From positions 124,001 through 188,000 of the forward strand of contig NZ_PVSS01000010.1 in the NCBI RefSeq assembly GCF_003025005.1: a stretch of DNA of 64,000 nt, in the 5' to 3' direction. A program made the position numbers and the translations under genes. Shown here one piece after another: positions 1 through 64,000 of this stretch. The DNA comes from Brumimicrobium mesophilum (GTDB taxonomy: Bacteria > Bacteroidota > Bacteroidia > Flavobacteriales_D > Crocinitomicaceae). The number at the start of each line of letters is the position of its first letter. Positions within the stretch are counted from its first letter, which is position 1. The notes under the pieces are model-generated. The model was not told where the DNA came from. It searched no databases and saw only the letters and a program-made list of their open reading frames with translations.

Positions 1-3000
1 AATAAATGTATCAATCCCTTGCGCTAAATACCAAGTTGCTTGGTAAATATTCTGATCAAGTTGGATTATACTATTCAAATCAACATAAAAAGTATCTATT
101 GGTTGAGTGTAGTCATAAGAACAATTATAGGTCGATGAGGTAAAGAGTGAATCAGAATAACTGAGGTATGTTGAATCACTATTGTAGCTAACAGTTAAAT
201 CTGAAACAACAAATGTAGTTTGATAACTATTCAATGCATTATCTGTTATTGAAAGATCATAAACTCCTGAGCAAAGGTTTTGGATATCTTGTGTTATTTC
301 TCCTGTTGAATATAAAAAAGTAAAAGGCGGAACACCTCCATAAACATTTGATTGAGCTTCTCCATCACAAACCGCCCCAACATTATTTGTAACTGAAACG
401 TTACCATAAATTGAACAATCAATAATTAAATTTAATGTATGAATACTATCGCAACCCACTTGATTGATAAAAGATTCGGTATAAACACCTGATTGAGAAT
501 AAGTAGTTCCATTTATTGGCCACACATAGTTACCACATGAAGTAATCGAGTCAACATCTAAAGAACCTGTAAGAATTGTCAAGTTCAACATAACAATAGA
601 ATCGCAACCCGCAGCATTTACTAAAGTATCTGTGGCTGAATAATTATTGCTTGTGTAGGTTATACCGTCGATCCATGTATGAGAATCGCATGCTGTAACA
701 ACATCAATACCAGCTGATGAGGATTTCACTGTTAAGTTCAGAGTTACAACCGAATCACAACCTGCGGCATTTGTTAGTGTATGTGTAGCTGAATTATTGT
801 TACTTGTGTATGTTAATCCATCAATCCAAACAACAGAGTCACAAGCAGTAATAATATCTGTACCAGTTGAAGGGCTATTACCTGATATTGTTAAGTTCAG
901 AGTTACGATTGAATCACACCCAGATGGACTTACTGCAGTAAATTGAGCGGAATTGTTACTAGCTGTATAAGTTATTCCATCAATCCATGTGAAATCGACA
1001 CATGAAAAAACAGTTTGCACGCTTGAGAGTGGAGGACAAGTCGTTGATATATTTCGATACAATTTAGCTGAAAAGCTACGATCATTTTCTCCTCCAGACA
1101 CTAACAAGTCAAAATCTCCATCTCCGTCGATATCTGAGAAATCAATACTCCCTTCACTAACTCCATTTATAGGTAAATTTGTTAATTCGAAAAAATGACC
1201 TAAACCGTTGTTAATATAAATTTTAATGCTGGCACTATAATAGAAGGAAGTATTTGAACCAGTAATTATTAAATCTTGATCACCATCTCCATCTATATCA
1301 ACAAATTGAGCAGAACTATTATAAACTCCTTCAAAAGGGGTGCCTAAAATTTCAGAAAAGTTTCCTAGACCATCATTCTCATACATTATAGCCGCTGGAG
1401 GTGATATTGAACTTCCTGTAATCAAAAGATCTTCATCTCCATCTCCATCAATATCTGCAAAATCTGCGGTACCTAAGTTAACAAGATTAAAAGGAGTTCC
1501 TAATGCCTCTGTGAATCCTCCTAAACCATCATTCAAATATAATCCAGAAGTAGGTGTGCTATTTTCTTGACCTGTGATTATTAAATCTTGATCTCCATCA
1601 CCGTCAATATCTGAAAAAGACACTCCCCCATTGGCTCCGACAAAAGGAGTTCCAAGGACTTCTGTAAAATTACCTACACCATCGTTTGAATATAACTTCG
1701 TAATATAATCCAAATTATAGTCATTTCCGATTATTATAACGTCCTTGTCATTATCCCCATCAATATCTGCAAAGGCGATGGTACTTGAGTTCAAACCTTC
1801 AAATATAGTGCCCGACATCAGTGTAAATTCTCCTAACCCGTCGTTTAAATAAAGTAGCGTTGTATCTAAATATGATTGAGTTGAAGAATTAAACCCATTT
1901 CCTGTAATCAAAAGGTCTTGGTCTCCATCGCCATCGACATCTTCGAAAGCAACATCACCCCAATAAACATCAGAAATAGTATCTGTCGTGATTTCATTAA
2001 AAACACCAAAACCATCATTATTGTAAAGCTTGGATATAATTAAACCACTTGCTTTCATCCCTGTAAGTAGTATATCTTCATCTCCATCTCCATCTATGTC
2101 TTCAAATTTATGAGCGCTATTACTCACCTCTTCAAGCAATGATTTTGTAACTTCAGAATAGCTACCCAATCCATCACCAATATAGTAATTCGTTACTGCA
2201 AATCCTGCACGTCCTGAAAATAAAATATCCAAATTACCGTCTCCGTTCATATCCGCAAAATCAACTTTTCCTGAATGCACACCATCGAATACAGCGCTGG
2301 TACTTAGCGAAAATACTCCAAAACCATCATTAAGGAATAGATTAGCAACCTGGGAAAATGTAGATGTTTCCCCAGTAATTAACACATCTTGATCTCCATC
2401 ATTATCAGCATCAGAAAAAGCAATAGAAGTACCTCTAAGATTGATAAAAGGTGTATTGATATTTTCTGTAAAAATGCCTAAGCCATCATTAATGTAAAGC
2501 TTAGTTATATACACATTTAACGAATTAACTCCAGATATTAAAACATCTTGATCTCCATCTCCATCTATGTCTGCAAAAGCAATAGAGCCATCATTAGAAC
2601 TAATAAATGATACGTTAACTTCTTCTAAGAATGTACCTTGTCCATCATTTTTATATAGTTTGGTTGAAGAATTATTTGGTGAGTTTTGAACTGAGATGAG
2701 AACATCTTGATCTCCATCACCATCAACATCAGAAAAAGCAACTTCACTGGATTGTACCCCTCCGAATGCAGTGCCAATCACTTCAGTAAAGTTACCTATT
2801 CCATCATTAGTGTAAAGCTTTGCAATGCTACCTCCTTGTATTTCACCTGTTATCAACAAATCCAAATCCCCGTCCCCATCAATATCAGAAAACGCAGTTG
2901 CCCCTCCTGAAACATTATCAAAAGGGGTTCCTAAATCTTCTACAAAATTTCCTAATCCATCATTAATAAATAATTCGGTACTGTATAACGATGATACAGA

Positions 3001-3354
3001 TCTACCGGTAATTAACACATCTTGATCCCCATCTCCATCAATATCTGCAAAATCCACTGTACTGATATAAACAGGAGTAAAAGGAGTTCCTATTACCTCA
3101 GAATAATTGCCAATTCCATCATTTTCATAAAGTTTTGCAATTCGATCATTAAGCTCATTTTGACCAGTGATGAGCACGTCCAGATCTCCATCAGAATCAA
3201 CATCTGAAAAATCGAAAGTGCCATAGCGTGCGCCATCAAAATCTGCAACCACTTGTGGAGAAGGTAAGGGGGGAAGAATTAACTCAAATTGAATTTGAGT
3301 TTGACCTAAAAAAATTGAAGAAAAGGTCATTATAAGTAGTAAATATTTTTTCAT
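1..3354 (-). CDS. Secreted FG-GAP/VCBS repeat protein with Cys-containing Ig-like modules (C-terminus outside window)
   Basis: Reading the minus strand from an ATG at 3354, the frame stays open for 1118 codons to the window edge, so the C-terminus is missing. Residues 1-20 form a signal peptide (MKKYLLLIMTFSS...). There follow about 14 repeats of roughly 52-53 residues, each with a DxDGDGDxD-type calcium-binding loop and an L(I/V)TG strand, typical of FG-GAP/VCBS beta-propeller repeats. From about residue 770 these give way to modules of about 43 residues with the pattern CDS..WIDG.TYT....GCDSIVTLNLT, common in large Bacteroidota surface proteins. I infer a cell-surface or secreted adhesin-like T9SS cargo whose sorting domain would lie beyond position 1. 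The function is unknown. The forward strand shows small open frames here only because the repeat DNA is regular. Confidence 0.9.
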   Translation of the reverse strand, partial: MKKYLLLIMTFSSIFLGQTQIQFELILPPLPSPQVVADFDGARYGTFDFSDVDSDGDLDVLITGQNELNDRIAKLYENDGIGNYSEVIGTPFTPVYISTVDFADIDGDGDQDVLITGRSVSSLYSTELFINDGLGNFVEDLGTPFDNVSGGATAFSDIDGDGDLDLLITGEIQGGSIAKLYTNDGIGNFTEVIGTAFGGVQSSEVAFSDVDGDGDQDVLISVQNSPNNSSTKLYKNDGQGTFLEEVNVSFISSNDGSIAFADIDGDGDQDVLISGVNSLNVYITKLYINDGLGIFTENINTPFINLRGTSIAFSDADNDGDQDVLITGETSTFSQVANLFLNDGFGVFSLSTSAVFDGVHSGKVDFADMNGDGNLDILFSGRAGFAVTNYYIGDGLGSYSEVTKSLLEEVSNSAHKFEDIDGDGDEDILLTGMKASGLIISKLYNNDGFGVFNEITTDTISDVYWGDVAFEDVDGDGDQDLLITGNGFNSSTQSYLDTTLLYLNDGLGEFTLMSGTIFEGLNSSTIAFADIDGDNDKDVIIIGNDYNLDYITKLYSNDGVGNFTEVLGTPFVGANGGVSFSDIDGDGDQDLIITGQENSTPTSGLYLNDGLGGFTEALGTPFNLVNLGTADFADIDGDGDEDLLITGSSISPPAAIMYENDGLGNFSEILGTPFEGVYNSSAQFVDIDGDGDQDLIITGSNTSFYYSASIKIYINNGLGHFFELTNLPINGVSEGSIDFSDIDGDGDFDLLVSGGENDRSFSAKLYRNISTTCPPLSSVQTVFSCVDFTWIDGITYTASNNSAQFTAVSPSGCDSIVTLNLTISGNSPSTGTDIITACDSVVWIDGLTYTSNNNSATHTLTNAAGCDSVVTLNLTVKSSSAGIDVVTACDSHTWIDGITYTSNNYSATDTLVNAAGCDSIVMLNLTILTGSLDVDSITSCGNYVWPINGTTYSQSGVYTESFINQVGCDSIHTLNLIIDCSIYGNVSVTNNVGAVCDGEAQSNVYGGVPPFTFLYSTGEITQDIQNLCSGVYDLSITDNALNSYQTTFVVSDLTVSYNSDSTYLSYSDSLFTSSTYNCSYDYTQPIDTFYVDLNSIIQLDQNIYQATWYLAQGIDTFI

Positions 3355-3400
3355 GAAAATCGAATTTAAAATCATTCAAGAAGCCATTCTGTATAGCAAA

Positions 3401-3408
3401 CAAAAATA
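3401..3408 (-). promoter_or_regulatory. Putative Bacteroidota -7 element for the FG-GAP gene
   Basis: The minus strand reads TATTTTTG, an exact match to TAnnTTTG, 46 bases upstream of the ATG at 3354. No convincing TTG was seen at the -33 position, so support is modest. Confidence 0.35.
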
Positions 3409-3639
3409 TAACTTATTTTAACGAAAATAAGATTTAATCGAATTTTTTGGGTTGAATCTTGTCGAAGCTACTAAAAAGCTGATTCTAAATCTACATTAAA
3501 CAATATCGGTTTTTTTATTTTATTTAAAAAATCCTGAATTCACGGCGAAAATCGCCGTAAATCCAATAATTATAAACTAATCCTTCCAAAAATCACCACA
3601 TCATTCAAAAAATCCAATGGTACACCTAAAATTTATCCT

Positions 3640-3647
3640 TAATTTTG
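3640..3647 (+). promoter_or_regulatory. Putative Bacteroidota -7 element for the T9SS type B cargo gene
   Basis: TAATTTTG matches TAnnTTTG exactly and lies about 95 bases upstream of the ATG at 3742. The -33 element is unclear. Confidence 0.35.
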
Positions 3648-3741
3648 CAGAATAGTGTTATCAAAATAAGACCACCTTTTCAGCAACGTAAAATATATAT
3701 CAACGTTATACTATTAGAATTAAAATTACGTTTAAACACCA

Positions 3742-5799
3742 ATGTATAAAATATTACAATTCTTATCTATAATTTTGTTGCTCGGATTCAATATTTCTGA
3801 AGCAAGGGCTTTGCTTGCTCCAGAGATTACTTGTATCACAACTGCACCAAATGGTGACTTAACAATTCACTGGAATCCAATTTTAGATCCGAATGGCGAA
3901 TTTGATAGTTACGACCTTTTCGGTTTAGGAGGTGGTTTTTACAATACTTACACAGATATCAACACAAATAGTGCAACAATTACGAATCCGGGAGCTGGAA
4001 TTGTAGATGGATATTATGTAACTGCAAATTCAAATGTACCTGGAAGCACTCCCCTATCTTCTGATACTTTAAAGAACATCTTTTTAGACTTAAATAACCC
4101 TGGAAATGGAGAAGCAGTTCTTTCATGGAACCAACCCTTCCCTACTCAACTCAGCACTTTTAATAATTACTTTCATATTTACAAGGAATTTCCTGCTGGG
4201 AATTGGACGTTAATTGATTCGGTACTTTACAACACAACGAACTATGCGGATTCGATTACAGTTTGTTCTGAATTTATCAGTTATCAAATTGTTTTACCAA
4301 CTTCAAATTGTGATTTCACCAGTAATATTCAAGGTGATATATTTGAAGACAAAATCGTTCCTAGTATTCCAGTAATTAGCACAGTTAACATCGATACTTT
4401 GACTAACGACATTACTGTTTCTTGGGATGTAAATAGTCAGGCAGACACGTACGGCTACGTTGTTTATCAAACAGATTTAAATGGTAATTTGGTTGAAATA
4501 GATACTGTTTGGGGAAGACCAAATACAACTTACACTCATTCCGAAAATTTAGAGAATGGTCCATTTCAGTATTCCATAGCGGCTTTCGATTCTTGTTATA
4601 CGACAAATGTGCCTCCAACCTTCCAAACATCTGCAAAAGCGAATCCGCACACAACAAATCAATTGAGTTCCTCGATTAATGCTTGTGATGAATTACTCAA
4701 TTTAACATGGACTGGATATTTAGGCTTTAACTCTGTGGACTTTCACAAGATTTTCATGAGAACAAATGGAGGAGCTTGGATCGAAATTGGTCAATCACAA
4801 TCAAATTCATTTAGCACAAATATTAATTTAGGTGATGAAATGATAGTTGTTGTTCAAACTTTCTCTAGTCAAGGTGAGACTTCTTTTTCGAATATTGATA
4901 CAGTAACCTTAATCTCTGGAAACGGAAATGAGCAGTCTTATTTGAGTGTTGCGACTGTTTATGGTAAAGAAATAGCGGTTAAACAAAGAATTACAAATTT
5001 AGGGAGTGCCGAAATAATTGAACTATATCGCTTAAATGAAAAAACACAAACTTTCGAAAAAATAGAGCAAAAGCATATTGGAAATAATAATGAAGTTGTT
5101 TTTATAGACAGTGATGTCGAAACAGACGAAAAATCCTATACCTACAAAACAAAATCTATTGATACTTGTCAATTGAAATCTGAATTCTCAGAAATTGGAA
5201 AAACCATGTTATTGAATGTGATCACCAAAGAGGAAACAGAAAGTCACACCTTACAATGGAATCCTTACACTAATTTCTTAGGAACAATTTCTAGTTACAG
5301 AGTTTATCGCTCAATAGATGGTTATTTTTCTCCTACTCCAATCGCGGTCCTTCCCTACAATACAAGAAGTTACACCGACACTGTCGATCAATTCAGTACA
5401 CCGAGCCAAGGAAAAGTTTGCTATTATGTTGAAGCAGTTGAAGCGAGTAATATGTTTGGATTACAAGAAACTAGTTTCAGTAATGTAGCTTGTCCGATTA
5501 TTGAACCAATTATATATATTCCAAATGCATTTACAGTAGGTGGTCAAAACCCAATATTCAAACCAATTACGAGTCATAACAGAATCGAAGAATATTTATT
5601 TGAGGTTTATGACCGATATGGTAGAATAATATTTAAAACTAAAGATCCTGAAGTAGGATGGGATGGTCAATTATTAGATAAAGATCATTTCGCCGGGGAA
5701 GGGGTATACGTTTATCGTCTTTCCCTAAGAGATGGTAACGGAATTGAGGTAGTCAAACATGGCTCTGTGACTTTGTTAGATTATCGGGAAGTAAAATAA
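3742..5799 (+). CDS. Secreted fibronectin III-like protein with T9SS type B sorting domain
   Basis: This 685-residue protein starts with a signal peptide (about residues 1-23). It is followed by several fibronectin type III-like beta-sandwich modules with recurring W(D/N/T)...Y..Y/I patterns. The last 90 residues begin with IYIPNAFT and contain VYDRYGRIIF, W(D)G and GVYVYRLSLRDGNG. That is the gliding-motility-associated C-terminal domain used as the T9SS type B sorting signal. The canonical NPNGDG stretch after IPNAFT is altered here to VGGQNPIFKP. The protein should be exported by Sec, then carried across the outer membrane by T9SS. It is monocistronic, divergent from the FG-GAP gene. The substrate or partner is unknown. 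Confidence 0.88.
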   Translation: MYKILQFLSIILLLGFNISEARALLAPEITCITTAPNGDLTIHWNPILDPNGEFDSYDLFGLGGGFYNTYTDINTNSATITNPGAGIVDGYYVTANSNVPGSTPLSSDTLKNIFLDLNNPGNGEAVLSWNQPFPTQLSTFNNYFHIYKEFPAGNWTLIDSVLYNTTNYADSITVCSEFISYQIVLPTSNCDFTSNIQGDIFEDKIVPSIPVISTVNIDTLTNDITVSWDVNSQADTYGYVVYQTDLNGNLVEIDTVWGRPNTTYTHSENLENGPFQYSIAAFDSCYTTNVPPTFQTSAKANPHTTNQLSSSINACDELLNLTWTGYLGFNSVDFHKIFMRTNGGAWIEIGQSQSNSFSTNINLGDEMIVVVQTFSSQGETSFSNIDTVTLISGNGNEQSYLSVATVYGKEIAVKQRITNLGSAEIIELYRLNEKTQTFEKIEQKHIGNNNEVVFIDSDVETDEKSYTYKTKSIDTCQLKSEFSEIGKTMLLNVITKEETESHTLQWNPYTNFLGTISSYRVYRSIDGYFSPTPIAVLPYNTRSYTDTVDQFSTPSQGKVCYYVEAVEASNMFGLQETSFSNVACPIIEPIIYIPNAFTVGGQNPIFKPITSHNRIEEYLFEVYDRYGRIIFKTKDPEVGWDGQLLDKDHFAGEGVYVYRLSLRDGNGIEVVKHGSVTLLDYREVK

Positions 5800-5826
5800 T
5801 TTTTCTAATTTATCTAGCATCAATAA

Positions 5827-5985
5827 CTTCAAACTCTAGCGGGTAAGCTTATTTATTTTCTGAAGACTGCACTTGAGGAATACATACAGGAAAAGAATTT
5901 AGAAGTTGAAAGAGTACTATGTAGAATTGTAGAGAAGTTATCTATTCAGACTATAAGATTCATAAATCAAAAATTTCACGAATAA
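5827..5985 (+). other. Start-less open frame, possible gene remnant
   Basis: Between the T9SS cargo gene and tatC a frame of 52 codons is bounded by stops but has no ATG, GTG or TTG. It would encode a charged helical peptide containing ALEEYIQEKNLEVERVL. Composition looks more protein-like than its A/T-rich surroundings. It may be a decayed gene end or chance; no ribosome-binding site is visible. Confidence 0.2.
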
Positions 5986-6022
5986 ACAAATAAACTATTC
6001 TTAAAAAGACAAGAAATAACAC

Positions 6023-6030
6023 TATTTTCG
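6023..6030 (+). promoter_or_regulatory. Putative -7 element for tatC
   Basis: TATTTTCG differs at one position from TAnnTTTG and ends nine bases before the tatC ATG, so the predicted leader is very short. Confidence 0.35.
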
Positions 6031-6039
6031 CATTCGATT

Positions 6040-6837
6040 ATGAATGACGAAGAAAATGAAATGTCTTTCCTTTCTCACCTTGAGGAATTACGTTGGAGAA
6101 TAGTGAGATCAGTTATCGCAATACTTGTTTTTGCGATTGTGATGTGGTTTTATAAAGAATGGATTATACAAAACATCTTTATTTCCATGACGAAACCAAG
6201 TTTCATTTCCTTTCAGTTTATGTGCGATTATTTGGGCATTTGTTTAAATGACATTCCAATTAAATTTCAGTCAAACAAAGTAGGTTCGCAATTTTCTACG
6301 GCATTATTGATGTCCTTTGTAGGAGGATTTATCATTGCATTTCCTTACGTTTTTCATCAATTGTGGGGATTTGTAAAACCTGGTCTAAAATACAACGAAA
6401 AGAAAGAAGTGCGTGGAATCACATTTTTCGTGACATTACTTTTCATGATTGGTGTTGTTTTCGGATATTTAGTAGTTGCTCCATTATGTATTCAGTTTTT
6501 TGGTGTATTCTCACTGTCCTCAGAATTTGAGAATATATGGATGATTGCTTCATTTATGTCCTTAATTATTTCTAGCGTTATTTTTACAGGACTATTGTTT
6601 TTACTCCCAATCGTAGTTTACATTTTAACCAAAATCGGAATCATAGATGCTGTTTTCTTAAGAAAATACAGAAAACATTCTATAGTTGGAGTTTTAATTT
6701 TATCTGCATTGATCACACCACCCGACTTTATAAGTCAGGTAATAGTTTCTATTCCCATCATCCTACTTTATGAGGTTGGAATTTTAATTAGCGCTAGGGT
6801 AGTCAGAAGAAGATTAAAAGCTGAAAAACTAAATTAA
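6040..6837 (+). CDS. tatC: Sec-independent protein translocase TatC
   Basis: TatC is the twin-arginine signal receptor of the Tat pathway, which exports folded proteins across the inner membrane. The 265-residue product has the diagnostic N-terminal MSFLSHLEELRWRI segment (residues 8-21), the cytoplasmic patch that contacts the RR motif. Six hydrophobic segments follow, with P-F...QLWGFVKPGL between the second and third and LITPPD between the last ones. Length fits the family. No tatA/tatB gene is adjacent, which is usual in this phylum. A short A/T-rich gap separates it from the DUF5686 gene on the same strand. Confidence 0.96.
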   Translation: MNDEENEMSFLSHLEELRWRIVRSVIAILVFAIVMWFYKEWIIQNIFISMTKPSFISFQFMCDYLGICLNDIPIKFQSNKVGSQFSTALLMSFVGGFIIAFPYVFHQLWGFVKPGLKYNEKKEVRGITFFVTLLFMIGVVFGYLVVAPLCIQFFGVFSLSSEFENIWMIASFMSLIISSVIFTGLLFLLPIVVYILTKIGIIDAVFLRKYRKHSIVGVLILSALITPPDFISQVIVSIPIILLYEVGILISARVVRRRLKAEKLN

Positions 6838-6923
6838 TCTCGTTTTATACAAACCCTTCAATCCATGAAAAATAATATAATTGGCAATTCTATTTCATCA
6901 CAAATTAATTACATTAGAAAACA

Positions 6924-9374
6924 ATGAAATGGCTAATCATATTATTTCTTTTAACAAGTACCTTTCTGAGTGCTCAAAAAACGGGAGTATCAGGAAGTGT
7001 AATTGAAGCAGAAACTGGAGCACCTATTCCCTTTGCAAGTGTATTTTTTCAAGATTCAAAAATTGGTACAGAAACCGATTTTGATGGGAACTACGATTTG
7101 GAATCATACTACTCTACTGACTCACTAGTTGTGCGGGCATCTGGCTTTGCGAGTCAAACTGTTTACATAAAAAAAGACCAGACTCAAGTAATGAATTTCA
7201 GGTTGGAACCCATTACTCAAACTACGGATGAAGTCTATATTCGTGCACCGGATGAGAAACCTTCTACCGTTTTACACAGAAGAATTGTCAACAATAAACC
7301 TATAAACAATAAGGAGAAGCTAGGAGCCTATCAGTATGAAACTTACAATAAAATTCAGCTTGATTTAAATAATATTGGAGAACAATTTGGAGACCGGAAA
7401 ATAGTTCAAAATTTGAACTTGGTTATGGACTATTTAGACACTTTAAACGGTGATAAATTTTTACCACTTATACTCACCGAATCTCTCTCCGATTTTTATT
7501 ACCGTACAAATCCGAAATTAAAAAAGGAAGTTGTCAAAGCTTCTCGAATTACAGGAATTGAAAACCTGGAGGTTAATCAATTTTTGGGTGAGATGTATCA
7601 AGACATCAATGTTTATGAGAATTACATCGGTATTTTCGATAAATCATTTATTAGTCCAATTGCTGATTTCGGAAGGGCATTCTACAAATTGTATTTAAAA
7701 GACAGTGCATTCATTGGCAACCAATGGTGCTACCTATTAACTTTTGAACCAAAAAGAAAAGGTGACCTAACCTTTGCTGGAGAAATGTGGGTTCATGACA
7801 CTACCTACGCTGTTAAGCAATGGTCAGCAAATGTTGCAGAGGATGTAAATATTAACTACGTCAATGGTTTTTATTTAGAACAAGAATTCGAACAGGTAGA
7901 AGAAGAAGTTTGGATGATGACATCGGACAAATTGATTGTTGACCTAAAAGCGTTAGAAAAATCAAAACTTGTTGGTTTTTATGGTCGAAAGTTAACTACT
8001 AGGCGTGACTTTGTAATCAACACACCTAAGCCTCCTGATTTTTATCGCGCAAGTGAGAATGTTGTTGTTTTAGATGAAGCAGGTAAAAGAACTCCTGAAT
8101 ATTGGAAAGCGAATCGTCACAAACCCTTGAACAATCAAGAGGAGGATATTGAGACCATGATAGATTCATTAAATGAAGTTCCACTTTTTAAGGCCTTTAA
8201 AAACATAACTTTTATGATCACTACTGGTTTTTATCCCTTGGGTAAAATTGAAGTCGGTAGTGCAGGAAGTTTATTTAGTTTCAATACTGTTGAAGGATTT
8301 AGGAATCAAATTAAACTTAGAACTTCAAACGATTTTAGTGAGCGAATTGAGTTTTCTGGAAAATTAGCTTATGGTTATAAAGATGAAAAATTCAAATATG
8401 GAGGAGGAATTCGCTACAATGTAACACCGAAGAAAAGAGGGATGTTAAGCCTCTTTTACGATTATGACATCCAACAGCTTGGACTATCGGAAGAAGCTGC
8501 AGATATTGATGGTGCTTTTGGTTCTATTTTCAGAACTCAGCCTTTAGACCAATTGATTATGGTGGAAACTTTTGGCGCCAAATTCGAGAAAGATTTATGG
8601 AAAAGTTTTATTGTAACGGCTGGAGCAAAATGGGAAAATATGGGTGCTTTAGGCGCTGCGGAATTCAGGATTCCTACTTCATCAGTATCCTATCAATTTA
8701 TTGACGAAATTTCCACATTTGAAACATCCTTAAAAATAAGATACGCCAAAAATGAAGAATTTATAGCAGGAGCATTTGACCGTATTTCGCTAAGATCAAA
8801 GTATCCAGCAATAAGTTTAGAAGGGGTTCTAGGAATAAAAGGGGTTTTAGGTTCCGATTATGAATATCAAAAGCTGGAATTAAAAATGAGTCACAGTCCT
8901 AAGCTGGGGATTTTCGGAAAGTTATATTACGAAATTTACGGAGGAATTTATTTTGGTGAAGCCGCTTATCCCTTCTTAAAAGTTCACGAAGGTTCTCAAA
9001 CGTATTGGTTCCAAACTTTAGCGCACAACAGAATGAATTATTTCGAATTTATTTCTGACCGTTATGTTGGTGCTTCTGCCGAGCAGCATTTCAATGGTTT
9101 ATTTTTTGATAGAGTTCCATTGGTAAGAAAATTAAAATGGAGGTTAGTAGCATCTGCCAAAGCCGTATATGGAGATGTATCTGAAAGACAAACAACAGAA
9201 ATGTTATTGCCGGAAAATACAAAGTCATTTGGCAACGTTCCTTATGTAGAAAGCGCTATTGGAATTGAAAACATATTTAAAGTTTTTAGAATAGATGCCA
9301 TTTGGAGAATGACACATTTGGACCCTGGAGTTTCACCTGTTGGAATTAGAGCTAAATTCTTAATTAGGTTCTAA
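6924..9374 (+). CDS. DUF5686 outer-membrane protein with carboxypeptidase-like regulatory domain
   Basis: The 816-residue product has a signal peptide (residues 1-18, ending ..FLSAQ) and a carboxypeptidase-D regulatory-like beta domain at about 20-100 ([19 protein letters not shown]...TDFDGNYDL). The long remaining region matches the DUF5686 family of Bacteroidota. Its second half alternates short beta strands and ends in an aromatic RAKFLIRF strand, consistent with an outer-membrane barrel. The family is large and its function unsettled; a relation to TonB-like or T9SS-linked outer-membrane proteins is inference. It sits upstream of lptB on the same strand with a 73-base gap, so co-transcription is possible. 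Confidence 0.88.
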
Positions 9375-9447
9375 AATTCTAAGAAAAAATGCAGAATTAA
9401 CATTTGAGTCTTTTGAATATACTATTTTAGTCAGTGGAAATAAGAAA

Positions 9448-10179
9448 ATGAAATTATTTACAAAAAATATAACTAAATCCTACCGTAGCCGAAAGGTTGT
9501 TAAGGGTATTTCCATTGAAGTTAATCAAGGAGAAATAGTTGGGCTCCTAGGACCTAATGGAGCAGGGAAAACAACTTCTTTTTATATGATTGTAGGGTTA
9601 GTATCGCCAGATAACGGGACTGTTCATTTGGACGATAAAGACATCACCCGTCTCCCAATGTATAAAAGATCTCAACTTGGTGTAGGTTATTTGCCACAAG
9701 AAGTATCAGTTTTCAGAAAATTGAGCGTTGAAGATAACATTATGGCCATTCTAGAAATGACCAAATTAAATAAGGCAGAGCGACATGAAAAACTCGAAAA
9801 ATTAATTTCTGAATTCGGACTAAATCACGTTAGAAAAAACAAAGGATCCGCACTTTCAGGTGGAGAAAAAAGAAGAACAGAAATTGCTAGAGCCTTAGCA
9901 ACCGATCCTAAATTCGTGTTACTTGACGAACCATTTGCAGGAGTAGACCCGATTGCGGTGGAAGATATACAGTCCATTGTTGCAGAATTAAAAAACAGAA
10001 ATATTGGCATCCTAATTACTGATCACAACGTTCAAGAAACACTTTCTATTACAGATAGAGCATATTTATTGTTTGAAGGAAGTATTTTAAAAGCCGGTAC
10101 AGCTGAAGAATTAGCTGCCGATGAACAAGTTAGAAAGGTTTATCTTGGTCAAAACTTTGAACTTCGGAAAAAATCGTAG
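9448..10179 (+). CDS. lptB: LPS export ABC transporter ATP-binding protein LptB
   Basis: LptB is the cytoplasmic ATPase that powers LptFG to extract lipopolysaccharide from the inner membrane and push it through the LptC-A-D bridge. The 243-residue protein has Walker A GPNGAGKT (35-42), a Q-loop (YLPQE, about 81-85), the ABC signature LSGGEKRR (about 136-143), Walker B VLLDEP (about 157-162) and the switch histidine in TDHN (about 193). LSGGEKRR with [11 protein letters not shown] is characteristic of LptB rather than other ABC ATPases. Length is normal. The other lpt genes are not in the window. Confidence 0.96.
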
Positions 10180-10216
10180 TACATTTACACAAAATATTAA
10201 CCTATAATTTTAAATC

Positions 10217-10657
10217 ATGAATAAATTAATTCACCTTTCGATTATCACCCTAATCATATCTTTATCATCATGTTCTAAGTGCGACCCTAGTAATAGCACA
10301 GAAGGAATAATTGTAGAAGACGCAATTGTAAGAATTATTGGCCAAGCACCTGAAGATTTATTCATAACGAATGCAACAAGTTATGATAAAAACATAGAGA
10401 TGAGTCTTGATGGTGGAGTAAGCTATAAGTCTGTTGATTTCAATAAATACTCTGTTTTAGGATTATCAACTTCTGCAACATGCAGTTCAGGTTACAATAG
10501 AAATGTTACAGTGAACAAAATAGAATCAACTGTTAATTATACGATATCAATTACAGAGTGTTCAACATGTAAAAGCAATACAACAATTCCCAATTATGTA
10601 TTGACTACTGCTGTTCCAGAGGAATACACTCCAGTATATGAAATAATTAGAAATTAA
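10217..10657 (+). CDS. Small hypothetical lipoprotein
   Basis: The 146-residue product begins with a lipoprotein signal peptide and lipobox (LSSC, Cys19). Four more cysteines (22, 89, 115, 118) include the pair CSTC, so disulfides or a small metal site are possible. No domain is recognised. It lies 37 bases after lptB on the same strand and ends only seven bases before the convergent phosphatase gene, leaving essentially no room for an independent terminator. The function is unknown. Confidence 0.75.
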   Translation: MNKLIHLSIITLIISLSSCSKCDPSNSTEGIIVEDAIVRIIGQAPEDLFITNATSYDKNIEMSLDGGVSYKSVDFNKYSVLGLSTSATCSSGYNRNVTVNKIESTVNYTISITECSTCKSNTTIPNYVLTTAVPEEYTPVYEIIRN

Positions 10658-10664
10658 TTTTTTT

Positions 10665-11903
10665 TTAGAAGATACGGCAACTAAAAATTGCTGTATCATC
10701 TACCAATTCTTCAGTTTCTCGGAATTCGTCCAATTTCGAAAAAATAAGATTATTTAAATCTTCCATTTTCAAAGGGTAAAAACTATGGATTAACTTGATT
10801 AATCTATCAGCTTGGAAATATTCTCCTGCTTTATTTTGAAGTTCAACTATTCCATCCGTATATAAAATCAAAGTTGAATTAGGTTTGATTTCAATTTCAT
10901 CTGGTTCTATAAAAGGAATTTCATCTAACATACCTAAGCCAATTGAACCCTTATCTAGAAATTCAGCTTTTTTTCCATTGGTTAAAATTGGATGATTGTG
11001 ACCGGCATTAACATATTGCAAAAGCCTTGTTTTGGAATTGTATTTCCCTATGAAAAAAGTAATAAATTTTTCTCCTTTTGCTGCTTTCATGACCTTACCG
11101 TTTAGTTCATGAATGAGATATTCTAAATCAAATTTCTCAAAACTTAAAAGCGTTCTAATTGTAGCTTGAAAATTAGCCATCAACATAGCTGCTCCTACAC
11201 CTTTCCCAGAAACATCGGCAATACAAATTATAAATTCATCTTCATTGATGCGAATAAAGTCATAATAATCACCCCCAACCTCGTGCCTGGCAGTATAAGT
11301 AGCAGCTAGATCTAAACGTTTATCTGAAGGCAGATTATCTGGGAAAAGTAATTTTTGCATTTCGGATGCCACTTCTAATTCTTTATTAATTCTCTCTTGA
11401 ATTAAACCTTGTTTATTCATCCTTTTATTCTCAATTGCTACAACTATGATGTTGGTTAGCGTTTCAATAAAAGAAAGCTCACTTATAGAACTTGAAAAAT
11501 TATACTCTTTTCCATTTATGTTTTTCTCACTCAATAAAAGAAATGCCAATGCTTTTTCTTGATGAAAAACAGGAATAACCACATCAAATTGATTCAATTC
11601 GAGATTGCTTGATGATTCGATTAAAGTAATTTTATCAAAACGCAACAAATCACGTTCAATATCAATATCTTTTATCCTTCCCTTTACTCCTGTTTTTATT
11701 AAATGAGTCCAATTAGTTTGTTTTTTATAAAGCACAAATTTTTGCAATCCCAATTGTTCTTTGAGAATGAATTCATACACCGAAAGCAAATAATCCAAGG
11801 ATTGATCAGAATTGATTCCTTTTGTAATTTCAAGCAAGGCGTTTAGTTCAAAGTCTTTAAACTTCAATTCCTCACTTAGTGCTCGAATTATGGAATCTTG
11901 CAT
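10665..11903 (-). CDS. SpoIIE/RsbU-type PP2C serine phosphatase with GAF-like sensor domain
   Basis: The 412-residue protein has a GAF-like N-terminal region (about 20-165), a short linker helix (about 165-190) and a PPM-type serine/threonine phosphatase domain (190-412). Metal-binding motifs are present: GGDYYDF (about 210), DVSGKG (about 230), NAGHNHP, TDGIVE and DDTAIF near the end. Such RsbU-like enzymes dephosphorylate anti-anti-sigma or other switch proteins in response to a sensor input. No anti-sigma or STAS gene is nearby, so the target cannot be inferred. It is convergent with the small lipoprotein gene and may be co-transcribed with the upstream LpxD-family gene (58-base gap). Confidence 0.9.
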   Translation of the reverse strand: MQDSIIRALSEELKFKDFELNALLEITKGINSDQSLDYLLSVYEFILKEQLGLQKFVLYKKQTNWTHLIKTGVKGRIKDIDIERDLLRFDKITLIESSSNLELNQFDVVIPVFHQEKALAFLLLSEKNINGKEYNFSSSISELSFIETLTNIIVVAIENKRMNKQGLIQERINKELEVASEMQKLLFPDNLPSDKRLDLAATYTARHEVGGDYYDFIRINEDEFIICIADVSGKGVGAAMLMANFQATIRTLLSFEKFDLEYLIHELNGKVMKAAKGEKFITFFIGKYNSKTRLLQYVNAGHNHPILTNGKKAEFLDKGSIGLGMLDEIPFIEPDEIEIKPNSTLILYTDGIVELQNKAGEYFQADRLIKLIHSFYPLKMEDLNNLIFSKLDEFRETEELVDDTAIFSCRIF

Positions 11904-11961
11904 TCTACTTTTTTATGCTTTATGAGATCGATATTTATTATAAAACCTGTTGAAAATTAGA

Positions 11962-12888
11962 TTACATATTCTCTAAGATCTCTGGCAATTTGCGTAAAGC
12001 AGCCATTTCTCTATACATCAAACGAATGTCTTTCGCCGGACTTCCAAAGTAGGTTTTATTTGGCGCTAAGCTCTTAGAGATTCCCGATTGGGCTAAAACA
12101 ACAGCATTTTCTCCGATAACCACATCACTGGCACAACCCACTTGCCCCCACATAGTAACATTGTCTTGCAATTCTGTACATCCCGCAATTCCAACGTTCG
12201 CAGCAAGTAAACAATTCTTTCCAATTATAGTATCATGACCAACTTGCACTTGATTGTCTAATTTAGAACCTTCACCAATTATAGTTGTTGCGGTAACTCC
12301 TGCATCGATAGTACACATTGCACCAATCTCTACATTCATTTTCAAATGTACATTTCCACATGTATGTAATCTGTCATACCCTGTTGGCTTCTTTTTGTAA
12401 TAAAAAGCGTTAAATCCTATCACTGAATTTGCACCGATAATCACATTGTCATCAATTATTGTGCGATCCATAATTACAACTCCAGGATAAATCAATACAT
12501 TTTCACCAATTACCACATCATTACCAATAGTTACGTTTGGATAAATCTGCGCGGAACCTGCAATTTGGGTATTTTCTCCAATGGCATTTATCGTAATTCG
12601 AACAGGTTTAAAATGTTTAGTTAATTTATTGAAGTCATCAAATGGATGTTCACTAATTAATAAACCTTTCCCTTTCGGACATTCTACTTCTTTATCAATC
12701 AAGATAGTGGTTGCATTACTTTTCAAAGCTTTGTCGTAATACTTTGGATGATCAACGAACACAATATCTCCTTCTTCAACACGGTGAATTTCGTTAATTC
12801 CAGTTATTAAGTGTGCTGGATCTCCTGAATATTCACAGTTTAAGAATTCAGCAATTTCTTTAATTGTTTTTGGTTCTTCTAATTTCAT
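11962..12888 (-). CDS. LpxD-family UDP-3-O-acylglucosamine N-acyltransferase
   Basis: The 308-residue protein combines an N-terminal substrate-binding domain (about 1-100, with VDHPKYYDKAL) with a left-handed beta helix of hexapeptide repeats (about 105-255). It includes the LDNQVQVGHD segment that carries the catalytic histidine of LpxD. It is shorter than classical LpxD (about 340). Flavobacteria often encode such a shorter paralogue separately from the main lpxD-lpxC-lpxA cluster, and this gene has no lpx neighbours here. I therefore call the family, not the exact gene. The expected reaction is N-acylation of UDP-3-O-acylglucosamine in lipid A synthesis. Confidence 0.82.
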   Translation of the reverse strand: MKLEEPKTIKEIAEFLNCEYSGDPAHLITGINEIHRVEEGDIVFVDHPKYYDKALKSNATTILIDKEVECPKGKGLLISEHPFDDFNKLTKHFKPVRITINAIGENTQIAGSAQIYPNVTIGNDVVIGENVLIYPGVVIMDRTIIDDNVIIGANSVIGFNAFYYKKKPTGYDRLHTCGNVHLKMNVEIGAMCTIDAGVTATTIIGEGSKLDNQVQVGHDTIIGKNCLLAANVGIAGCTELQDNVTMWGQVGCASDVVIGENAVVLAQSGISKSLAPNKTYFGSPAKDIRLMYREMAALRKLPEILENM

Positions 12889-13113
12889 AACCCACGATAA
12901 TTTATAGCTCTAAAAAGTAAAAGTATAAAGAATCTATTGCTTATTTTTAAAATTCGGCAATAGTTGTTAGGTTTTTGGTGTTAGTAATCAATATAGCATG
13001 GCTTTTTACAATTAGATGTTATCAATCCCCAAAATTCCTAAGTCTATTAAAGTAATTTATGTTATTTAAATGAACGACAATAAAATTTTAAACTAATTAT
13101 CAGCAGAAAACTT

Positions 13114-13121
13114 TAACTTCG
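13114..13121 (+). promoter_or_regulatory. Putative -7 element for the flippase-like gene
   Basis: TAACTTCG, one mismatch from TAnnTTTG, lies 23 bases upstream of the ATG at 13145. Confidence 0.3.
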
Positions 13122-13144
13122 CTGGTTCATACAGAATCTATAGA

Positions 13145-14206
13145 ATGGCAAAAAGCACGAATAAAAAAATCATTTCAGTAATCAAGGTTTTATTCCCCTT
13201 GGCAATTGGTTTATACTTGACTTGGCACTTTTATAATGCCATGGATGCTCCAACAAAAGAAATCTTTTTCAAGGCGATAAAAGAAGCAAACTATTTTTGG
13301 ATTTTCCTTTCAATGTTACTCGGATTCATGAGTCATTTGATTCGCGCATACAGATGGAAATACTTATTAGAACCACTTGGTTATACGCCAAAATTTTGGC
13401 ACCGTTACCACGCCATGATGGTTGGATACTTGGTTAATTTACTTATTCCGAGGGCAGGAGAAGTTACTCGTCCTGCTCTGCTATATCAAACAGATAAGGT
13501 TCCATTTTCAAAAAGTTTTGGAACCATCATAGCTGAAAGAATGTTTGACCTTGTAATGTTGGGTGTCATTTTCTTGATTACCATAGCATTGAGTTTTGAT
13601 GATTTAATTGCCGTAAAAGACATAATTATTGACGGTGCTCCAGAGGAAGGTAGTGAAGCCCAAAGTGGACAATGGATATTGAATTTAATCATTTCAGTTA
13701 TAGCGGGAGGTATACTTTTATTTGCCATTCTTTGGATTAAAATAGAGAAATTCAGAACAAAAATTACAGAATTTATAAAAGATGTATTGAACGGATTTTT
13801 CGGGATTTTAAAATCAAAGAAGCCGTTCCAATTTATATTTTATACAATAATGGTTTGGGGCTTATACTTGTTGTTTTTTGGGATCTGTTTTAAAGCATTT
13901 GAACAAACAGAAAACTTTCCAATTAGCGGTGTTTTCATCGGATTTATCGCCGGAACATTTGGATTAATGTTTACGAGTGGTGGGATTGGAGCATATCCTT
14001 ACTTGGTAGGAATTGTTGTGATATACTTCATTGGTGACCAATTTGAGATCAAAGAACATGCAGAAGGAGTTGGAAAAGCCCTAGGAATGATAATTTGGTT
14101 GTCACAAACAATCATGATGATTCTTTTAGGTTTATTATCTTTGATTCTATTACCAAGAAATTACAAAAAAGAAAGCGATGACAAGTTGGGAGCAAATAAA
14201 GCATAA
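13145..14206 (+). CDS. Flippase-like membrane protein (lysylphosphatidylglycerol synthase TM region / UPF0104 family)
   Basis: The 353-residue product is almost entirely membrane-embedded, with about eight hydrophobic segments. It carries family signatures such as LSMLLGFMSHLIRAYRWKYLLEPLGY (in part), GYLVNLLIPRAGEVTRP and a late GGIGAYPYLVG segment. Members resemble the flippase half of MprF but lack the synthase domain; many are of unknown substrate. The 3' end overlaps the start of rfaE2 by 29 bases, so the two are almost certainly one transcript. That suggests, without proving, a link to envelope glycolipid handling. Confidence 0.88.
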   Translation: MAKSTNKKIISVIKVLFPLAIGLYLTWHFYNAMDAPTKEIFFKAIKEANYFWIFLSMLLGFMSHLIRAYRWKYLLEPLGYTPKFWHRYHAMMVGYLVNLLIPRAGEVTRPALLYQTDKVPFSKSFGTIIAERMFDLVMLGVIFLITIALSFDDLIAVKDIIIDGAPEEGSEAQSGQWILNLIISVIAGGILLFAILWIKIEKFRTKITEFIKDVLNGFFGILKSKKPFQFIFYTIMVWGLYLLFFGICFKAFEQTENFPISGVFIGFIAGTFGLMFTSGGIGAYPYLVGIVVIYFIGDQFEIKEHAEGVGKALGMIIWLSQTIMMILLGLLSLILLPRNYKKESDDKLGANKA

Positions 14207-14690
14207 ATTAGTTTCTCAAGAAGAAGCAAGTGCAATAATATCGTCTTGGAAAGACAATCAAAAGAAAGTAGTTTTCACTAACGGTTGTTTTGACATTCTG
14301 CATTTAGGTCATGTTACATATTTAGCAAAAGCTGCTTCATTAGGTACATATTTGGTGGTGGGTGTAAATGCCGATGAAAGTGTAAAAAGACTGAATAAAG
14401 CTCCTGGAAGACCTGTTAATGAACAATTATCTCGTGCATTAATTATCGCATCCCTACAAGTTGTGGATTTGGTTGTTATTTTTGATAATGATACACCAAA
14501 AGAACTTATTGAGGTTATTCAACCCTCTATTCTTGTAAAAGGGGCCGACTACGACGCTTCAGTTACAGATGAAAAAGATGCTAAATACATTGTAGGTTCT
14601 AAGGAAATCAAAGCCCTTGGAGGAACGGTTAAAACCATTGAATTGGAAGAAGGGTTTTCAACAACTGGATTAATCGAGAAGCTAAAATGA
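14178..14690 (+). CDS. rfaE2: D-glycero-beta-D-manno-heptose 1-phosphate adenylyltransferase
   Basis: This 170-residue enzyme corresponds to the C-terminal half of HldE and transfers AMP to heptose 1-phosphate to make ADP-heptose for LPS. It has the cytidylyltransferase-fold motif TNGCFDILHLGH (about 34-45) with the HxGH signature, then VVGVNADESVKRLNK, a P-loop-like KGADY segment and a C-terminal EEGFSTTGLIEK. The start inside the upstream gene is kept because homologues have about 30 residues before the TNGCFD motif. The kinase half (hldE1) is not in the window. Confidence 0.94.
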   Translation: MTSWEQIKHKLVSQEEASAIISSWKDNQKKVVFTNGCFDILHLGHVTYLAKAASLGTYLVVGVNADESVKRLNKAPGRPVNEQLSRALIIASLQVVDLVVIFDNDTPKELIEVIQPSILVKGADYDASVTDEKDAKYIVGSKEIKALGGTVKTIELEEGFSTTGLIEKLK

Positions 14691-14774
14691 AGAATAATTG
14701 ATAAATTGGTTATTAAAAAATAGACTATGAGAAAGTTTTTTGACTTATCTCTATATTTCACCTATATAAAACAA

Positions 14775-14797
14775 CGAATTCATAATTGGTAATTATT
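14775..14797. repeat. Degenerate copy of the ATTACGAAT stop-codon repeat
   Basis: Read on the minus strand this segment is AATAATTACCAATTATGAATTCG, a diverged form of the repeat seen at other convergent junctions (in two pieces: AATAATTACC and AATTATGAATTCG). The stop codon of the DUF6168 gene lies inside it. The spacer 14691-14792 otherwise shows no clear terminator. Confidence 0.35.
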
Positions 14798-15176
14798 TCT
14801 TGACCTTTGTTTTCACCAAATAAACAGTTTGAAAAACTAGTGAAATAAAGAATAGAACGACAAATTGGATTAAAACAGGTTTAGCGATTTCATCAAATCC
14901 TATTTTTATGTACGCCGCAAATGCGAAGCATCCCAACATTTGGATTGTTGTGAAGAGTAAGTAAAGCTGCGCGAAATCGATTTTATTATTTTCGTTATTT
15001 CCGAGGTAGAATATTGTTGCTCCAACACTATTGAGAATAAAAAGCACCGCATAGGATAGGATTATTTCGTTACCAAAATAAATATCTGGATAAGTCTGCA
15101 GAATTCCATAATGGATTAATGCCAGTCCCGTAAAGAAAAATAAATAAACTAAATTATCCTTTAGAATCGTCTTCAT
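14793..15176 (-). CDS. DUF6168-like small membrane protein
   Basis: The 127-residue product has four hydrophobic helices (about 10-28, 36-58, 70-90, 100-120). It ends in a basic tail, with little loop sequence. In Flavobacteriia a protein of this size and topology, DUF6168, commonly lies beside atpZ/atpI upstream of the ATP synthase genes. The ATG is inside the end of atpZ (23-base overlap), indicating translational coupling. The usual downstream atpB-E-F-H-A-G genes are absent, because the next gene is the convergent rfaE2. A role in F-ATPase assembly is inference from position. Confidence 0.75.
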   Translation of the reverse strand: MKTILKDNLVYLFFFTGLALIHYGILQTYPDIYFGNEIILSYAVLFILNSVGATIFYLGNNENNKIDFAQLYLLFTTIQMLGCFAFAAYIKIGFDEIAKPVLIQFVVLFFISLVFQTVYLVKTKVKK

Positions 15177-15408
15177 CTTTACTCATTTTAATTACTGCCC
15201 TTATGATTTGAAAAAGTGATGCAAAAATAGCAATAAGTGTCAATACAAGCGTCCATATAGGGAATTCGTTTTCTTGTTTTTCATCCAACCAATCTCCACC
15301 TAAAGCAGCAATTGTAATAACGATACCCATTTGAAGAGCAATACCTGAAAACCTCACATAAGTATTCACGCGCTTCTTTGTATCTTCTTGATTTCCCTTG
15401 TTTTCCAT
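15154..15408 (-). CDS. atpZ: AtpZ/AtpI-family F1Fo-ATPase accessory protein
   Basis: The 84-residue protein has a charged N-terminus and two transmembrane helices (about 20-40 and 50-72). The first contains GIALQMGIVITIAALGGDWLD, a glycine-rich arrangement typical of AtpZ/AtpI proteins that help assemble the c-ring or act with Mg2+. It is translationally coupled to bactofilin through a TAATG overlap (stop and start share one base) and to the DUF6168 gene downstream. Confidence 0.85.
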   Translation of the reverse strand: MENKGNQEDTKKRVNTYVRFSGIALQMGIVITIAALGGDWLDEKQENEFPIWTLVLTLIAIFASLFQIIRAVIKMSKDEDDSKG

Positions 15409-15848
15409 TAATAAACAAGCTCAGAAGCTTCCATTTTTTCTTTCGGGGCAATTTTTTTCAATTTTTCAACCGATTTTTTTTTCCCCGTATTTCCTTCACC
15501 TGTTTTAATGTTTCCGTCAATATGAGCACCATCTTCAATAACTATTCGACCAGTTTGAATATCTCCAACTACAGATGCTGTTTGGTGTAATGTCAATAAT
15601 AATTCTGCATTAATGAAACCTTCAACTTTCCCATCTAGCTCCACTTCCTTCGCATGAATATCACCGGTGATCACCCCTTCTGTTCCCAGCACTAATTTAC
15701 CATCACAGTTAACGTTTCCAACAATTTCACCATCGATTCTTAAACTACTCGTTGCTGTTAAATCTCCCGTTACTTTGGTTCCTGAAACAAGTCTATTGAG
15801 TCTATCTGGACTCTCTGGCTTTGACTTCGATTTATCTCCTTTAAACAT
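15408..15848 (-). CDS. Bactofilin (polymer-forming cytoskeletal protein)
   Basis: Bactofilins polymerise into membrane-associated filaments through a right-handed beta helix. The 146-residue product has a disordered N-terminus (residues 1-20), then a core of regular turns such as LVSGTKVTGDLTATSSLRIDGEIVGNVNCDGKL (partial), each with V..G/D..I..G spacing. The C-terminal tail is basic (TGKKKSVEKLKK). It lies 11 bases downstream of porW/sprE and is coupled to atpZ, a gene order I know from Flavobacteriia. The filament partner here is not known. Confidence 0.92.
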   Translation of the reverse strand: MFKGDKSKSKPESPDRLNRLVSGTKVTGDLTATSSLRIDGEIVGNVNCDGKLVLGTEGVITGDIHAKEVELDGKVEGFINAELLLTLHQTASVVGDIQTGRIVIEDGAHIDGNIKTGEGNTGKKKSVEKLKKIAPKEKMEASELVY

Positions 15849-15859
15849 GGTTCATAATT

Positions 15860-18568
15860 TTATTTATATGTCTCCTTATAGAATTCTCTGTATTCCTCCA
15901 ATTTTTGTTGCTGAAGCATAACTTTAAAGTTTTCTTTCGAAATGAAAATGATTTCGTTTTCCCTTAAGTTCCCTATATGTTGTTTAATTCTTTTAAAATC
16001 ACGCATATAATCTTTAGCCTCTGAAGTGGTTTTAAAATCCTTCACCATTACAAAGTTAGTGTTTTTATCATAAACTTGGGGAGCACTGCTTAAACGCATT
16101 CTTCCAAAGTAATCTCTGTTAAAGTTTGAGATATTATTCCCTGAGCTATTTGCATTCTGATTTTCTTTTAAAAATACGAGAATATAGTATTCATCCGAAT
16201 CATATGAAAATAATTGCGTCGCAATTTCAAACTCCTCAAATGGAGGAATACCATTTTCAATTAACTCTATTAATTCTTTCGCCTTTTTAGCTATATCAGT
16301 TTCAGGGTATTCTAAAATCGCTTGATTTAAAACAGGTAATAAAGAAGTCTTATCACTGTTAATTTGTCCCATTGCCATTGCTTTCAAAAGGAAATACTCT
16401 TTTCTATAAACATTATCAGGTTCCTCTTCAATTACTTTATCTGCTCTCAAAATAACAGGATAGAATAAACCTTGTTCGAATCGTGTTACAGATCTCAAAT
16501 AATCCTTTAAAGCCAAAGCATCACGTTCTTTTTTCTTAATAAAGTAATCAGGATCTCTTAGGTAATTAGCATAATCTGTATTTGGATAATTATTTAAAAT
16601 GTATGATTTATACTGTCCATTACTTCCGCCATTTTCATTGATTTTATACAACTGAAATGCCGAAAGAACATTGTTTTCATTTTCAATATCTTTATCTAAA
16701 ACACGTTGAAACTGAACCGCACCCATTTGCGTTTCATTCAATTGTTCCTTATATATCATTCCTGAATTATAAAGCGAAGCCAAAAGTCTTTCATTACTCA
16801 AATCCATTAACGAATCAGTAAGCGGAATATCAGTCATTAAATCATCAACAGACAATTCACTTACAGCAATTTCGTTGGTTTCTTCTGGAACTAAAGAATC
16901 ACCAGGTATAGAATCATTGCCGAAATTATTAAATGCAATTCGATCCGGTTTTTGAGACAATCTCCAATAATCTTCATTTTCTCTTTGTCCCCAAACCCTT
17001 CTAAACTCTTCCAGTCCTTCCTTCTGGGCTTTCAAATTGCCGAAATACCATTTACTTCCTCCTTTCTGGTTCTGTTCTGCATACGTTTGTTGAAGTTTAC
17101 GAATTTGCTCTGCACGTATCGCATCTCTTTCTTGCTTTTCTTTTTCCTCCTTTTGAATTTGCTTAACAACATCCTTCAAGAACTTCTCACGGTCATTCTC
17201 ACTTAAGTTAGCAATTCTTTGAACACTATCTTCAAATGCAATTTGATCGATATACTCAACAAGATTTGCTAATTTTTCAGCCTTATTTTTAATTACCTCA
17301 AAATTATGGTAAGACTCCGGAATAACATTCGCCGAACTATCGTAATATTTTTGAGCAGAAACATAGTTTTTTTCTTCGAAAGATAAATCTCCTAATTTCT
17401 CATAACTCACCCCTTTTTGACGTGGATTATTTAAAGAATAGAAAACAGAATTAGATAGATAATACTTCGCTTTTTTACGGTCATTTCGTCCAAGTTCAAC
17501 TTTCGACATTGCGAAGTATATCTGATCTCTGAATTCAAGATAACGTTCTTCTTTCGCTAAATCCTCCAATTCCTCAATCATTGTTTGATCATTCAGGTCA
17601 CTTACAACAGCTCTATTAATTTTAGCATTAAAACTCATTTCGAACGGAGCGTTCTTTTTTATACTTTCTGAATAGAAACTTCGTGCCTCGGCATTTCCTT
17701 CTTTTTCTAGAAGTTGCCCCAAAATAAAACTTAACCTTGCTTTATCTTCTTTACTAGGCGCTTCTTTTAAAGCATTTCTTAATTCGGCAATAGCAACTTT
17801 TGAATCGTTCTTTTCTAATGCTAACATCGCCTTAACAATAGCTAAATCATACTTGAAGTCTTCAGGTACATCAGGAGAATCACTTTCATCAGAACTACTG
17901 GTTTTAACGAATTTCAGCTTTTTCCTTTTCTTTTTCTTCTTTTTTGCCTTCTTTTCAGCTTCTGCGTCAGTATAAACCACCTTATTGGTTCTCGCCTCTA
18001 GTTTTTGAAGTGATCTTGTTGCTTCTGCTAATTTCCCCATTTTAATGAAGGTTTTTGCTTCCCACAATTCACCCGTATAAGTACTTGGACGGTCAACATA
18101 AAACTTGCGCATGTATTCAAAACTTCTTAAAGCAGCGTCATAATCACGACGAATGTAATTCGCATAACCAATAATGAACCAGTTTTGGTCTATCCAGTTT
18201 GCGTGTTCAGTTTTCTTTTTAGATGGTTTTGAAGAGGTAGGCATACTGTGTTTAGAAATCACAGTTTGACATTTAACGATTGCGGTATCTACTACAGGGT
18301 AAAAGTTAACAACGTCTTCTTCATTTGGTAATAACTCAATCGGCAAAATATCATTATAGTCTTCTCTATAATTTTTTCTATAGTCCTCTAATCCAACCCT
18401 AATTAGTTCTTTAGCATTAAAGTAACCATTATATTTTGCGGTAGTACTGTGATAAGTACGATTGATAAAGGTATTTTTCTCGGTTGAACAACTGCTAATA
18501 ATTAGAAAGACAGCAAAAAATGCTACCAAAATTCCAAATGCTGATTGTTTGTTTTTTATATGTCTCAT
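15860..18568 (-). CDS. porW: PorW/SprE-like TPR lipoprotein of type IX secretion and gliding
   Basis: The 902-residue protein has a lipoprotein signal with lipobox ISSC (Cys27) and many TPR-like helical pairs along its length. These include SFEYMRKFYVDRPSTYTG and YNSGMIYKEQLNETQMGAVQFQRVL (in part). The C-terminal domain, after about residue 800, contains YILVFLKENQN. Size and lipoprotein-TPR architecture, and the neighbours bactofilin and atpZ, match SprE/PorW. That protein is needed for T9SS function in Flavobacterium and Porphyromonas. A run of lysines and arginines at about 206-219, just before an acidic serine stretch, is notable. It probably heads an operon with the three downstream genes. 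I am sure of the family, less of the exact gene name. Confidence 0.85.
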   Translation of the reverse strand: MRHIKNKQSAFGILVAFFAVFLIISSCSTEKNTFINRTYHSTTAKYNGYFNAKELIRVGLEDYRKNYREDYNDILPIELLPNEEDVVNFYPVVDTAIVKCQTVISKHSMPTSSKPSKKKTEHANWIDQNWFIIGYANYIRRDYDAALRSFEYMRKFYVDRPSTYTGELWEAKTFIKMGKLAEATRSLQKLEARTNKVVYTDAEAEKKAKKKKKKRKKLKFVKTSSSDESDSPDVPEDFKYDLAIVKAMLALEKNDSKVAIAELRNALKEAPSKEDKARLSFILGQLLEKEGNAEARSFYSESIKKNAPFEMSFNAKINRAVVSDLNDQTMIEELEDLAKEERYLEFRDQIYFAMSKVELGRNDRKKAKYYLSNSVFYSLNNPRQKGVSYEKLGDLSFEEKNYVSAQKYYDSSANVIPESYHNFEVIKNKAEKLANLVEYIDQIAFEDSVQRIANLSENDREKFLKDVVKQIQKEEKEKQERDAIRAEQIRKLQQTYAEQNQKGGSKWYFGNLKAQKEGLEEFRRVWGQRENEDYWRLSQKPDRIAFNNFGNDSIPGDSLVPEETNEIAVSELSVDDLMTDIPLTDSLMDLSNERLLASLYNSGMIYKEQLNETQMGAVQFQRVLDKDIENENNVLSAFQLYKINENGGSNGQYKSYILNNYPNTDYANYLRDPDYFIKKKERDALALKDYLRSVTRFEQGLFYPVILRADKVIEEEPDNVYRKEYFLLKAMAMGQINSDKTSLLPVLNQAILEYPETDIAKKAKELIELIENGIPPFEEFEIATQLFSYDSDEYYILVFLKENQNANSSGNNISNFNRDYFGRMRLSSAPQVYDKNTNFVMVKDFKTTSEAKDYMRDFKRIKQHIGNLRENEIIFISKENFKVMLQQQKLEEYREFYKETYK

Positions 18569-18606
18569 AAAATTCTTCTACTCCCTAGTACTTAACTCAA
18601 AACTCA

Positions 18607-18640
18607 CAAAAATATTATTAAATTTTGATATTTATTTCAA
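18607..18640 (-). promoter_or_regulatory. Predicted promoter of the porW operon
   Basis: On the minus strand TTG (18640-18638), a 23-base spacer and TATTTTTG (18614-18607) fit the Bacteroidota -33/-7 pattern. The predicted transcript would have a leader of roughly 35 bases before the ATG at 18568. Confidence 0.5.
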
Positions 18641-18649
18641 TAATGCAAA

Positions 18650-18673
18650 AAAGCCAGAGCATCCCCTGGCTTT
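18650..18673 (-). terminator. Intrinsic terminator after the YceI lipoprotein gene
   Basis: The minus strand reads AAAGCCAG, a short loop, CTGGCTTT followed by more T residues and GC. It lies 22 bases after the YceI stop codon. It separates that gene from the porW promoter. Confidence 0.65.
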
Positions 18674-18694
18674 CAATTTTAAAAATATCTTTTA

Positions 18695-19342
18695 TTAATT
18701 ACAGTTCTTTTTCAACTTTGTCGAAAATTTAAGTGTTACATCTGGCCATAATTTTGATTCAGTATCTCCATTGGCGTAATCTGTATGTAATTCTTTACAA
18801 ATTGTATTTAATGTTGTAATTCCTTCTTGCGCTTGCCAATCGTTTACATTGATTTCAGTTTCAAAAGTAAAATCTCCATCAGTTAAAGTATAATCCCCAA
18901 CCACTTCCTTATCTATTTCGTTCATTGAAATCATTAAGGTCGCTTTCATTGCATTTTCATCCAAATCCACAACCTTACCTGTTAAGGAAGAGGTGTTAAT
19001 TGTACCAAAGAATGACTCCTCAATCTTAGCATCTCTACTTTCATCTTTTGTACTGATACTAGAAACTGGAATTTCGAAACTTAAATTTTCAATTACAGCA
19101 ACATCACTTTCATTTTCTTCACCACCTTCTACATTTATTTCAGTGAAAGTTCCACCAACTCCAGTTTTACCTAAAAACTTATAAGCAGTAAAATTAAATT
19201 CAGAATTCTCAGCAGAATAACTGTATAGACAATTCTCTTCTTTTACTTCTTCTGTTTTCACTGTTTCAGCAGTTTCTTCTGCGCAGCTTGAAATCATCAA
19301 TCCTGCCAAAGCAACAAATAAAAATTTTGTTTTTTTCATCAT
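18695..19342 (-). CDS. YceI-family lipoprotein
   Basis: YceI proteins are lipocalin-like barrels that bind isoprenoid-type ligands. I chose the ATG at 19342 because GAAAGG lies just upstream and the resulting N-terminus MMKKTKFLFVALAGLMISSC is a proper lipoprotein signal. The longer frame from 19393 adds 17 residues that would spoil it. The 215-residue product carries the YceI fold from about residue 35 (YSAENSEFNFTAYKFLGKTGVGGTF, partial) to the C-terminal LKFSTKL strand. It is monocistronic between its own terminator and the divergent DUF3109 gene. A second YceI protein is at 29965. Confidence 0.88.
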   Translation of the reverse strand: MMKKTKFLFVALAGLMISSCAEETAETVKTEEVKEENCLYSYSAENSEFNFTAYKFLGKTGVGGTFTEINVEGGEENESDVAVIENLSFEIPVSSISTKDESRDAKIEESFFGTINTSSLTGKVVDLDENAMKATLMISMNEIDKEVVGDYTLTDGDFTFETEINVNDWQAQEGITTLNTICKELHTDYANGDTESKLWPDVTLKFSTKLKKNCN

Positions 19343-19434
19343 AACCTTTCTTATTTTCGATAAATATAGGAAGAAATCAAACGAATTTGTCATTCGTGGG
19401 TCGGGAATTTTTATGTAAGCTTAATTCTAATTGC

Positions 19435-19442
19435 TAACTTTG
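19435..19442 (+). promoter_or_regulatory. Putative -7 element placing DUF3109 on a leaderless or near-leaderless mRNA
   Basis: TAACTTTG matches TAnnTTTG exactly, and only four bases (CATT) lie between it and the ATG at 19447. Transcription would therefore start at or next to the start codon. No clear TTG is seen at -33. Confidence 0.45.
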
Positions 19443-19446
19443 CATT

Positions 19447-20037
19447 ATGTTAATAGAAATTGACGATAAAATAGTAACCGATGAGATTTTTTCACGCAAA
19501 TTTGTTTGTGACTTATCGAAGTGCAAAGGCGCTTGTTGCGTTGAAGGTGACGCAGGTGCTCCCTTGAAAAAGGACGAAATAAAAATCATGGAGGATATCT
19601 TTCCAAAGGTAAAACCTTACATGACTAAAGAAGGAATTGAAAAAGTAGAAAAGGACGGAGTTTCTTACCTAGACGACTTTGGAGAACCGGTAACAAGTTT
19701 AGTTGATGGAGGGGCGTGTGCATTTGTTGCTTACGATACAGATGGTACAACTAAATGTACGATTGAACAAGCCTATAGAAAAGGTGATGTGGATTGGAAA
19801 AAACCAATTTCATGTGAGCTCTACCCTATTCGTGCAAAAGAATATGAAAGTTTCACGGCACTAAATTATGAAGAGATCGACATTTGTAAACCCGGATGTG
19901 TTTTAGGTGAGCAACTTAATGTACCTGTTTATCAATTTCTAAAAGCACCACTTACACGAGCGTATGGAGACGATTTTTATAAATCTCTTCAGCAAGTTCA
20001 TAAAGAATTGGAAAAACAAAACGAGAAAGATCAATAA
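19447..20037 (+). CDS. DUF3109 Cys-rich protein (YkgJ-like cysteine cluster)
   Basis: The 196-residue protein has the DUF3109 cysteine layout: Cys21, Cys26, Cys30 and Cys31 near the N-terminus (VCDLSKCKGACC). Further cysteines appear in GGACAF, TKCTIEQAY, ISCELYPIR and DICKPGC. The set suggests a metal-binding or Fe-S-type site, as proposed for YkgJ-like proteins, but no activity is established. Its stop codon shares one base with the next start codon (TAATG), so it is coupled to the RNA methyltransferase gene. Confidence 0.92.
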   Translation: MLIEIDDKIVTDEIFSRKFVCDLSKCKGACCVEGDAGAPLKKDEIKIMEDIFPKVKPYMTKEGIEKVEKDGVSYLDDFGEPVTSLVDGGACAFVAYDTDGTTKCTIEQAYRKGDVDWKKPISCELYPIRAKEYESFTALNYEEIDICKPGCVLGEQLNVPVYQFLKAPLTRAYGDDFYKSLQQVHKELEKQNEKDQ

Positions 20038-20882
20038 TGGCTAAAAAAACGTATAGTGAGAGTTGGTCCGAGTATGAACTACTAGATGCTGGAAACGAAA
20101 AAAAATTAGAACGATGGGGAAACATTGTTACAATTCGACCAGAGCGACAAGCCTATTTCAAGCCAGGAATGTCGGAGGAGGAATGGAATAAAAGGGCCCA
20201 TTTAGAATTCGTTCCTAAGGGAAATACTGCTGGAAATTGGGTTACTCGGCAAAAAGCACCCCAAGAAGATTGGAAAATTCAATTTAAGGAATTGACTTTC
20301 AATTTAGAAACAACAAAGTTTAAACATGTTGGTTTATTTCCAGAGCAAGCAACCAATTGGAATTTAATTTCAGATCACTTGAAGAAACCTGGAATGAAAA
20401 TGTTGAACCTTTTTGCATACACCGGAGCAGCTTCTGTAGTTGGAAAAGCAAAAGGAGCTGATGTTACACACGTAGATTCTGTAAAACAATTGATTACTTG
20501 GGCTAAAACAAACATGGAATCTTCAAAACTAGATGGTATTCGTTGGGTACATGAGGATGCTTTGAAATATGCAGAACGTGAATTTAAGAGAAGAAATAGA
20601 TACCATTTAATTGTTATGGATCCACCCGCATGGGGAATTGGTGCAAACAAAGAAAAGTGGAAAATTGAGCACAAACTTGAAGAATTAATTGAAATTGCAT
20701 CAAAACTTTTACACCCCGGTGGACTTTTAATTCTCAATACATACTCTCCAAAAGTAAAGTTGAAAGAAATCAATTACTTTGCTAAAAAGCATTTCAAACA
20801 AGTGGAATGTTCAGAATTATGGAAAAAAACCTTCACTGGAAAAGATATGTTCTACGGACATTTATTGAGGGCGCATCGGTAG
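20037..20882 (+). CDS. Class I SAM-dependent RNA methyltransferase (RlmI/RsmB-like, no PUA domain)
   Basis: The 281-residue protein has a Rossmann methyltransferase core: LNLFAYTGAAS (about 123-133) for SAM binding, an acidic residue in VTHVDSV, and the catalytic-type motif DPPAWG (195-200). The pattern resembles the C-terminal domain of RlmI, which methylates cytosine in 23S rRNA. The N-terminal PUA domain of RlmI is replaced by a short region rich in W and E. The exact substrate is therefore uncertain. It is translationally coupled to DUF3109. Confidence 0.85.
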   Translation: MAKKTYSESWSEYELLDAGNEKKLERWGNIVTIRPERQAYFKPGMSEEEWNKRAHLEFVPKGNTAGNWVTRQKAPQEDWKIQFKELTFNLETTKFKHVGLFPEQATNWNLISDHLKKPGMKMLNLFAYTGAASVVGKAKGADVTHVDSVKQLITWAKTNMESSKLDGIRWVHEDALKYAEREFKRRNRYHLIVMDPPAWGIGANKEKWKIEHKLEELIEIASKLLHPGGLLILNTYSPKVKLKEINYFAKKHFKQVECSELWKKTFTGKDMFYGHLLRAHR

Positions 20883-20975
20883 AGACTGATTGCAATCCGT
20901 CTATACGAAATCGCCCATAAAACAATGATAGTATTCAAAAAAATATCTTTATCTTAGCCATCCAAAATAAAAAAC

Positions 20976-23066
20976 ATGCCAAATACAGATACAGCAAAAC
21001 AAGAGACAGTAAAAATTGATCAATCAATAGTTCGCAAAGGATTTGAGTTGATGTGTACTGCAAAAACTTTATCAGAAAAGTACGAGGCACACAAAGAAGT
21101 AACAAGTAAATACGTTCATGCAACATCGCGTGGACATGAGGCTATTCAACTGGCATTAGGAATGCAATTGAAACCACAAGATTTTGTAGCACCATATTAT
21201 AGAGACGATAGCATTTTATTAGGTATGGGAATTACACCATATGAATTAATGCTCCATATATTTGCAAAAAAAGACGAACCGTTTTCTGGAGGAAGAACAT
21301 ATTATTCTCACCCTTCATTGAACCGCCCCGATTTCCCAAAAATTCCACATCAATCTTCTGCAACAGGAATGCAAGCTATTCCAATGACAGGTGTTGCGAT
21401 GGGAATGCAATACAAAGAAATTGAAGGTATAGCGGAAGACTTAAATGGAGAAAATCCAGTTTCTGTTTGTTCAATTGGTGATGCCGCTTGTACAGAAGGA
21501 GAATTTTCTGAAGCACTTCAAATGGCAGCTTTAAAGCAATTGCCTATTTTGTATTTAGTCCAAGATAATGAATGGGATATTTCAGCAAGTGCAGAGGAAA
21601 TCAGAGCACAAGACATGGCATATTATGCACGTGGATTTAAAGGTGTTGAAGTTTACACTATCGATGGAACCGATTTCGAAGAGTCATACAATACAATTCA
21701 AAAAGTATTAAAACTAATCAGAACAGAACGTCGTCCATTTTTAATTCATGCAAAAGTTCCATTATTGGGTCACCATACTTCTGGTGTTCGAATGGAGTTT
21801 TATCGTGATGATTTAGAAGAACAAGGTCTAAGAGACCCTTATCCAAAAATCAAAGAACTGGCTAGAGCAGCTGGAGTTGATGAGGCAGATTTGGTGAATT
21901 TTGAGGTAAAAACTAAAAAAGTTATAGACCAAGTTTACGACGAAGCTTTAAAAGCTGACGATCCAGACCCTTCAAGTTTAACTGATCATTATTTTGCTCC
22001 TACTCCAATTACAGAAGAAAAAGGAGAACGCAAGCCCAAAGGAAAGCAAAAAACTGTGATGGTGGATTGTGCTTTATTTGCAGTTCGTGAATTAATGGAA
22101 AAACATCCAGAAGCTTTATTGTACGGACAAGATGTTGGTGCTAGACTTGGAGGTGTTTTTAGAGAAGCAGCTACTTTGGGTAAGAAATTCGGTGACAACC
22201 GTGTTTTCAATACACCAATCATGGAGGCTTTCATTATTGGAAGTACTGTTGGAATGTCGGCAGTTGGATTAAAACCAATTGTTGAGGTACAATTTGCTGA
22301 TTATATCTGGCCTGGATTGAACCAGTTATTTACAGAATTAAGCCGTAGTAATTACCTTTCAAACGGTAAATGGCCTGTAAGTTCAGTATTGCGTGTACCT
22401 ATTGGTGCATACGGTTCTGGAGGACCTTACCATTCTTCAAGTGTAGAATCTGTTGTAACAAACATTCGTGGAATAAAAGTAGTTTACCCTTCTACTGGTG
22501 CAGATTTAAAAGGATTAATGAAAGCAGCATATTACGATCCAAACCCAGTTTTAATCTTAGAACACAAAGGTTTATATTGGTCAAAAATAAAAGGAACTGA
22601 AGGTGCAATGTCTGTTGAGCCTGATGAAGATTACGTTATTCCAATTGGAAAATCGAGATTGGTTCAAGAAGCTGATCAAGAAAATATTGATAAAGGAGAA
22701 AGCGTTGTAATTATCACGTATGGAATGGGAGTTTATTGGGCTACAGCAGCAGCAAAAAAACACCCTGGAGCAGTTGAAATCATTGATTTAAGAACTTTGA
22801 GTCCGTTGGATACTGATGCGATTTATGCCGCAGCGAAGAAACACAACAAGGTAATGTTGGTCACTGAAGAATCTATTGAAGCGAGTTTCACTTTAGGATT
22901 AGCAGGAAGAATTCAACGTGAATGTTTCGAATATCTTGATGCACCAGTTGCTATTGTAGGAGCCATTGATACCCCAGCGATTCCTTTGCACAGTGATTTA
23001 GAATTTGCTTTGTTACCAAATGCGAATAAAGTTGGAGAGGCACTTCAAAAACTTATTGAATACTAG
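20976..23066 (+). CDS. 2-oxoacid dehydrogenase E1, fused alpha and beta subunits
   Basis: This 696-residue thiamine-diphosphate enzyme fuses the E1 alpha (about 15-340) and E1 beta (about 365-696) chains of a branched-chain-type 2-oxoacid dehydrogenase complex. The alpha half shows a TPP motif, GDAACTEG (168-175) then QDNEWDIS (196-203), and the phosphorylation-loop-like HHTSGVR. The beta half shows LYGQDVGARLGGVF, EVQFADYIWPGLNQ and a closing LEFALLPNANKV. The linker is basic (KGERKPKGKQK, about 345). Fused E1 is frequent in Bacteroidota. E2 and E3 are not in the window. Its 3' side meets the helicase gene across a repeat-rich convergent spacer. Confidence 0.93.
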   Translation: MPNTDTAKQETVKIDQSIVRKGFELMCTAKTLSEKYEAHKEVTSKYVHATSRGHEAIQLALGMQLKPQDFVAPYYRDDSILLGMGITPYELMLHIFAKKDEPFSGGRTYYSHPSLNRPDFPKIPHQSSATGMQAIPMTGVAMGMQYKEIEGIAEDLNGENPVSVCSIGDAACTEGEFSEALQMAALKQLPILYLVQDNEWDISASAEEIRAQDMAYYARGFKGVEVYTIDGTDFEESYNTIQKVLKLIRTERRPFLIHAKVPLLGHHTSGVRMEFYRDDLEEQGLRDPYPKIKELARAAGVDEADLVNFEVKTKKVIDQVYDEALKADDPDPSSLTDHYFAPTPITEEKGERKPKGKQKTVMVDCALFAVRELMEKHPEALLYGQDVGARLGGVFREAATLGKKFGDNRVFNTPIMEAFIIGSTVGMSAVGLKPIVEVQFADYIWPGLNQLFTELSRSNYLSNGKWPVSSVLRVPIGAYGSGGPYHSSSVESVVTNIRGIKVVYPSTGADLKGLMKAAYYDPNPVLILEHKGLYWSKIKGTEGAMSVEPDEDYVIPIGKSRLVQEADQENIDKGESVVIITYGMGVYWATAAAKKHPGAVEIIDLRTLSPLDTDAIYAAAKKHNKVMLVTEESIEASFTLGLAGRIQRECFEYLDAPVAIVGAIDTPAIPLHSDLEFALLPNANKVGEALQKLIEY

Positions 23067-23073
23067 GGCTAGG

Positions 23074-23373
23074 TTAACCGCAAAGACCGGGGAGGTTTCC
23101 GCTAAGGTCGCGGAGAAGAAAGAAAACAAAGAAGAAAATGAGATTCCTCCATCACTAAAAATCATAGATTTTACGCAATGATCGGAATGACGATCGGTTG
23201 GTTTTAAGGTCAAAAAAGGGAGAAAAAATGAAGCATAGCTTCATTTTTTCTCCCTTTTTTGATAACCTTTTCCTTAGAGCCGTCATCCTGAAAAAGCGTA
23301 GCGATGAAGGATCTCTTTTTTGTTTAAAAAAATTGCGAACTCTGCGCCTTTAATTTGCTTTCTTTGCGGTTAA
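23074..23373. repeat. Nested inverted repeats filling a convergent spacer
   Basis: The gene-free stretch 23067-23369 is bounded by a perfect 12-bp inverted repeat: TTAACCGCAAAG at 23074-23085 and CTTTGCGGTTAA at 23362-23373. The right arm overlaps the helicase stop codon (23372-23370). Inside are GC-richer remnants (GGTCGCGGAGAA, GTCATCCTGA, AAGGATCTC) and a long hairpin, listed separately. The layout resembles a small non-autonomous or REP-like repeat; its copy number elsewhere is unknown. Confidence 0.6.
23210..23262. terminator. Very long bidirectional terminator hairpin
   Basis: A 25-bp perfect stem (23210-23234 with 23238-23262) closes on a three-base loop (ATA). The outer stem is A-run/T-run flanked GGGAG, so either strand yields a hairpin followed by a run of U. 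It lies between the convergent E1 and helicase genes and can terminate both. Confidence 0.75.
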
Positions 23374-25199
23374 TACATCAATTCAAACACACTTCGATAA
23401 CCACCAACCTCTTCTGCATATTCAACAAACTCTTTATAGAATTTATCATTGGCTAAAGTGGCAGAATCTCCAATGACAATCAGTTTTTTCTTCGCTCTTG
23501 TCAATGCAACATTCATTCTACGGTAATCAGATAAGAATCCAATTTTCCCTTCGCCATTACTTCTTACCAAACTTAAAATGATCACATCTGCTTCTTGACC
23601 TTGGAAAGCGTCAATTGTGCTCACCTTGACATCTTTCAATTCTTCCTTAGCTAATTCCACTTGACTAGAATATGGAGAAATAAATACCGCAGACTGATCC
23701 TTTCCAACCCAATTCTCTATATTTTCTCTAACGATTCTTAATTCTTCTGGATTTGCAGTGCTTCTGCTATTCTCTAATCTTTTTTCATCGAAACCTGCAC
23801 CAGCAGTGTCATAAAAAATCATTGATTCTGGAACAGATTCAGCATGTGTTTGCAACTTTCCATCATAAAAATACCTAGACGAAAATCCAGCGATTTCTGG
23901 TGTCATCCTGTACTGAACTCCTAAAAGATCACTTTGAACTCCAGCATTAATTGCTCTTTCCAAAACAGAAGTTGCCAAACCTTTTCTTCCGGCTTCTTCA
24001 CTAATAACGGTTGGAGGGAGTTGCAAATGGTCCCCACTCAAAATAGCTCTATTCGCTTTTTCAAGCACCAACCAAGCCAATGGTTCGATACATTGACCTG
24101 CTTCATCCAGAAAAGCAACATCAAACTTTTTACCCAACAACATTTTGTCCATTAATCCGATGGGTGTTCCAAGAATAACATCGGCAGATTCAAAAAATTG
24201 AGCTAAATACGCAGTAGATAAATTCCTTATTTGATCGCGAATTGCATACACTTCATTAAATAGCAATTTTCGTTGCTCTCGTTCTGATTTTCCAAAACTT
24301 CGTTTGTATTGATGTGCCATTTTTCGGTATTCGGCAGCTTGAATCTTTAAACGTTTAATTTTCCTACTGTATTTGTCGTCGCTTAAAATTCCTTCAGGCG
24401 TATGTTCCCAAACCACCTTATTTACCTTTGCGGTATTTCCCAAACGCAAAACTTTTAGTCCAAGGTTTAATAATTGTTGCGCCAAATGATCCACAGCGGC
24501 ATTACTCGGAGCAGAAGCAATAATACTTAATCCTTGTTTTCTTAACGACTGAATCAATTCAACAATGGTAGTAGTTTTTCCAGTTCCAGGAGGACCATGA
24601 ATTATTTGTAATTGCGCATCACACAATCCATTTTCAACAGCTTTCAATTGAAATTGATTGAGGTGTTCCCCAACCTTTATTTTCTTTTCTAACGGCTGAA
24701 TTTCTTTTTGCTTTTTAATTCCATGAACATATTCAAAAAGTTGTTGTGTAGCTTTATCTTCACCTTTATCGATGCGTTTTAACACGCCATGCATCATTTG
24801 GAATGTTCTGTTATCCGGCAATCTTTTAATTCCAAGATTCTTTTCATCTATCCAATCAGGAAAATCTTCCGAATACAGTAAAATTTCCGCTTTTCGATCA
24901 GAAATAGAAAGCAATTGCCCATTACAAATATCATTCGATGAAGGAAGAAATAAAGCCACAGGTGTACCTTGGCTATAATATGAATTATTCACTCCACCAG
25001 GCGTGTGAAAAGTTACAGTAATCACAGGTTGATCTGTATAACCAAAAGTTTTATTTTGGATTTTTACCGGATGCAGAATTGCGCCTTCTTTTCGTAAATC
25101 TTTTAGAGAAACGTCCTTTTCAAACCATTTTCTTTCTTGCGTTTCCTCCTCCATTCGCAAGAGTTCTCTCATTTCCTGAATCACCGTGTTTATTCTCAT
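23370..25199 (-). CDS. Superfamily 1 (Upf1/IGHMBP2-like) DNA/RNA helicase
   Basis: The 609-residue protein has a beta-barrel N-terminal region (about 40-130) and a two-lobed SF1 helicase core. Motif I is GPPGTGKTT (about residue 202 of this start), motif II DEAGQ, motif III SGDHLQLPP, motif IV/V VQYRMTPEI and TIDAFQGQEADV, and motif VI NVALTRAKK. These are hallmarks of the Upf1/SMUBP-2 family, which unwinds nucleic acid 5'-3'. I chose ATG 25199. A GTG at 25223 extends the frame by eight residues but overlaps a TATTTTCG promoter-like box. The stop codon lies in a repeat arm. Confidence 0.9.
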   Translation of the reverse strand: MRINTVIQEMRELLRMEEETQERKWFEKDVSLKDLRKEGAILHPVKIQNKTFGYTDQPVITVTFHTPGGVNNSYYSQGTPVALFLPSSNDICNGQLLSISDRKAEILLYSEDFPDWIDEKNLGIKRLPDNRTFQMMHGVLKRIDKGEDKATQQLFEYVHGIKKQKEIQPLEKKIKVGEHLNQFQLKAVENGLCDAQLQIIHGPPGTGKTTTIVELIQSLRKQGLSIIASAPSNAAVDHLAQQLLNLGLKVLRLGNTAKVNKVVWEHTPEGILSDDKYSRKIKRLKIQAAEYRKMAHQYKRSFGKSEREQRKLLFNEVYAIRDQIRNLSTAYLAQFFESADVILGTPIGLMDKMLLGKKFDVAFLDEAGQCIEPLAWLVLEKANRAILSGDHLQLPPTVISEEAGRKGLATSVLERAINAGVQSDLLGVQYRMTPEIAGFSSRYFYDGKLQTHAESVPESMIFYDTAGAGFDEKRLENSRSTANPEELRIVRENIENWVGKDQSAVFISPYSSQVELAKEELKDVKVSTIDAFQGQEADVIILSLVRSNGEGKIGFLSDYRRMNVALTRAKKKLIVIGDSATLANDKFYKEFVEYAEEVGGYRSVFELMY

Positions 25200-25253
25200 C
25201 GAACTGTAATAATTATTACCCACGAAAATAGTTAAATTATAAGGAGTATGAAT

Positions 25254-25283
25254 TTGTTCTTAAAATAAGTCCGATTAACTTTG
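25254..25283 (+). promoter_or_regulatory. Predicted promoter of the pentapeptide-repeat gene
   Basis: TTG (25254-25256), a 19-base spacer and TAACTTTG (25276-25283) form one of the best matches in the window to the Bacteroidota promoter pattern. The ATG is 24 bases downstream of the -7 box. Confidence 0.55.
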
Positions 25284-25306
25284 ATGATTCATAAAAAAGA
25301 ATAGAA

Positions 25307-25876
25307 ATGGCACATTTTGTTGAAGAAACTACCTTCGAAAAGGAGGATTTCACATTAGAAAATTTAGAAAGAGGAGATTATGAAGTTTGTACTTTTGTGA
25401 ATTGTAATTTCGCCAATACTGACCTTACAAATATCCGTTTTGTGGATTGTGAGTTTGTTGATTGTAATTTAAGTGCTGTTAAATTAGGAGGAACAGGGTT
25501 TCAAGATGTTCGCTTTAGTAATTGTAAAATGTTAGGACTTCAATTTGACGAATGTGCTGATTTTTTATTCCAAGTATCGTTTCAAAATTGTCAACTAAAT
25601 CACTCCTCTTTTTTCTCAAATAAACTCGTTAAAACATCTTTTGCCAATTGTAAACTTCAGGAAGTTGATTTTACAGATTGTAATTTAACCTCTGCCGATT
25701 TTGATGAAACTGATATCGCTGGAGCAACATTCACCAATTGCACCTTAGTAAAAGCAGATTTTAGAACGACTTATAATCTTTCAATTGATCCAGAAAAAAA
25801 TAGAATGAAAGGGGCTCAATTTTCACAACAGAATGTAGTTGGACTTTTAAACAAATACCAGATTAAGGTAGGATAA
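25307..25876 (+). CDS. Pentapeptide-repeat protein
   Basis: The 189-residue protein consists of repeated A(D/N)LXX/CXF-type pentapeptides, such as CNFANTDLTNIRFVDCEF and CNLTSADFDETDI, forming a right-handed quadrilateral beta helix. Many positions carry cysteine (FVNCNF, VDCNL, FSNCKM, FQNCQL, FTNCTL). The length is near that of Qnr-type DNA gyrase protectors, which mimic DNA. I do not claim that function; most pentapeptide proteins have none assigned. It is monocistronic with its own good promoter. Confidence 0.88.
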   Translation: MAHFVEETTFEKEDFTLENLERGDYEVCTFVNCNFANTDLTNIRFVDCEFVDCNLSAVKLGGTGFQDVRFSNCKMLGLQFDECADFLFQVSFQNCQLNHSSFFSNKLVKTSFANCKLQEVDFTDCNLTSADFDETDIAGATFTNCTLVKADFRTTYNLSIDPEKNRMKGAQFSQQNVVGLLNKYQIKVG

Positions 25877-25910
25877 TCTTTAATGGCTATTTGATTAGAA
25901 CAGCGCAAGT

Positions 25911-25952
25911 ACGATTTGCAAATCGTCCGTGCCAAATCAAATGAAGATTTGG
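25911..25952. repeat. Two adjacent palindromes downstream of the pentapeptide gene
   Basis: ACGATTTGCAAATCGT (25911-25926) is a perfect 16-bp palindrome. Six bases later CCAAATC (25932-25938) and GATTTGG (25946-25952) form a second inverted repeat with a seven-base loop. Neither is followed by a T-run. They may be a dispersed repeat or an operator for the K+ channel gene 100 bases downstream. Confidence 0.45.
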
Positions 25953-26057
25953 TGACTGATATTCCGGAAAATTATTTCTTATCACCCCAATAAAACTTAT
26001 GCTTTTTAACAAATAAAATCTATTTTTACTTTCCATACTCACAAAAGCAATCTTTAA

Positions 26058-26846
26058 ATGGGTTTCAAAGCAAAGCTAAGGTCAATCGTAGATGACAACA
26101 CCACCAAAAAAGGGAAAATCTTTGATTATACTATCCAAATTTTAATTTTCACCTCGTTAACTGCTTATGCAATTGAAACTTTGCCAGGAATTTCCGATTT
26201 AACGAAATCAATTCTATTTTGGATTGAAACGGTGTGTATAATAATTTTCACCGTGGAGTATGTAGTGAGAATTTTTATCGCAAAAAATCCATTTAAATAT
26301 ATTATTAGTTTTTATGGAATAATAGATTTATTGGCCATTTTACCCTTCTTTTTAGCCGTTAGATATGATACTATAGCATTACGGGCTTTTAGGATATTTA
26401 GAATATTCAGAGCATTTAAATTGATACGCTACAATAAAGCCTTAAACAGATTTCATTTGGTTGCAAAACTTATTCGAGAAGAGCTGATACTTTTCTTAAT
26501 CGTAACTGGAATTTTTATTTTCCTTGCTTCAGCAGGCATCTATCATTTCGAAAATGCGGCTCAACCGGAATTATTCACTTCCATCTTTCACAGCGGTTGG
26601 TGGGCAATTGTGACGCTAACTACTGTTGGATATGGAGATGTATACCCAATTACAGTTGGTGGCAAAATATTTACATTTTTTATTTTAATGGTTGGAGTGG
26701 GTATTGTAACAATTCCCGCCGGACTTGTGGCGAGTGCTTTAACAAAAGCTAGACAAATGGAAGAGGAAGCACTTTTGGAAGATATCAAAAGCAAGGAGTT
26801 AATTCAAGAGTCACAAAAGGAATCCGACAATTCAAATAATAATTAG
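26058..26846 (+). CDS. Voltage-gated-type potassium channel (6TM ion transporter)
   Basis: The 262-residue protein has the Kv-channel layout: S1 to S3 (about 25-95), an S4 with regularly spaced arginines at 109-124 (RAFRIFRIFRAFK), S5, a pore helix and the K+ selectivity filter TVGYGD (189-194), then S6. The short C-terminal tail is rich in glutamate and lysine. It should be an inner-membrane tetramer. Upstream of it is a palindromic element. Downstream, on the same strand, is a Crp/Fnr regulator after 32 bases, so the two may share a transcript. Confidence 0.92.
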   Translation: MGFKAKLRSIVDDNTTKKGKIFDYTIQILIFTSLTAYAIETLPGISDLTKSILFWIETVCIIIFTVEYVVRIFIAKNPFKYIISFYGIIDLLAILPFFLAVRYDTIALRAFRIFRIFRAFKLIRYNKALNRFHLVAKLIREELILFLIVTGIFIFLASAGIYHFENAAQPELFTSIFHSGWWAIVTLTTVGYGDVYPITVGGKIFTFFILMVGVGIVTIPAGLVASALTKARQMEEEALLEDIKSKELIQESQKESDNSNNN

Positions 26847-26878
26847 TCTTTTTCATTTATAACTTAAAACAACTTTCA

Positions 26879-27478
26879 ATGAAAGAATATAGTTTCAATG
26901 AGTTTTTAACCTCTAAGATTGACGTAGATCAAAAAAATTTATCAGAGCTTCTTAGTCAATGTCCTAGAAAGGAATTTCAAAAAGGTTCATTTTTAAACTT
27001 TTCTGGCGATTTATGCGATACTACTTTTTTTGTTGAAAAAGGATTACTTCGTCAATATTCTATAGACAATAAAGGTAAGGAACATATTCTTCAATTTGCT
27101 CCTGAAGGATGGTGGGTGACCGATAGAGAAAGTACGTTTTTTAATAAACCCTCAAAATATAATGTGGACGCTCTTGAAGACACGACAGTATTTATTCTTA
27201 AACAAGAATTACTAGATAAATTAGAGAAAGTAATACCAAACTTCACGGCTTTTAATAACGAATTGTTGAATAATCACATTCGTCACCTACAAAACAGGAT
27301 CACGTTGCTATTGAGTGCTACAGCAGAAGAGAGATATTTGACATTTACAAAAATGTATCCAGATATTCTATCAAGAGTTCCTCAACTAATGGTAGCTTCA
27401 TACTTAGGAATAACTCCTGAAAGCCTGAGTAGGGTGAGAAAAGAACTGGCTTCCAAAAGTTCAAATTCAAATTCTTAA
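26879..27478 (+). CDS. Crp/Fnr-family transcriptional regulator
   Basis: The 199-residue protein has a cyclic-nucleotide-binding-like jelly roll (about 25-125, with CPRKEFQKGSFLNFSGD) and a dimerisation helix. It ends in a helix-turn-helix (about 165-195, VASYLGITPESLSRVRKE). The phosphate-binding cassette of cAMP-binding members (RxS) is not clear, and no Fnr cysteine cluster is visible, so the ligand is unknown. It may regulate the adjacent pirin gene, as such pairs are common, but that is inference. Confidence 0.88.
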   Translation: MKEYSFNEFLTSKIDVDQKNLSELLSQCPRKEFQKGSFLNFSGDLCDTTFFVEKGLLRQYSIDNKGKEHILQFAPEGWWVTDRESTFFNKPSKYNVDALEDTTVFILKQELLDKLEKVIPNFTAFNNELLNNHIRHLQNRITLLLSATAEERYLTFTKMYPDILSRVPQLMVASYLGITPESLSRVRKELASKSSNSNS

Positions 27479-27530
27479 CATAGGTCAATGCACATAACTG
27501 TTTTCATACTTAACTTTACATTAAAAAAAA

Positions 27531-28406
27531 ATGAAAACAAAAAATATAGATTTTATGGTAGCTCCGAATACTCCACACTTTGTTGGAGATGGATTCAGAG
27601 TTCACAACTTTATTCCAGGAGTACCAAAAATGGATATGCAAAGCATGGATCCATTTATTATGATGGATTATAATTCAAAGTATAACTTCCCTCCTTCTGA
27701 AACCCCAAAAGGGGTTGGAGTACATCCACACAAGGGGTTTGAAACCGTTACGATTGCTTATAAAGGCAAAGTTGAGCACCACGACAGCAGTGGAGGTGGT
27801 GGAATTATTGGAGAAGGAGAAGTACAATGGATGACGGCCGGAAAAGGTGTTTTACACAAAGAGTTTCACGAAAAAGAATGGAGTAAAACTGGTGGTGAAT
27901 TTCAAATGGTTCAACTTTGGGTAAACCTTCCAAAAAAGGATAAAAACACAGATCCAAAATATCAAGCCGTAACAAGAGAATCGATAATCAAAGTGGAATT
28001 ACCAAGTAATGCTGGAACAATTGAAGTAATAGCTGGTGAATATAGCGGAACCAAAGGAACTGCTTCTACCTTCACTCCTATACATATGATGAATGCAAAG
28101 CTGAATAAGGGAGGGAAAGCTGAATTTAATTTCCCAGCGAATTACACAACGACTTTATTGGCTATCAAAGGTTCTTTTAAGCTGAATGGAAAAGAAGAAA
28201 TTCCAACAGATCATTTGGCATTAATGGCCAGAGATGGTGAGCATTTTGAAATCGAAGCTACAGAAGATGCAATAGTTTTGGTTTTAAGCGGAGATCCGCT
28301 CAATGAACCAATAGCAGCTCATGGACCATTTGTAATGAATACTAGAGAAGAATTAATTGAAGCTTTCCAAGACTTTAATGAAGGGAAATTCGGCGAACTT
28401 AATTAG
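27531..28406 (+). CDS. Pirin-family cupin protein
   Basis: The 291-residue protein has the two-cupin pirin fold. Metal ligands are visible in the first cupin: VHPHKGFETVT (two histidines and a glutamate) and VEHHDS, followed by GEVQWMTAGKGVLHKE. Bacterial pirins oxidise quercetin-like compounds or bind metabolic enzymes; its substrate here cannot be told. TAACTTTA about 13 bases before the ATG is a weak promoter-like box. The gene ends in a convergent spacer with the repeat family and a long hairpin. Confidence 0.9.
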   Translation: MKTKNIDFMVAPNTPHFVGDGFRVHNFIPGVPKMDMQSMDPFIMMDYNSKYNFPPSETPKGVGVHPHKGFETVTIAYKGKVEHHDSSGGGGIIGEGEVQWMTAGKGVLHKEFHEKEWSKTGGEFQMVQLWVNLPKKDKNTDPKYQAVTRESIIKVELPSNAGTIEVIAGEYSGTKGTASTFTPIHMMNAKLNKGGKAEFNFPANYTTTLLAIKGSFKLNGKEEIPTDHLALMARDGEHFEIEATEDAIVLVLSGDPLNEPIAAHGPFVMNTREELIEAFQDFNEGKFGELN

Positions 28407-28407
28407 G

Positions 28408-28698
28408 AATTACGAATTATCAATTACGAATTAAAAAGGCTTTTAAACGCTGACCATCTCTGGAGCAGTAAAAAAACGTACCACGAGATGAAATCTCACG
28501 GTAACATTTTTTGTGGTAGGAGGGGTTTTCAAAAAGGAGGGTTAAAAAATGATGACGCCGAGCCGTCATCATTTTTTAACCCTCCTTTTTGACTTTTGAA
28601 TTAAACTACAGTGTTACGTGGGATCACTTTAAATCTTGTTGGAAAACGGAGTGAGAAACCAAACAATTCGTAATTCATAATTAATCTAATTCGTAATT
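28408..28698. repeat. ATTACGAAT inverted-repeat element at a convergent junction (copy 1)
   Basis: ATTACGAAT occurs at 28409-28417 and 28423-28431, and its complement ATTCGTAAT at 28666-28674 and 28689-28697. The outer right copy contains the stop codon of the MpaB-like gene (28688-28686 borders it), so the last residues ITN are encoded by the repeat. The spacer 28407-28685 also holds a long hairpin and nothing else recognisable. Confidence 0.65.
28529..28592. terminator. Very long bidirectional terminator hairpin
   Basis: A 29-bp perfect stem (28529-28557 with 28564-28592) has a six-base loop (CCGAGC). The outer part is CAAAAAGGAGGG on one side and its complement CCCTCCTTTTTG on the other, giving a T-run on either strand. 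It lies between the convergent pirin and MpaB-like genes. Confidence 0.75.
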
Positions 28699-29867
28699 GA
28701 CAAGTATTGCTGTAAAATATCCATCTGCAACTTATCCCCTCTTTTGATTTGAGTTTCTCTCGAAAGGTATTTTTGCATGACTTTATTTCCAAATTTAAGT
28801 GATTTTGGAATTAAGTTTGCATTCCACACTAGAGGTAATTCGAGGCGTTCAAAAACTTCATTATCCAGGAGAAACTTGGAGCTACTCACATGAATATAAT
28901 TTAAGAAATTTCTTTGGAATTGATGTTTTAAAATGGGGTTTTCTAATGATTCTTGAACAAGAGATTGAGCCAAATACACCGAATCTTGATCAGCAGGAGG
29001 TTGAATTGAAGTCCACAAGAAGAAATTTTCTGTTGCTTCTTTTTTATCACCGGGTAAATACTCTGCAGGAACACCCATTAAGTAAGAAATATATTTCCAC
29101 AGATGAAACATCCCTTTTTCTTCCTCTTCGGTAAATGAATTGCCTAACTTTTTTAGTCCATGAAGTAAAACCAAACTAAACCCGTTTGAAGTTGCGGTCA
29201 TGTCCCACAAGTTAATTGGTTCACCCATTTCTTCATAGTCCCAGTCCTTCACATGCTTTTTTAGTTGAAAACGTGCATAGGAATGAATTAGGCGAGTTTT
29301 AATCGCAAACTCATAACCTTTCGCATGAATCGCCATAGCATTTGTCCGTGTTACATTGATCCAAAAATCTAATGTTTCAGACAATCTTTTGAGTGCTCCT
29401 TTTTTCAAAGCTCCCGTGAAAACGAGTGGTTTACTTAGGTATGCATAGTCGTAACCACCCATCAACGAATAATCTCGTAAAGACATCAATGCATCTCTTC
29501 CTGTTTTCATACATGCCTCTGCTCCAAGTTGAAGTAAATCTTCATTTAGCCATTCAGGAACACATTCAGTAAATTCAAATAAAGCTTTTACACTTTCTGG
29601 AACTTCTTCATTATTTGGAATACCAGACCTGATATATGTTTCCAATTTTGAATTTGCTTCTTTAAAAGACTGATTGGTATAAAACTCTTGAATGACTTGA
29701 TCTCCTAACTCATCTACTTCGTAATACAAATGACATTGATTATAAAAATCATCAAAATTTAGATTTGCTTTACTCCATTCAACAATATCCTTTCCATTTC
29801 CATTTCCCCAATACGCTCTAAAATGAAAAGCATCTTTATATCGTGGTTCTAATTTGAATGTTTTCAT
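28686..29867 (-). CDS. MpaB/rubber-oxygenase-like protein (DUF2236)
   Basis: The 393-residue protein belongs to the ER-bound oxygenase MpaB / latex-clearing Lcp catalytic-domain family. It has GRDALMSLRDYSLMGGYDYAYLS (about 130-150, partial), the TLDFWINVTRTNAMAIHAKGYEFAIKTRLIHSYAR core (partial) and a later YISYLMGVPAEYLPGDK. Histidines in the core (AIHAKGY, LIHSYARF) could ligate heme as in Lcp. The substrate is unknown. The final residues ITN and stop come from the intergenic repeat. Confidence 0.82.
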   Translation of the reverse strand: MKTFKLEPRYKDAFHFRAYWGNGNGKDIVEWSKANLNFDDFYNQCHLYYEVDELGDQVIQEFYTNQSFKEANSKLETYIRSGIPNNEEVPESVKALFEFTECVPEWLNEDLLQLGAEACMKTGRDALMSLRDYSLMGGYDYAYLSKPLVFTGALKKGALKRLSETLDFWINVTRTNAMAIHAKGYEFAIKTRLIHSYARFQLKKHVKDWDYEEMGEPINLWDMTATSNGFSLVLLHGLKKLGNSFTEEEEKGMFHLWKYISYLMGVPAEYLPGDKKEATENFFLWTSIQPPADQDSVYLAQSLVQESLENPILKHQFQRNFLNYIHVSSSKFLLDNEVFERLELPLVWNANLIPKSLKFGNKVMQKYLSRETQIKRGDKLQMDILQQYLSITN

Positions 29868-29964
29868 AATTGGATATTATTTTAAAATTCGATAATTTAG
29901 AGTTTATTAATTTAATGAACATTGTAAAAGTGTTTATTTTCAATTAAAATTCAAAATCAATAAA

Positions 29965-30489
29965 ATGACTAAAAAATTCAACCTATTCTTCTTTTTCATA
30001 TTTTTCTCATCACTAGTTTTTTCACAAGAAATAGACAAGAGGAACTCTAGTATAAGTTTTGAAATTAGCAATATGTTAGTAAACACCGTAGAAGGAAGCT
30101 TCTCAGGGTTTACAGGAGAAATTAATTTTAACGAAAACAATTTAAGCCAATCACAAATTAATGTTTGTATTGATGCATCCACTGTAAATACAGGAATTGA
30201 AAAAAGAGATGATCACCTAAGAACGAAAGATTTTTTTCATGTCGAAAAATATCCAAAAATTTGTTTTACATCTACCAATATAATCAGGAACAATACTGGT
30301 TATTTTGCAGAAGGTCAACTTGAAATGCATGGCGTAAAAAAGAATGTGAAAATACCATTAAATTATTCTAATAACACTTTATTAGGGTCATTGGTAATCA
30401 ACCGATTTGACTACGAAATCGGTGTCGACTCAGGTTCATTTAATATTGGTAAGAAAGTTTACATCTCAATAAAATGTGTTTTGATGTAA
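29965..30489 (+). CDS. YceI-family periplasmic protein
   Basis: The 174-residue protein has a cleavable signal peptide (about residues 1-19, ending SLVFSQ). It then shows a YceI barrel: SSISFEISNMLVNTVEGSFSGFTGEI (partial), the conserved KRDDHLRTKDFFHVEKYPKICF segment (partial) and a C-terminal FNIGKKVYISIKC. Unlike the YceI at 18695 it is not a lipoprotein. Members bind isoprenoid or amphipathic ligands. It is divergent from the MpaB-like gene, monocistronic. Confidence 0.88.
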   Translation: MTKKFNLFFFFIFFSSLVFSQEIDKRNSSISFEISNMLVNTVEGSFSGFTGEINFNENNLSQSQINVCIDASTVNTGIEKRDDHLRTKDFFHVEKYPKICFTSTNIIRNNTGYFAEGQLEMHGVKKNVKIPLNYSNNTLLGSLVINRFDYEIGVDSGSFNIGKKVYISIKCVLM

Positions 30490-30822
30490 TTTACTATTGA
30501 CGCATACGAGACTAAACTCAAGAATCTTGATTCAAATAACCACTATTTCAAGTTAGAACTTTCGAACAGTGTTTAATATTGGTAAAACTCAATTCATTTT
30601 ACGTGAGCCTGGAAATCTAATTAAAAAACACGTAACAACCAATATAACTGACACTTACAGTATCTAATTCAAAAATTAATGAATCCTTAATAAACAATGC
30701 CTAAAAATAGGGCGTTATTTAGATTCAAGTTTTTCAAATCTTACTATATTTAAGGGAATGAATTTTTTGTTTTTCAACTTCATTAGAAAAGAGTTTGATG
30801 GAAAAGCATTTAAAATAACTCC
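30490..30822 (+). other. Gene-free spacer
   Basis: I see no gene in these 333 bases. There is a small palindrome, TCAAGA-A-TCTTGA (30518-30530), and a 14-base sequence (TTTAATATTGGTAA) repeated from the YceI 3' end, with a TATATTTAA near 30751-30760 that could be a weak promoter for the antiporter. None is strong. Confidence 0.4.
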
Positions 30823-32307
30823 ATGACAAATACTTTTATAATTGCATTTTGTGTGCTGATCTTAATGGCATACATTTTTGATTTAACAACGGCTAAAACG
30901 AAAATACCTTCCGTTATACTTTTGCTCATCTTAGGTTTTGGACTTCAACAATTAACGGATGTTTTGAATATTAACGTCCCAAAATTAGATGATCTACTAC
31001 CTATTTTAGGAACTATAGGACTGATTGTAATTGTTTTGGAAGGCTCCTTAGAATTGGAGCTAGATAAATCCAAACTCCCTTTGATTAAGAAATCTATTGT
31101 AGTTGCACTTATCCCTATGATGGCACTTGGTTTTATACTTGCTGGAGCTTTCTACTATTATCAATTGCATTACGGTCCTGGAGATGTGGATCCCGACTTT
31201 CGAAAAGCTTTGATTGGCGCTATTCCACTTACAGTGATTAGTTCAGCAATCGCAATTCCTAGTGCCATTAATCTTGGAAAAAAGAACAAAGAATTCGTCA
31301 CCTATGAAAGTAGTCTTTCTGATATTCTAGGTGTTTTATTTTTCGATTTTGTGTTTAGAAATGTAACGATTGACTTTCATTCATTTTGGGTGTTTTTATT
31401 GCAACTTCTTATTATTGCTATGGTGTCATTTATTGCTACCATTGCCCTATCCTATTTATTGGCCAAAATCGATCATTCAATTAAGTTTATTCCCATCATT
31501 ATATTGGTCATTTTAATTTATACGCTTTCCAAAATATATCATTTACCCGCATTAATTTTTATTATGTTATTTGGATTATTCTTAGGAAATCTAGGTCAAA
31601 TTCAACAATTCAAGCTCATTCAAAAGCTCAAACCCCATAAGCTGGGAAATGAAATAAAGAAATTCCACGAAATTTTACGCGAAGGAACTTTCCTAGTTCG
31701 TGTCATGTTCTTCCTTCTTTTTGGTTTTTTAATTCAAACAGAAGAATTATTAAACCAAAAGACATTTTATTGGGCTTTAGGGATTGTAGGGTTGATTTTC
31801 TTCATAAGGCTGGTGCAGTTAAAAATTTCCAAACTCCCAGTTATGCCATTAATGTTTGTTGCTCCACGTGGGCTAATAACCATTTTACTATTCCTTTATA
31901 TTGCACCTGAAGACAGTATTGATTTAGTAAACAAATCTCTAGTCATTCAAGTTATATTATTGTCTGTTATTATTATGATGATAGGTTTAATGTTTAACAA
32001 CAACGACGAACTTTTCTTCACCAAAAGAAAGGGAAGAATGGCTACAGATTCTTCAGATAAAGATGTAGCAACAGATCTAGAAACCCAAATAGCAAACGTA
32101 AAAAAAGCAGAGGAATTCGCAAAAACTGAAATATCAGCAGAAATTTCTTCGACTTTGCAAGAAAGAGATGAGTCTGAATCTTCCATTGACGAATTGGCGC
32201 AAACCTCAGAACATAACGAGGAAGAAGAAAATCATTCTGAAGAAGATTTAGAAAAGGATAAAGACAAAAATGATGAGAATATTGATGAGAGTGATAAAAT
32301 CGTTTAA
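30823..32307 (+). CDS. Cation:proton antiporter (CPA/NhaP-type) with acidic cytoplasmic tail
   Basis: The 494-residue protein has about 12-13 transmembrane segments in residues 1-395, in the arrangement of Na+/H+ exchangers. It opens with DLTTAKTKIPSVILLLILGF (partial) and has IVLEGSLELE and a late PLMFVAPRGLITILLF. The last 90 residues are a soluble tail packed with glutamate, aspartate and serine (such as NEEEENHSEEDLEKDKDK), unusual in length and likely disordered. It exchanges Na+ or K+ for protons. It converges on the aspartic protease gene with only 21 bases between the ends. Confidence 0.9.
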   Translation: MTNTFIIAFCVLILMAYIFDLTTAKTKIPSVILLLILGFGLQQLTDVLNINVPKLDDLLPILGTIGLIVIVLEGSLELELDKSKLPLIKKSIVVALIPMMALGFILAGAFYYYQLHYGPGDVDPDFRKALIGAIPLTVISSAIAIPSAINLGKKNKEFVTYESSLSDILGVLFFDFVFRNVTIDFHSFWVFLLQLLIIAMVSFIATIALSYLLAKIDHSIKFIPIIILVILIYTLSKIYHLPALIFIMLFGLFLGNLGQIQQFKLIQKLKPHKLGNEIKKFHEILREGTFLVRVMFFLLFGFLIQTEELLNQKTFYWALGIVGLIFFIRLVQLKISKLPVMPLMFVAPRGLITILLFLYIAPEDSIDLVNKSLVIQVILLSVIIMMIGLMFNNNDELFFTKRKGRMATDSSDKDVATDLETQIANVKKAEEFAKTEISAEISSTLQERDESESSIDELAQTSEHNEEEENHSEEDLEKDKDKNDENIDESDKIV

Positions 32308-32328
32308 CGAGACTAAGCTTCAAATTAT

Positions 32329-33603
32329 TTAATCAAACACTTTAACTTCATACATTTTTAAATCTCTTGTTTCGCCCAATTTGTTTTTCACAGTAATAAT
32401 GGTGGTGTCTTGCTTTGGGTAAAAATCTCTTTCACCACTCACTATCTCGCAATAATTCTCTTGATTTACAATTTCTTCAATTGGAATGTTGTTAATTGCT
32501 TTTACGGTGTCGCCAATGTTGATAGCACCGTTTGGGAAATAATCGTTGAGGTAATTAAAAACATAAACTTTTTTATCATAAACATGGAAATTAATATTGA
32601 AATTTTTTGAGGTCTTTCTACCAGATAAGTTAGGAACTTGAATAGGTTGAAAATAAACTTTATTATTAGCCCAATCAAAAGTTGTAATAAATTCTTTCAG
32701 GAAATCATGACCCATTAACATATCTAGTTTTTTATATGTCTTACTACTAGTTATGTTAGTATTCATGGCTGTGAATTTATAATTATCCCCAAAATCGTTG
32801 GTTTTTAAATTCAATATAATTGAGCTATCTGAATAGAGTTGCTTATCTACCAATACATCTTCACCAATCAACTTAAAAGATGCATGAGAAAGTTTTACTT
32901 TTTGACCATCAAAGTTGTCAGTGATTTTATCATTAAAAAAAGTACAAAATCCAGAATTTCCAGTATCTATTAAAGTAACCAATGATTGACCCTCTACATT
33001 CAATCTAATTATAGGATCTTCAAACCCCTTAACATCAAGCAAATCGAAAACATAACTATTATCCAAATTAAGATCTTCGATAGTAGGACTGACAATAACT
33101 TGGCTCTTGTTATAGTCAAAACTCCAAACACCCTTTTTCATAATGTTTACACCTATAATGCCGTTTATGTCTTCGCATGTCATAAAATTCGAAAATAATT
33201 TGAAGTCGATGATCCCAGCTCCAACATTTGAGTATTTATTGGCTCCAATAATAACGGTGTCAATTTTTGCATTACTTGCAAAGTATGTTTGTTTATTTTC
33301 AGCATAAATTGGTTTATATATTTCAGGCTTTACTATTACTCTGTCAACAAAAGCATCAGAATAACCTAACACAGTGGGCGCCCCTGTATCTATTACATAC
33401 TTTCTTTTATTACCTGCAACAATTGTTTCAACAACCGCCCAATTTCCGATAATTTCAAAAGGTATAGTATCTTGTTGAACCACATTAACAACATCTGCTT
33501 TTTTGGTCCATACTTTATTTCTAATTATTCTAGAAGGTAAAGTAACAAGAACGCATGAATACAGTAGAAATGTCAAAGCAAATAGTAGAATTATTTTTTT
33601 CAT
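32329..33603 (-). CDS. Lipoprotein retropepsin-like aspartic protease with PDZ domain
   Basis: The 424-residue protein has a lipoprotein signal (LYSC, Cys17) and two DTG active-site motifs (72-74, VIDTGAPTV; 213-215, LIDTGNSGF). Both lobes of a pepsin-like enzyme are therefore in one chain; most bacterial retropepsins have a single motif. A PDZ-like segment (about 345-400, INIGDTVKAINNIPI) follows. The likely location is the periplasm or cell surface. The substrate is unknown. Confidence 0.88.
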   Translation of the reverse strand: MKKIILLFALTFLLYSCVLVTLPSRIIRNKVWTKKADVVNVVQQDTIPFEIIGNWAVVETIVAGNKRKYVIDTGAPTVLGYSDAFVDRVIVKPEIYKPIYAENKQTYFASNAKIDTVIIGANKYSNVGAGIIDFKLFSNFMTCEDINGIIGVNIMKKGVWSFDYNKSQVIVSPTIEDLNLDNSYVFDLLDVKGFEDPIIRLNVEGQSLVTLIDTGNSGFCTFFNDKITDNFDGQKVKLSHASFKLIGEDVLVDKQLYSDSSIILNLKTNDFGDNYKFTAMNTNITSSKTYKKLDMLMGHDFLKEFITTFDWANNKVYFQPIQVPNLSGRKTSKNFNINFHVYDKKVYVFNYLNDYFPNGAINIGDTVKAINNIPIEEIVNQENYCEIVSGERDFYPKQDTTIITVKNKLGETRDLKMYEVKVFD

Positions 33604-33657
33604 ATAGAGTTGATGAGCATATTAAGAAAAGCCTAAAAGTAATAAAACAATCACAAA

Positions 33658-33690
33658 AAAAGCCTTCAACGCTTATCGTTGAAGGCTTTT
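33658..33690 (-). terminator. Intrinsic terminator after accD
   Basis: A 14-bp perfect stem (AAAAGCCTTCAACG, 33658-33671, with 33677-33690) has a five-base loop. On the minus strand it is followed by TTTTTTTGTG. It lies 22 bases after the accD stop codon. Confidence 0.85.
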
Positions 33691-33712
33691 AAAATATTTA
33701 AACTATAAAGTT

Positions 33713-34558
33713 CTAGTTCATAAACATTCTAATAGACTTAGACACTTCAGTTCTTAGGTTTTGTCTTTCAACGATATAATCTAAGAAACCGTGTTCTAAA
33801 ACGAACTCAGAACGTTGGAATCCTTGTGGTAAATCTCTACCAATTGTTTCTTTCACTACACGAGGACCAGCAAATGCGATCAATGCATCTGGTTCAGCGA
33901 TATTGATGTCACCCAACATTGCAAAAGAAGCAGTTACACCTCCAGTTGTAGGATCGGTCAAGAATGAAATATAAGGTAATTTCGCATTTGAAAGTTGATT
34001 CAGTTTTGCACTTACCTTCGCCATTTGCATTAATGAAAGTCCTGCTTCCATCATTCTTGCTCCTCCAGATTTAGAAATAATCATGAAAGGTGCATTCAAT
34101 TTAATAGCTTGGTCTATTGCTCTAGCGATTTTCTCTCCCATTACAGATCCCAATGAACCTCCAATAAAACTAAAGTCCATTGCAGCAATAACTAAATCCT
34201 GACCATCAACTTTTCCGTATGCGGTACGAATTGCATCCGTTAGTCCAGATTTCTTCTGAGTTTGCTTTATACGGTCAACATACTTCTTAGTATCTTCAAA
34301 CTCCAAAGGATCACCAGAACTCAATTTCTTACTAATTTCTTTGAATTTCCCTTCATCAAAAAAGAGTTGGAAATATTCTTCTGAACCAATTCTTTCATGG
34401 AAACTACAGCGTTCACAAATAAAAAAGTTAGCTATGTGGTCTTCTGTTGTGACAACAGTTTGACACTTTGGACACTTGTACCATAAACCTTCAGGAATTT
34501 CCTTTTTGTTTTTGGTAGACGTCTGTATTCCTTCTAATTTTCTCTTAAACCAAACCAT
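33713..34558 (-). CDS. accD: Acetyl-CoA carboxylase carboxyltransferase subunit beta
   Basis: AccD forms, with AccA, the carboxyltransferase that makes malonyl-CoA, the committed step of fatty-acid synthesis. The 281-residue protein has an N-terminal zinc ribbon (Cys29, Cys32, Cys48, Cys51) and the crotonase-fold domain with MDFSFIGGSLGSVMGEK (partial), SKSGGARMMEAG and DPTTGGVTASFAMLGD. Length is normal. accA is not adjacent. It lies 51 bases downstream of fbaA, with a small palindrome overlapping a promoter-like box between them. Confidence 0.97.
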   Translation of the reverse strand: MVWFKRKLEGIQTSTKNKKEIPEGLWYKCPKCQTVVTTEDHIANFFICERCSFHERIGSEEYFQLFFDEGKFKEISKKLSSGDPLEFEDTKKYVDRIKQTQKKSGLTDAIRTAYGKVDGQDLVIAAMDFSFIGGSLGSVMGEKIARAIDQAIKLNAPFMIISKSGGARMMEAGLSLMQMAKVSAKLNQLSNAKLPYISFLTDPTTGGVTASFAMLGDINIAEPDALIAFAGPRVVKETIGRDLPQGFQRSEFVLEHGFLDYIVERQNLRTEVSKSIRMFMN

Positions 34559-34575
34559 GAATTTCTATTTTTTTC

Positions 34576-34592
34576 ATCACTAAAATAGTGAT
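34576..34592. repeat. Palindrome in the accD leader, possible operator
   Basis: ATCACTA, AAA, TAGTGAT is a perfect 7-bp inverted repeat just upstream of accD. On the minus strand it includes TATTTTAG, close to a -7 box. It lacks a T-run after it, so it is not a classical terminator. An operator is a reasonable but untested guess. Confidence 0.35.
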
Positions 34593-34609
34593 ATTAATAA
34601 TCAAGTAGT

Positions 34610-35677
34610 TTATAAAGTGTCAATATTATTCAAATCTTCGAAAGATTTTGTCAATCTTTTTACGAATGAAGCTTCACCTTCTCTAAGCCATTTACGTGGA
34701 TCGTAATACTTTTTGTTTGGTAAATCATCCCCTTCAGGATTACCAATTTGAGAACCTAAATAATCATTGTATTTCACCATATAATCACGAACACCTTCGT
34801 TGAATGCATATTGCATATCAGTATCAAGGTTCATTTTTATTACTCCGTAGCTAATTCCCTCACGAATTTCTTCTACTGTTGATCCAGATCCACCATGAAA
34901 TACGAAATCAACTGGATTAGCTCCTGTATTGTATTTCTCTTGAATAAATTCTTGAGAATTCATTAAAATTTTCGGTGTTAAAACAACATTACCTGGACGG
35001 TAAACACCATGAACATTTCCAAAAGCAGCAGCGACTGTAAATTTATCACTGATTTTTGACAATTCCTCAAAAGCATAAGCTACCTCCTCAGGTTGCGTGT
35101 ATAATTTTGAAACGTCAACATCGCTATTATCAACACCATCTTCTTCACCACCAGTGATTCCCAATTCGATTTCTAAAGTCATTCCTATTTTGCTCATGCG
35201 CTCAAGGTACTTTTTACAAGTTGCGATATTCTCTTCCAAAGGTTCATCCGATAAATCAATCATGTGAGAACTAAACAAAGGTTTACCAGTTCTTTTGAAC
35301 TCTTCTTCACTCGCATCCAACAATCCATCAATCCAAGGCAATACCTTTCTTGCGGCATGATCAGTATGTAAAATCACTGTAGCGCCATACAATTCAGCCA
35401 TTAAGTGAACGTGACGTGCTCCTGCAATACTACCTGCAATTGAAGCTCTTTCATTTTCATTAGAAAGGGATTTACCAGCATTAAATATACCTCCACCATT
35501 CGAAAATTGAATGATAATAGGTCCATTCACCTTGGACGCAGTTTCTAAACAAGCATTAATTGTGCTTGAGTTTACAACGTTTACAGCAGGTAAAGCAAAG
35601 TTATTCTCCTTTGCGAATTTGAATATTTCCTGAACTTCGTCTCCCGTTGCTACTCCGGGCTTTATTGAATGTGACAT
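34610..35677 (-). CDS. fbaA: Class II fructose-bisphosphate aldolase
   Basis: The enzyme reversibly splits fructose 1,6-bisphosphate in glycolysis using a divalent metal. I start it at ATG 35677 (355 residues, MSHSIKPGVATGDEV...), the usual length. The longer frame from 35722 begins upstream of a perfect promoter box (35708-35701). Metal and substrate motifs are seen: ILHTDHAARK, LEIELGITGGEEDG (partial), AFGNVHGVY, FHGGSGST and GVIKMNLDTD. Confidence 0.96.
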   Translation of the reverse strand: MSHSIKPGVATGDEVQEIFKFAKENNFALPAVNVVNSSTINACLETASKVNGPIIIQFSNGGGIFNAGKSLSNENERASIAGSIAGARHVHLMAELYGATVILHTDHAARKVLPWIDGLLDASEEEFKRTGKPLFSSHMIDLSDEPLEENIATCKKYLERMSKIGMTLEIELGITGGEEDGVDNSDVDVSKLYTQPEEVAYAFEELSKISDKFTVAAAFGNVHGVYRPGNVVLTPKILMNSQEFIQEKYNTGANPVDFVFHGGSGSTVEEIREGISYGVIKMNLDTDMQYAFNEGVRDYMVKYNDYLGSQIGNPEGDDLPNKKYYDPRKWLREGEASFVKRLTKSFEDLNNIDTL

Positions 35678-35700
35678 AATATAATGTTTTTTTAGGATAG

Positions 35701-35708
35701 CAAAGATA
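35701..35708 (-). promoter_or_regulatory. Putative -7 element of fbaA
   Basis: The minus strand reads TATCTTTG, an exact TAnnTTTG match, 24 bases upstream of the ATG at 35677. The spacing of the -33 TTG is unclear. The box supports the internal start codon. Confidence 0.5.
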
Positions 35709-35731
35709 GTAATTATAATCAAAAAGATAAT

Positions 35732-35760
35732 ATCAATTACGAATTAGAAAAATTACGAAT
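35732..35760. repeat. Two direct ATTACGAAT motifs upstream of fbaA (copy outside a convergent junction)
   Basis: ATTACGAAT lies at 35736-35744 and 35752-35760 in direct orientation, separated by seven bases. The 15-base string ATCAATTACGAATTA is shared exactly with 28419-28433. Here the motif is between divergent genes, not convergent ones. Confidence 0.6.
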
Positions 35761-35900
35761 TCATGGGCTTGGAAGCTTATGATTGAGAGAGTTCTTAGAT
35801 GAAACGATAGTAATAATCCGATTTTGTGTCTTTTATACTCTATATCCACCAAATCATGACAAATTATTTATATTTTCACTTTTTCAAAAAGATAAAACAA

Positions 35901-37931
35901 ATGAATTTACAAAAATTTACTCTCGGTTTATTGTTATTGGTTACTCCTTTTATATATGGACAAAAACAGACATTTACTCCTGAGAAATTATGGGAGTTAA
36001 AACGCATCAGCGGTGGAAGTGTTTCCCCTGACAATGCTAATATTTTATACCGTTCTTCCGCTTATGAAATGAATAATAACTCAGGAAATGGTGATAACTA
36101 CATTTATAACTTGAAAAAAGAAACCCACGAAAAGATCAGTGGCGAAAATGCCAAAATTCAAGGATTACGTTGGTCAAATGATGGAATCGCAGGAATGATG
36201 ACCGAAGATGAACAAAGGAAAATTGTGACTTCGTCGTTAAACAAACCTGAAATTAAAACAGTTTTAACTAAGCCTTCCAATGAGTTGATTGATTTTATCA
36301 TTAGCCCAGAAGGAAAATATCTTCTAACATTAGAGAGAGTTAAAACACAAAAAACAACAGCTGATTTATACCCTGAATACCCAGAAGCTAATGTTCAAAT
36401 TTATGACGACTTACTTTACAAGCATTGGGATTCTTGGGAAGATGAATTCAGCGATCAATTGTTTTTGTATTCAATCGAAGACGGAAAAGCTAATCCAAAT
36501 GGAATTAATTTATTGGGAGACACTCCTTATGAAGGTGTGATGAAACCATTCAGCGGATTAGAGAATGTAACTTTTATTAATGAAAAACACGTTGTTTACG
36601 CTTCTAAAAAGAAGGTTGGAAAAGACTACGCAACGAGTACAGATTCAGAATTATATGTTTATGATATCCTTAAGAAAGAAACAAGTAATTGGACAGAAGC
36701 TTATAATGGATATGATGCCAATCCTAAAATTCATGAAAAAACACAAAAATTAGCTTGGTTAAGTATGGCCAACGATGGTTTCGAATCAGATAAAAACGAC
36801 ATTATCGTTAGAGATTTAAAATCACAAGAAGATAGAAATTTAACTGCAAGTATAGACTTAACAATTAGTGATTTTGTTTGGAATGAAAAAGGCGATAAAA
36901 TTTATTTTTTGGCTGTAACTGAAGCAACATACCAATTATTTGAATTGGATGTCAAAACAAAAAAGCACCGTAAAATAACATCTGGCGACCACAATTATGG
37001 AAGTTTAGCCTTGGCTAACGGAAAGTTAATCGCCATGCGTCAATCTATGTTACATCCAAATGAAATGTTCGAAGTAGACATAAAAACAGGGAAAGCCAAA
37101 CAATTGACGCATGCGAATGATGAAGCATTAGAGCAGTTTGATGCTCCAACGATTGAAAAAAGATGGGTAACAACTACAGACAATCAAAAAATGTTGACAT
37201 GGGTTATTCTACCGCCAAATTTTGATGAAAACAAAGAATATCCTACCTTATTATATTGTCAAGGTGGACCACAATCTGCAGTAAGTCAATTTTTCTCTTT
37301 CCGTTGGAATTTTAGATTAATGGCTTCACAGGGATATGTAGTTGTAGCGCCAAACAGAAGAGGTTTACCAGGATTTGGTCAAAAATGGAACGATGCCATT
37401 TCAAAAGATTGGGGTGGTCAATCTATCCGTGATTATCTATCTGCAATTGATGATGTAAGTAAAGAAAAATACGTTGACAAAGAAAGAATTGGAGCTGTTG
37501 GAGCGTCTTATGGCGGATATTCAGTTTATTACCTGGCTGGAGTGCATGAAGGACGTTTCAAATCATTAATTGCCCACGCAGGATTATTCAACATGACGTC
37601 TTGGTATGGAACAACAGAAGAGTTGTTTTTTGCCAATTGGGATTTAGGTGGACCATATTGGGAAGAAGAAAACAAGAAATCCTACGAAGAATTTAGTCCA
37701 CATAAATTGGTAAACAATTGGGACACGCCAATTTTAATTATCCAAGGTGGAATTGATTTCCGTGTTCCAGAAGGACAAAGTTTTGAAGCTTTTCAAGCAG
37801 CCCAATTAAAAGGAATAAAATCTAAAATGATTTACTTTCCGAAAGAAAACCACTGGATTTTAGCTCCTCAAAACGCGATGATTTGGCAAACGGAGTTTTA
37901 TAAATGGTTGGATGAGACCTTGAAGAATTAA
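35901..37931 (+). CDS. S9-family (prolyl oligopeptidase/DPP-like) serine peptidase
   Basis: Start ATG 35901 gives a clean signal peptide (MNLQKFTLGLLLLVTPFIYG). The frame can be read from 35826 but the extra 25 residues disrupt the signal. The 676-residue protein has an N-terminal beta-propeller-like region (about 30-410, with repeated W..GDKIYFL-type blades) and a C-terminal alpha/beta hydrolase with GASYGGYS (Ser536), a later aspartate in GGIDFRVP and a histidine in KENHWIL. It should hydrolyse oligopeptides in the periplasm. Downstream lies a repeat-rich spacer convergent with metK. Confidence 0.93.
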   Translation: MNLQKFTLGLLLLVTPFIYGQKQTFTPEKLWELKRISGGSVSPDNANILYRSSAYEMNNNSGNGDNYIYNLKKETHEKISGENAKIQGLRWSNDGIAGMMTEDEQRKIVTSSLNKPEIKTVLTKPSNELIDFIISPEGKYLLTLERVKTQKTTADLYPEYPEANVQIYDDLLYKHWDSWEDEFSDQLFLYSIEDGKANPNGINLLGDTPYEGVMKPFSGLENVTFINEKHVVYASKKKVGKDYATSTDSELYVYDILKKETSNWTEAYNGYDANPKIHEKTQKLAWLSMANDGFESDKNDIIVRDLKSQEDRNLTASIDLTISDFVWNEKGDKIYFLAVTEATYQLFELDVKTKKHRKITSGDHNYGSLALANGKLIAMRQSMLHPNEMFEVDIKTGKAKQLTHANDEALEQFDAPTIEKRWVTTTDNQKMLTWVILPPNFDENKEYPTLLYCQGGPQSAVSQFFSFRWNFRLMASQGYVVVAPNRRGLPGFGQKWNDAISKDWGGQSIRDYLSAIDDVSKEKYVDKERIGAVGASYGGYSVYYLAGVHEGRFKSLIAHAGLFNMTSWYGTTEELFFANWDLGGPYWEEENKKSYEEFSPHKLVNNWDTPILIIQGGIDFRVPEGQSFEAFQAAQLKGIKSKMIYFPKENHWILAPQNAMIWQTEFYKWLDETLKN

Positions 37932-38022
37932 ATTTTCAACACCACGATTTTATTTGTAAAACAGGTTGTTATAATGTAGGGGTATTGCGTGGTGACAGAC
38001 GATTATTATACGGTGACCGACG

Positions 38023-38066
38023 ATTATTCTGTAGAGACGCACGGCCGTGCGTCTCTACAGAATAAT
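38023..38066. repeat. 44-bp perfect palindrome with GTAGAGACGCACGG arms
   Basis: Two 22-base arms (38023-38044, 38045-38066) meet with no loop; the centre is CACGGCCGTG. Each arm ends ATTATTCTG on the outside and carries GTAGAGACGCACGG inside. Palindromes of this GTAGAGACGCACGG type occur as dispersed intergenic repeats in several bacterial groups as far as I recall; that needs a database check. Confidence 0.75.
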
Positions 38067-38226
38067 AATACGTTTCAACATAATAAACATAACGACACCG
38101 TTTTACATAACACCGAACAACAGAATAATACGTTTCAATATAACAACACCGTTTTACATAACATCAAACCAACATAACAACATCGCATTTCAACCTATAA
38201 AACTACGCCTACAAACCCCATTAACC

Positions 38227-38256
38227 AAAAAGGTCGACATTACTGTCGACCTTTTT
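38227..38256. terminator. Bidirectional terminator between S9 peptidase and metK
   Basis: A 13-bp perfect stem (AAAAAGGTCGACA, 38227-38239, with 38244-38256) has a four-base loop and symmetric A/T runs. It lies 22 bases after the metK stop codon and can serve both convergent genes. Confidence 0.8.
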
Positions 38257-38278
38257 CAATATAAATACAAATTGCTTC

Positions 38279-39535
38279 TTACAATTTGAATGCAGTTTTA
38301 ATTTGATCTACGAAATCTAATTTCTCCCACGTAAAGAATTCAACTTCTAAAGTTTCTTTTCTTCCTGCGTTTTCGAAAGTAACAGTTTTCGTTTCTGGTT
38401 TTCTTCCCATGTGTCCGTATGCTGCAGCTGGACTATAAATTGGGTTTCTTAATTTCAAACGTTTTTCAATAGCCGCTGGACGCATGTCAAACATTTTTGA
38501 AATTTCACGAGCAATATCACCATCAGTCATATCTACTTTCGCTGTTCCGTAAGTGTTAACATATAAACCCATTGGTTCAGCAACACCGATAGCATAAGAA
38601 ACTTGAACAAGAACCTCATCACATAATCCCGCAGCAACTAAGTTTTTCGCGATGTGACGTGTAGCATAAGCTCCAGACCTGTCCACTTTTGATGGATCTT
38701 TTCCTGAGAACGCTCCACCACCGTGAGCACCTTTTCCTCCGTATGTATCAACGATGATTTTTCTACCGGTTAATCCTGAATCTCCGTGAGGACCTCCAAT
38801 AACAAATTTCCCTGTTGGGTTGATGTGGTATTTAATGTTGCCATCAAATAATTCTTCAACAGCTGGATTATTGATTTTCTTAATTAAACGAGGAATCAAA
38901 ATTTCTTTGATGTCTGCATTAATTTTATCCAACATAACAGTTTCGCTTTCATCGAAATCATCGTGTTGTGTTGAAAGAACGATAGCATCAATTCTTTGTG
39001 GTTTATTATCGTCACTATATTCAATTGTTACCTGAGCTTTCGCGTCTGGACGTAAATAAGTGATTTCATTATTTTCTCTTCTTAATTCAGCTAATTCGAT
39101 CAACAAACGGTGAGATAAATCAAGTGCCAATGGCATATAATCTTCTGTTTCGTTTGTTGCATAACCAAACATCATTCCTTGGTCACCTGCTCCTTGCTCT
39201 TCTGGAGTACCGCGATCTACACCACGATTAATATCTTCAGATTGCTCGTGAATTGCTGAAATTACCCCACAAGATTTTGCATCAAATTGATACTCACTTT
39301 TGTTGTAACCAATTCGCTCGATTGTGTCTCTAGCGATTTTTTGAACATCTAAATAAATGTTTGAATTAACCTCTCCCGCTAAAACTACTAATCCTGTTGT
39401 TACAAGAGTTTCACATGCTACTTTTGAATCCTTATCAAAAGCTAAAAAGTGATCTATTAAGCTGTCAGAAATTTGATCTGCAACTTTATCTGGGTGTCCT
39501 TCCGAAACTGATTCGGACGTAAATAAATATGACAT
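38279..39535 (-). CDS. metK: S-adenosylmethionine synthetase
   Basis: MetK makes SAM from methionine and ATP. The 418-residue protein starts at the conserved [21 protein letters not shown] (partial). It has [12 protein letters not shown], the flexible-loop DQSE region ([10 protein letters not shown]), [15 protein letters not shown] and [10 protein letters not shown]. The histidine in GHPDKV (residue 15) is the catalytic base in the family. The sequence is complete and of normal length. It is divergent from tsaB and convergent with the S9 peptidase. Confidence 0.98.
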
Positions 39536-39562
39536 GTTTGAATATTTCTAAATTAGAACTCC

Positions 39563-39595
39563 CAAAAATAGCAATACTTCACTAATTGAACCCAA
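39563..39595 (-). promoter_or_regulatory. Predicted promoter of metK
   Basis: On the minus strand TTG (39595-39593), a 22-base spacer and TATTTTTG (39570-39563) fit the Bacteroidota -33/-7 pattern. The ATG is 28 bases downstream of the -7 box. I did not see a SAM riboswitch structure in the short leader. Confidence 0.5.
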
Positions 39596-39632
39596 TTTTT
39601 TACATATTTAAACCCTTTTAACGAAAAAACCT

Positions 39633-39640
39633 TATTCTTG
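39633..39640 (+). promoter_or_regulatory. Putative -7 element of tsaB
   Basis: TATTCTTG, one mismatch from TAnnTTTG, ends 18 bases before the ATG at 39659. It contains the TTG at 39638 that could otherwise be mistaken for the start codon. Confidence 0.4.
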
Positions 39641-39658
39641 CAAAACGAATTATATGAT

Positions 39659-40336
39659 ATGGCTAAATTTCTTCACATTGAAACCTCAACTAAAGTTTGC
39701 TCTGTTGCACTTTCCGAAAATGGGCAGTTAATTGATCTTCTAGAAGAAAGTTCTGACGCCTATATTCACTCCGAAAGGTTGACTGTTTTCATTGATCAAA
39801 TCTGTAAGCAAAACAATTGCAAATTGAATGAATTATCTGCTATTGTTGTCACTAGCGGACCAGGTTCGTACACAGGATTACGTATCGGAGTTTCAACAGC
39901 GAAAGGTTTATGTTATGCTTTGAGTATTCCATTAATAGCCGTTAACACCCTTGTAAGTATCGCCTCTTTAGCACAGAAAAAGCATCCTAACTCTTCAATT
40001 TGTGCGATGATTGATGCACGAAGAATGGAGGTTTTTTCTACGATCTTCGACGGCGATTTTAAAATAGTAAAAAGTCTTTCAGCGGACATTTTAGAGGAGA
40101 AAACCTACGAAGCGTTTTTACCAATTGTTGTATGCGGAGATGGAGCGAATAAAACCAAAGAAATTTGGGGGAATCGTGATTTACTAATTGATGAAACGAT
40201 TGTTTCAAGTGCCGCAGGACAAGTAGAAATTGCTTTTGAAAAATTCAAAAATGAAGAATTCGAAGATGTGGCGTATTTTGAACCAAAATATTTGAAAGAT
40301 TTTGTGGTTACACCTTCGAAGAAAAAGCCTTTTTAA
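39659..40336 (+). CDS. tsaB: tRNA N6-threonylcarbamoyladenosine biosynthesis protein TsaB
   Basis: TsaB works with TsaD and TsaE to put threonylcarbamoyl on A37 of ANN-decoding tRNAs. The 225-residue protein from ATG 39659 (MAKFLHIETSTKVCSVALSENG, partial) has the ASKHA actin-like fold: ETST at the first phosphate loop and VVTSGPGSYTGLRIGVSTAKGL (partial) in the helix. The alternative TTG start at 39638 lies in the promoter box, so I reject it. Length is normal for the family. Confidence 0.95.
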   Translation: MAKFLHIETSTKVCSVALSENGQLIDLLEESSDAYIHSERLTVFIDQICKQNNCKLNELSAIVVTSGPGSYTGLRIGVSTAKGLCYALSIPLIAVNTLVSIASLAQKKHPNSSICAMIDARRMEVFSTIFDGDFKIVKSLSADILEEKTYEAFLPIVVCGDGANKTKEIWGNRDLLIDETIVSSAAGQVEIAFEKFKNEEFEDVAYFEPKYLKDFVVTPSKKKPF

Positions 40337-40530
40337 TTGATAATTCGTGGGCTGGTTATGTGACTTTATGGAACGCGGGCCTTCAACGAGCTCAGTCACC
40401 GCAAAAATGACGGATCTTCGAACGTGGTCCAGAAAGCTTTCGGGATTCACTGATTTTCAATTTACGAGTAAAGCCTGCCTATGGATTTCACATCCAACAA
40501 TTCGTAATTCGTAATTAAAACATTCGTAAT
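40334..40530. repeat. ATTACGAAT-family repeat at a convergent junction (copy 2)
   Basis: ATTCGTAAT occurs at 40500-40508, 40507-40515 (overlapping) and 40522-40530, the last overlapping the stop codon of the membrane protein gene (40532-40530). A degenerate GATAATTCGTGGG follows the tsaB stop at 40342-40354. The central part is GC-richer with no gene. Confidence 0.6.
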
Positions 40531-40982
40531 TATTTATGTATAGCCGGTCTTAATTTCAAAAATCCTGCAAAAGCAAATCCTATAACCATCGTTAAATCTG
40601 CACAATGGTAAATCCAGAATTGATCTTCAAGCTGCATAAAGCTGGCTCTTGTTTCTACCGTTTGAATTACGAAATATAGATGCACAATCCATCCAGGGAA
40701 AAATGCGGAAACACTTGAGATGACGAATGAATTAAATGCTTCTTTCTTTTCTTCAACTGTTGAAATTTCACTCCTATTTAGAGTCGCTAACATTGCAATC
40801 GTAACTATCAGTAAAACCAAGTAAACCAATTTCAAAAAGGCTGGTTTCTCATAGTGAAAAATTGTATTACTGAAATAAGTTATGATTTGTTCTGAAGTTT
40901 GATCTGCGTAGAAAAGGAATAATCCAAAAACCAGCACAAGCATTAACCCTAAACGGTATTCTTTTTTAAAGAGGAAGCCCAA
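40530..40982 (-). CDS. Hypothetical four-helix membrane protein (DUF4199-like in size)
   Basis: The 150-residue product has four hydrophobic helices (about 10-27, 45-65, 85-107, 125-145) and no charged catalytic-looking motifs. I do not recognise the family; DUF4199 proteins have this kind of topology but the match is only by shape. It lies five bases after the gene for the asparagine-synthetase-like secreted protein and is probably co-transcribed. Its stop codon is inside the ATTACGAAT repeat. Confidence 0.7.
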   Translation of the reverse strand: MGFLFKKEYRLGLMLVLVFGLFLFYADQTSEQIITYFSNTIFHYEKPAFLKLVYLVLLIVTIAMLATLNRSEISTVEEKKEAFNSFVISSVSAFFPGWIVHLYFVIQTVETRASFMQLEDQFWIYHCADLTMVIGFAFAGFLKLRPAIHK

Positions 40983-40987
40983 AATTT

Positions 40988-42247
40988 CTATGTTTTACGT
41001 TTTTTCTTCTTCGCAGCTGGAAAAAGAACATTATTTAAAATCAAACGGTAACCTGGAGAGTTAGGATGTAAACTCAAATCCGTATGTGGATCTCCTACTC
41101 TGTGCTGGTAATCCTCTGGATCGTGACCTCCGTAGAAAGTCCAAGTTCCTAATCCCAATTCTCCATGAACATATTTTACAGTCTCAATCGCTTTGGATTC
41201 ACCCATAATTGTTACTGAAGATTTAATGTAATCCTTCACAAAATCGGTTGTTTGCCCGTAGAAATTTTTAAGAATCGTGGTGTGATTTTGAGTCAACATC
41301 GTTGGAACCACATCCCATTTTGCAGAGAATTCGAAGAGCGTAAAAATATCATCTTTTTCTCCAATTCTTCTGTGCCTATTTGTTCCATCAATCGTAGAAT
41401 ATTCGTATTCCATTGGATTTTCAATAATTTCAAAATTTTCAAAAGCCAAAGTCTTATTAAAATCTAATTTTGATTTGTAATTAGGATCTACTCCATCACC
41501 ATCAAACATTTGTTCGGCGATATCGGTTTCATGCGCAGCTAGGGCAATATCAAAACTATCTGTCCCACTACACATGGTAAACAAAAAACCACCAGAGAAA
41601 ACGTAACTTTTGATTGTTTCAGCAACTGCCAATTTCATATCTGAAACTTTGGAAAACCCTAAACTTTGAGCACTAGCTTCTAAAGTAGCCACCTGTTCCC
41701 TATACCACTGTGCATTTCTATAGGCAGAATAAAATTTTCCATATTGACCAGTGAAATCTTCATGATGCAAATGCAACCAATCATATTCTTTTAATCCGCC
41801 AGCAATTACTGTACTATCATAAACTTTATCATAAGGAATTTCGGCGTATTCCATAACTAAAGTTACGGCATCATCCCAAGGTTGCTTCCCTCCAGGTGTG
41901 TAAACAGCAATTTTTGGAGCAACTTCTAACTGCACCACTTCTTGATTTACTTCAGGAGAAGCAATATTTCGTTTAATATTATTGACTTGACCATCGGCAA
42001 CAATTTCATAGCTCACTCCACGAATTACCAATTCATTTTCGATCGCTGAAAGATGCGGCAAAAGAAAAGAACCACCTCTATAATTGAGCAGCCATTCCAT
42101 AGTTACACCATTCTCCAACACAAAATAAGCAATACCGTAAGCCTTCAAATGATTCGCTTGCGCTTTATCCATTGGCACTAAAATCGAAGATGCAAATAAT
42201 TGTGCACTAAAAAAAAGTGTGATTATAATCGTAAAAATATATCGCAT
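40988..42247 (-). CDS. Secreted GATase-like protein of the Bacteroidota 'asparagine synthetase B' group
   Basis: The 419-residue protein has a signal peptide (1-19). The mature N-terminus SSILVPMDKAQANHLKAYGIAYFVLENG (partial) resembles proteins that databases label asparagine synthetase B in Bacteroidota. It lacks the Cys2 nucleophile and the SGGxDS pyrophosphatase motif of true AsnB. From about residue 110 it shows an amidotransferase-like sandwich (KIAVYTPGGKQPWDDAVTLVM, partial) with FSGGFLFTMCSGTDSFD (about 215-235). I see a conserved secreted protein of unknown activity and consider the database name doubtful. The C-terminus is basic (AAKKKKRKT). Confidence 0.7.
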   Translation of the reverse strand: MRYIFTIIITLFFSAQLFASSILVPMDKAQANHLKAYGIAYFVLENGVTMEWLLNYRGGSFLLPHLSAIENELVIRGVSYEIVADGQVNNIKRNIASPEVNQEVVQLEVAPKIAVYTPGGKQPWDDAVTLVMEYAEIPYDKVYDSTVIAGGLKEYDWLHLHHEDFTGQYGKFYSAYRNAQWYREQVATLEASAQSLGFSKVSDMKLAVAETIKSYVFSGGFLFTMCSGTDSFDIALAAHETDIAEQMFDGDGVDPNYKSKLDFNKTLAFENFEIIENPMEYEYSTIDGTNRHRRIGEKDDIFTLFEFSAKWDVVPTMLTQNHTTILKNFYGQTTDFVKDYIKSSVTIMGESKAIETVKYVHGELGLGTWTFYGGHDPEDYQHRVGDPHTDLSLHPNSPGYRLILNNVLFPAAKKKKRKT

Positions 42248-42286
42248 ATCTATTTCGTTTTGGTCAATGTATAAATAATCTACTGA

Positions 42287-43861
42287 TTAAAACGGTGCTT
42301 CATCATCTTCATTGTGAGAAACATCAAATTCATCATCATCAATGTCGTCCATTCTACTTGAAATCACCATTCGATTTCCAGCAGATGATGTATCGAAATC
42401 ACTTCCAACAGGCATTGTACTCAATTGTGGAACTTCTTCATCCATTCCGAAAGATTCTACGTTAGCAAATTTGGCGTATTTCCCTATAAATTTCAATCTT
42501 ACAGTATCTGTGGAACCATTTCTGTGTTTCGCAATAATAATATCTCCCATTCCTTGTGTAGGACCTTTTTCGTCTTCCAGTAACCCATAGTATTCGGCAC
42601 GGTAAATAAAGGAAACGATATCGGCATCTTGCTCAATCGCTCCAGATTCACGAAGGTCAGAAAGAATTGGTCTTTTATCTCCTCCACGTTGTTCGACCGA
42701 ACGACTCAGCTGAGACAATGCAATAACAGGAATATTCAATTCTTTTGCAATCTCTTTAATGGAACGAGAAATTTGTGAAATCTCTTGCTCACGGTTTCCT
42801 CCACCTTTATTTGTTCCAGCGGTCATTAATTGCAGGTAGTCAATAATCACCAATTCAATATTGTGCTTTTGTTTCATTCGACGACATTTTGCACGGAGTT
42901 CGAAAATCGAAATTCCTGGCGTATCATCAATGTATATTGGTGCTTTTGATAAACGGGCAATCTTTGTATGAATCATCTGAAACTCATGATCTTCAATATT
43001 TCCTTTTCTCAATTTTTCAGCATCAATTTGCGCTTCTGAAGAGATCAAACGTTTAACGAGCTGAACACTTGACATCTCAAGCGAGAAAAACGCAACTCCC
43101 ATGTTATAATCTACCGCTGTGTTTCTGGCCATAGAAAGTACGAATGCCGTTTTCCCCATCGCAGGACGGGCAGCAATTACAATCATATCCGAACGTTGCC
43201 AACCAGAAGTCAACTTATCAAGTGCTTTTAAACCTGTTGGAATTCCAGAAACACCATCTTGATTACCTCGAGCACTTTCAATTTCTTCAATTGCGCCTTT
43301 CATGGCAGTTTGCATGGTGTCATAGCTCTTTTTCATATTGTTTTGAGCAATCGCAAACAAATCTTCCTCCGCTTTTGAAAGTACACTAAATACGTCCTTC
43401 GTCTCGTCGTATGCTTCTTTTAGTATCTCACTTGAAATTCCAATTATTTCACGTTGAATGTATTTCTCAATGATAATTCTACCGTGGTGTTCAACATGGG
43501 CAGCAGAAGCAACTTTATTCGTTAAAGTAGATAAATAATAAGCACCTCCTGCAACTTCTAAACTTCCTAATTTACGGAGTTGTTCGGTAACTGTTAAAAG
43601 ATCAATAGGAGTTGTTGTATTATACAATTCCGTCATTGCTTCAAAAATAGCTTGATGCTTAGGATCATAGAAGGCATCTTTGGTTCTCAAAATATCGATA
43701 ACGTTATTCATGGCTGTTCCATCAATCATCATCGCACCCAAAACAGCTTGTTCTAAATCAGTTGCCTGTGGTGGTATTCTACCTATATCCATAGGAGTTT
43801 TGCTACCACGTGTGCTCCTACTCATTACTGTTTTACCCTCTTTTTTATCCTGCTTATCCAT
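42287..43861 (-). CDS. dnaB: Replicative DNA helicase DnaB
   Basis: DnaB is the hexameric helicase that unwinds DNA at the replication fork. The 524-residue protein has the N-terminal DnaB domain (about 25-130, IPPQATDLEQAVLGAMM, partial) and a RecA-like core. Motifs are Walker A RPAMGKT (232-238), LVIIDYLQLM, QISRSIKEIAKELNIPVIALSQLSR (partial) and GAIEQDADIV. An acidic C-terminal tail ends it. It is likely leaderless: a perfect -7 box lies four bases before the ATG. It is divergent from mnmD. Confidence 0.97.
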   Translation of the reverse strand: MDKQDKKEGKTVMSRSTRGSKTPMDIGRIPPQATDLEQAVLGAMMIDGTAMNNVIDILRTKDAFYDPKHQAIFEAMTELYNTTTPIDLLTVTEQLRKLGSLEVAGGAYYLSTLTNKVASAAHVEHHGRIIIEKYIQREIIGISSEILKEAYDETKDVFSVLSKAEEDLFAIAQNNMKKSYDTMQTAMKGAIEEIESARGNQDGVSGIPTGLKALDKLTSGWQRSDMIVIAARPAMGKTAFVLSMARNTAVDYNMGVAFFSLEMSSVQLVKRLISSEAQIDAEKLRKGNIEDHEFQMIHTKIARLSKAPIYIDDTPGISIFELRAKCRRMKQKHNIELVIIDYLQLMTAGTNKGGGNREQEISQISRSIKEIAKELNIPVIALSQLSRSVEQRGGDKRPILSDLRESGAIEQDADIVSFIYRAEYYGLLEDEKGPTQGMGDIIIAKHRNGSTDTVRLKFIGKYAKFANVESFGMDEEVPQLSTMPVGSDFDTSSAGNRMVISSRMDDIDDDEFDVSHNEDDEAPF

Positions 43862-43865
43862 ATTG

Positions 43866-43873
43866 CAAATATA
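43866..43873 (-). promoter_or_regulatory. Putative -7 element placing dnaB on a leaderless mRNA
   Basis: The minus strand reads TATATTTG, an exact TAnnTTTG match, with only four bases (CAAT) before the ATG at 43861. Transcription would start at or next to the start codon. The same four-base distance occurs at DUF3109. Confidence 0.5.
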
Positions 43874-43987
43874 TTTAAAACCAATTCCAAATTGGGTTTT
43901 AATCTGTTCATCTTTTAAGATTGTGTAAAACTCTATATTAGTGTATAACTTTTATTATCCTAGAGCCTCGATTGTGCTTTAAACTAA

Positions 43988-44020
43988 TTGTTTCATAACA
44001 AAAAACAATCATTAGTTTTG
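43988..44020 (+). promoter_or_regulatory. Predicted promoter of mnmD
   Basis: TTG (43988-43990), a 22-base spacer and TAGTTTTG (44013-44020) fit the Bacteroidota pattern. The leader to the ATG at 44094 would be about 70 bases. Confidence 0.5.
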
Positions 44021-44093
44021 CACATACAAAGTTACGATAAACAAGTTCTAATAAAGAAAGAATAGAATATTGATTTTATAAAAAGAAGAAAAC

Positions 44094-44759
44094 ATGAAAA
44101 GAGAAATAATCACAACAAAAGACGGCTCAAAAACCCTCTATATTCCAGGTATTTATGAACATTACCACTCAAATCATGGTGCACTTCAAGAATCAATGCA
44201 TGTTTTTATAAAAAGTGGATGGGAAGAAATCAGAAAAGATGAAGTTAATGTTTTAGAAATTGGTTTTGGAACAGGTTTAAATGCAATTATTACCTTAATC
44301 GCAGCAAAAAATGAGAACAAGAAGGTAAATTACGTTGGGTTAGAAGCCTTTCCAGTAACTAAAGAAGAAGTTGATTTATTGAAATATGAAGACTTGGAAG
44401 GCATAGAGAATGTTAAAAGTGAATTCTATAAAATGCATTCCACCGAATGGGACGTTCCGAATAAAATCATCGATTCTTTCTCTCTAAATAAAGTTCAGCA
44501 AAAAATGGAAGATTTTATTCCAAAAAAAGAACATTTCGACCTCATATATTTCGATGCATTTGGACCACGGGCTCAGCCATTTATGTGGACAGATGAAGTT
44601 TTGTCAAAAATGTACGGCGCTTTATCAACCAATGGTGTCTTTGTTACGTATTGTGCTAAAGGAGATGTACGCAGAAGCTTAATCAGTTTAGGTTTTGAGG
44701 TTGAAAAGATTCCAGGTCCTCCAGGAAAGCGAGAAATGCTGCGCGCAAGAAAAAAGTAA
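44094..44759 (+). CDS. mnmD: tRNA (5-aminomethyl-2-thiouridine) methyltransferase MnmD
   Basis: MnmD does the last methylation of the mnm5s2U34 wobble base in tRNA. The 221-residue protein has the SAM motif LEIGFGTG (54-61), LIYFDAFGPRAQPFMW (partial) with the catalytic DAF segment, and a C-terminal PGPPGKREMLRA. The FAD-oxidase half (MnmC1) fused to it in Escherichia coli is absent, as in most Bacteroidota. The name follows the current family name. Confidence 0.9.
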   Translation: MKREIITTKDGSKTLYIPGIYEHYHSNHGALQESMHVFIKSGWEEIRKDEVNVLEIGFGTGLNAIITLIAAKNENKKVNYVGLEAFPVTKEEVDLLKYEDLEGIENVKSEFYKMHSTEWDVPNKIIDSFSLNKVQQKMEDFIPKKEHFDLIYFDAFGPRAQPFMWTDEVLSKMYGALSTNGVFVTYCAKGDVRRSLISLGFEVEKIPGPPGKREMLRARKK

Positions 44760-44833
44760 ATTATCAATGAGTAAAACGTAGCTTTCACTTAAGCTTCTGT
44801 AATTAAACTCAACTTTAAGAATGAAGAAATACT

Positions 44834-44841
44834 TATCTTTG
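44834..44841 (+). promoter_or_regulatory. Putative -7 element of the TPR lipoprotein gene
   Basis: TATCTTTG matches TAnnTTTG exactly and ends 20 bases before the ATG at 44862. No TTG is seen at -33. Confidence 0.45.
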
Positions 44842-44861
44842 TCTATTTAATAAAAGAAATT

Positions 44862-45905
44862 ATGGTTAAAAACACATTTATATTTGCACTTTTAGGATTC
44901 GGAATATTATTCTCTTGCACTTCCGAAGAGAAAGTAGAAGACGATCAATTCTTTGTTAAAGAAGAAGTTAAAAAGGAAAAAGATGTGTTCACCCAAATAT
45001 CTGATAGTTTAAATGAAAATCCTGAAAACGTCAAATTATGGATTCGTCAAGGTAATTTGTGTAAGGACGAGCTTAATTTTGATTGTGCCTTAAACGCAGG
45101 AGCAAAAGCTTTTAGAATAGATTCAACAAATATTGAAGCACGTCGACTTTATGCTTGGACTTTAATTAATAAGCCCAAAGCACCGGTTTCTGACATTGAA
45201 AGAGCAAAACGTCATTACCAATACATACTTTCTCTACAACCAAAAGACCCTCAAACATTGGTAGAATTAGCCAATACTTTTTCTTTAACTGGAGACTTTA
45301 AAACGGCTATAAAATATATCAATGACGCTTTAAAAATTGATGAACGCTACCGTGATGGCTATGTTTTGAAAGGGTCAATTTATAAAACATTAGAAAAAAA
45401 TGATTTAGCCCTTTCGAGTTACCAAACAGCACTTCAAATTGATCCAGAATTCTTTATTGGACATTTAAACACAGGTTGGTTATTGACTTCTATTGAGAAT
45501 CACAAATTAGCGCTTGAGTATTATGAGAATGCCGTAAATCTAAAACCGGACAATTTAAATGCAATTTATGGAGTAGCCAAAAGTTTACAAGATCTTGGCG
45601 ATTACGAAGCAGCTTTAGCACAATACAGAAAAATCGAAAAAATCGAACCTGATTTTTATATCACCTATTTCAATCAGGCCTTCATCAAGCAATATTATCA
45701 GGAAGAGCTCGACAGTGCAACTTACTTTTACAACAAAGCCTTGGAAATACATCCAAAATATCTACCAGCATGGTATCAACTAGGTGAAACATATTATTCT
45801 CAAAATAGAATTCCTGATGCCGGAAGAGCATTTGCAGAAGCTTTAAGAATTGACCCCAATTACGCCCCAGTAAAAGAAGCAGCAGAAAAATTACGAAATA
45901 AATAG
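44862..45905 (+). CDS. TPR-repeat lipoprotein
   Basis: The 347-residue protein has a lipobox (LFSC, Cys19) and then an acidic linker (about 20-50). Six or seven tetratricopeptide repeats follow, with the spacing W.Y/A..L..P.N seen in DALKIDERYRDGYVLKGSIY, TALQIDPEFFIGHLNTGWLL and NAVNLKPDNLNAIYGVAKSL. TPRs mediate protein-protein contacts; the partner is unknown. It is followed ten bases later by the membrane protein gene on the same strand, likely co-transcribed. Confidence 0.88.
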   Translation: MVKNTFIFALLGFGILFSCTSEEKVEDDQFFVKEEVKKEKDVFTQISDSLNENPENVKLWIRQGNLCKDELNFDCALNAGAKAFRIDSTNIEARRLYAWTLINKPKAPVSDIERAKRHYQYILSLQPKDPQTLVELANTFSLTGDFKTAIKYINDALKIDERYRDGYVLKGSIYKTLEKNDLALSSYQTALQIDPEFFIGHLNTGWLLTSIENHKLALEYYENAVNLKPDNLNAIYGVAKSLQDLGDYEAALAQYRKIEKIEPDFYITYFNQAFIKQYYQEELDSATYFYNKALEIHPKYLPAWYQLGETYYSQNRIPDAGRAFAEALRIDPNYAPVKEAAEKLRNK

Positions 45906-45915
45906 TCAGATTCCT

Positions 45916-46515
45916 ATGAATCGCTTAAAATTAGCAAACGCCATTGGTGAGGCCATACTCCCGATTTTAGGCTTGTTGTTTTTTGACTGGGGAATTTACT
46001 TTATCCTGCTATACTACTTTATTGACCTAGTAGTAACCGAAGTTTTTATGTATATCAAAGTCAATAAAATCGTCCAGAATCAAAAGATTAATTTTCCGTT
46101 CTCAACTCGATATGGTCGATTAATCGTTAATTCTGCAATCATGTTTTTGGTGATTATTATCTCACATTTTGCGGTTTATCACATTGTTCCTGGCATAGAC
46201 TTCCCATATCAAATTATAGAATTTTTAAGCTATGAAGAAGCCGGACTCCCCATCCCACAAGGATACATCCTATTACCGTTGGTACTTTTAGGAAACTACC
46301 AGCAGTATAATACAATGTTTATAAAAACAGGACTGTATCAAAGGCAGTCTTGGAAAAATTTGATTTTTTCTCGAAGAAAAGCGCTCTATATTGCAACTGG
46401 AGGAAGTCTTTTGGCAATTATATTATCTATTTTAATTCCAATCCCAGGATTTGTTTATGTCTTAGGTATTGTTGGTGTGAAATTTTGGATAGACCTGAAG
46501 ATCAGTTATGAGTAA
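45916..46515 (+). CDS. Hypothetical membrane protein, possibly DUF6498-like
   Basis: The 199-residue product has about five hydrophobic segments (about 10-40, 68-88, 115-130, 152-172, 178-193) with basic loops (TRYGRL, FSRRKALY). The opening LANAIGEAILPILGLLFFDWGI (partial) recalls the DUF6498 pattern, but I cannot confirm it. It overlaps nothing and is probably transcribed with the TPR lipoprotein gene. Its stop is at the edge of a tandem-repeat spacer. Confidence 0.65.
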   Translation: MNRLKLANAIGEAILPILGLLFFDWGIYFILLYYFIDLVVTEVFMYIKVNKIVQNQKINFPFSTRYGRLIVNSAIMFLVIIISHFAVYHIVPGIDFPYQIIEFLSYEEAGLPIPQGYILLPLVLLGNYQQYNTMFIKTGLYQRQSWKNLIFSRRKALYIATGGSLLAIILSILIPIPGFVYVLGIVGVKFWIDLKISYE

Positions 46516-46600
46516 GGAGTAGTGAGTAGAGAATCCTAACTCCCTACCCAATACTCAAAACTCGAAACTCAAGACTCAATACTGTAAATCTTCGATTTAC
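46516..46600. repeat. Tandem ACTCAA-like repeats and hairpin at a convergent junction
   Basis: After the membrane protein stop come imperfect copies of ACTCAA/ACTCGAA (about 46551-46580). A perfect hairpin GTAAATC-TTC-GATTTAC follows at 46584-46600, whose right arm contains the stop codon of the saccharopine-dehydrogenase-like gene (46599-46597). A different sequence fills the same structural position as the ATTACGAAT repeats. Confidence 0.55.
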
Positions 46601-47970
46601 TTCCACGTTTCTTCTTCATTATACAATCGCGGTGGATGAATTTGTTTTTCTTTAAACACAATTCCGTATTCTTCCAACTCCTTTAAAATTGGATCATAAA
46701 CATCTTTGTGAGTTGGAATAATTACCCCTTTCAACTGAATTTCTTCGTTCAAAATTTTCTTAACGCAAATTCCTAATGGTAAACCAACCGTGTTACTCAT
46801 AGAAGTAAAAGTTTGGTCTTCACCAATATTTACCATTTCTGATGTAATTTCTTTCAATTCATCGTTCAACAAATAGATAAATTTGTGATACATCACAATC
46901 ATGTCCTTATCTTCCGGTTTCAATTGCCATTTAGCCTCCAATATATGTTGTAACATTTGAGCTGGAGTAGCATTTTTCAATCCTATTTTTGTTTCATTTT
47001 CAAAAATTCCTAGCCATACCAATTTGTCCCAAAGTGAATCATCAAGATCAATTTTCATGTAGTGACGCAACTTTAATTCAACAGTATCACTGTGATTGTA
47101 GGGCAAGAATGAATTAATAAAATCTCGATTCGTCATGTGTTCACTTCCTTCTAAAGTGTAAGAATCATCTGTTGCTCCTAACTGAACAAAAACATCCCAA
47201 GCCCTTGAAAAACCAACTCTTCTTAATGTACCCCGATAAATTGTTGGAATTCCTTCCAAGTCGTAAATCTCACGGTACATCAATGAATTTCTATTGGCAT
47301 AACCTTCAAAACGACCATATCCTTCAACATCAATAATTTCTGTTCGGCGAAACAATTTATGATAAGGAATGTATTTGTATAGCCCTTCTTGAATAAATTG
47401 AGCAGCTCCACCTTGTCCCGCTAAAACAACGTTTCTTGGATTCCAAGTAAATTTATAATTCCAAGGATTATCGTCACTTTCTGGTGCAACTAAACCTCCT
47501 GTAAATGATTCAAAAACTTTCATTTCCCCACCCGCGTCACGAATTTCGTCAATCACACGCATCGCGCTCATATGATCAATACCAGGGTCAACTCCAATTT
47601 CATTCATGATGATGATACCCGCATCTTTCGCTTTTTCATCTAATTCTTTCATCTCTGGAGAAACATAAGAAGGTGTAATCAAATTTTTCTTCATTTGAAT
47701 ACAGTCATTCGCTACATCCACGTGAAAACGTGCTGGCAACATACTGATTACGATATCTGCTTTTTCTATTTCTGGCCTTCTTTCAGCCGGATCCAATGCG
47801 TTAAAAACCATCGCTGTAGCATATTCAGAACCGTTGATTTTTTTCTCAATAGCTTCCTTGTTTTGATCTACAATTTTTAAATGCCATTGTTCCGTTTCTG
47901 CATTTTGAAGAAGGTAACGTATTAAAGAGGAAGATGATAATCCTGCTCCTAATATTAAAATAATTTTCAT
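46597..47970 (-). CDS. Saccharopine dehydrogenase-like reductase
   Basis: The 457-residue protein has an N-terminal Rossmann domain (LILGAGLSSSSLIRYL, residues 4-19, partial) and DIVISMLPARFHVDVA. The C-terminal domain shows EIGVDPGIDHMSAMRVIDE (partial) and ESFTGGLVAPESDDNPWNYKFTW (partial), conserved in Lys9-type saccharopine dehydrogenases. In yeast the enzyme acts in lysine synthesis and in animals in lysine breakdown; a bacterial role in lysine catabolism is inferred. No other lysine-pathway gene is adjacent. The protein is of normal length. Confidence 0.87.
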   Translation of the reverse strand: MKIILILGAGLSSSSLIRYLLQNAETEQWHLKIVDQNKEAIEKKINGSEYATAMVFNALDPAERRPEIEKADIVISMLPARFHVDVANDCIQMKKNLITPSYVSPEMKELDEKAKDAGIIIMNEIGVDPGIDHMSAMRVIDEIRDAGGEMKVFESFTGGLVAPESDDNPWNYKFTWNPRNVVLAGQGGAAQFIQEGLYKYIPYHKLFRRTEIIDVEGYGRFEGYANRNSLMYREIYDLEGIPTIYRGTLRRVGFSRAWDVFVQLGATDDSYTLEGSEHMTNRDFINSFLPYNHSDTVELKLRHYMKIDLDDSLWDKLVWLGIFENETKIGLKNATPAQMLQHILEAKWQLKPEDKDMIVMYHKFIYLLNDELKEITSEMVNIGEDQTFTSMSNTVGLPLGICVKKILNEEIQLKGVIIPTHKDVYDPILKELEEYGIVFKEKQIHPPRLYNEEETWK

Positions 47971-48648
47971 TGTTTGATGTTTTTTTATGCGGTAGTTTTA
48001 ATATAAAACCTTTCATTAATGATTGATTATAATCCGCAATTATCGTTTGTATAAGTAACAAAGCAAACGAAATTTAGGAGATTTATCAAGAAAATGAAAG
48101 CATTGTTTTAGTAATTTAAAGTTAAAATACAAGATTAGAAATGATTCTGACAATTTCCTGTGGAACTAGGAACGATTTGTAAACATAGTAAAGGGTTTTC
48201 ATGAGTACAAAAAATGAATCTTCTTATTCTGCACTGAAAAATATTAAAGGGATTTTGCTTTGGGCGCCTATTTCCGTCTCCATCTGCAAGTTGCTTTCTT
48301 GTTTTGCACAATTCCGATCACCGCTAAAATAGCTTCTTTTGTCGCTTTTTATCGCTGTGGAATTGGCAAACAAGTTCAGCAAGCTTTTCGCTTAAAGTCG
48401 GGGCGTAGGGTTAAAGGCTTCGATTTGGTTGTTTTGAGATAGGAATTTGGTTGTTTTCCTCCAAACCGGCTTGGACGTTTTCTATTTTGCAATCGTAAAT
48501 CAGGGAAAGAGGATGCGTTTTTAAAGATATAAAATTCATTTCCAAAAAAAAATCCCTCCATTTCTGGAGGGATTTTGTAAAAAAATGGAATCAACTATTC
48601 TCAAATTAAAAGATATATTCTGATCGATTCACTTAAATTTTATAAATC
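47971..48648. other. Longest gene-free stretch, with a GC-richer unexplained core
   Basis: Of 678 bases the outer parts are A/T-rich, but about 48243-48500 is markedly GC-richer (GGGCGCC, CCGATCACCGC, GTCGGGGCG). It holds a 13-base direct repeat ATTTGGTTGTTTT (48423-48435 and 48445-48457, 22 bases apart). Short open frames on both strands have no ribosome site or recognisable protein. It could be a non-coding RNA, a dispersed repeat or decayed sequence. Confidence 0.35.
48549..48576 (-). terminator. Intrinsic terminator of the TonB-dependent receptor gene
   Basis: A 12-bp perfect stem (AAAATCCCTCCA, 48549-48560, with 48565-48576) and four-base loop are followed on the minus strand by a T-run and lie about 70 bases after the receptor stop codon. 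Confidence 0.75.
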
Positions 48649-51540
48649 TTAAAAATTCCAACTCATCTTCAAACTAACAGTAGTTCCTTGACGAAGAGAA
48701 AAGAAATATTCATCATCTGCCTCGTAAGACTTAAATACTGCTTCCTTTTTAGAATTGGCAATGTTTTTCAACATTATACCTGCATTAAATTGATCCTTCT
48801 TCCCGAAGCGTTTTGAAACATTCATGTTTAAACTGTGGAAAGGAACTGAATAAATATCAGGACGATCAGCAATTCCAGAGAATAAAAGTGTTTCACCTTG
48901 AACGTTATAATACATTCCAACGTTTAGGTTTTTACCGAACCCTTTTTCTCCAACGTATTCGATTCCTCCGTTAATTATCCATGGTGCTTGACCAGCCATA
49001 TCTCTGTATTCATCAATTTCTTGACCTGTTCTTGCATTGTTCACTCTAGATTCATATTCCGTTGCACTTAATTCAATTTGAGATTGTGTTAAAGTAACAT
49101 TCATCGCTAAACTGAATTTGCTTAACTTCTTTGAAATAAACTCTAGCGACTGTCTTCCTTCAAATTCCAATCCTAGAACCGTACCATCTCCAACATTTCT
49201 TGGTTGGAATGCACCTGTTTGAGTTGCAAACTGTACTACCTCAATTGGGTTATTAAACATTTTATAGAATCCACTGATTGAGAAAGTTTGACCTCTTCCG
49301 TGAAAAATCTCCCATCTTAAATCGAAGTTATGAATAGATGTACTCACAAGGTTACCATCCCAGTATTCAACACCCAATACATCATTTGCATCTCTAAAAA
49401 GCCCTCCAACGAAAGTTCTTCCAGTAATAGGGTCTAAAATTTCTGAATAAGACAACTCCTTAAATGAAGGTCTAGCAGTTGTTCTACCGTATGACATTCT
49501 AATATTTTGATTTTCAGCAACGGCATATACAATATTCATCGAAGGAAAAAATCCAAGTTCTTCTAAAACAACATCATTGTTTAAAACATTGGCACCTAGT
49601 TGATCTCTTCCTGTATATCTTTGAGAGTAATATTCTGTTCTTAATCCAACAATTACTTTTAAACGTTCTACTGGAGAAAGTTCAGCCATTGCATAAGCCC
49701 CAGAAGAAAAAACAGAAGATTCAAATTTATTTGGGTTAATTGGCATAAAAGGAGCTTCAAAAGTTGTCCCTTTAGAAACATCACCGTTATAAGGCCATAA
49801 ATTTTCTTCAGCAAACAATTCATTAGGATTTCCCGTTAACTCAACATTTCTAACATTAATTTGGAATGAACGAATATTAAAGTCTCTTCTTTTAAAAGAT
49901 TGAATTGCACCAACTTTAAATAATCCATCATTTCCAAAAACTTTAGTTTTCTTTTCTAAGTCGGCTTTAGCAGAAGTATTTATTTCATTCAATTCTCTCC
50001 AGATTCTTTCTGGGAAACCAGATTCTGTTCCGATGTTATAACTTCCATCATTACGCACTTCATAACGAGTAAAACGCATATCTGGATTATCAATTGAAGA
50101 AAGAGAAGTAGAGGACGCCCATGATAATTTCCAATCATCATTAGCAAATCTGTGATTACCTGAAATGATTGCAGTTGTTAAAGCACGTTCAGCATATTCT
50201 AAATTATGTTGAAATCCTGAAAAAACTGCTCCTTGATCTGTATTTTGATAATCAAACACACCAGCAGTTGAAGTTCCATTTTGAAGATGTAATAAATTAA
50301 AGTTATAGCTTGATTTAGCAGTGCTTAATGTTAAGCCCAACATTCCACTCAATAAAACTTCATTCTCACCGTAACTACCTTCTTGTAATTCTCTTACTTC
50401 TAACTGATTTTTATCCCTGTCACTGGCAAGACCATATCTAGAATAAACAGCGTCTTCAAAGAATTTTGTTTGATTTTTATAAGAAACATTTAAGTTATAT
50501 CCAATTGTATATCCTTTCTTTTTAAATGATTCACCTACATTTGCATCAAGTCCAATATCCATCAAAGAATTCGCTTGCATTGCAGCCAATTGTGGATCAA
50601 AAGAACCTAAAATTTCTTGATATCTTTTCGCTTCAGGACCATTTGGATCAGCAATCGTTTGTGCGAAAAATGGTATATTGTTCTCAGCTGGAATCTCACG
50701 TGAGTTTTTACCAAAAGCCAAAACATCTGCACCACTTTTCTCGTAGGTTAAATAATTATCTTTTAAATGAAAGTTTGGATTATAAGAAGTGCTCATTGAA
50801 ATGCTTCTTGTTTTCTCTGTTGCCGCACTATTTAATGACATATCAACTATTCCACCAGCGAAATCTGCAGGCAAATCCGCTGAAGCTGCTTTATAAACAA
50901 CAATATTGTCTATCATCTTAGTAGGAAAAATATCCATTTGAACAGTATTTCTGTCAGGATCTAATCCAGGAACTTCTAATCCACTTAGAAGAGTTTTGCT
51001 GTACCTGTCTCCAATTCCACGAATGTAAATGTATTTCCCATCACTTAAAGAAACACCAGGAATTCTTTTCATTGCAGCACCGGCATCTGAATCTCCTGTT
51101 TTCTTAAATTTAGCAGAAGACATTCCATCAATCATTTTAGATGATTTTTGTTTTAATGAAAGTATTGCGTTTTCAGTATTTGTTTTTCTTTTTGCAGAAA
51201 CTACTACTTCTTCAAAATCGCTAACTTGCGCTCTAACATTGAGTAATTCTAGGTTAATTGTTTCATTCGATTTAACGGTAACACTTTCGATAGATAAAGT
51301 ATCATATCCCATATATGTTACTTGTAGATCGTAAGTTCCAGAACCAACTGAAATAGAAAATGCCCCATCCAAATCTGAATAAGCACCAATTTTATGATCT
51401 TTCACCATTACTCTAACTCCTGGAAGTTTTTCACCAGAAGTTTCATCACCTATTACTCCATTGATGAAGCCGTTTTGAGAAAAAGAAACGGAGGTTAAAC
51501 TGATAAACAGTAATGTGATATAAATAAAATGCACTCTCAT
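48649..51540 (-). CDS. TonB-dependent outer-membrane receptor with carboxypeptidase-like N-terminal domain
   Basis: ATG 51540 gives a 963-residue precursor with a good signal peptide (MRVHFIYITLLFISLTSVSFSQ, partial). A TTG start at 51567 sits in the T-run after the upstream terminator hairpin, so I reject it. A carboxypeptidase-like domain (about 20-105) precedes a plug (GVSLSDGKYIYIRGIGDRYS, partial) and a 22-strand-type barrel ending in VSLKMSWNF. No SusD gene is adjacent, so it is not a classical Sus pair. The substrate is unknown; it may work with the upstream beta-helix lipoprotein. Confidence 0.92.
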   Translation of the reverse strand: MRVHFIYITLLFISLTSVSFSQNGFINGVIGDETSGEKLPGVRVMVKDHKIGAYSDLDGAFSISVGSGTYDLQVTYMGYDTLSIESVTVKSNETINLELLNVRAQVSDFEEVVVSAKRKTNTENAILSLKQKSSKMIDGMSSAKFKKTGDSDAGAAMKRIPGVSLSDGKYIYIRGIGDRYSKTLLSGLEVPGLDPDRNTVQMDIFPTKMIDNIVVYKAASADLPADFAGGIVDMSLNSAATEKTRSISMSTSYNPNFHLKDNYLTYEKSGADVLAFGKNSREIPAENNIPFFAQTIADPNGPEAKRYQEILGSFDPQLAAMQANSLMDIGLDANVGESFKKKGYTIGYNLNVSYKNQTKFFEDAVYSRYGLASDRDKNQLEVRELQEGSYGENEVLLSGMLGLTLSTAKSSYNFNLLHLQNGTSTAGVFDYQNTDQGAVFSGFQHNLEYAERALTTAIISGNHRFANDDWKLSWASSTSLSSIDNPDMRFTRYEVRNDGSYNIGTESGFPERIWRELNEINTSAKADLEKKTKVFGNDGLFKVGAIQSFKRRDFNIRSFQINVRNVELTGNPNELFAEENLWPYNGDVSKGTTFEAPFMPINPNKFESSVFSSGAYAMAELSPVERLKVIVGLRTEYYSQRYTGRDQLGANVLNNDVVLEELGFFPSMNIVYAVAENQNIRMSYGRTTARPSFKELSYSEILDPITGRTFVGGLFRDANDVLGVEYWDGNLVSTSIHNFDLRWEIFHGRGQTFSISGFYKMFNNPIEVVQFATQTGAFQPRNVGDGTVLGLEFEGRQSLEFISKKLSKFSLAMNVTLTQSQIELSATEYESRVNNARTGQEIDEYRDMAGQAPWIINGGIEYVGEKGFGKNLNVGMYYNVQGETLLFSGIADRPDIYSVPFHSLNMNVSKRFGKKDQFNAGIMLKNIANSKKEAVFKSYEADDEYFFSLRQGTTVSLKMSWNF

Positions 51541-51572
51541 AAAAAAAAATTTAAAAAATGTAATCAAAAAAA

Positions 51573-51605
51573 ACTATCCCGAGTGTGAAATACACTCAGG
51601 ATAGT
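51573..51605 (-). terminator. Hairpin terminator between the beta-helix lipoprotein and TonB receptor genes
   Basis: Arms 51573-51586 and 51592-51605 pair over 14 positions with one mismatch and a five-base loop. On the minus strand a run of eight T follows. It would stop most transcripts before the receptor gene or lower its expression. Confidence 0.8.
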
Positions 51606-51623
51606 CCTTGTTTATTGTTTGTT

Positions 51624-52907
51624 TTAGAAATCTGTTAATTGTCCTCTTACATCAGAGAATGTCCATCCCATAAATGGTGATACATTTGCTCCTACTGTGT
51701 TTCCACCTTGTGACACTTCTGTAGCATGAACGTCTGTTCCTCCTTTAAAGATATCTGACAATGCTACTCCTGTTGGAGAAGTCACTTCTAAATTCGAGAA
51801 GTTCAAAACTCCATTTGCAAAGTTATCGATTGAAGCTTGACCACTTAATGAAAAGTCACCTCTTCCATCTGTTGCAGGATCAGGGAATCCAAACATGTAA
51901 ATGTTTTCTAAACTTGCTCTTGCTCCATCTCTAAAATCAGCGATTTCAGTATTTGCAGCTCCTTTAATTGAACCATTTTTCAATGTGTGTGCATCCAAAA
52001 ATGCTCCTTCAGGTCCGTCTATTTCTAGTGCGTGATCTGTGCTTTCTCCAGCAATTACAATGAAGTTATCTAAAGTTCCACTCCAAGCTTGATCTGTATC
52101 TAATGCATCATCTCCTGCATTCCATACAATTACGTTTTTTACGTTAACTGTTCCACCGAACCATTCAACACCATCATCTTGATTTGAAACAACTTCAATG
52201 TTCTCAATAACAGTTCCAGTACCTACACCACCCAATGTCAAACCATTGATTTCGTTACCTTCTCCGATATTCGCTCCACCATGACGAATTGAAATATATT
52301 TCAATACACCTGAATTATCTGTAGCATCTGAACCTCCATACAAACCATTCTGATCTGATGGTGGAATACCTTCAATTTGAACAGATGGGTTATCAGCAGA
52401 AATTGGTGCGTTACCTAAAACGATTAAACCTCCCCAAAGACCATCTAAATCAGCACTCATATTTGGGCTATCTATTTGTCCTGGTTGAATTTCATCTGCG
52501 ATAGTTGTAAAGATAATTGGAGAAGTTGCTGTTCCTTCTGCCATTATTTTACCACCTCTAGCGATAATTAATGCAGTTGCGTTTGGCCCAGTTCCAACTT
52601 CACCTTTTATGATTGTTCCAGGCTCAATTGTTAAAGTTGCACCTGTAGTTACAGTAACTCTTGTATTTAAAACATAAACTTTTTCATTTGTCCAAGTTGT
52701 GTTTGTAGTAATGTTTTGAGAAACAACTACAGTTGATCCATCACCAACAATATCTTCATAATTACAAGACCCATCATCTTTCTTTGCGTCTTCACTGTAA
52801 TTGATTGCAGTTTCATCTGTACAACCTTCTTTTTTACAAGAAGTAGTTGCTAACGTTAATGTTGCGACAACTAATAAACCGCTTACTCTTAACTTTCTCA
52901 TTTTCAT
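51624..52907 (-). CDS. Lipoprotein with right-handed beta-helix, linked to TonB receptor
   Basis: The 427-residue protein has a lipoprotein signal (TTSC, about Cys23) and a Cys-rich calcium-loop-like opening (GCTDETAINYSEDAKKDDGSC, partial), frequent in Flavobacteriia. From about residue 75 it has TLTIEPGTIIKGE and regular turns ending in WFGGTVNVKNVIVWN and similar segments, typical of a right-handed parallel beta helix. I infer an exposed lipoprotein that binds ligand for the adjacent TonB receptor, but no SusD-like domain is present. Confidence 0.85.
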   Translation of the reverse strand: MKMRKLRVSGLLVVATLTLATTSCKKEGCTDETAINYSEDAKKDDGSCNYEDIVGDGSTVVVSQNITTNTTWTNEKVYVLNTRVTVTTGATLTIEPGTIIKGEVGTGPNATALIIARGGKIMAEGTATSPIIFTTIADEIQPGQIDSPNMSADLDGLWGGLIVLGNAPISADNPSVQIEGIPPSDQNGLYGGSDATDNSGVLKYISIRHGGANIGEGNEINGLTLGGVGTGTVIENIEVVSNQDDGVEWFGGTVNVKNVIVWNAGDDALDTDQAWSGTLDNFIVIAGESTDHALEIDGPEGAFLDAHTLKNGSIKGAANTEIADFRDGARASLENIYMFGFPDPATDGRGDFSLSGQASIDNFANGVLNFSNLEVTSPTGVALSDIFKGGTDVHATEVSQGGNTVGANVSPFMGWTFSDVRGQLTDF

Positions 52908-53290
52908 TTTTTCGTTCTTTATTTATTTTCAACAAAGGTGCGAATGAAAAATACTTTTCCTGTAAAGCGAAAATTAAAGGTATATTAAATCAATGTTAAC
53001 AGATTTATTAAGCTATAAAAATTGGAGAAATGATTGGTATTTTCGAGTTTTAAATCCCAGTGATAACAATGGTTTCGTATTTAAATACTGGTAAATTAGA
53101 TTATAAACACTAATATCTAAAAGTTTGAAAAATTACTTATATTTTTAAATATTAATCAATAAAAAATAATTGATTGTTAGGAAGGCATCAACAAAGCTCA
53201 ATTCTGAACAAGTAATTTCAATCAATAAATTTGAAATTTGGATATTTGAGCAAGTAAAGTTTTAAATTTAGTGAAATCTATAAACCGAAA
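52908..53290. other. Gene-free spacer upstream of the beta-helix lipoprotein
   Basis: Within these 383 A/T-rich bases I see no gene. CACCTTTG (minus strand, 52940-52933) is close to a -7 box for the lipoprotein gene. No terminator hairpin is clear after batE. Confidence 0.4.
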
Positions 53291-54034
53291 TCAATAAGTA
53301 TAAAGTCCCTCACTTTTAACCCACAAAAGATTATGTTCAACGGTTTTTACTTGAACCCAAACACTGTCTTTAAAGTATTTTACTATTTCAAAGCGATTAC
53401 CAGAACTAATTTCATCTCTAATTTGAACTCCATTTGGTGAAATATGAAATTTAGTGTCGGAATTTTTCAAAATTGCATAGCGTTCCACGTTATAGTGTTT
53501 ATTCGTAGAATAAATTCCATAAAATGCAACTGAGAATATAAGGATTGCAGGAATAATCAATCTAATACACCATTTTTTTAAATTTGATTTTCCTTTGGAT
53601 AAACTATTAAAGATTAGAAGTCCTAAAAAAATCGAAGAGATACTGACCGCAATGATCCATGTAGTTGTTCCAAAACCCAACATTATTCGTTCTAACCAAG
53701 GATAAGGATGCGTCCAAGTTATGTTTCTACTTAACTTTTGAGTAGCAAACTTTGCGTTATATTGAGCATCACCATTTAAAGGTTTATACTTCAAAGACGC
53801 TTCAAATGCCCACTTGGCTTTGTTCCAATCATTTAAACTACCGGATGCAACACCTAAATTATAATAAGAAGAAAAAGATGGTTGTTTTTCTGTAGACTTT
53901 AAAAAATCATTTTGCGCTTTCTTGTAATCTTCTTGCATAATGTCTTCAATTCCAATTTGGAAAGTTGAATCTGCACTACTCACGTAGGAACACCAAGAAA
54001 ATAGCAGGATGAATATTAAAACAATATTTTTCAT
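53291..54034 (-). CDS. batE: BatE-like TPR and SH3-like membrane protein
   Basis: The 247-residue protein ends the bat operon. It has a signal peptide, two TPR-like repeats (about 20-90), two transmembrane helices (about 120-142 and 153-172) and a C-terminal SH3-like region (about 190-247) with VQIRDEISSGNRFEIVKYFKD (partial). BatE proteins have been linked to Bacteroides aerotolerance and to spirochaete biology, where precise roles are debated. It is the last gene, four bases overlapping batD. Confidence 0.88.
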   Translation of the reverse strand: MKNIVLIFILLFSWCSYVSSADSTFQIGIEDIMQEDYKKAQNDFLKSTEKQPSFSSYYNLGVASGSLNDWNKAKWAFEASLKYKPLNGDAQYNAKFATQKLSRNITWTHPYPWLERIMLGFGTTTWIIAVSISSIFLGLLIFNSLSKGKSNLKKWCIRLIIPAILIFSVAFYGIYSTNKHYNVERYAILKNSDTKFHISPNGVQIRDEISSGNRFEIVKYFKDSVWVQVKTVEHNLLWVKSEGLYTY

Positions 54035-55749
54035 TCTTCAAAAGTCTTTATTATACGTTCAACCTCATCTTTTAAATGTGAAACATCTGAGCTCAGAATG
54101 CTTCCACCGTATTTCATCGAGTCGATTTCTTTAAATATATAAATCAGTTTTTCATAATCTTGTTCTGAAATTTCATTCGCTGACTTAGACTTTAAAAAAG
54201 ACCTGGATATCTCACCTTTGGCGACCTTAAATTCACTGGCTAAAAAGTCTATTAATATTCGGCTGAGTTCTTCCAGTTTATCAATATTGGCATTTTCTTC
54301 TCGTAACTTATTAATTCCTGCTAAAGCAACAATTCTGTGTTGCACCTGCATTTTCTTGTCTGTTGCCTTTACTTGATTTTGTTTTTTAATGCGAACTGCA
54401 AACCCCAGGACGAATCCCAACATTATTGGAGAGAAAAACAAGGCGGCACCTTGCCAACCCCTAAATAATGGATTTGATGAATGATCAATCCCTATTCTTT
54501 CTGTAATATAAGGTTGCATAGTTGGAGTTCTTACCTCTGGTTTTTTCACCACAGGAATTTCTTGAATCTCCTCACCATTCGATTTAACCTTCAGCATTCC
54601 TATCTTACATTGAGATGTTTCATATTTCTCCGTCATAGGATTAAAGTAAGCGATTTTAATAGGGTTGATTTGAATATTACCTGATGTATTCACTTGGATG
54701 AAGTAAGTGAAAGATTTACTTCCTTCTGAACCTCTTGCAGAAAAATTCACTGAATCGGTTACTTCTGGGTCACCATAAAATGACAAGCCATTTGGTAAAT
54801 AAATTTTTGGTTTTTCAATATTGTGAAGATTTCCATGTCCACTCACCTTTACTCTTAATTCTACTACTTTTCCTTGCTCCAAATTTGAGTTTGATAAACT
54901 CGCAGAAACACTAAAATTCCCAACAGCACCAATAAAAAATTTGGGTGTCCCTGAAGGCAATGGTTTAATTTTAACCTTAGTTTCATTGGATACAATTTTC
55001 GCTCTCGAAGGATATTGTGATCTAGGATCATTATATAGAATTATCGTTTGGAAAGGATTTATATCATAGTTTCCAATTTTTTCAGGAAAGAGCACTGTCT
55101 TTCCAATTCTAAAGGTTTGAATATTTTTTCCATTAATGACAGCATAAGAACTGCTAACCTGATTAGGGTTCGTTAAATGATGATTGTCAGATGGTCCATC
55201 AAAATTAAACGAATTAAAACCTTCTACTTGTAGAACCTCTACTTGAGAATAAACTTTACCCTCTAAAAGTAAAGGTTCACCTTCGTAAAGCTCTTTTTTA
55301 GATTGCTCTATAATTCCAAATATTATCTGATTCATATTTTTACTTGGATCTTCGCTAATCATATTTTGACGCTTAATCACTTTTACCTTATGAGATTCTG
55401 ACTCAATTGTGCCATTCTTCGTTTCAATAAGAACTGGACCAATTATGTAATCCCCATCTGCTTCAAAGTAACCTGTGAATGACTGATAATTATATCTTAC
55501 ATTTCTCTGCTTACCATCAATCAGTACAATTGAAGATGACATTCCATTTTGAACCGCCCCAGATTGAATAAATTCGTCAGGTAAATTCATATCCACTCGG
55601 CCATCAACATTGGATTTGATGGTTATTGATATCGATTGACCTCTCTCAATAGTTTTAGGATTGACTTCCAATTCAACAAAAGGATTTTGTCCGAATGCCA
55701 AGCCAGCCGAAAGCCACAAAATAATATGTAAGAATAACAATCTTACCAT
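54031..55749 (-). CDS. batD: BatD-like oxygen-tolerance protein
   Basis: The 572-residue protein has a signal peptide (1-20), several immunoglobulin-like beta domains (about 25-400) with FxYxxxPxxxGxYxI-like strands (GYFEADGDYIIGPVLIE), and one transmembrane helix at about 430-450. A cytoplasmic helical domain follows. This is the BatD arrangement. Overlaps of seven bases with batC and four with batE indicate translational coupling. The protein probably spans the inner membrane, with the beta domains in the periplasm. Confidence 0.9.
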   Translation of the reverse strand: MVRLLFLHIILWLSAGLAFGQNPFVELEVNPKTIERGQSISITIKSNVDGRVDMNLPDEFIQSGAVQNGMSSSIVLIDGKQRNVRYNYQSFTGYFEADGDYIIGPVLIETKNGTIESESHKVKVIKRQNMISEDPSKNMNQIIFGIIEQSKKELYEGEPLLLEGKVYSQVEVLQVEGFNSFNFDGPSDNHHLTNPNQVSSSYAVINGKNIQTFRIGKTVLFPEKIGNYDINPFQTIILYNDPRSQYPSRAKIVSNETKVKIKPLPSGTPKFFIGAVGNFSVSASLSNSNLEQGKVVELRVKVSGHGNLHNIEKPKIYLPNGLSFYGDPEVTDSVNFSARGSEGSKSFTYFIQVNTSGNIQINPIKIAYFNPMTEKYETSQCKIGMLKVKSNGEEIQEIPVVKKPEVRTPTMQPYITERIGIDHSSNPLFRGWQGAALFFSPIMLGFVLGFAVRIKKQNQVKATDKKMQVQHRIVALAGINKLREENANIDKLEELSRILIDFLASEFKVAKGEISRSFLKSKSANEISEQDYEKLIYIFKEIDSMKYGGSILSSDVSHLKDEVERIIKTFEE

Positions 55750-56492
55750 TTCTTCCCTGATTTTACTTGTTCATTATTTTTACCAGATTCAATTCCCTGA
55801 ACCTTCTTTTTCGTTTTCATTTCTTGCTTCAATAGCTCTTCAAGCATTCTATCCGTTTTTTGATCAGACAATTTTGATTGAGGTTTTTCATTGGCATTTT
55901 TATTTGCATCCCCTCCTGCTTGATTTGGTTTATTATTTTGATTTTGATCTTCCTTGTTGTTTTGATTTTGATCCTGAGATTGATTTTGCTGATCTTGTTC
56001 ATTCTTATCAGCGTCTTGGTTCTGATTTTGATTCTTATTTTCTTGACTTTGTTGTTTCTTTTGTACTTTTAAACGTCGTTGTGCCTCAGCCAAATTATAA
56101 CGTGTTTTTTCGTCTCCAGGATTATTTCTTAAAGATTGCTTGTAGCTTTCCACAGCGTCCTGATAATTCTTAGCTTTCATTTGACTATTTCCTACATTAT
56201 GCCAATTTTTAGCATTTTCGGATTGATCATCATTTTTTATTGCAGCTGCTCGAAAAGCCTTTTCTGCCATATCAAAATCATTGTTTCTATAAGCAGCATT
56301 TCCAATATCTTGAGATAAATCAACATCGCTTGGAGCTAACTTTTGAGCTTCAAGTAGCGACCTATATGCCTTGTCAAATTGCTTTTCTTGGTAATATTTT
56401 TTTCCTAAACGCAAAGAATCTTCCCATGACTGCCCTATTACCGAACTTGTCAGGGTGAATGTTAACGCTAATAAAAAAACACTGCGCATCAT
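55743..56492 (-). CDS. batC: BatC-like TPR protein with Q/N-rich tail
   Basis: The 249-residue protein has a signal peptide (1-20), three to four TPRs (about 25-140) and a low-complexity region rich in Gln, Asn, Lys and Asp (about 150-205). It ends SDQKTDRMLEELLKQEM. TPR plus a Gln/Asn-rich tail is usual for BatC. The ATG overlaps the batB stop by four bases. The long antisense open frame seen here is an artefact of this low-complexity DNA. Confidence 0.88.
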   Translation of the reverse strand: MMRSVFLLALTFTLTSSVIGQSWEDSLRLGKKYYQEKQFDKAYRSLLEAQKLAPSDVDLSQDIGNAAYRNNDFDMAEKAFRAAAIKNDDQSENAKNWHNVGNSQMKAKNYQDAVESYKQSLRNNPGDEKTRYNLAEAQRRLKVQKKQQSQENKNQNQNQDADKNEQDQQNQSQDQNQNNKEDQNQNNKPNQAGGDANKNANEKPQSKLSDQKTDRMLEELLKQEMKTKKKVQGIESGKNNEQVKSGKKW

Positions 56493-57640
56493 AATTTCTC
56501 TTTTTTATCTGGACGTGACTCCTTTATAAATAAAATAAGTATGGATAGAATAGCCAAAGACAATGGCCACTGATATCTATTTTCTTTTACTCTGAAACTC
56601 AAATTTACGGTGTTATCGCCGGAACTCTTGTTAAGTTGAGTTAAAAATTCTGAAACATTTGGAAAAGATTCATTGGAGACAATCACCTTAGAATCTAACC
56701 TATTTCCAATATTATCAAGCATTTCTGTATTCACTTTTGAAATAACAGACCGACCTAAGTCGTCTTTCAAAGAAACATCATTTGGCGCGTCGCTTCGGGG
56801 AACTATCCCACCTTCTTCTGCACCAATTCCAAGAATTAATACTTCAATATTTTTATCATTGATCGCAGTGTAAGCACTTTCCATTCCTCCTTCATGATCC
56901 TCACCGTCTGTAATCAAAACCAATACTTTCCTAATCTTTTCCTTGGAGAAAAATTTACTAGATTCTTTTAAAGCCGCAGAAATATTTGTTCCCTGATTAG
57001 ATATAAAGTTTGTATTTAGTTCATCAATATACATTTTGGCAGCCTTTTTATCAGCAGTTAAAGGTAGTTGTGGATATGCATTTCCTGCAAAAACCATCAA
57101 ACCAATACGAGATGCAGAAGATTGATTCACTAATTGATTCATTGCGCGTTTGGCGACCTCCAAACGTGTTTCTCCTCCTTTAATATCCCTGGTATTCATC
57201 GAGTTTGAAATATCCAAAGCAAAAATTAGTTCTACTCCAGAAGACTGTCCTTTCATATCTCTGGTACCTAAAACTGGCTGCATTAAAGCGAAAATGATGA
57301 AAACAAAGGCATTTCTAATGAAAAAATATCTCCAAAATACTCTGCGTGTAGCAACAGGACGCATAAAGGTTTGAATCGTCTTTACGTTTCCAAGTCGTTC
57401 GACTAACTTGTTACGATTGTGGAGTTGAATGAAAAATACAGGGATAAGAATAGAAAGCGACAAGAATAACCAAGCATATTCAGGAGTAAGATAAGTTAAC
57501 CTTTCCCCTACTGAACTATGCTCAAAAACACCGATTATTCGCATAAGTTGCCAAATAACGATCCAGAAAAACAATTCAAACCCTATTACAAGCCCCATAA
57601 AGGACTTCAATCGATATGTATATGTTTTTCTTCTAGGCAT
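56489..57640 (-). CDS. batB: BatB-like von Willebrand A membrane protein
   Basis: The 383-residue protein has transmembrane helices near residues 15-34, 55-73 and 108-122. A vWA domain follows, with MIDAS DISNS (143-147) plus the later metal-binding T (GTNISAALKES) and ITDGEDHEGG. A final helix (about 355-373) ends in a basic tail. It is an inner-membrane protein paralogous to BatA. It overlaps batA by eight bases. Confidence 0.92.
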   Translation of the reverse strand: MPRRKTYTYRLKSFMGLVIGFELFFWIVIWQLMRIIGVFEHSSVGERLTYLTPEYAWLFLSLSILIPVFFIQLHNRNKLVERLGNVKTIQTFMRPVATRRVFWRYFFIRNAFVFIIFALMQPVLGTRDMKGQSSGVELIFALDISNSMNTRDIKGGETRLEVAKRAMNQLVNQSSASRIGLMVFAGNAYPQLPLTADKKAAKMYIDELNTNFISNQGTNISAALKESSKFFSKEKIRKVLVLITDGEDHEGGMESAYTAINDKNIEVLILGIGAEEGGIVPRSDAPNDVSLKDDLGRSVISKVNTEMLDNIGNRLDSKVIVSNESFPNVSEFLTQLNKSSGDNTVNLSFRVKENRYQWPLSLAILSILILFIKESRPDKKEKL

Positions 57641-58667
57641 TCTTTTTAAGTAACAATTGTTCAGTGATGAATCCTGAAAACAGGAAGGTCAAACCAATGA
57701 GTAAAAAATATTTTGGGCTATATGGAGGCTCTCTTTGAATATTGTTATTCACCATTTTCTGGGTCTCCATATCATCAATAGTTTTGTAAATAGATCTCAA
57801 AGAATTTTTATCCATCGCTCTGAAATATTCACCGCCTGTTGATTTTGCCATTTCTTCTAATAAGTCTTCATCGATATTTACTTGCGTTTCTGTAAGAATC
57901 TGACCAAAAGGAGTATTCACTGGCATTTTAACAATCCCTTTTTTCCCCACACCTATAGTGTACAACGTGATGCCTTTATTTTTGGCTAATTCAGCGGCAG
58001 ACATTGGTGTGATTTCACCTCGATTAGAATCACCATCCGTTAATAATATAACAACTTTCGAAGTCAAACTATCGCTTCTTAATCTTGCCACGGCAGTACC
58101 CAAACCGGTTCCAATGGCAGTTCCTGGATCTATATCTCCAGATTTAATTTCATCTATAGTTTGTTTGAGATATTCATAATTTCGAGTAGGCGGACAAGCA
58201 GTATATGCTTCACCTTCAAAAACGACAAAGCCAATTCTATCTGAAGTTCTTCCATCTATAAATTCCTTAGCAACCTCCTTGGCTGCTTCTAATCTATTGG
58301 GTAAAAAATCGGTAGCCATCATACTCATGGAAACGTCCATTGAAATTATGATATCAATCCCATCATCATATTGTTGTTCGTTTTCACTGGAATAAGGTGA
58401 TACCGGAAGTGCCATTGCAATAATCAATAAAGACAAACCTCCTCCAATAAGGAAATAAATCAATAAAATCAACCATTTTATTGGTGAGTAAGCAATCGAC
58501 TTTAATTGACTCAAGGGTTGTGAAAATTTAAAAACTCCTTGACTTCTTTCTAATTTTCTAAACCTAAGAAATAGCAATATAGGAACCAATAGCAACAACC
58601 ACAAAAAGTGTGGTGCATAGAATTGATATTCTAAAAATTCGATATGTAGCAAATTCAAGCTATTCAT
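57633..58667 (-). CDS. batA: BatA-like von Willebrand A membrane protein
   Basis: The 344-residue protein has two N-terminal helices (about 18-36 and 63-85), a vWA domain with MIDAS DVSMS (111-115), LTDGDSNRGEITP and PGTAIGTGLGTA, and a C-terminal helix (about 320-338). It starts with MNSLNLLHIEFLEYQFYAP (partial). The gene overlaps both neighbours by eight bases, in line with a strict operon. Confidence 0.93.
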   Translation of the reverse strand: MNSLNLLHIEFLEYQFYAPHFLWLLLLVPILLFLRFRKLERSQGVFKFSQPLSQLKSIAYSPIKWLILLIYFLIGGGLSLLIIAMALPVSPYSSENEQQYDDGIDIIISMDVSMSMMATDFLPNRLEAAKEVAKEFIDGRTSDRIGFVVFEGEAYTACPPTRNYEYLKQTIDEIKSGDIDPGTAIGTGLGTAVARLRSDSLTSKVVILLTDGDSNRGEITPMSAAELAKNKGITLYTIGVGKKGIVKMPVNTPFGQILTETQVNIDEDLLEEMAKSTGGEYFRAMDKNSLRSIYKTIDDMETQKMVNNNIQREPPYSPKYFLLIGLTFLFSGFITEQLLLKKNA

Positions 58668-59604
58668 TATTAAAATCTATATCTGCTATTTCGTTTACAA
58701 CCCTTCTGGCGTCGTTTGTCACATCTTGAATTTCCTTTATTCCAGGAACAGATTTTGCGAATTTTACCAAATCAGACTGCACCAATAACTGCCTTGTCAA
58801 TAAAATCATTTCATCATCTAATCCATTTTCTTCCAAAATTGATTCAATTTCAAGGGTAGTTTTATCTAAAATTCGGATTTGATAATGAGCTGCGAAAAAT
58901 CTTCTCAGAATCATGGACAAATCAAAATAATATTCTTTCAAATCAATTTCGTACGCTTTGCTCCTTTCTAATTCATCTATTTGAAGTAAGGTACTTTCTC
59001 TTAAAGTTAAAGGAATCTCTTCTTTTCGGGATCTTTTGAATAAATAAATACCAATTCCAATGAACAAGATTAAACCAATTACAACCCATGGCCAATATTG
59101 GCTGATAAATTTTTCTATTGCGCTTTTATCTGGTAAATCAGTGAAATTTTCGTTGATATCATAAATTGGTTGTGTTGGATTTGCTGGTGGACTCATTACA
59201 CTAATTAAGCCCGCTGGAAAAAGATACAAACTGTCTTGTATTAAAATCATTTCTGGCGGAATAACAACATAAGCGCTGTCCCAAGCAATTAATTCATAAC
59301 TACCTTTCCAAATAAATTCTTTTCCTTCCTTATAAGTAGTATCCTTAAATGCTTTCGTGATTTCTAAACCATAATCTTCACTTATTTCATCAGAATTTGA
59401 ATTCACAGAATTTTTACCTGAGAAAACTTCTTCTTTTGGAATGTAGACTAAACTGTCGAACTTTTTATCGCTAATTACAGAAAGCGTTAACTTAAAAGGT
59501 TCACCAATTTGGACTTCTTCTTTGTCCAAATTAATGTTCAATTTTTGACCAAACGAAAATGAAACGCTTAGCACACATAAAATATGTAATAACCATTTCA
59601 TCAT
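58660..59604 (-). CDS. BatD-like single-pass protein between DUF58 and batA
   Basis: The 314-residue protein has a signal peptide (1-19), a beta-rich domain (about 20-150) with LNINLDKEEVQIGEPFKLTL (partial), one transmembrane helix (about 172-190) and a cytoplasmic tail. The position between the DUF58 gene and batA is constant in Bacteroidota bat operons. It resembles the first domain of BatD. No function is established. Confidence 0.82.
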   Translation of the reverse strand: MMKWLLHILCVLSVSFSFGQKLNINLDKEEVQIGEPFKLTLSVISDKKFDSLVYIPKEEVFSGKNSVNSNSDEISEDYGLEITKAFKDTTYKEGKEFIWKGSYELIAWDSAYVVIPPEMILIQDSLYLFPAGLISVMSPPANPTQPIYDINENFTDLPDKSAIEKFISQYWPWVVIGLILFIGIGIYLFKRSRKEEIPLTLRESTLLQIDELERSKAYEIDLKEYYFDLSMILRRFFAAHYQIRILDKTTLEIESILEENGLDDEMILLTRQLLVQSDLVKFAKSVPGIKEIQDVTNDARRVVNEIADIDFNNE

Positions 59605-60473
59605 CTACTTCTTGTCATAAAGAGTTTATTCAATTCTGCTAAATATTTTCCTTCGGTGGAAAGTGTAGCATAATCAACTCCTGATTTTCTAAATTGAACA
59701 TTCAAATTTTCCTCATTATCGAGGAATTGCTTTTTGTATTTACTTCTTAGTTGTTTAGAACCTGTATTAACCCATTCGACTTCATTTTTTTCTGCGTCAA
59801 ACATTTTAATCAATCCTAAATTTGGAATTTCTTTCTCCGCTGGGTCAAATATACGCAAAGCCACCATATCGTGCTTGCTATTGGCTATTTTCAAACCTTC
59901 GAAGAAATCGTTTTCATCATAAAAATCGCTGATAACGAAACATATACTTCTTTTTTTAACCACATTTCTAAAGAAACGTAAACCTTCATTCAGGTGCGTA
60001 CCTTTACTTTTAGGTTCAAATAAAATAAGTTCTCTCAAAATCATTAAAGCATGAGAACGCCCTTTACCTGGTGGAATAAACTTCTCAACCTCATCAGAAA
60101 CGAAAATTGCTCCCACTTTATCATTATTTGCTATTGCTGAAAAAGCCAAAACTGCAGCAACTTCAAGCATTAGTTCCTTTTTTGATTTAGAACGCGTTCC
60201 GAAGTTATTTGATCCTGATATGTCCAAAACCATAAAAACGGAAAGTTCCCTTTCTTCCTCAAAAACTTTTACAAAAGGCTCATTGAATCGCGCAGTGACA
60301 TTCCAATCAATATTCCTAACATCATCACCATATTGATAATTCTTAACTTCTGAAAAAGTCATACCTCTCCCCTTAAACGCAGAATGGTATTCTCCTGAAA
60401 ACACCTGTTTGGTGAGTCCACGCGTTTTGAGTTCAATCTCTCTTACTTTTTTCAGTAGTTCTTTCGTTTCCAT
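59601..60473 (-). CDS. DUF58 domain protein of the bat operon
   Basis: The 290-residue protein has the DUF58 signature GDDVRNIDWNVTARFNEPFVK (partial, about 49-68) and a vWA-like domain with DISGS (84-88), which suggests a MIDAS metal site. DUF58 proteins pair with MoxR ATPases, possibly as their substrates or adaptors. It follows moxR by 15 bases and overlaps the next gene by four. Confidence 0.92.
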   Translation of the reverse strand: METKELLKKVREIELKTRGLTKQVFSGEYHSAFKGRGMTFSEVKNYQYGDDVRNIDWNVTARFNEPFVKVFEEERELSVFMVLDISGSNNFGTRSKSKKELMLEVAAVLAFSAIANNDKVGAIFVSDEVEKFIPPGKGRSHALMILRELILFEPKSKGTHLNEGLRFFRNVVKKRSICFVISDFYDENDFFEGLKIANSKHDMVALRIFDPAEKEIPNLGLIKMFDAEKNEVEWVNTGSKQLRSKYKKQFLDNEENLNVQFRKSGVDYATLSTEGKYLAELNKLFMTRSR

Positions 60474-60488
60474 TTATATCGTGATACG

Positions 60489-61511
60489 TTATGGAACTTC
60501 TACTCTAGCCAATACTTTTTCTACGATTGCCTTAGCATCAACTCCTTCTGCCTCCGCTTCATAAGTCAATCCCAACCTATGTTGAATTACATCTACAGCG
60601 ATACTTCGAATATCTTCTGGAATCACATAAGCGCGCCCTTGTAAGAATGCGTTTGCTTTTCCTGCTAAAGCAAGATTAATACTTGCTCTTGGGGAAGCTC
60701 CGAAAGAAATTAAGGGAGTCAAATTGGTTAGATCAAATTTCTCTGGATCCCTTGTAGCGAAAACAATATCAATTATGTATTTTTCGATTTTTTCATCTAA
60801 ATAAACTTCTCTCACTAAATCTCTCAAGCGCACAATATCATTCGGACTTACAACAGCTTTAGCCTTATTTAATCCTTCTTTCCTCACATTACTGCGCAAA
60901 ATTTGCATTTCTTCTTCTGGATTTGGATATTCTAAGCGCACTTTCAACATAAATCTATCTACTTGTGCTTCGGGTAAAGGATAAGTTCCTTCCTGTTCAA
61001 TCGGATTCTGTGTTGCCATTACTAAAAATGGTTTTGGCAATTTGAAAGTTTCGTCACCAATAGTAATTTGTCTTTCCTGCATAGCTTCTAACAAAGCTGA
61101 TTGAACCTTAGCTGGTGCCCTATTGATCTCATCCGCTAAAATAAAATTAGCGAAAATTGGTCCTTTTATAACTGAAAACTCTTGTGTTCTTTGGTTGTAA
61201 ATTTGCGTGCCTGTAACATCGGCAGGCAATAAATCTGGTGTAAATTGAATACGGCTAAATTCACCACCAACAACATCTGCCAGCGTATTAATTGCTAAAG
61301 TTTTAGCCAAACCTGGTACTCCTTCTAGCAAAATGTGTCCATCAGCTAAAAGTGCAATCAACAAACGTACTAACATTCTATCTTGACCAACAATCACACT
61401 TGACAATTCCTTATTAATCATATCAATAAGCGGAGATTCGTTTTGTATTTTTTCCGTTAATTGTCGGATTGAATCAGCAGGTGTAACTGAAGATGGTTTG
61501 TTTTCTTCCAT
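60489..61511 (-). CDS. MoxR-family AAA+ ATPase
   Basis: The 340-residue protein has Walker A EGVPGLAKT (63-71) and Walker B ILADEINRAP (about 124-133). It also has sensor-type ATQNPIEQEGTYPLPEAQ and arginines in LISFGASPRAS, all as in the MoxR group of chaperone-like AAA+ proteins. It is the first gene of the eight-gene bat operon, read from a start at 61511. It likely remodels vWA partners encoded downstream. A CATCTTTG sequence upstream on the minus strand is a weak -7 box. Confidence 0.94.
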   Translation of the reverse strand: MEENKPSSVTPADSIRQLTEKIQNESPLIDMINKELSSVIVGQDRMLVRLLIALLADGHILLEGVPGLAKTLAINTLADVVGGEFSRIQFTPDLLPADVTGTQIYNQRTQEFSVIKGPIFANFILADEINRAPAKVQSALLEAMQERQITIGDETFKLPKPFLVMATQNPIEQEGTYPLPEAQVDRFMLKVRLEYPNPEEEMQILRSNVRKEGLNKAKAVVSPNDIVRLRDLVREVYLDEKIEKYIIDIVFATRDPEKFDLTNLTPLISFGASPRASINLALAGKANAFLQGRAYVIPEDIRSIAVDVIQHRLGLTYEAEAEGVDAKAIVEKVLARVEVP

Positions 61512-61866
61512 AATTTTTTATTCTGACCTACAAAGATGTTCATTGTTACGCCAAGCTCAGTCTGAACGGTGTTAAAGAATGTTAAGCAGCTAAAAAAAAG
61601 GGTTCATAAAGAAAAAAATCTTAATAGAAAAGGTGGACAATTTGAATTTAAAGATTTCCCAGATTTTAACCTGACTATTATTTTGCATTCAGCATTCTCA
61701 ACTAAATTTTATGAATTTTTAAACAAAAAAAATCATTTGAGAATTGAAATTTCTTTAACTTCGAAAACCTTATAATTGCTACACTCCAACATATTTTTCT
61801 TAACACAGAAAATCAGTTTCAGATTGTTGTATTAGGTTTTTTTTCAATCATTAAAACAAAAATAAT
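61512..61866. other. Divergent gene-free spacer between moxR and the GH3 gene
   Basis: These 355 bases hold no convincing gene. CATCTTTG (minus strand, near 61530) faces moxR and TAACTTCG (61757-61764) faces GH3, each one mismatch from TAnnTTTG. The rest is A/T-rich. Confidence 0.4.
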
Positions 61867-63390
61867 ATGCCATTTTTTGGAAATATCATAAAAGGACTTA
61901 TCGATTTTAAAGACTATGTCACTAGCGAAGTTGATCCTGTAAAAGCACAAGAAGAAGTGCTAAAGGACTTATTATCACAAGCACAGAACACAGCATTTGG
62001 AAGACATTTTTCTTTTCAAGAAATCTTAAATGCGGATAATATTAAGGAAGCTTTTTCTTCAAAAATCCCTTATTTCGATTATAACAAAATCAATGATGAG
62101 TGGTGGCACCGTTACCATGAAGGAGAAATAAACGTGACTTGGCCCGGAATCCCAAGATTTTTTGCCTTAAGTTCTGGAACAACTGGAAAAACCAGCAAAC
62201 GAATTCCAATCACCGATGAAATGATTGATGCTATTAAACAAGCTGGAATAAGACAAATTACAGCTTTAAGCAACTTTGACTTGGAAGCAGAATTATTTGA
62301 AAAAGACATTATGATGCTAGGAAGCTCGACCAACTTAAGGGAGAACAATAATTTCCTAGAAGGTGAAATCAGTGGAATCAGTACAAGCAATATTCCGTTT
62401 TGGTTCAAAGGATATTACAAGCCTGGAGAAGATATTTCAAAAATAGATAATTGGGAAGAAAGAGTTCAAGCGATTGCAGAAAATGCACATACCTGGGATA
62501 TTGGTGCAATAAGCGGAATTCCAACTTGGATTGAATTGATGATTAAAAAGGTAATCGAGCACAATAATCTGAACAACATTCACGAAATATGGCCAAACTT
62601 TGAAGTCTATACTTCTGGAGGAGTCGCTTTCGGAACTTATGAAAAAAGTTTTAATGCATTGTTGGGACATCCGATTACAGTAATTGACACTTATTTTGCT
62701 TCTGAAGGATTTATCGCTTCTCAAACCCGACCTGAAACAGATGCAATGCAATTATTAGTAGACAATGGAATTTATTTTGAATTTGTACCATTTGAAGCAG
62801 ATTATATTCAACATGACGGATCATTAATTCCTGATGCGCCTTCAATTGGTTTGAAAGATGTACAATTGGGACAAGAATATGTGCTAATTATGTCTACTGT
62901 TAGTGGTGCTTGGAGATATGAAATTGGTGATACCATTGAATTTACAAATGTTGAAAGAGCTGAAATAAAAATCACCGGAAGAACAAAATTCTTCTTGAAT
63001 GTTGTTGGTTCTCAGTTATCCGTAAATAAACTTGACGATGCAATTCAGCATTTAGAAAATGAATTCTCAACTAAAATCACAGAATACAATATTTGCGCAA
63101 AACGAGGAGAAGATGGTGAATTTTATCATTTTTGGTATATCGGAACAGAAGACAATTTAGACAGTGAAAAAGCGGCCAATTCTATTGACGAATTCCTTCA
63201 GGAAAGAAATAAAAACTTTAGAGTGGCCAGAGGAAAAGCTTTAAAAGGCTTGAAAGTAAAAATCGTTCCTACTGCAGTTTTCCATGAATGGTCTGGAGCC
63301 AACAAAAAGAAAGGTGGACAGGTTAAATTGGAGAAAGTGATGGAGGAAGAGAAGTTTGAAGAATGGGAGGAGTTTGTAAAAGGAAAATAA
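61867..63390 (+). CDS. GH3-family acyl-adenylating protein
   Basis: GH3 enzymes adenylate carboxylic acids and join them to amino acids; plant members conjugate auxin and jasmonate, and bacterial ones are mostly uncharacterised. The 507-residue protein has the ATP motif LSSGTTGKTSKRIP (101-114), YTSGGVAFGTYEKSF and DTYFASEGFIA in the middle. The later YRYEIGDTIEFT and KITGRTKFFLNVVGSQLSV segments (both partial) are typical of the superfamily. Its stop codon touches the ATTACGAAT repeat. The substrate is unknown. Confidence 0.9.
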   Translation: MPFFGNIIKGLIDFKDYVTSEVDPVKAQEEVLKDLLSQAQNTAFGRHFSFQEILNADNIKEAFSSKIPYFDYNKINDEWWHRYHEGEINVTWPGIPRFFALSSGTTGKTSKRIPITDEMIDAIKQAGIRQITALSNFDLEAELFEKDIMMLGSSTNLRENNNFLEGEISGISTSNIPFWFKGYYKPGEDISKIDNWEERVQAIAENAHTWDIGAISGIPTWIELMIKKVIEHNNLNNIHEIWPNFEVYTSGGVAFGTYEKSFNALLGHPITVIDTYFASEGFIASQTRPETDAMQLLVDNGIYFEFVPFEADYIQHDGSLIPDAPSIGLKDVQLGQEYVLIMSTVSGAWRYEIGDTIEFTNVERAEIKITGRTKFFLNVVGSQLSVNKLDDAIQHLENEFSTKITEYNICAKRGEDGEFYHFWYIGTEDNLDSEKAANSIDEFLQERNKNFRVARGKALKGLKVKIVPTAVFHEWSGANKKKGGQVKLEKVMEEEKFEEWEEFVKGK

Positions 63391-63540
63391 TTACGAATTA
63401 GAGGGAATTACGAATTATTTAAAAATTGGACCACTAGTCAAAGACTCGCGGTAGCCCTATTTTTAATTGCTTTGAGAAAGTTAATGTAGTTCAACAAATT
63501 CGTAATTAGCTGCGCTGAGGGCTAAAGCCGTTCGTAATTA
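63388..63540. repeat. ATTACGAAT inverted-repeat element at a convergent junction (copy 3)
   Basis: ATTACGAAT occurs at 63390-63398 and 63407-63415 and the complement ATTCGTAAT at 63498-63506, with a variant TTCGTAATTA at 63531-63540. The first copy begins in the stop codon of the GH3 gene. Between them lies GC-richer sequence including GCTGCGCTGAGGGC, with no gene. Confidence 0.6.
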
Positions 63541-63548
63541 ATTGATCT

Positions 63549-64000
63549 CTACTTTTTAATAAGCTTACGTGTAATTTGATTTTTTCCATTTGAAAATCTA
63601 CAGAAATAAATTCCATTTTTTAACTCAGAAATATCTATCGAATTCTTGAACTCTCCAAAATTTTGATTGGAATATTGCACTGTTTTTATAATCTTTCCAG
63701 ATACATCTAAAATTTCAAGATTTAAACTGTTCGTTTTATCATTTAAGGTGAAATTGATAAGGTTATTCGTTGGATTTATGTAGAGGTTAATTAAGTTTAA
63801 GTCCATACCTTCATTTACTATTCCTAAAGTTTCTTCAACTCTAAAAGTGATGGTATCCGCATCTCGAAAACTAAAATTTTGAAGATCATTATCTCCTGAA
63901 GGAGAGCTATTAACCATCAGTTTAGCAATAATCGAATAAGTCCCTTCTTGTAGCATGCCAATAGAAATAGAATCTTCTAAAAATGTAGGCGAACTTAATC
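63549..64000 (-). CDS. T9SS type A cargo protein, 3' end only (5' beyond window)
   Basis: The minus-strand frame is open from the stop at 63549 to the window edge, so at least 150 residues of the C-terminus are present and the start is outside. An ATG at 63956 is internal, because the frame reads on as LSSPTFLEDSISIGMLQEGTY. The last 90 residues (LYINPTNNLINFTL..., LDVSGKIIKTV, GIYFCRFSNGKNQITRKLIKK, partial) are the T9SS type A sorting domain. A beta-sandwich precedes it. The substrate is unknown. Confidence 0.85.
   Translation of the reverse strand, partial: LSSPTFLEDSISIGMLQEGTYSIIAKLMVNSSPSGDNDLQNFSFRDADTITFRVEETLGIVNEGMDLNLINLYINPTNNLINFTLNDKTNSLNLEILDVSGKIIKTVQYSNQNFGEFKNSIDISELKNGIYFCRFSNGKNQITRKLIKK

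Follow-up and report, generated by a model that had tools for sequence, protein, structure and literature searches.

The locus raises the question of why a short word, ATTACGAAT, recurs at the ends of convergent genes and coincides there with stop codons. The DNA analysed here (the window, 64,000 nucleotides) belongs to Brumimicrobium mesophilum, which we take to be a marine Bacteroidota bacterium of the genus Brumimicrobium. In the window, 13 exact copies of ATTACGAAT were counted on both strands, against 0.93 expected and a maximum of 5 in shuffled sequences. The earlier note on this DNA had listed twelve of them, all of which are present; the thirteenth (3979-3987, within ORF 3742-5799) is an unremarkable match inside a gene. 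Three convergent gaps contain ten of the twelve, in line with the majority claimed for these junctions, and a divergent gap on the 5' side of a class II aldolase gene contains the other two (35736 and 35752). The statement that all copies are intergenic holds for most of them, the exceptions being the in-gene copy, the copy at 28689-28697, which encodes the C-terminal residues ITN of an MpaB-like protein as had been noticed before, the copy at 40522-40530, which touches a stop codon, and the copy at 63390, which shares one base with the stop of a GH3-domain gene.

The first convergent gap follows an ion channel gene, a gene for a cyclic-nucleotide-binding protein and a pirin-like gene in a row (26058-28406). 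Its left arm (GAATTACGAATTATCAATTACGAATTA; 28402..28432, plus strand) is a degenerate heptad array that runs outward from the stop of the pirin-like gene (27531-28406) and is also found on the orthologous edges of B. glaciale, B. aurantiacum and an uncultured Brumimicrobium. The right arm (28665..28698, minus strand) is inverted relative to the left one and overlaps the C-terminal codons and the stop (28686-28688) of the MpaB-like gene. Between the arms, and distinct from the arrays, lies a bidirectional intrinsic terminator (28528..28593), a near-perfect 29-bp hairpin with a U-tail on both strands (RNA fold -44.8 kcal/mol, z = -11.8; terminator scan matches on both strands). The hairpin has the sequence AAAAAGGAGGGTTAAAAAATGATGACG...; hairpins like it, of the form AAAAAGGGAG...CTCCCTTTTTT, were seen in further convergent gaps, for example at C2:147066 and C1:49613. 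In the divergent gap, an array of two copies with a spacing of 16 (35735..35761, plus strand) runs outward at the 5' edge of the minus-strand class II aldolase gene (34610-35722) and lies just upstream of a putative promoter, a TATCTTTG / TTG pair.

The second convergent gap carries a degenerate left arm of another heptad type (AATTGATAATTCG; 40333..40350, plus strand) at the 3' edge of a TsaD-domain gene (39638-40336), an edge that bears a clean (AATTGAT)n array in B. glaciale. Its right arm (40499..40531, minus strand) comprises three copies, two of them overlapping at a 7-nt period, touches the stop of ORF 40530-40982, and is nearly identical in B. glaciale and of the (AATTATG)n type in the uncultured Brumimicrobium. 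This ORF is the first of two adjacent minus-strand ORFs of 150 and 419 aa without Pfam match (40530-42247) and ends at the repeat; the orthologue from another Brumimicrobium seems to have other terminal codons, likewise repeat-derived. In the third convergent gap, the left arm (63388..63416, plus strand; two copies, spacing 17) lies directly at the stop of the GH3-domain gene (61867-63390), and the right arm (63497..63541, minus strand), formed by the copy at 63498 and a degenerate copy (GTTCGTAATT, ~63532-63541), adjoins a secretion-tail gene (63549-63956). Part of this region (63400-63545), about 70 bp comprising TTGTTGAACTACATTAACTTTCTCAAAG and its flanks, recurs ~3 kb downstream (C2:190655) and in a B. 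glaciale convergent gap. The earlier description of a dispersed repeat that is concentrated at convergent gene ends, with copies inverted across the two sides, was correct.

A genome-wide count and a comparison with shuffled sequence, both suggested by that note, established that the excess is real. The placement near stop codons is real as well. The B. mesophilum genome, 89 contigs with 3.88 Mb in total and a GC content of ~34% in the parts analysed, contains 170 copies of ATTACGAATT, compared with 12 of the reversed-word control. Genomes of the genus contain 22 to 322 copies, the most being in B. glaciale, with reversed controls of 3 to 25. In an unbiased 9-mer scan of two species, ATTACGAAT was the top over-represented intergenic 9-mer, and assignment by gap half gave 68 outward and 8 inward copies. 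Its density is 2.0 copies per kb in convergent, 0.75 in tandem and 0.16 in divergent gaps. The 17-mer ATTACGAATTACGAATT was detected in 17 of 395 Bacteroidota genomes. An Rfam gathering search of the window returned no match, and a search of the open-access literature for the letters of the repeat yielded nothing relevant among the papers listed.

The word itself belongs to degenerate heptamer arrays, (AATTACG)n and its variants, in which it is the junction word. Intergenic similarity at lags of 7, 14 and 21 exceeds that of a first-order Markov model 5-9 fold in B. mesophilum and 13-23 fold in B. glaciale, and copy spacings of 7 and 14-17 predominate. Array statistics, which cover 0.82 Mb of B. 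mesophilum and 0.95 Mb of B. glaciale, identified further units de novo (AATTGAT, AATTGAC, AATTATG, TTAATGT, TTAGATG, GTGAAAA and one AGTTATC); the last of these, read outward, is TAACTGA on the other strand, so that an array of this type is present but rare. Among the 56 arrays that have at least two copies, 37 fall between genes, 17 extend across a gene end and two are located in the final 15-51 nt of an ORF, in sense orientation. An artefact of ORF calling was excluded, because these two are the only multi-copy arrays inside called ORFs. The distance from array to gene edge ranges from a few to about 45 nt. Some arrays stand alone, others form inward-facing pairs with an unrelated, rapidly changing core between them, and beyond the last copy no sequence is common to different sites.

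The rule that these arrays obey is one of polarity and not of stop codons: an array read 5'-ATTACGAAT-3' runs away from the adjoining gene, at 3' and 5' ends alike. With one array counted per edge, 81 edges in B. mesophilum and B. glaciale are outward and 3 inward, including 17 and 1 at 5' edges (genes were called as simple longest ORFs, so that start codons are approximate); an outward array at a 5' edge is antisense to its gene, and the rule therefore concerns the gene edge, not transcription. In B. mesophilum, 77 intergenic copies out of 81 are oriented outward with respect to the closest gene, and across six species the edge polarity is 84:4. When the bases of ATTACGAAT were permuted 400 times, the permuted words marked a median of 2 and a maximum of 25 edges, none of them comparable to the real word with its 84 edges. 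Other Bacteroidota genera contributed 17 outward and 2 inward arrays, the exceptions being one gap that is filled entirely and one mid-gap array; with mid-gap and gap-filling cases left out, the ratio is 15 to 0. Repeats of GGAACGCGG within the same gaps are outward in 21 cases and inward in none, whereas the sister words AATTGATAA and AATTATGAA, both also commoner by chance, show a less strict polarity. A function as a guard with stops in all frames (the inward strand of AATTACG arrays contains TAA in every frame) was rejected, since the GGAACGCGG repeats share the polarity without having that property. A second degenerate repeat, GGAACGCGGATGACGCGGAT, found in the same gaps (40365-40450, degenerate; L035 ~10464-10663), has this 21:0 outward polarity, and a third, AACCGCAAAG..CGCAAAG / CTTTGCG (23067-23369), forms large inward-facing pairs in convergent gaps.

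The proposal that the repeat targets gene ends and coincides with stop codons is accurate for 3' edges, where the first copy overlaps the stop or lies within 3 nt of it in 27 of 64 arrays. Six 3'-edge arrays begin exactly 12 nt before the end of the stop codon, which yields ITN-stop if the frame matches, and ten share one base with TAA. As a general rule the proposal fails, since 5' edges are occupied with the same outward polarity. No stop-codon preference was seen at armed edges, TAA accounting for 61% there and in the background. The association with stops arises because arrays begin at, or hug, gene edges in general, 5' edges included.

Relatives, one genome per species, were found via the pirin-like protein (B. 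glaciale IC156, B. aurantiacum N62, B. oceani C305 and the uncultured Brumimicrobium). For 15 armed edges with an orthologous edge in B. glaciale, 10 carry the same unit there and at least 4 of the other 5 a different tandem repeat; the same gene edge is armed in the sister species in about 14 of 15 cases, the unit sometimes being a different heptamer. Examples of such an exchange from B. mesophilum to B. glaciale are AATTACG to AATTGAT at C3:71760 and C2:101281. Edges with period-7 repeats coincide between the two species in 7 instances, against 1.1 expected, and other periods are rare. In B. aurantiacum and the uncultured species, only 20-25 nt separate the two called stops that bound the pirin/MpaB gap; this gap consists there of little besides an inverted array and includes the perfect palindrome CAATTACGAATTCGTAATTG. 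It measures 142 nt in B. glaciale and ~280 nt in B. mesophilum, with the same arms around unrelated cores. The divergent aldolase/peptidase gap has its array in B. mesophilum and B. glaciale and lacks it in B. aurantiacum and the uncultured Brumimicrobium. Orthologous gaps compared for target-site duplication are strongly diverged, with proteins ~80-90% identical.

We consider it about an even bet (probability roughly 0.5) that the arrays are made by strand-polar, 7-nt reiterative copying at gene-flanking DNA ends and are purged from coding sequence. Arrays would be built in place: where the gap contains a break or a stalled end, slipped or templated synthesis would lengthen, in 7-nt steps, the strand whose 3' end faces away from the gene, copying either the array already there or one elsewhere in the genome. 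Sequence entering genes would be removed by selection, gaps would grow from their edges inward, and other DNA would accumulate in mid-gap. Arrays would touch stops because nothing but the gene edge sets them a firm limit, and an array that overruns this edge could supply the last codons and the stop (ITN-stop). Local strand-polar synthesis combined with purging would account for single and paired arms, the variable core and arrays that overrun stops. Two exact arms were found in only 8 of 39 armed gaps of B. mesophilum, so that either paired-end events are the exception or one of the two arms mostly disappears. None of the ten Brumimicrobium genomes searched contains Ku, which leaves a classical NHEJ filler route unsupported, and the number of reverse-transcriptase (RVT_1) genes does not track the arrays across the genus (B. 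aurantiacum: 75 copies, no reverse transcriptase; the relative G007: 13 matches, 22 copies). Several of the 13 matches in G007, which has few arrays, are apparently identical. Counted against the copying model is that ordinary slippage yields no polarity.

Under a rival explanation, AT-rich seeds in neutral DNA would expand by plain replication slippage and be purged from genes, and the polarity would stem from some sequence asymmetry of gene edges. A period of seven is reported more often than any other for long bacterial repeats (summary in PMC4679880), and the arrays are degenerate and confined to non-coding DNA or last codons, as this explanation would have it. It is nonetheless unlikely, as 3' and 5' edges, which differ in sequence context, share unit and polarity, over 80 edges and further genera showing this, and as stop-codon usage at armed edges is unchanged.

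Strict polarity is not well explained by a terminator or an ordinary mobile element. For the latter, the arms could be the terminal inverted repeats of a MITE, or a REP/BIME-like element, with mobility provided by a transposase of the host genome, for instance a REP-associated tyrosine transposase. The inward-facing arms around a core in several gaps, the REP-like bias towards convergent gaps, the ~70 bp core common to two B. mesophilum places and one B. glaciale gap, and the existence of Y1_Tnp genes in the genus all speak for such an element. An all-against-all comparison of cores, however, revealed no sharing beyond the ~70 bp case, most gaps have one arm, and the unit sequence is exchanged at fixed sites. 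Moreover, no Y1_Tnp locus examined in B. mesophilum or B. glaciale is flanked by the repeat, only one of twelve such loci in the genus (in another species) holds a single copy, and the number of Y1_Tnp genes bears no clear relation to copy number across the genus. We regard this origin as improbable.

An equally improbable account is that of a selected 3'-UTR element of convergent genes, acting as a terminator, mRNA-end or translation-stop element. The peak of density in convergent gaps, the 3'-edge arrays that touch, overlap or nearly touch a stop and the conservation of position between species would fit it. On the other hand, 17 of 81 outward edges are 5' edges with the array antisense to the gene, the unit differs between species, true bidirectional terminators are separate, with the array placed between stop and terminator in several gaps, and only 1 of 4 single arms that were folded surpasses its shuffles. 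A terminator role, one form of the transcription link envisaged in the earlier note, is not supported in view of these separate terminators and mostly poor folds. The element itself forms no GC-rich hairpin with a U-run, and the terminators are separate sequences; no evidence of a regulatory function of the arrays was seen.

Several known systems resemble the arrays. REP/BIME sequences are dispersed and extragenic, favour 3' ends and convergent gaps and form inverted pairs, all of which applies here; unlike these imperfect palindromes of 20-40 nt that form stem-loops, the arrays are tandem with period 7, fold no better than shuffles in 3 of 4 arms and lack RAYT adjacency. DNA uptake sequences likewise are short over-represented words with inverted pairs at gene ends, but the present word has only 170 copies, nearly none of them in coding sequence, a tandem period of 7 and a variable unit. 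The STRR sequences of cyanobacteria form heptanucleotide, intergenic, degenerate families. To our knowledge, no edge polarity has been described for STRR or for long simple sequence repeats (LSSR). LSSR repeats are intergenic with a 7-nt period (summarised in PMC4679880), and both types have period, intergenic location and degeneracy in common with the Brumimicrobium arrays while differing in unit.

We file the arrays with the known intergenic heptamer repeats of the TAACTGA type, as a variant with a different unit. MacGregor (2015) described intergenic TAACTGA direct repeats in 'Maribeggiatoa', Cyanobacteria and some Bacteroidetes, with 2-6 copies per set and ~170 sets per genome, and interpreted them as possible translational signals (PMC4679880). 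According to the parts of that paper cited here, they too are tandem heptamer sets that are almost all intergenic, often touch a start or stop, occur sporadically across phyla and are split by related 7-mers. They lie mostly at 5' edges, whereas the dominant unit here is AATTACG, mostly at 3' edges. Table 1 for 'Maribeggiatoa' gives 147 sets toward the start codon, 12 toward the stop, 5 'other' and 6 at contig ends; by our own re-reading from the gene outward, 159 of 170 sets follow the same one-polarity rule. In the present genomes, several units obey a joint 5'/3' rule and are exchanged at conserved positions, a rule not stated in the cited parts of PMC4679880.

A bolder version of end copying, which we hold to be very unlikely, is that a DNA-end maintenance activity adds heptamers to the outward 3' strand at intergenic breaks, similar to telomere addition, and that rejoining leaves inward-facing arrays around filler. 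If this were true, the heptamer repeats across Bacteroidota, Cyanobacteria and Beggiatoaceae would be the scars of that activity.

The arrays caution against reading every repeat close to a stop codon as a termination signal, and they show that a repeat can supply the final codons of a protein. Earlier accounts treat heptamer repeats as candidate regulatory signals or as leftovers of slippage. Neither view readily yields a polarity that is shared by both gene ends, by more than one unit and by several families, and the polarity rule provides a quantitative test for any proposed mechanism.
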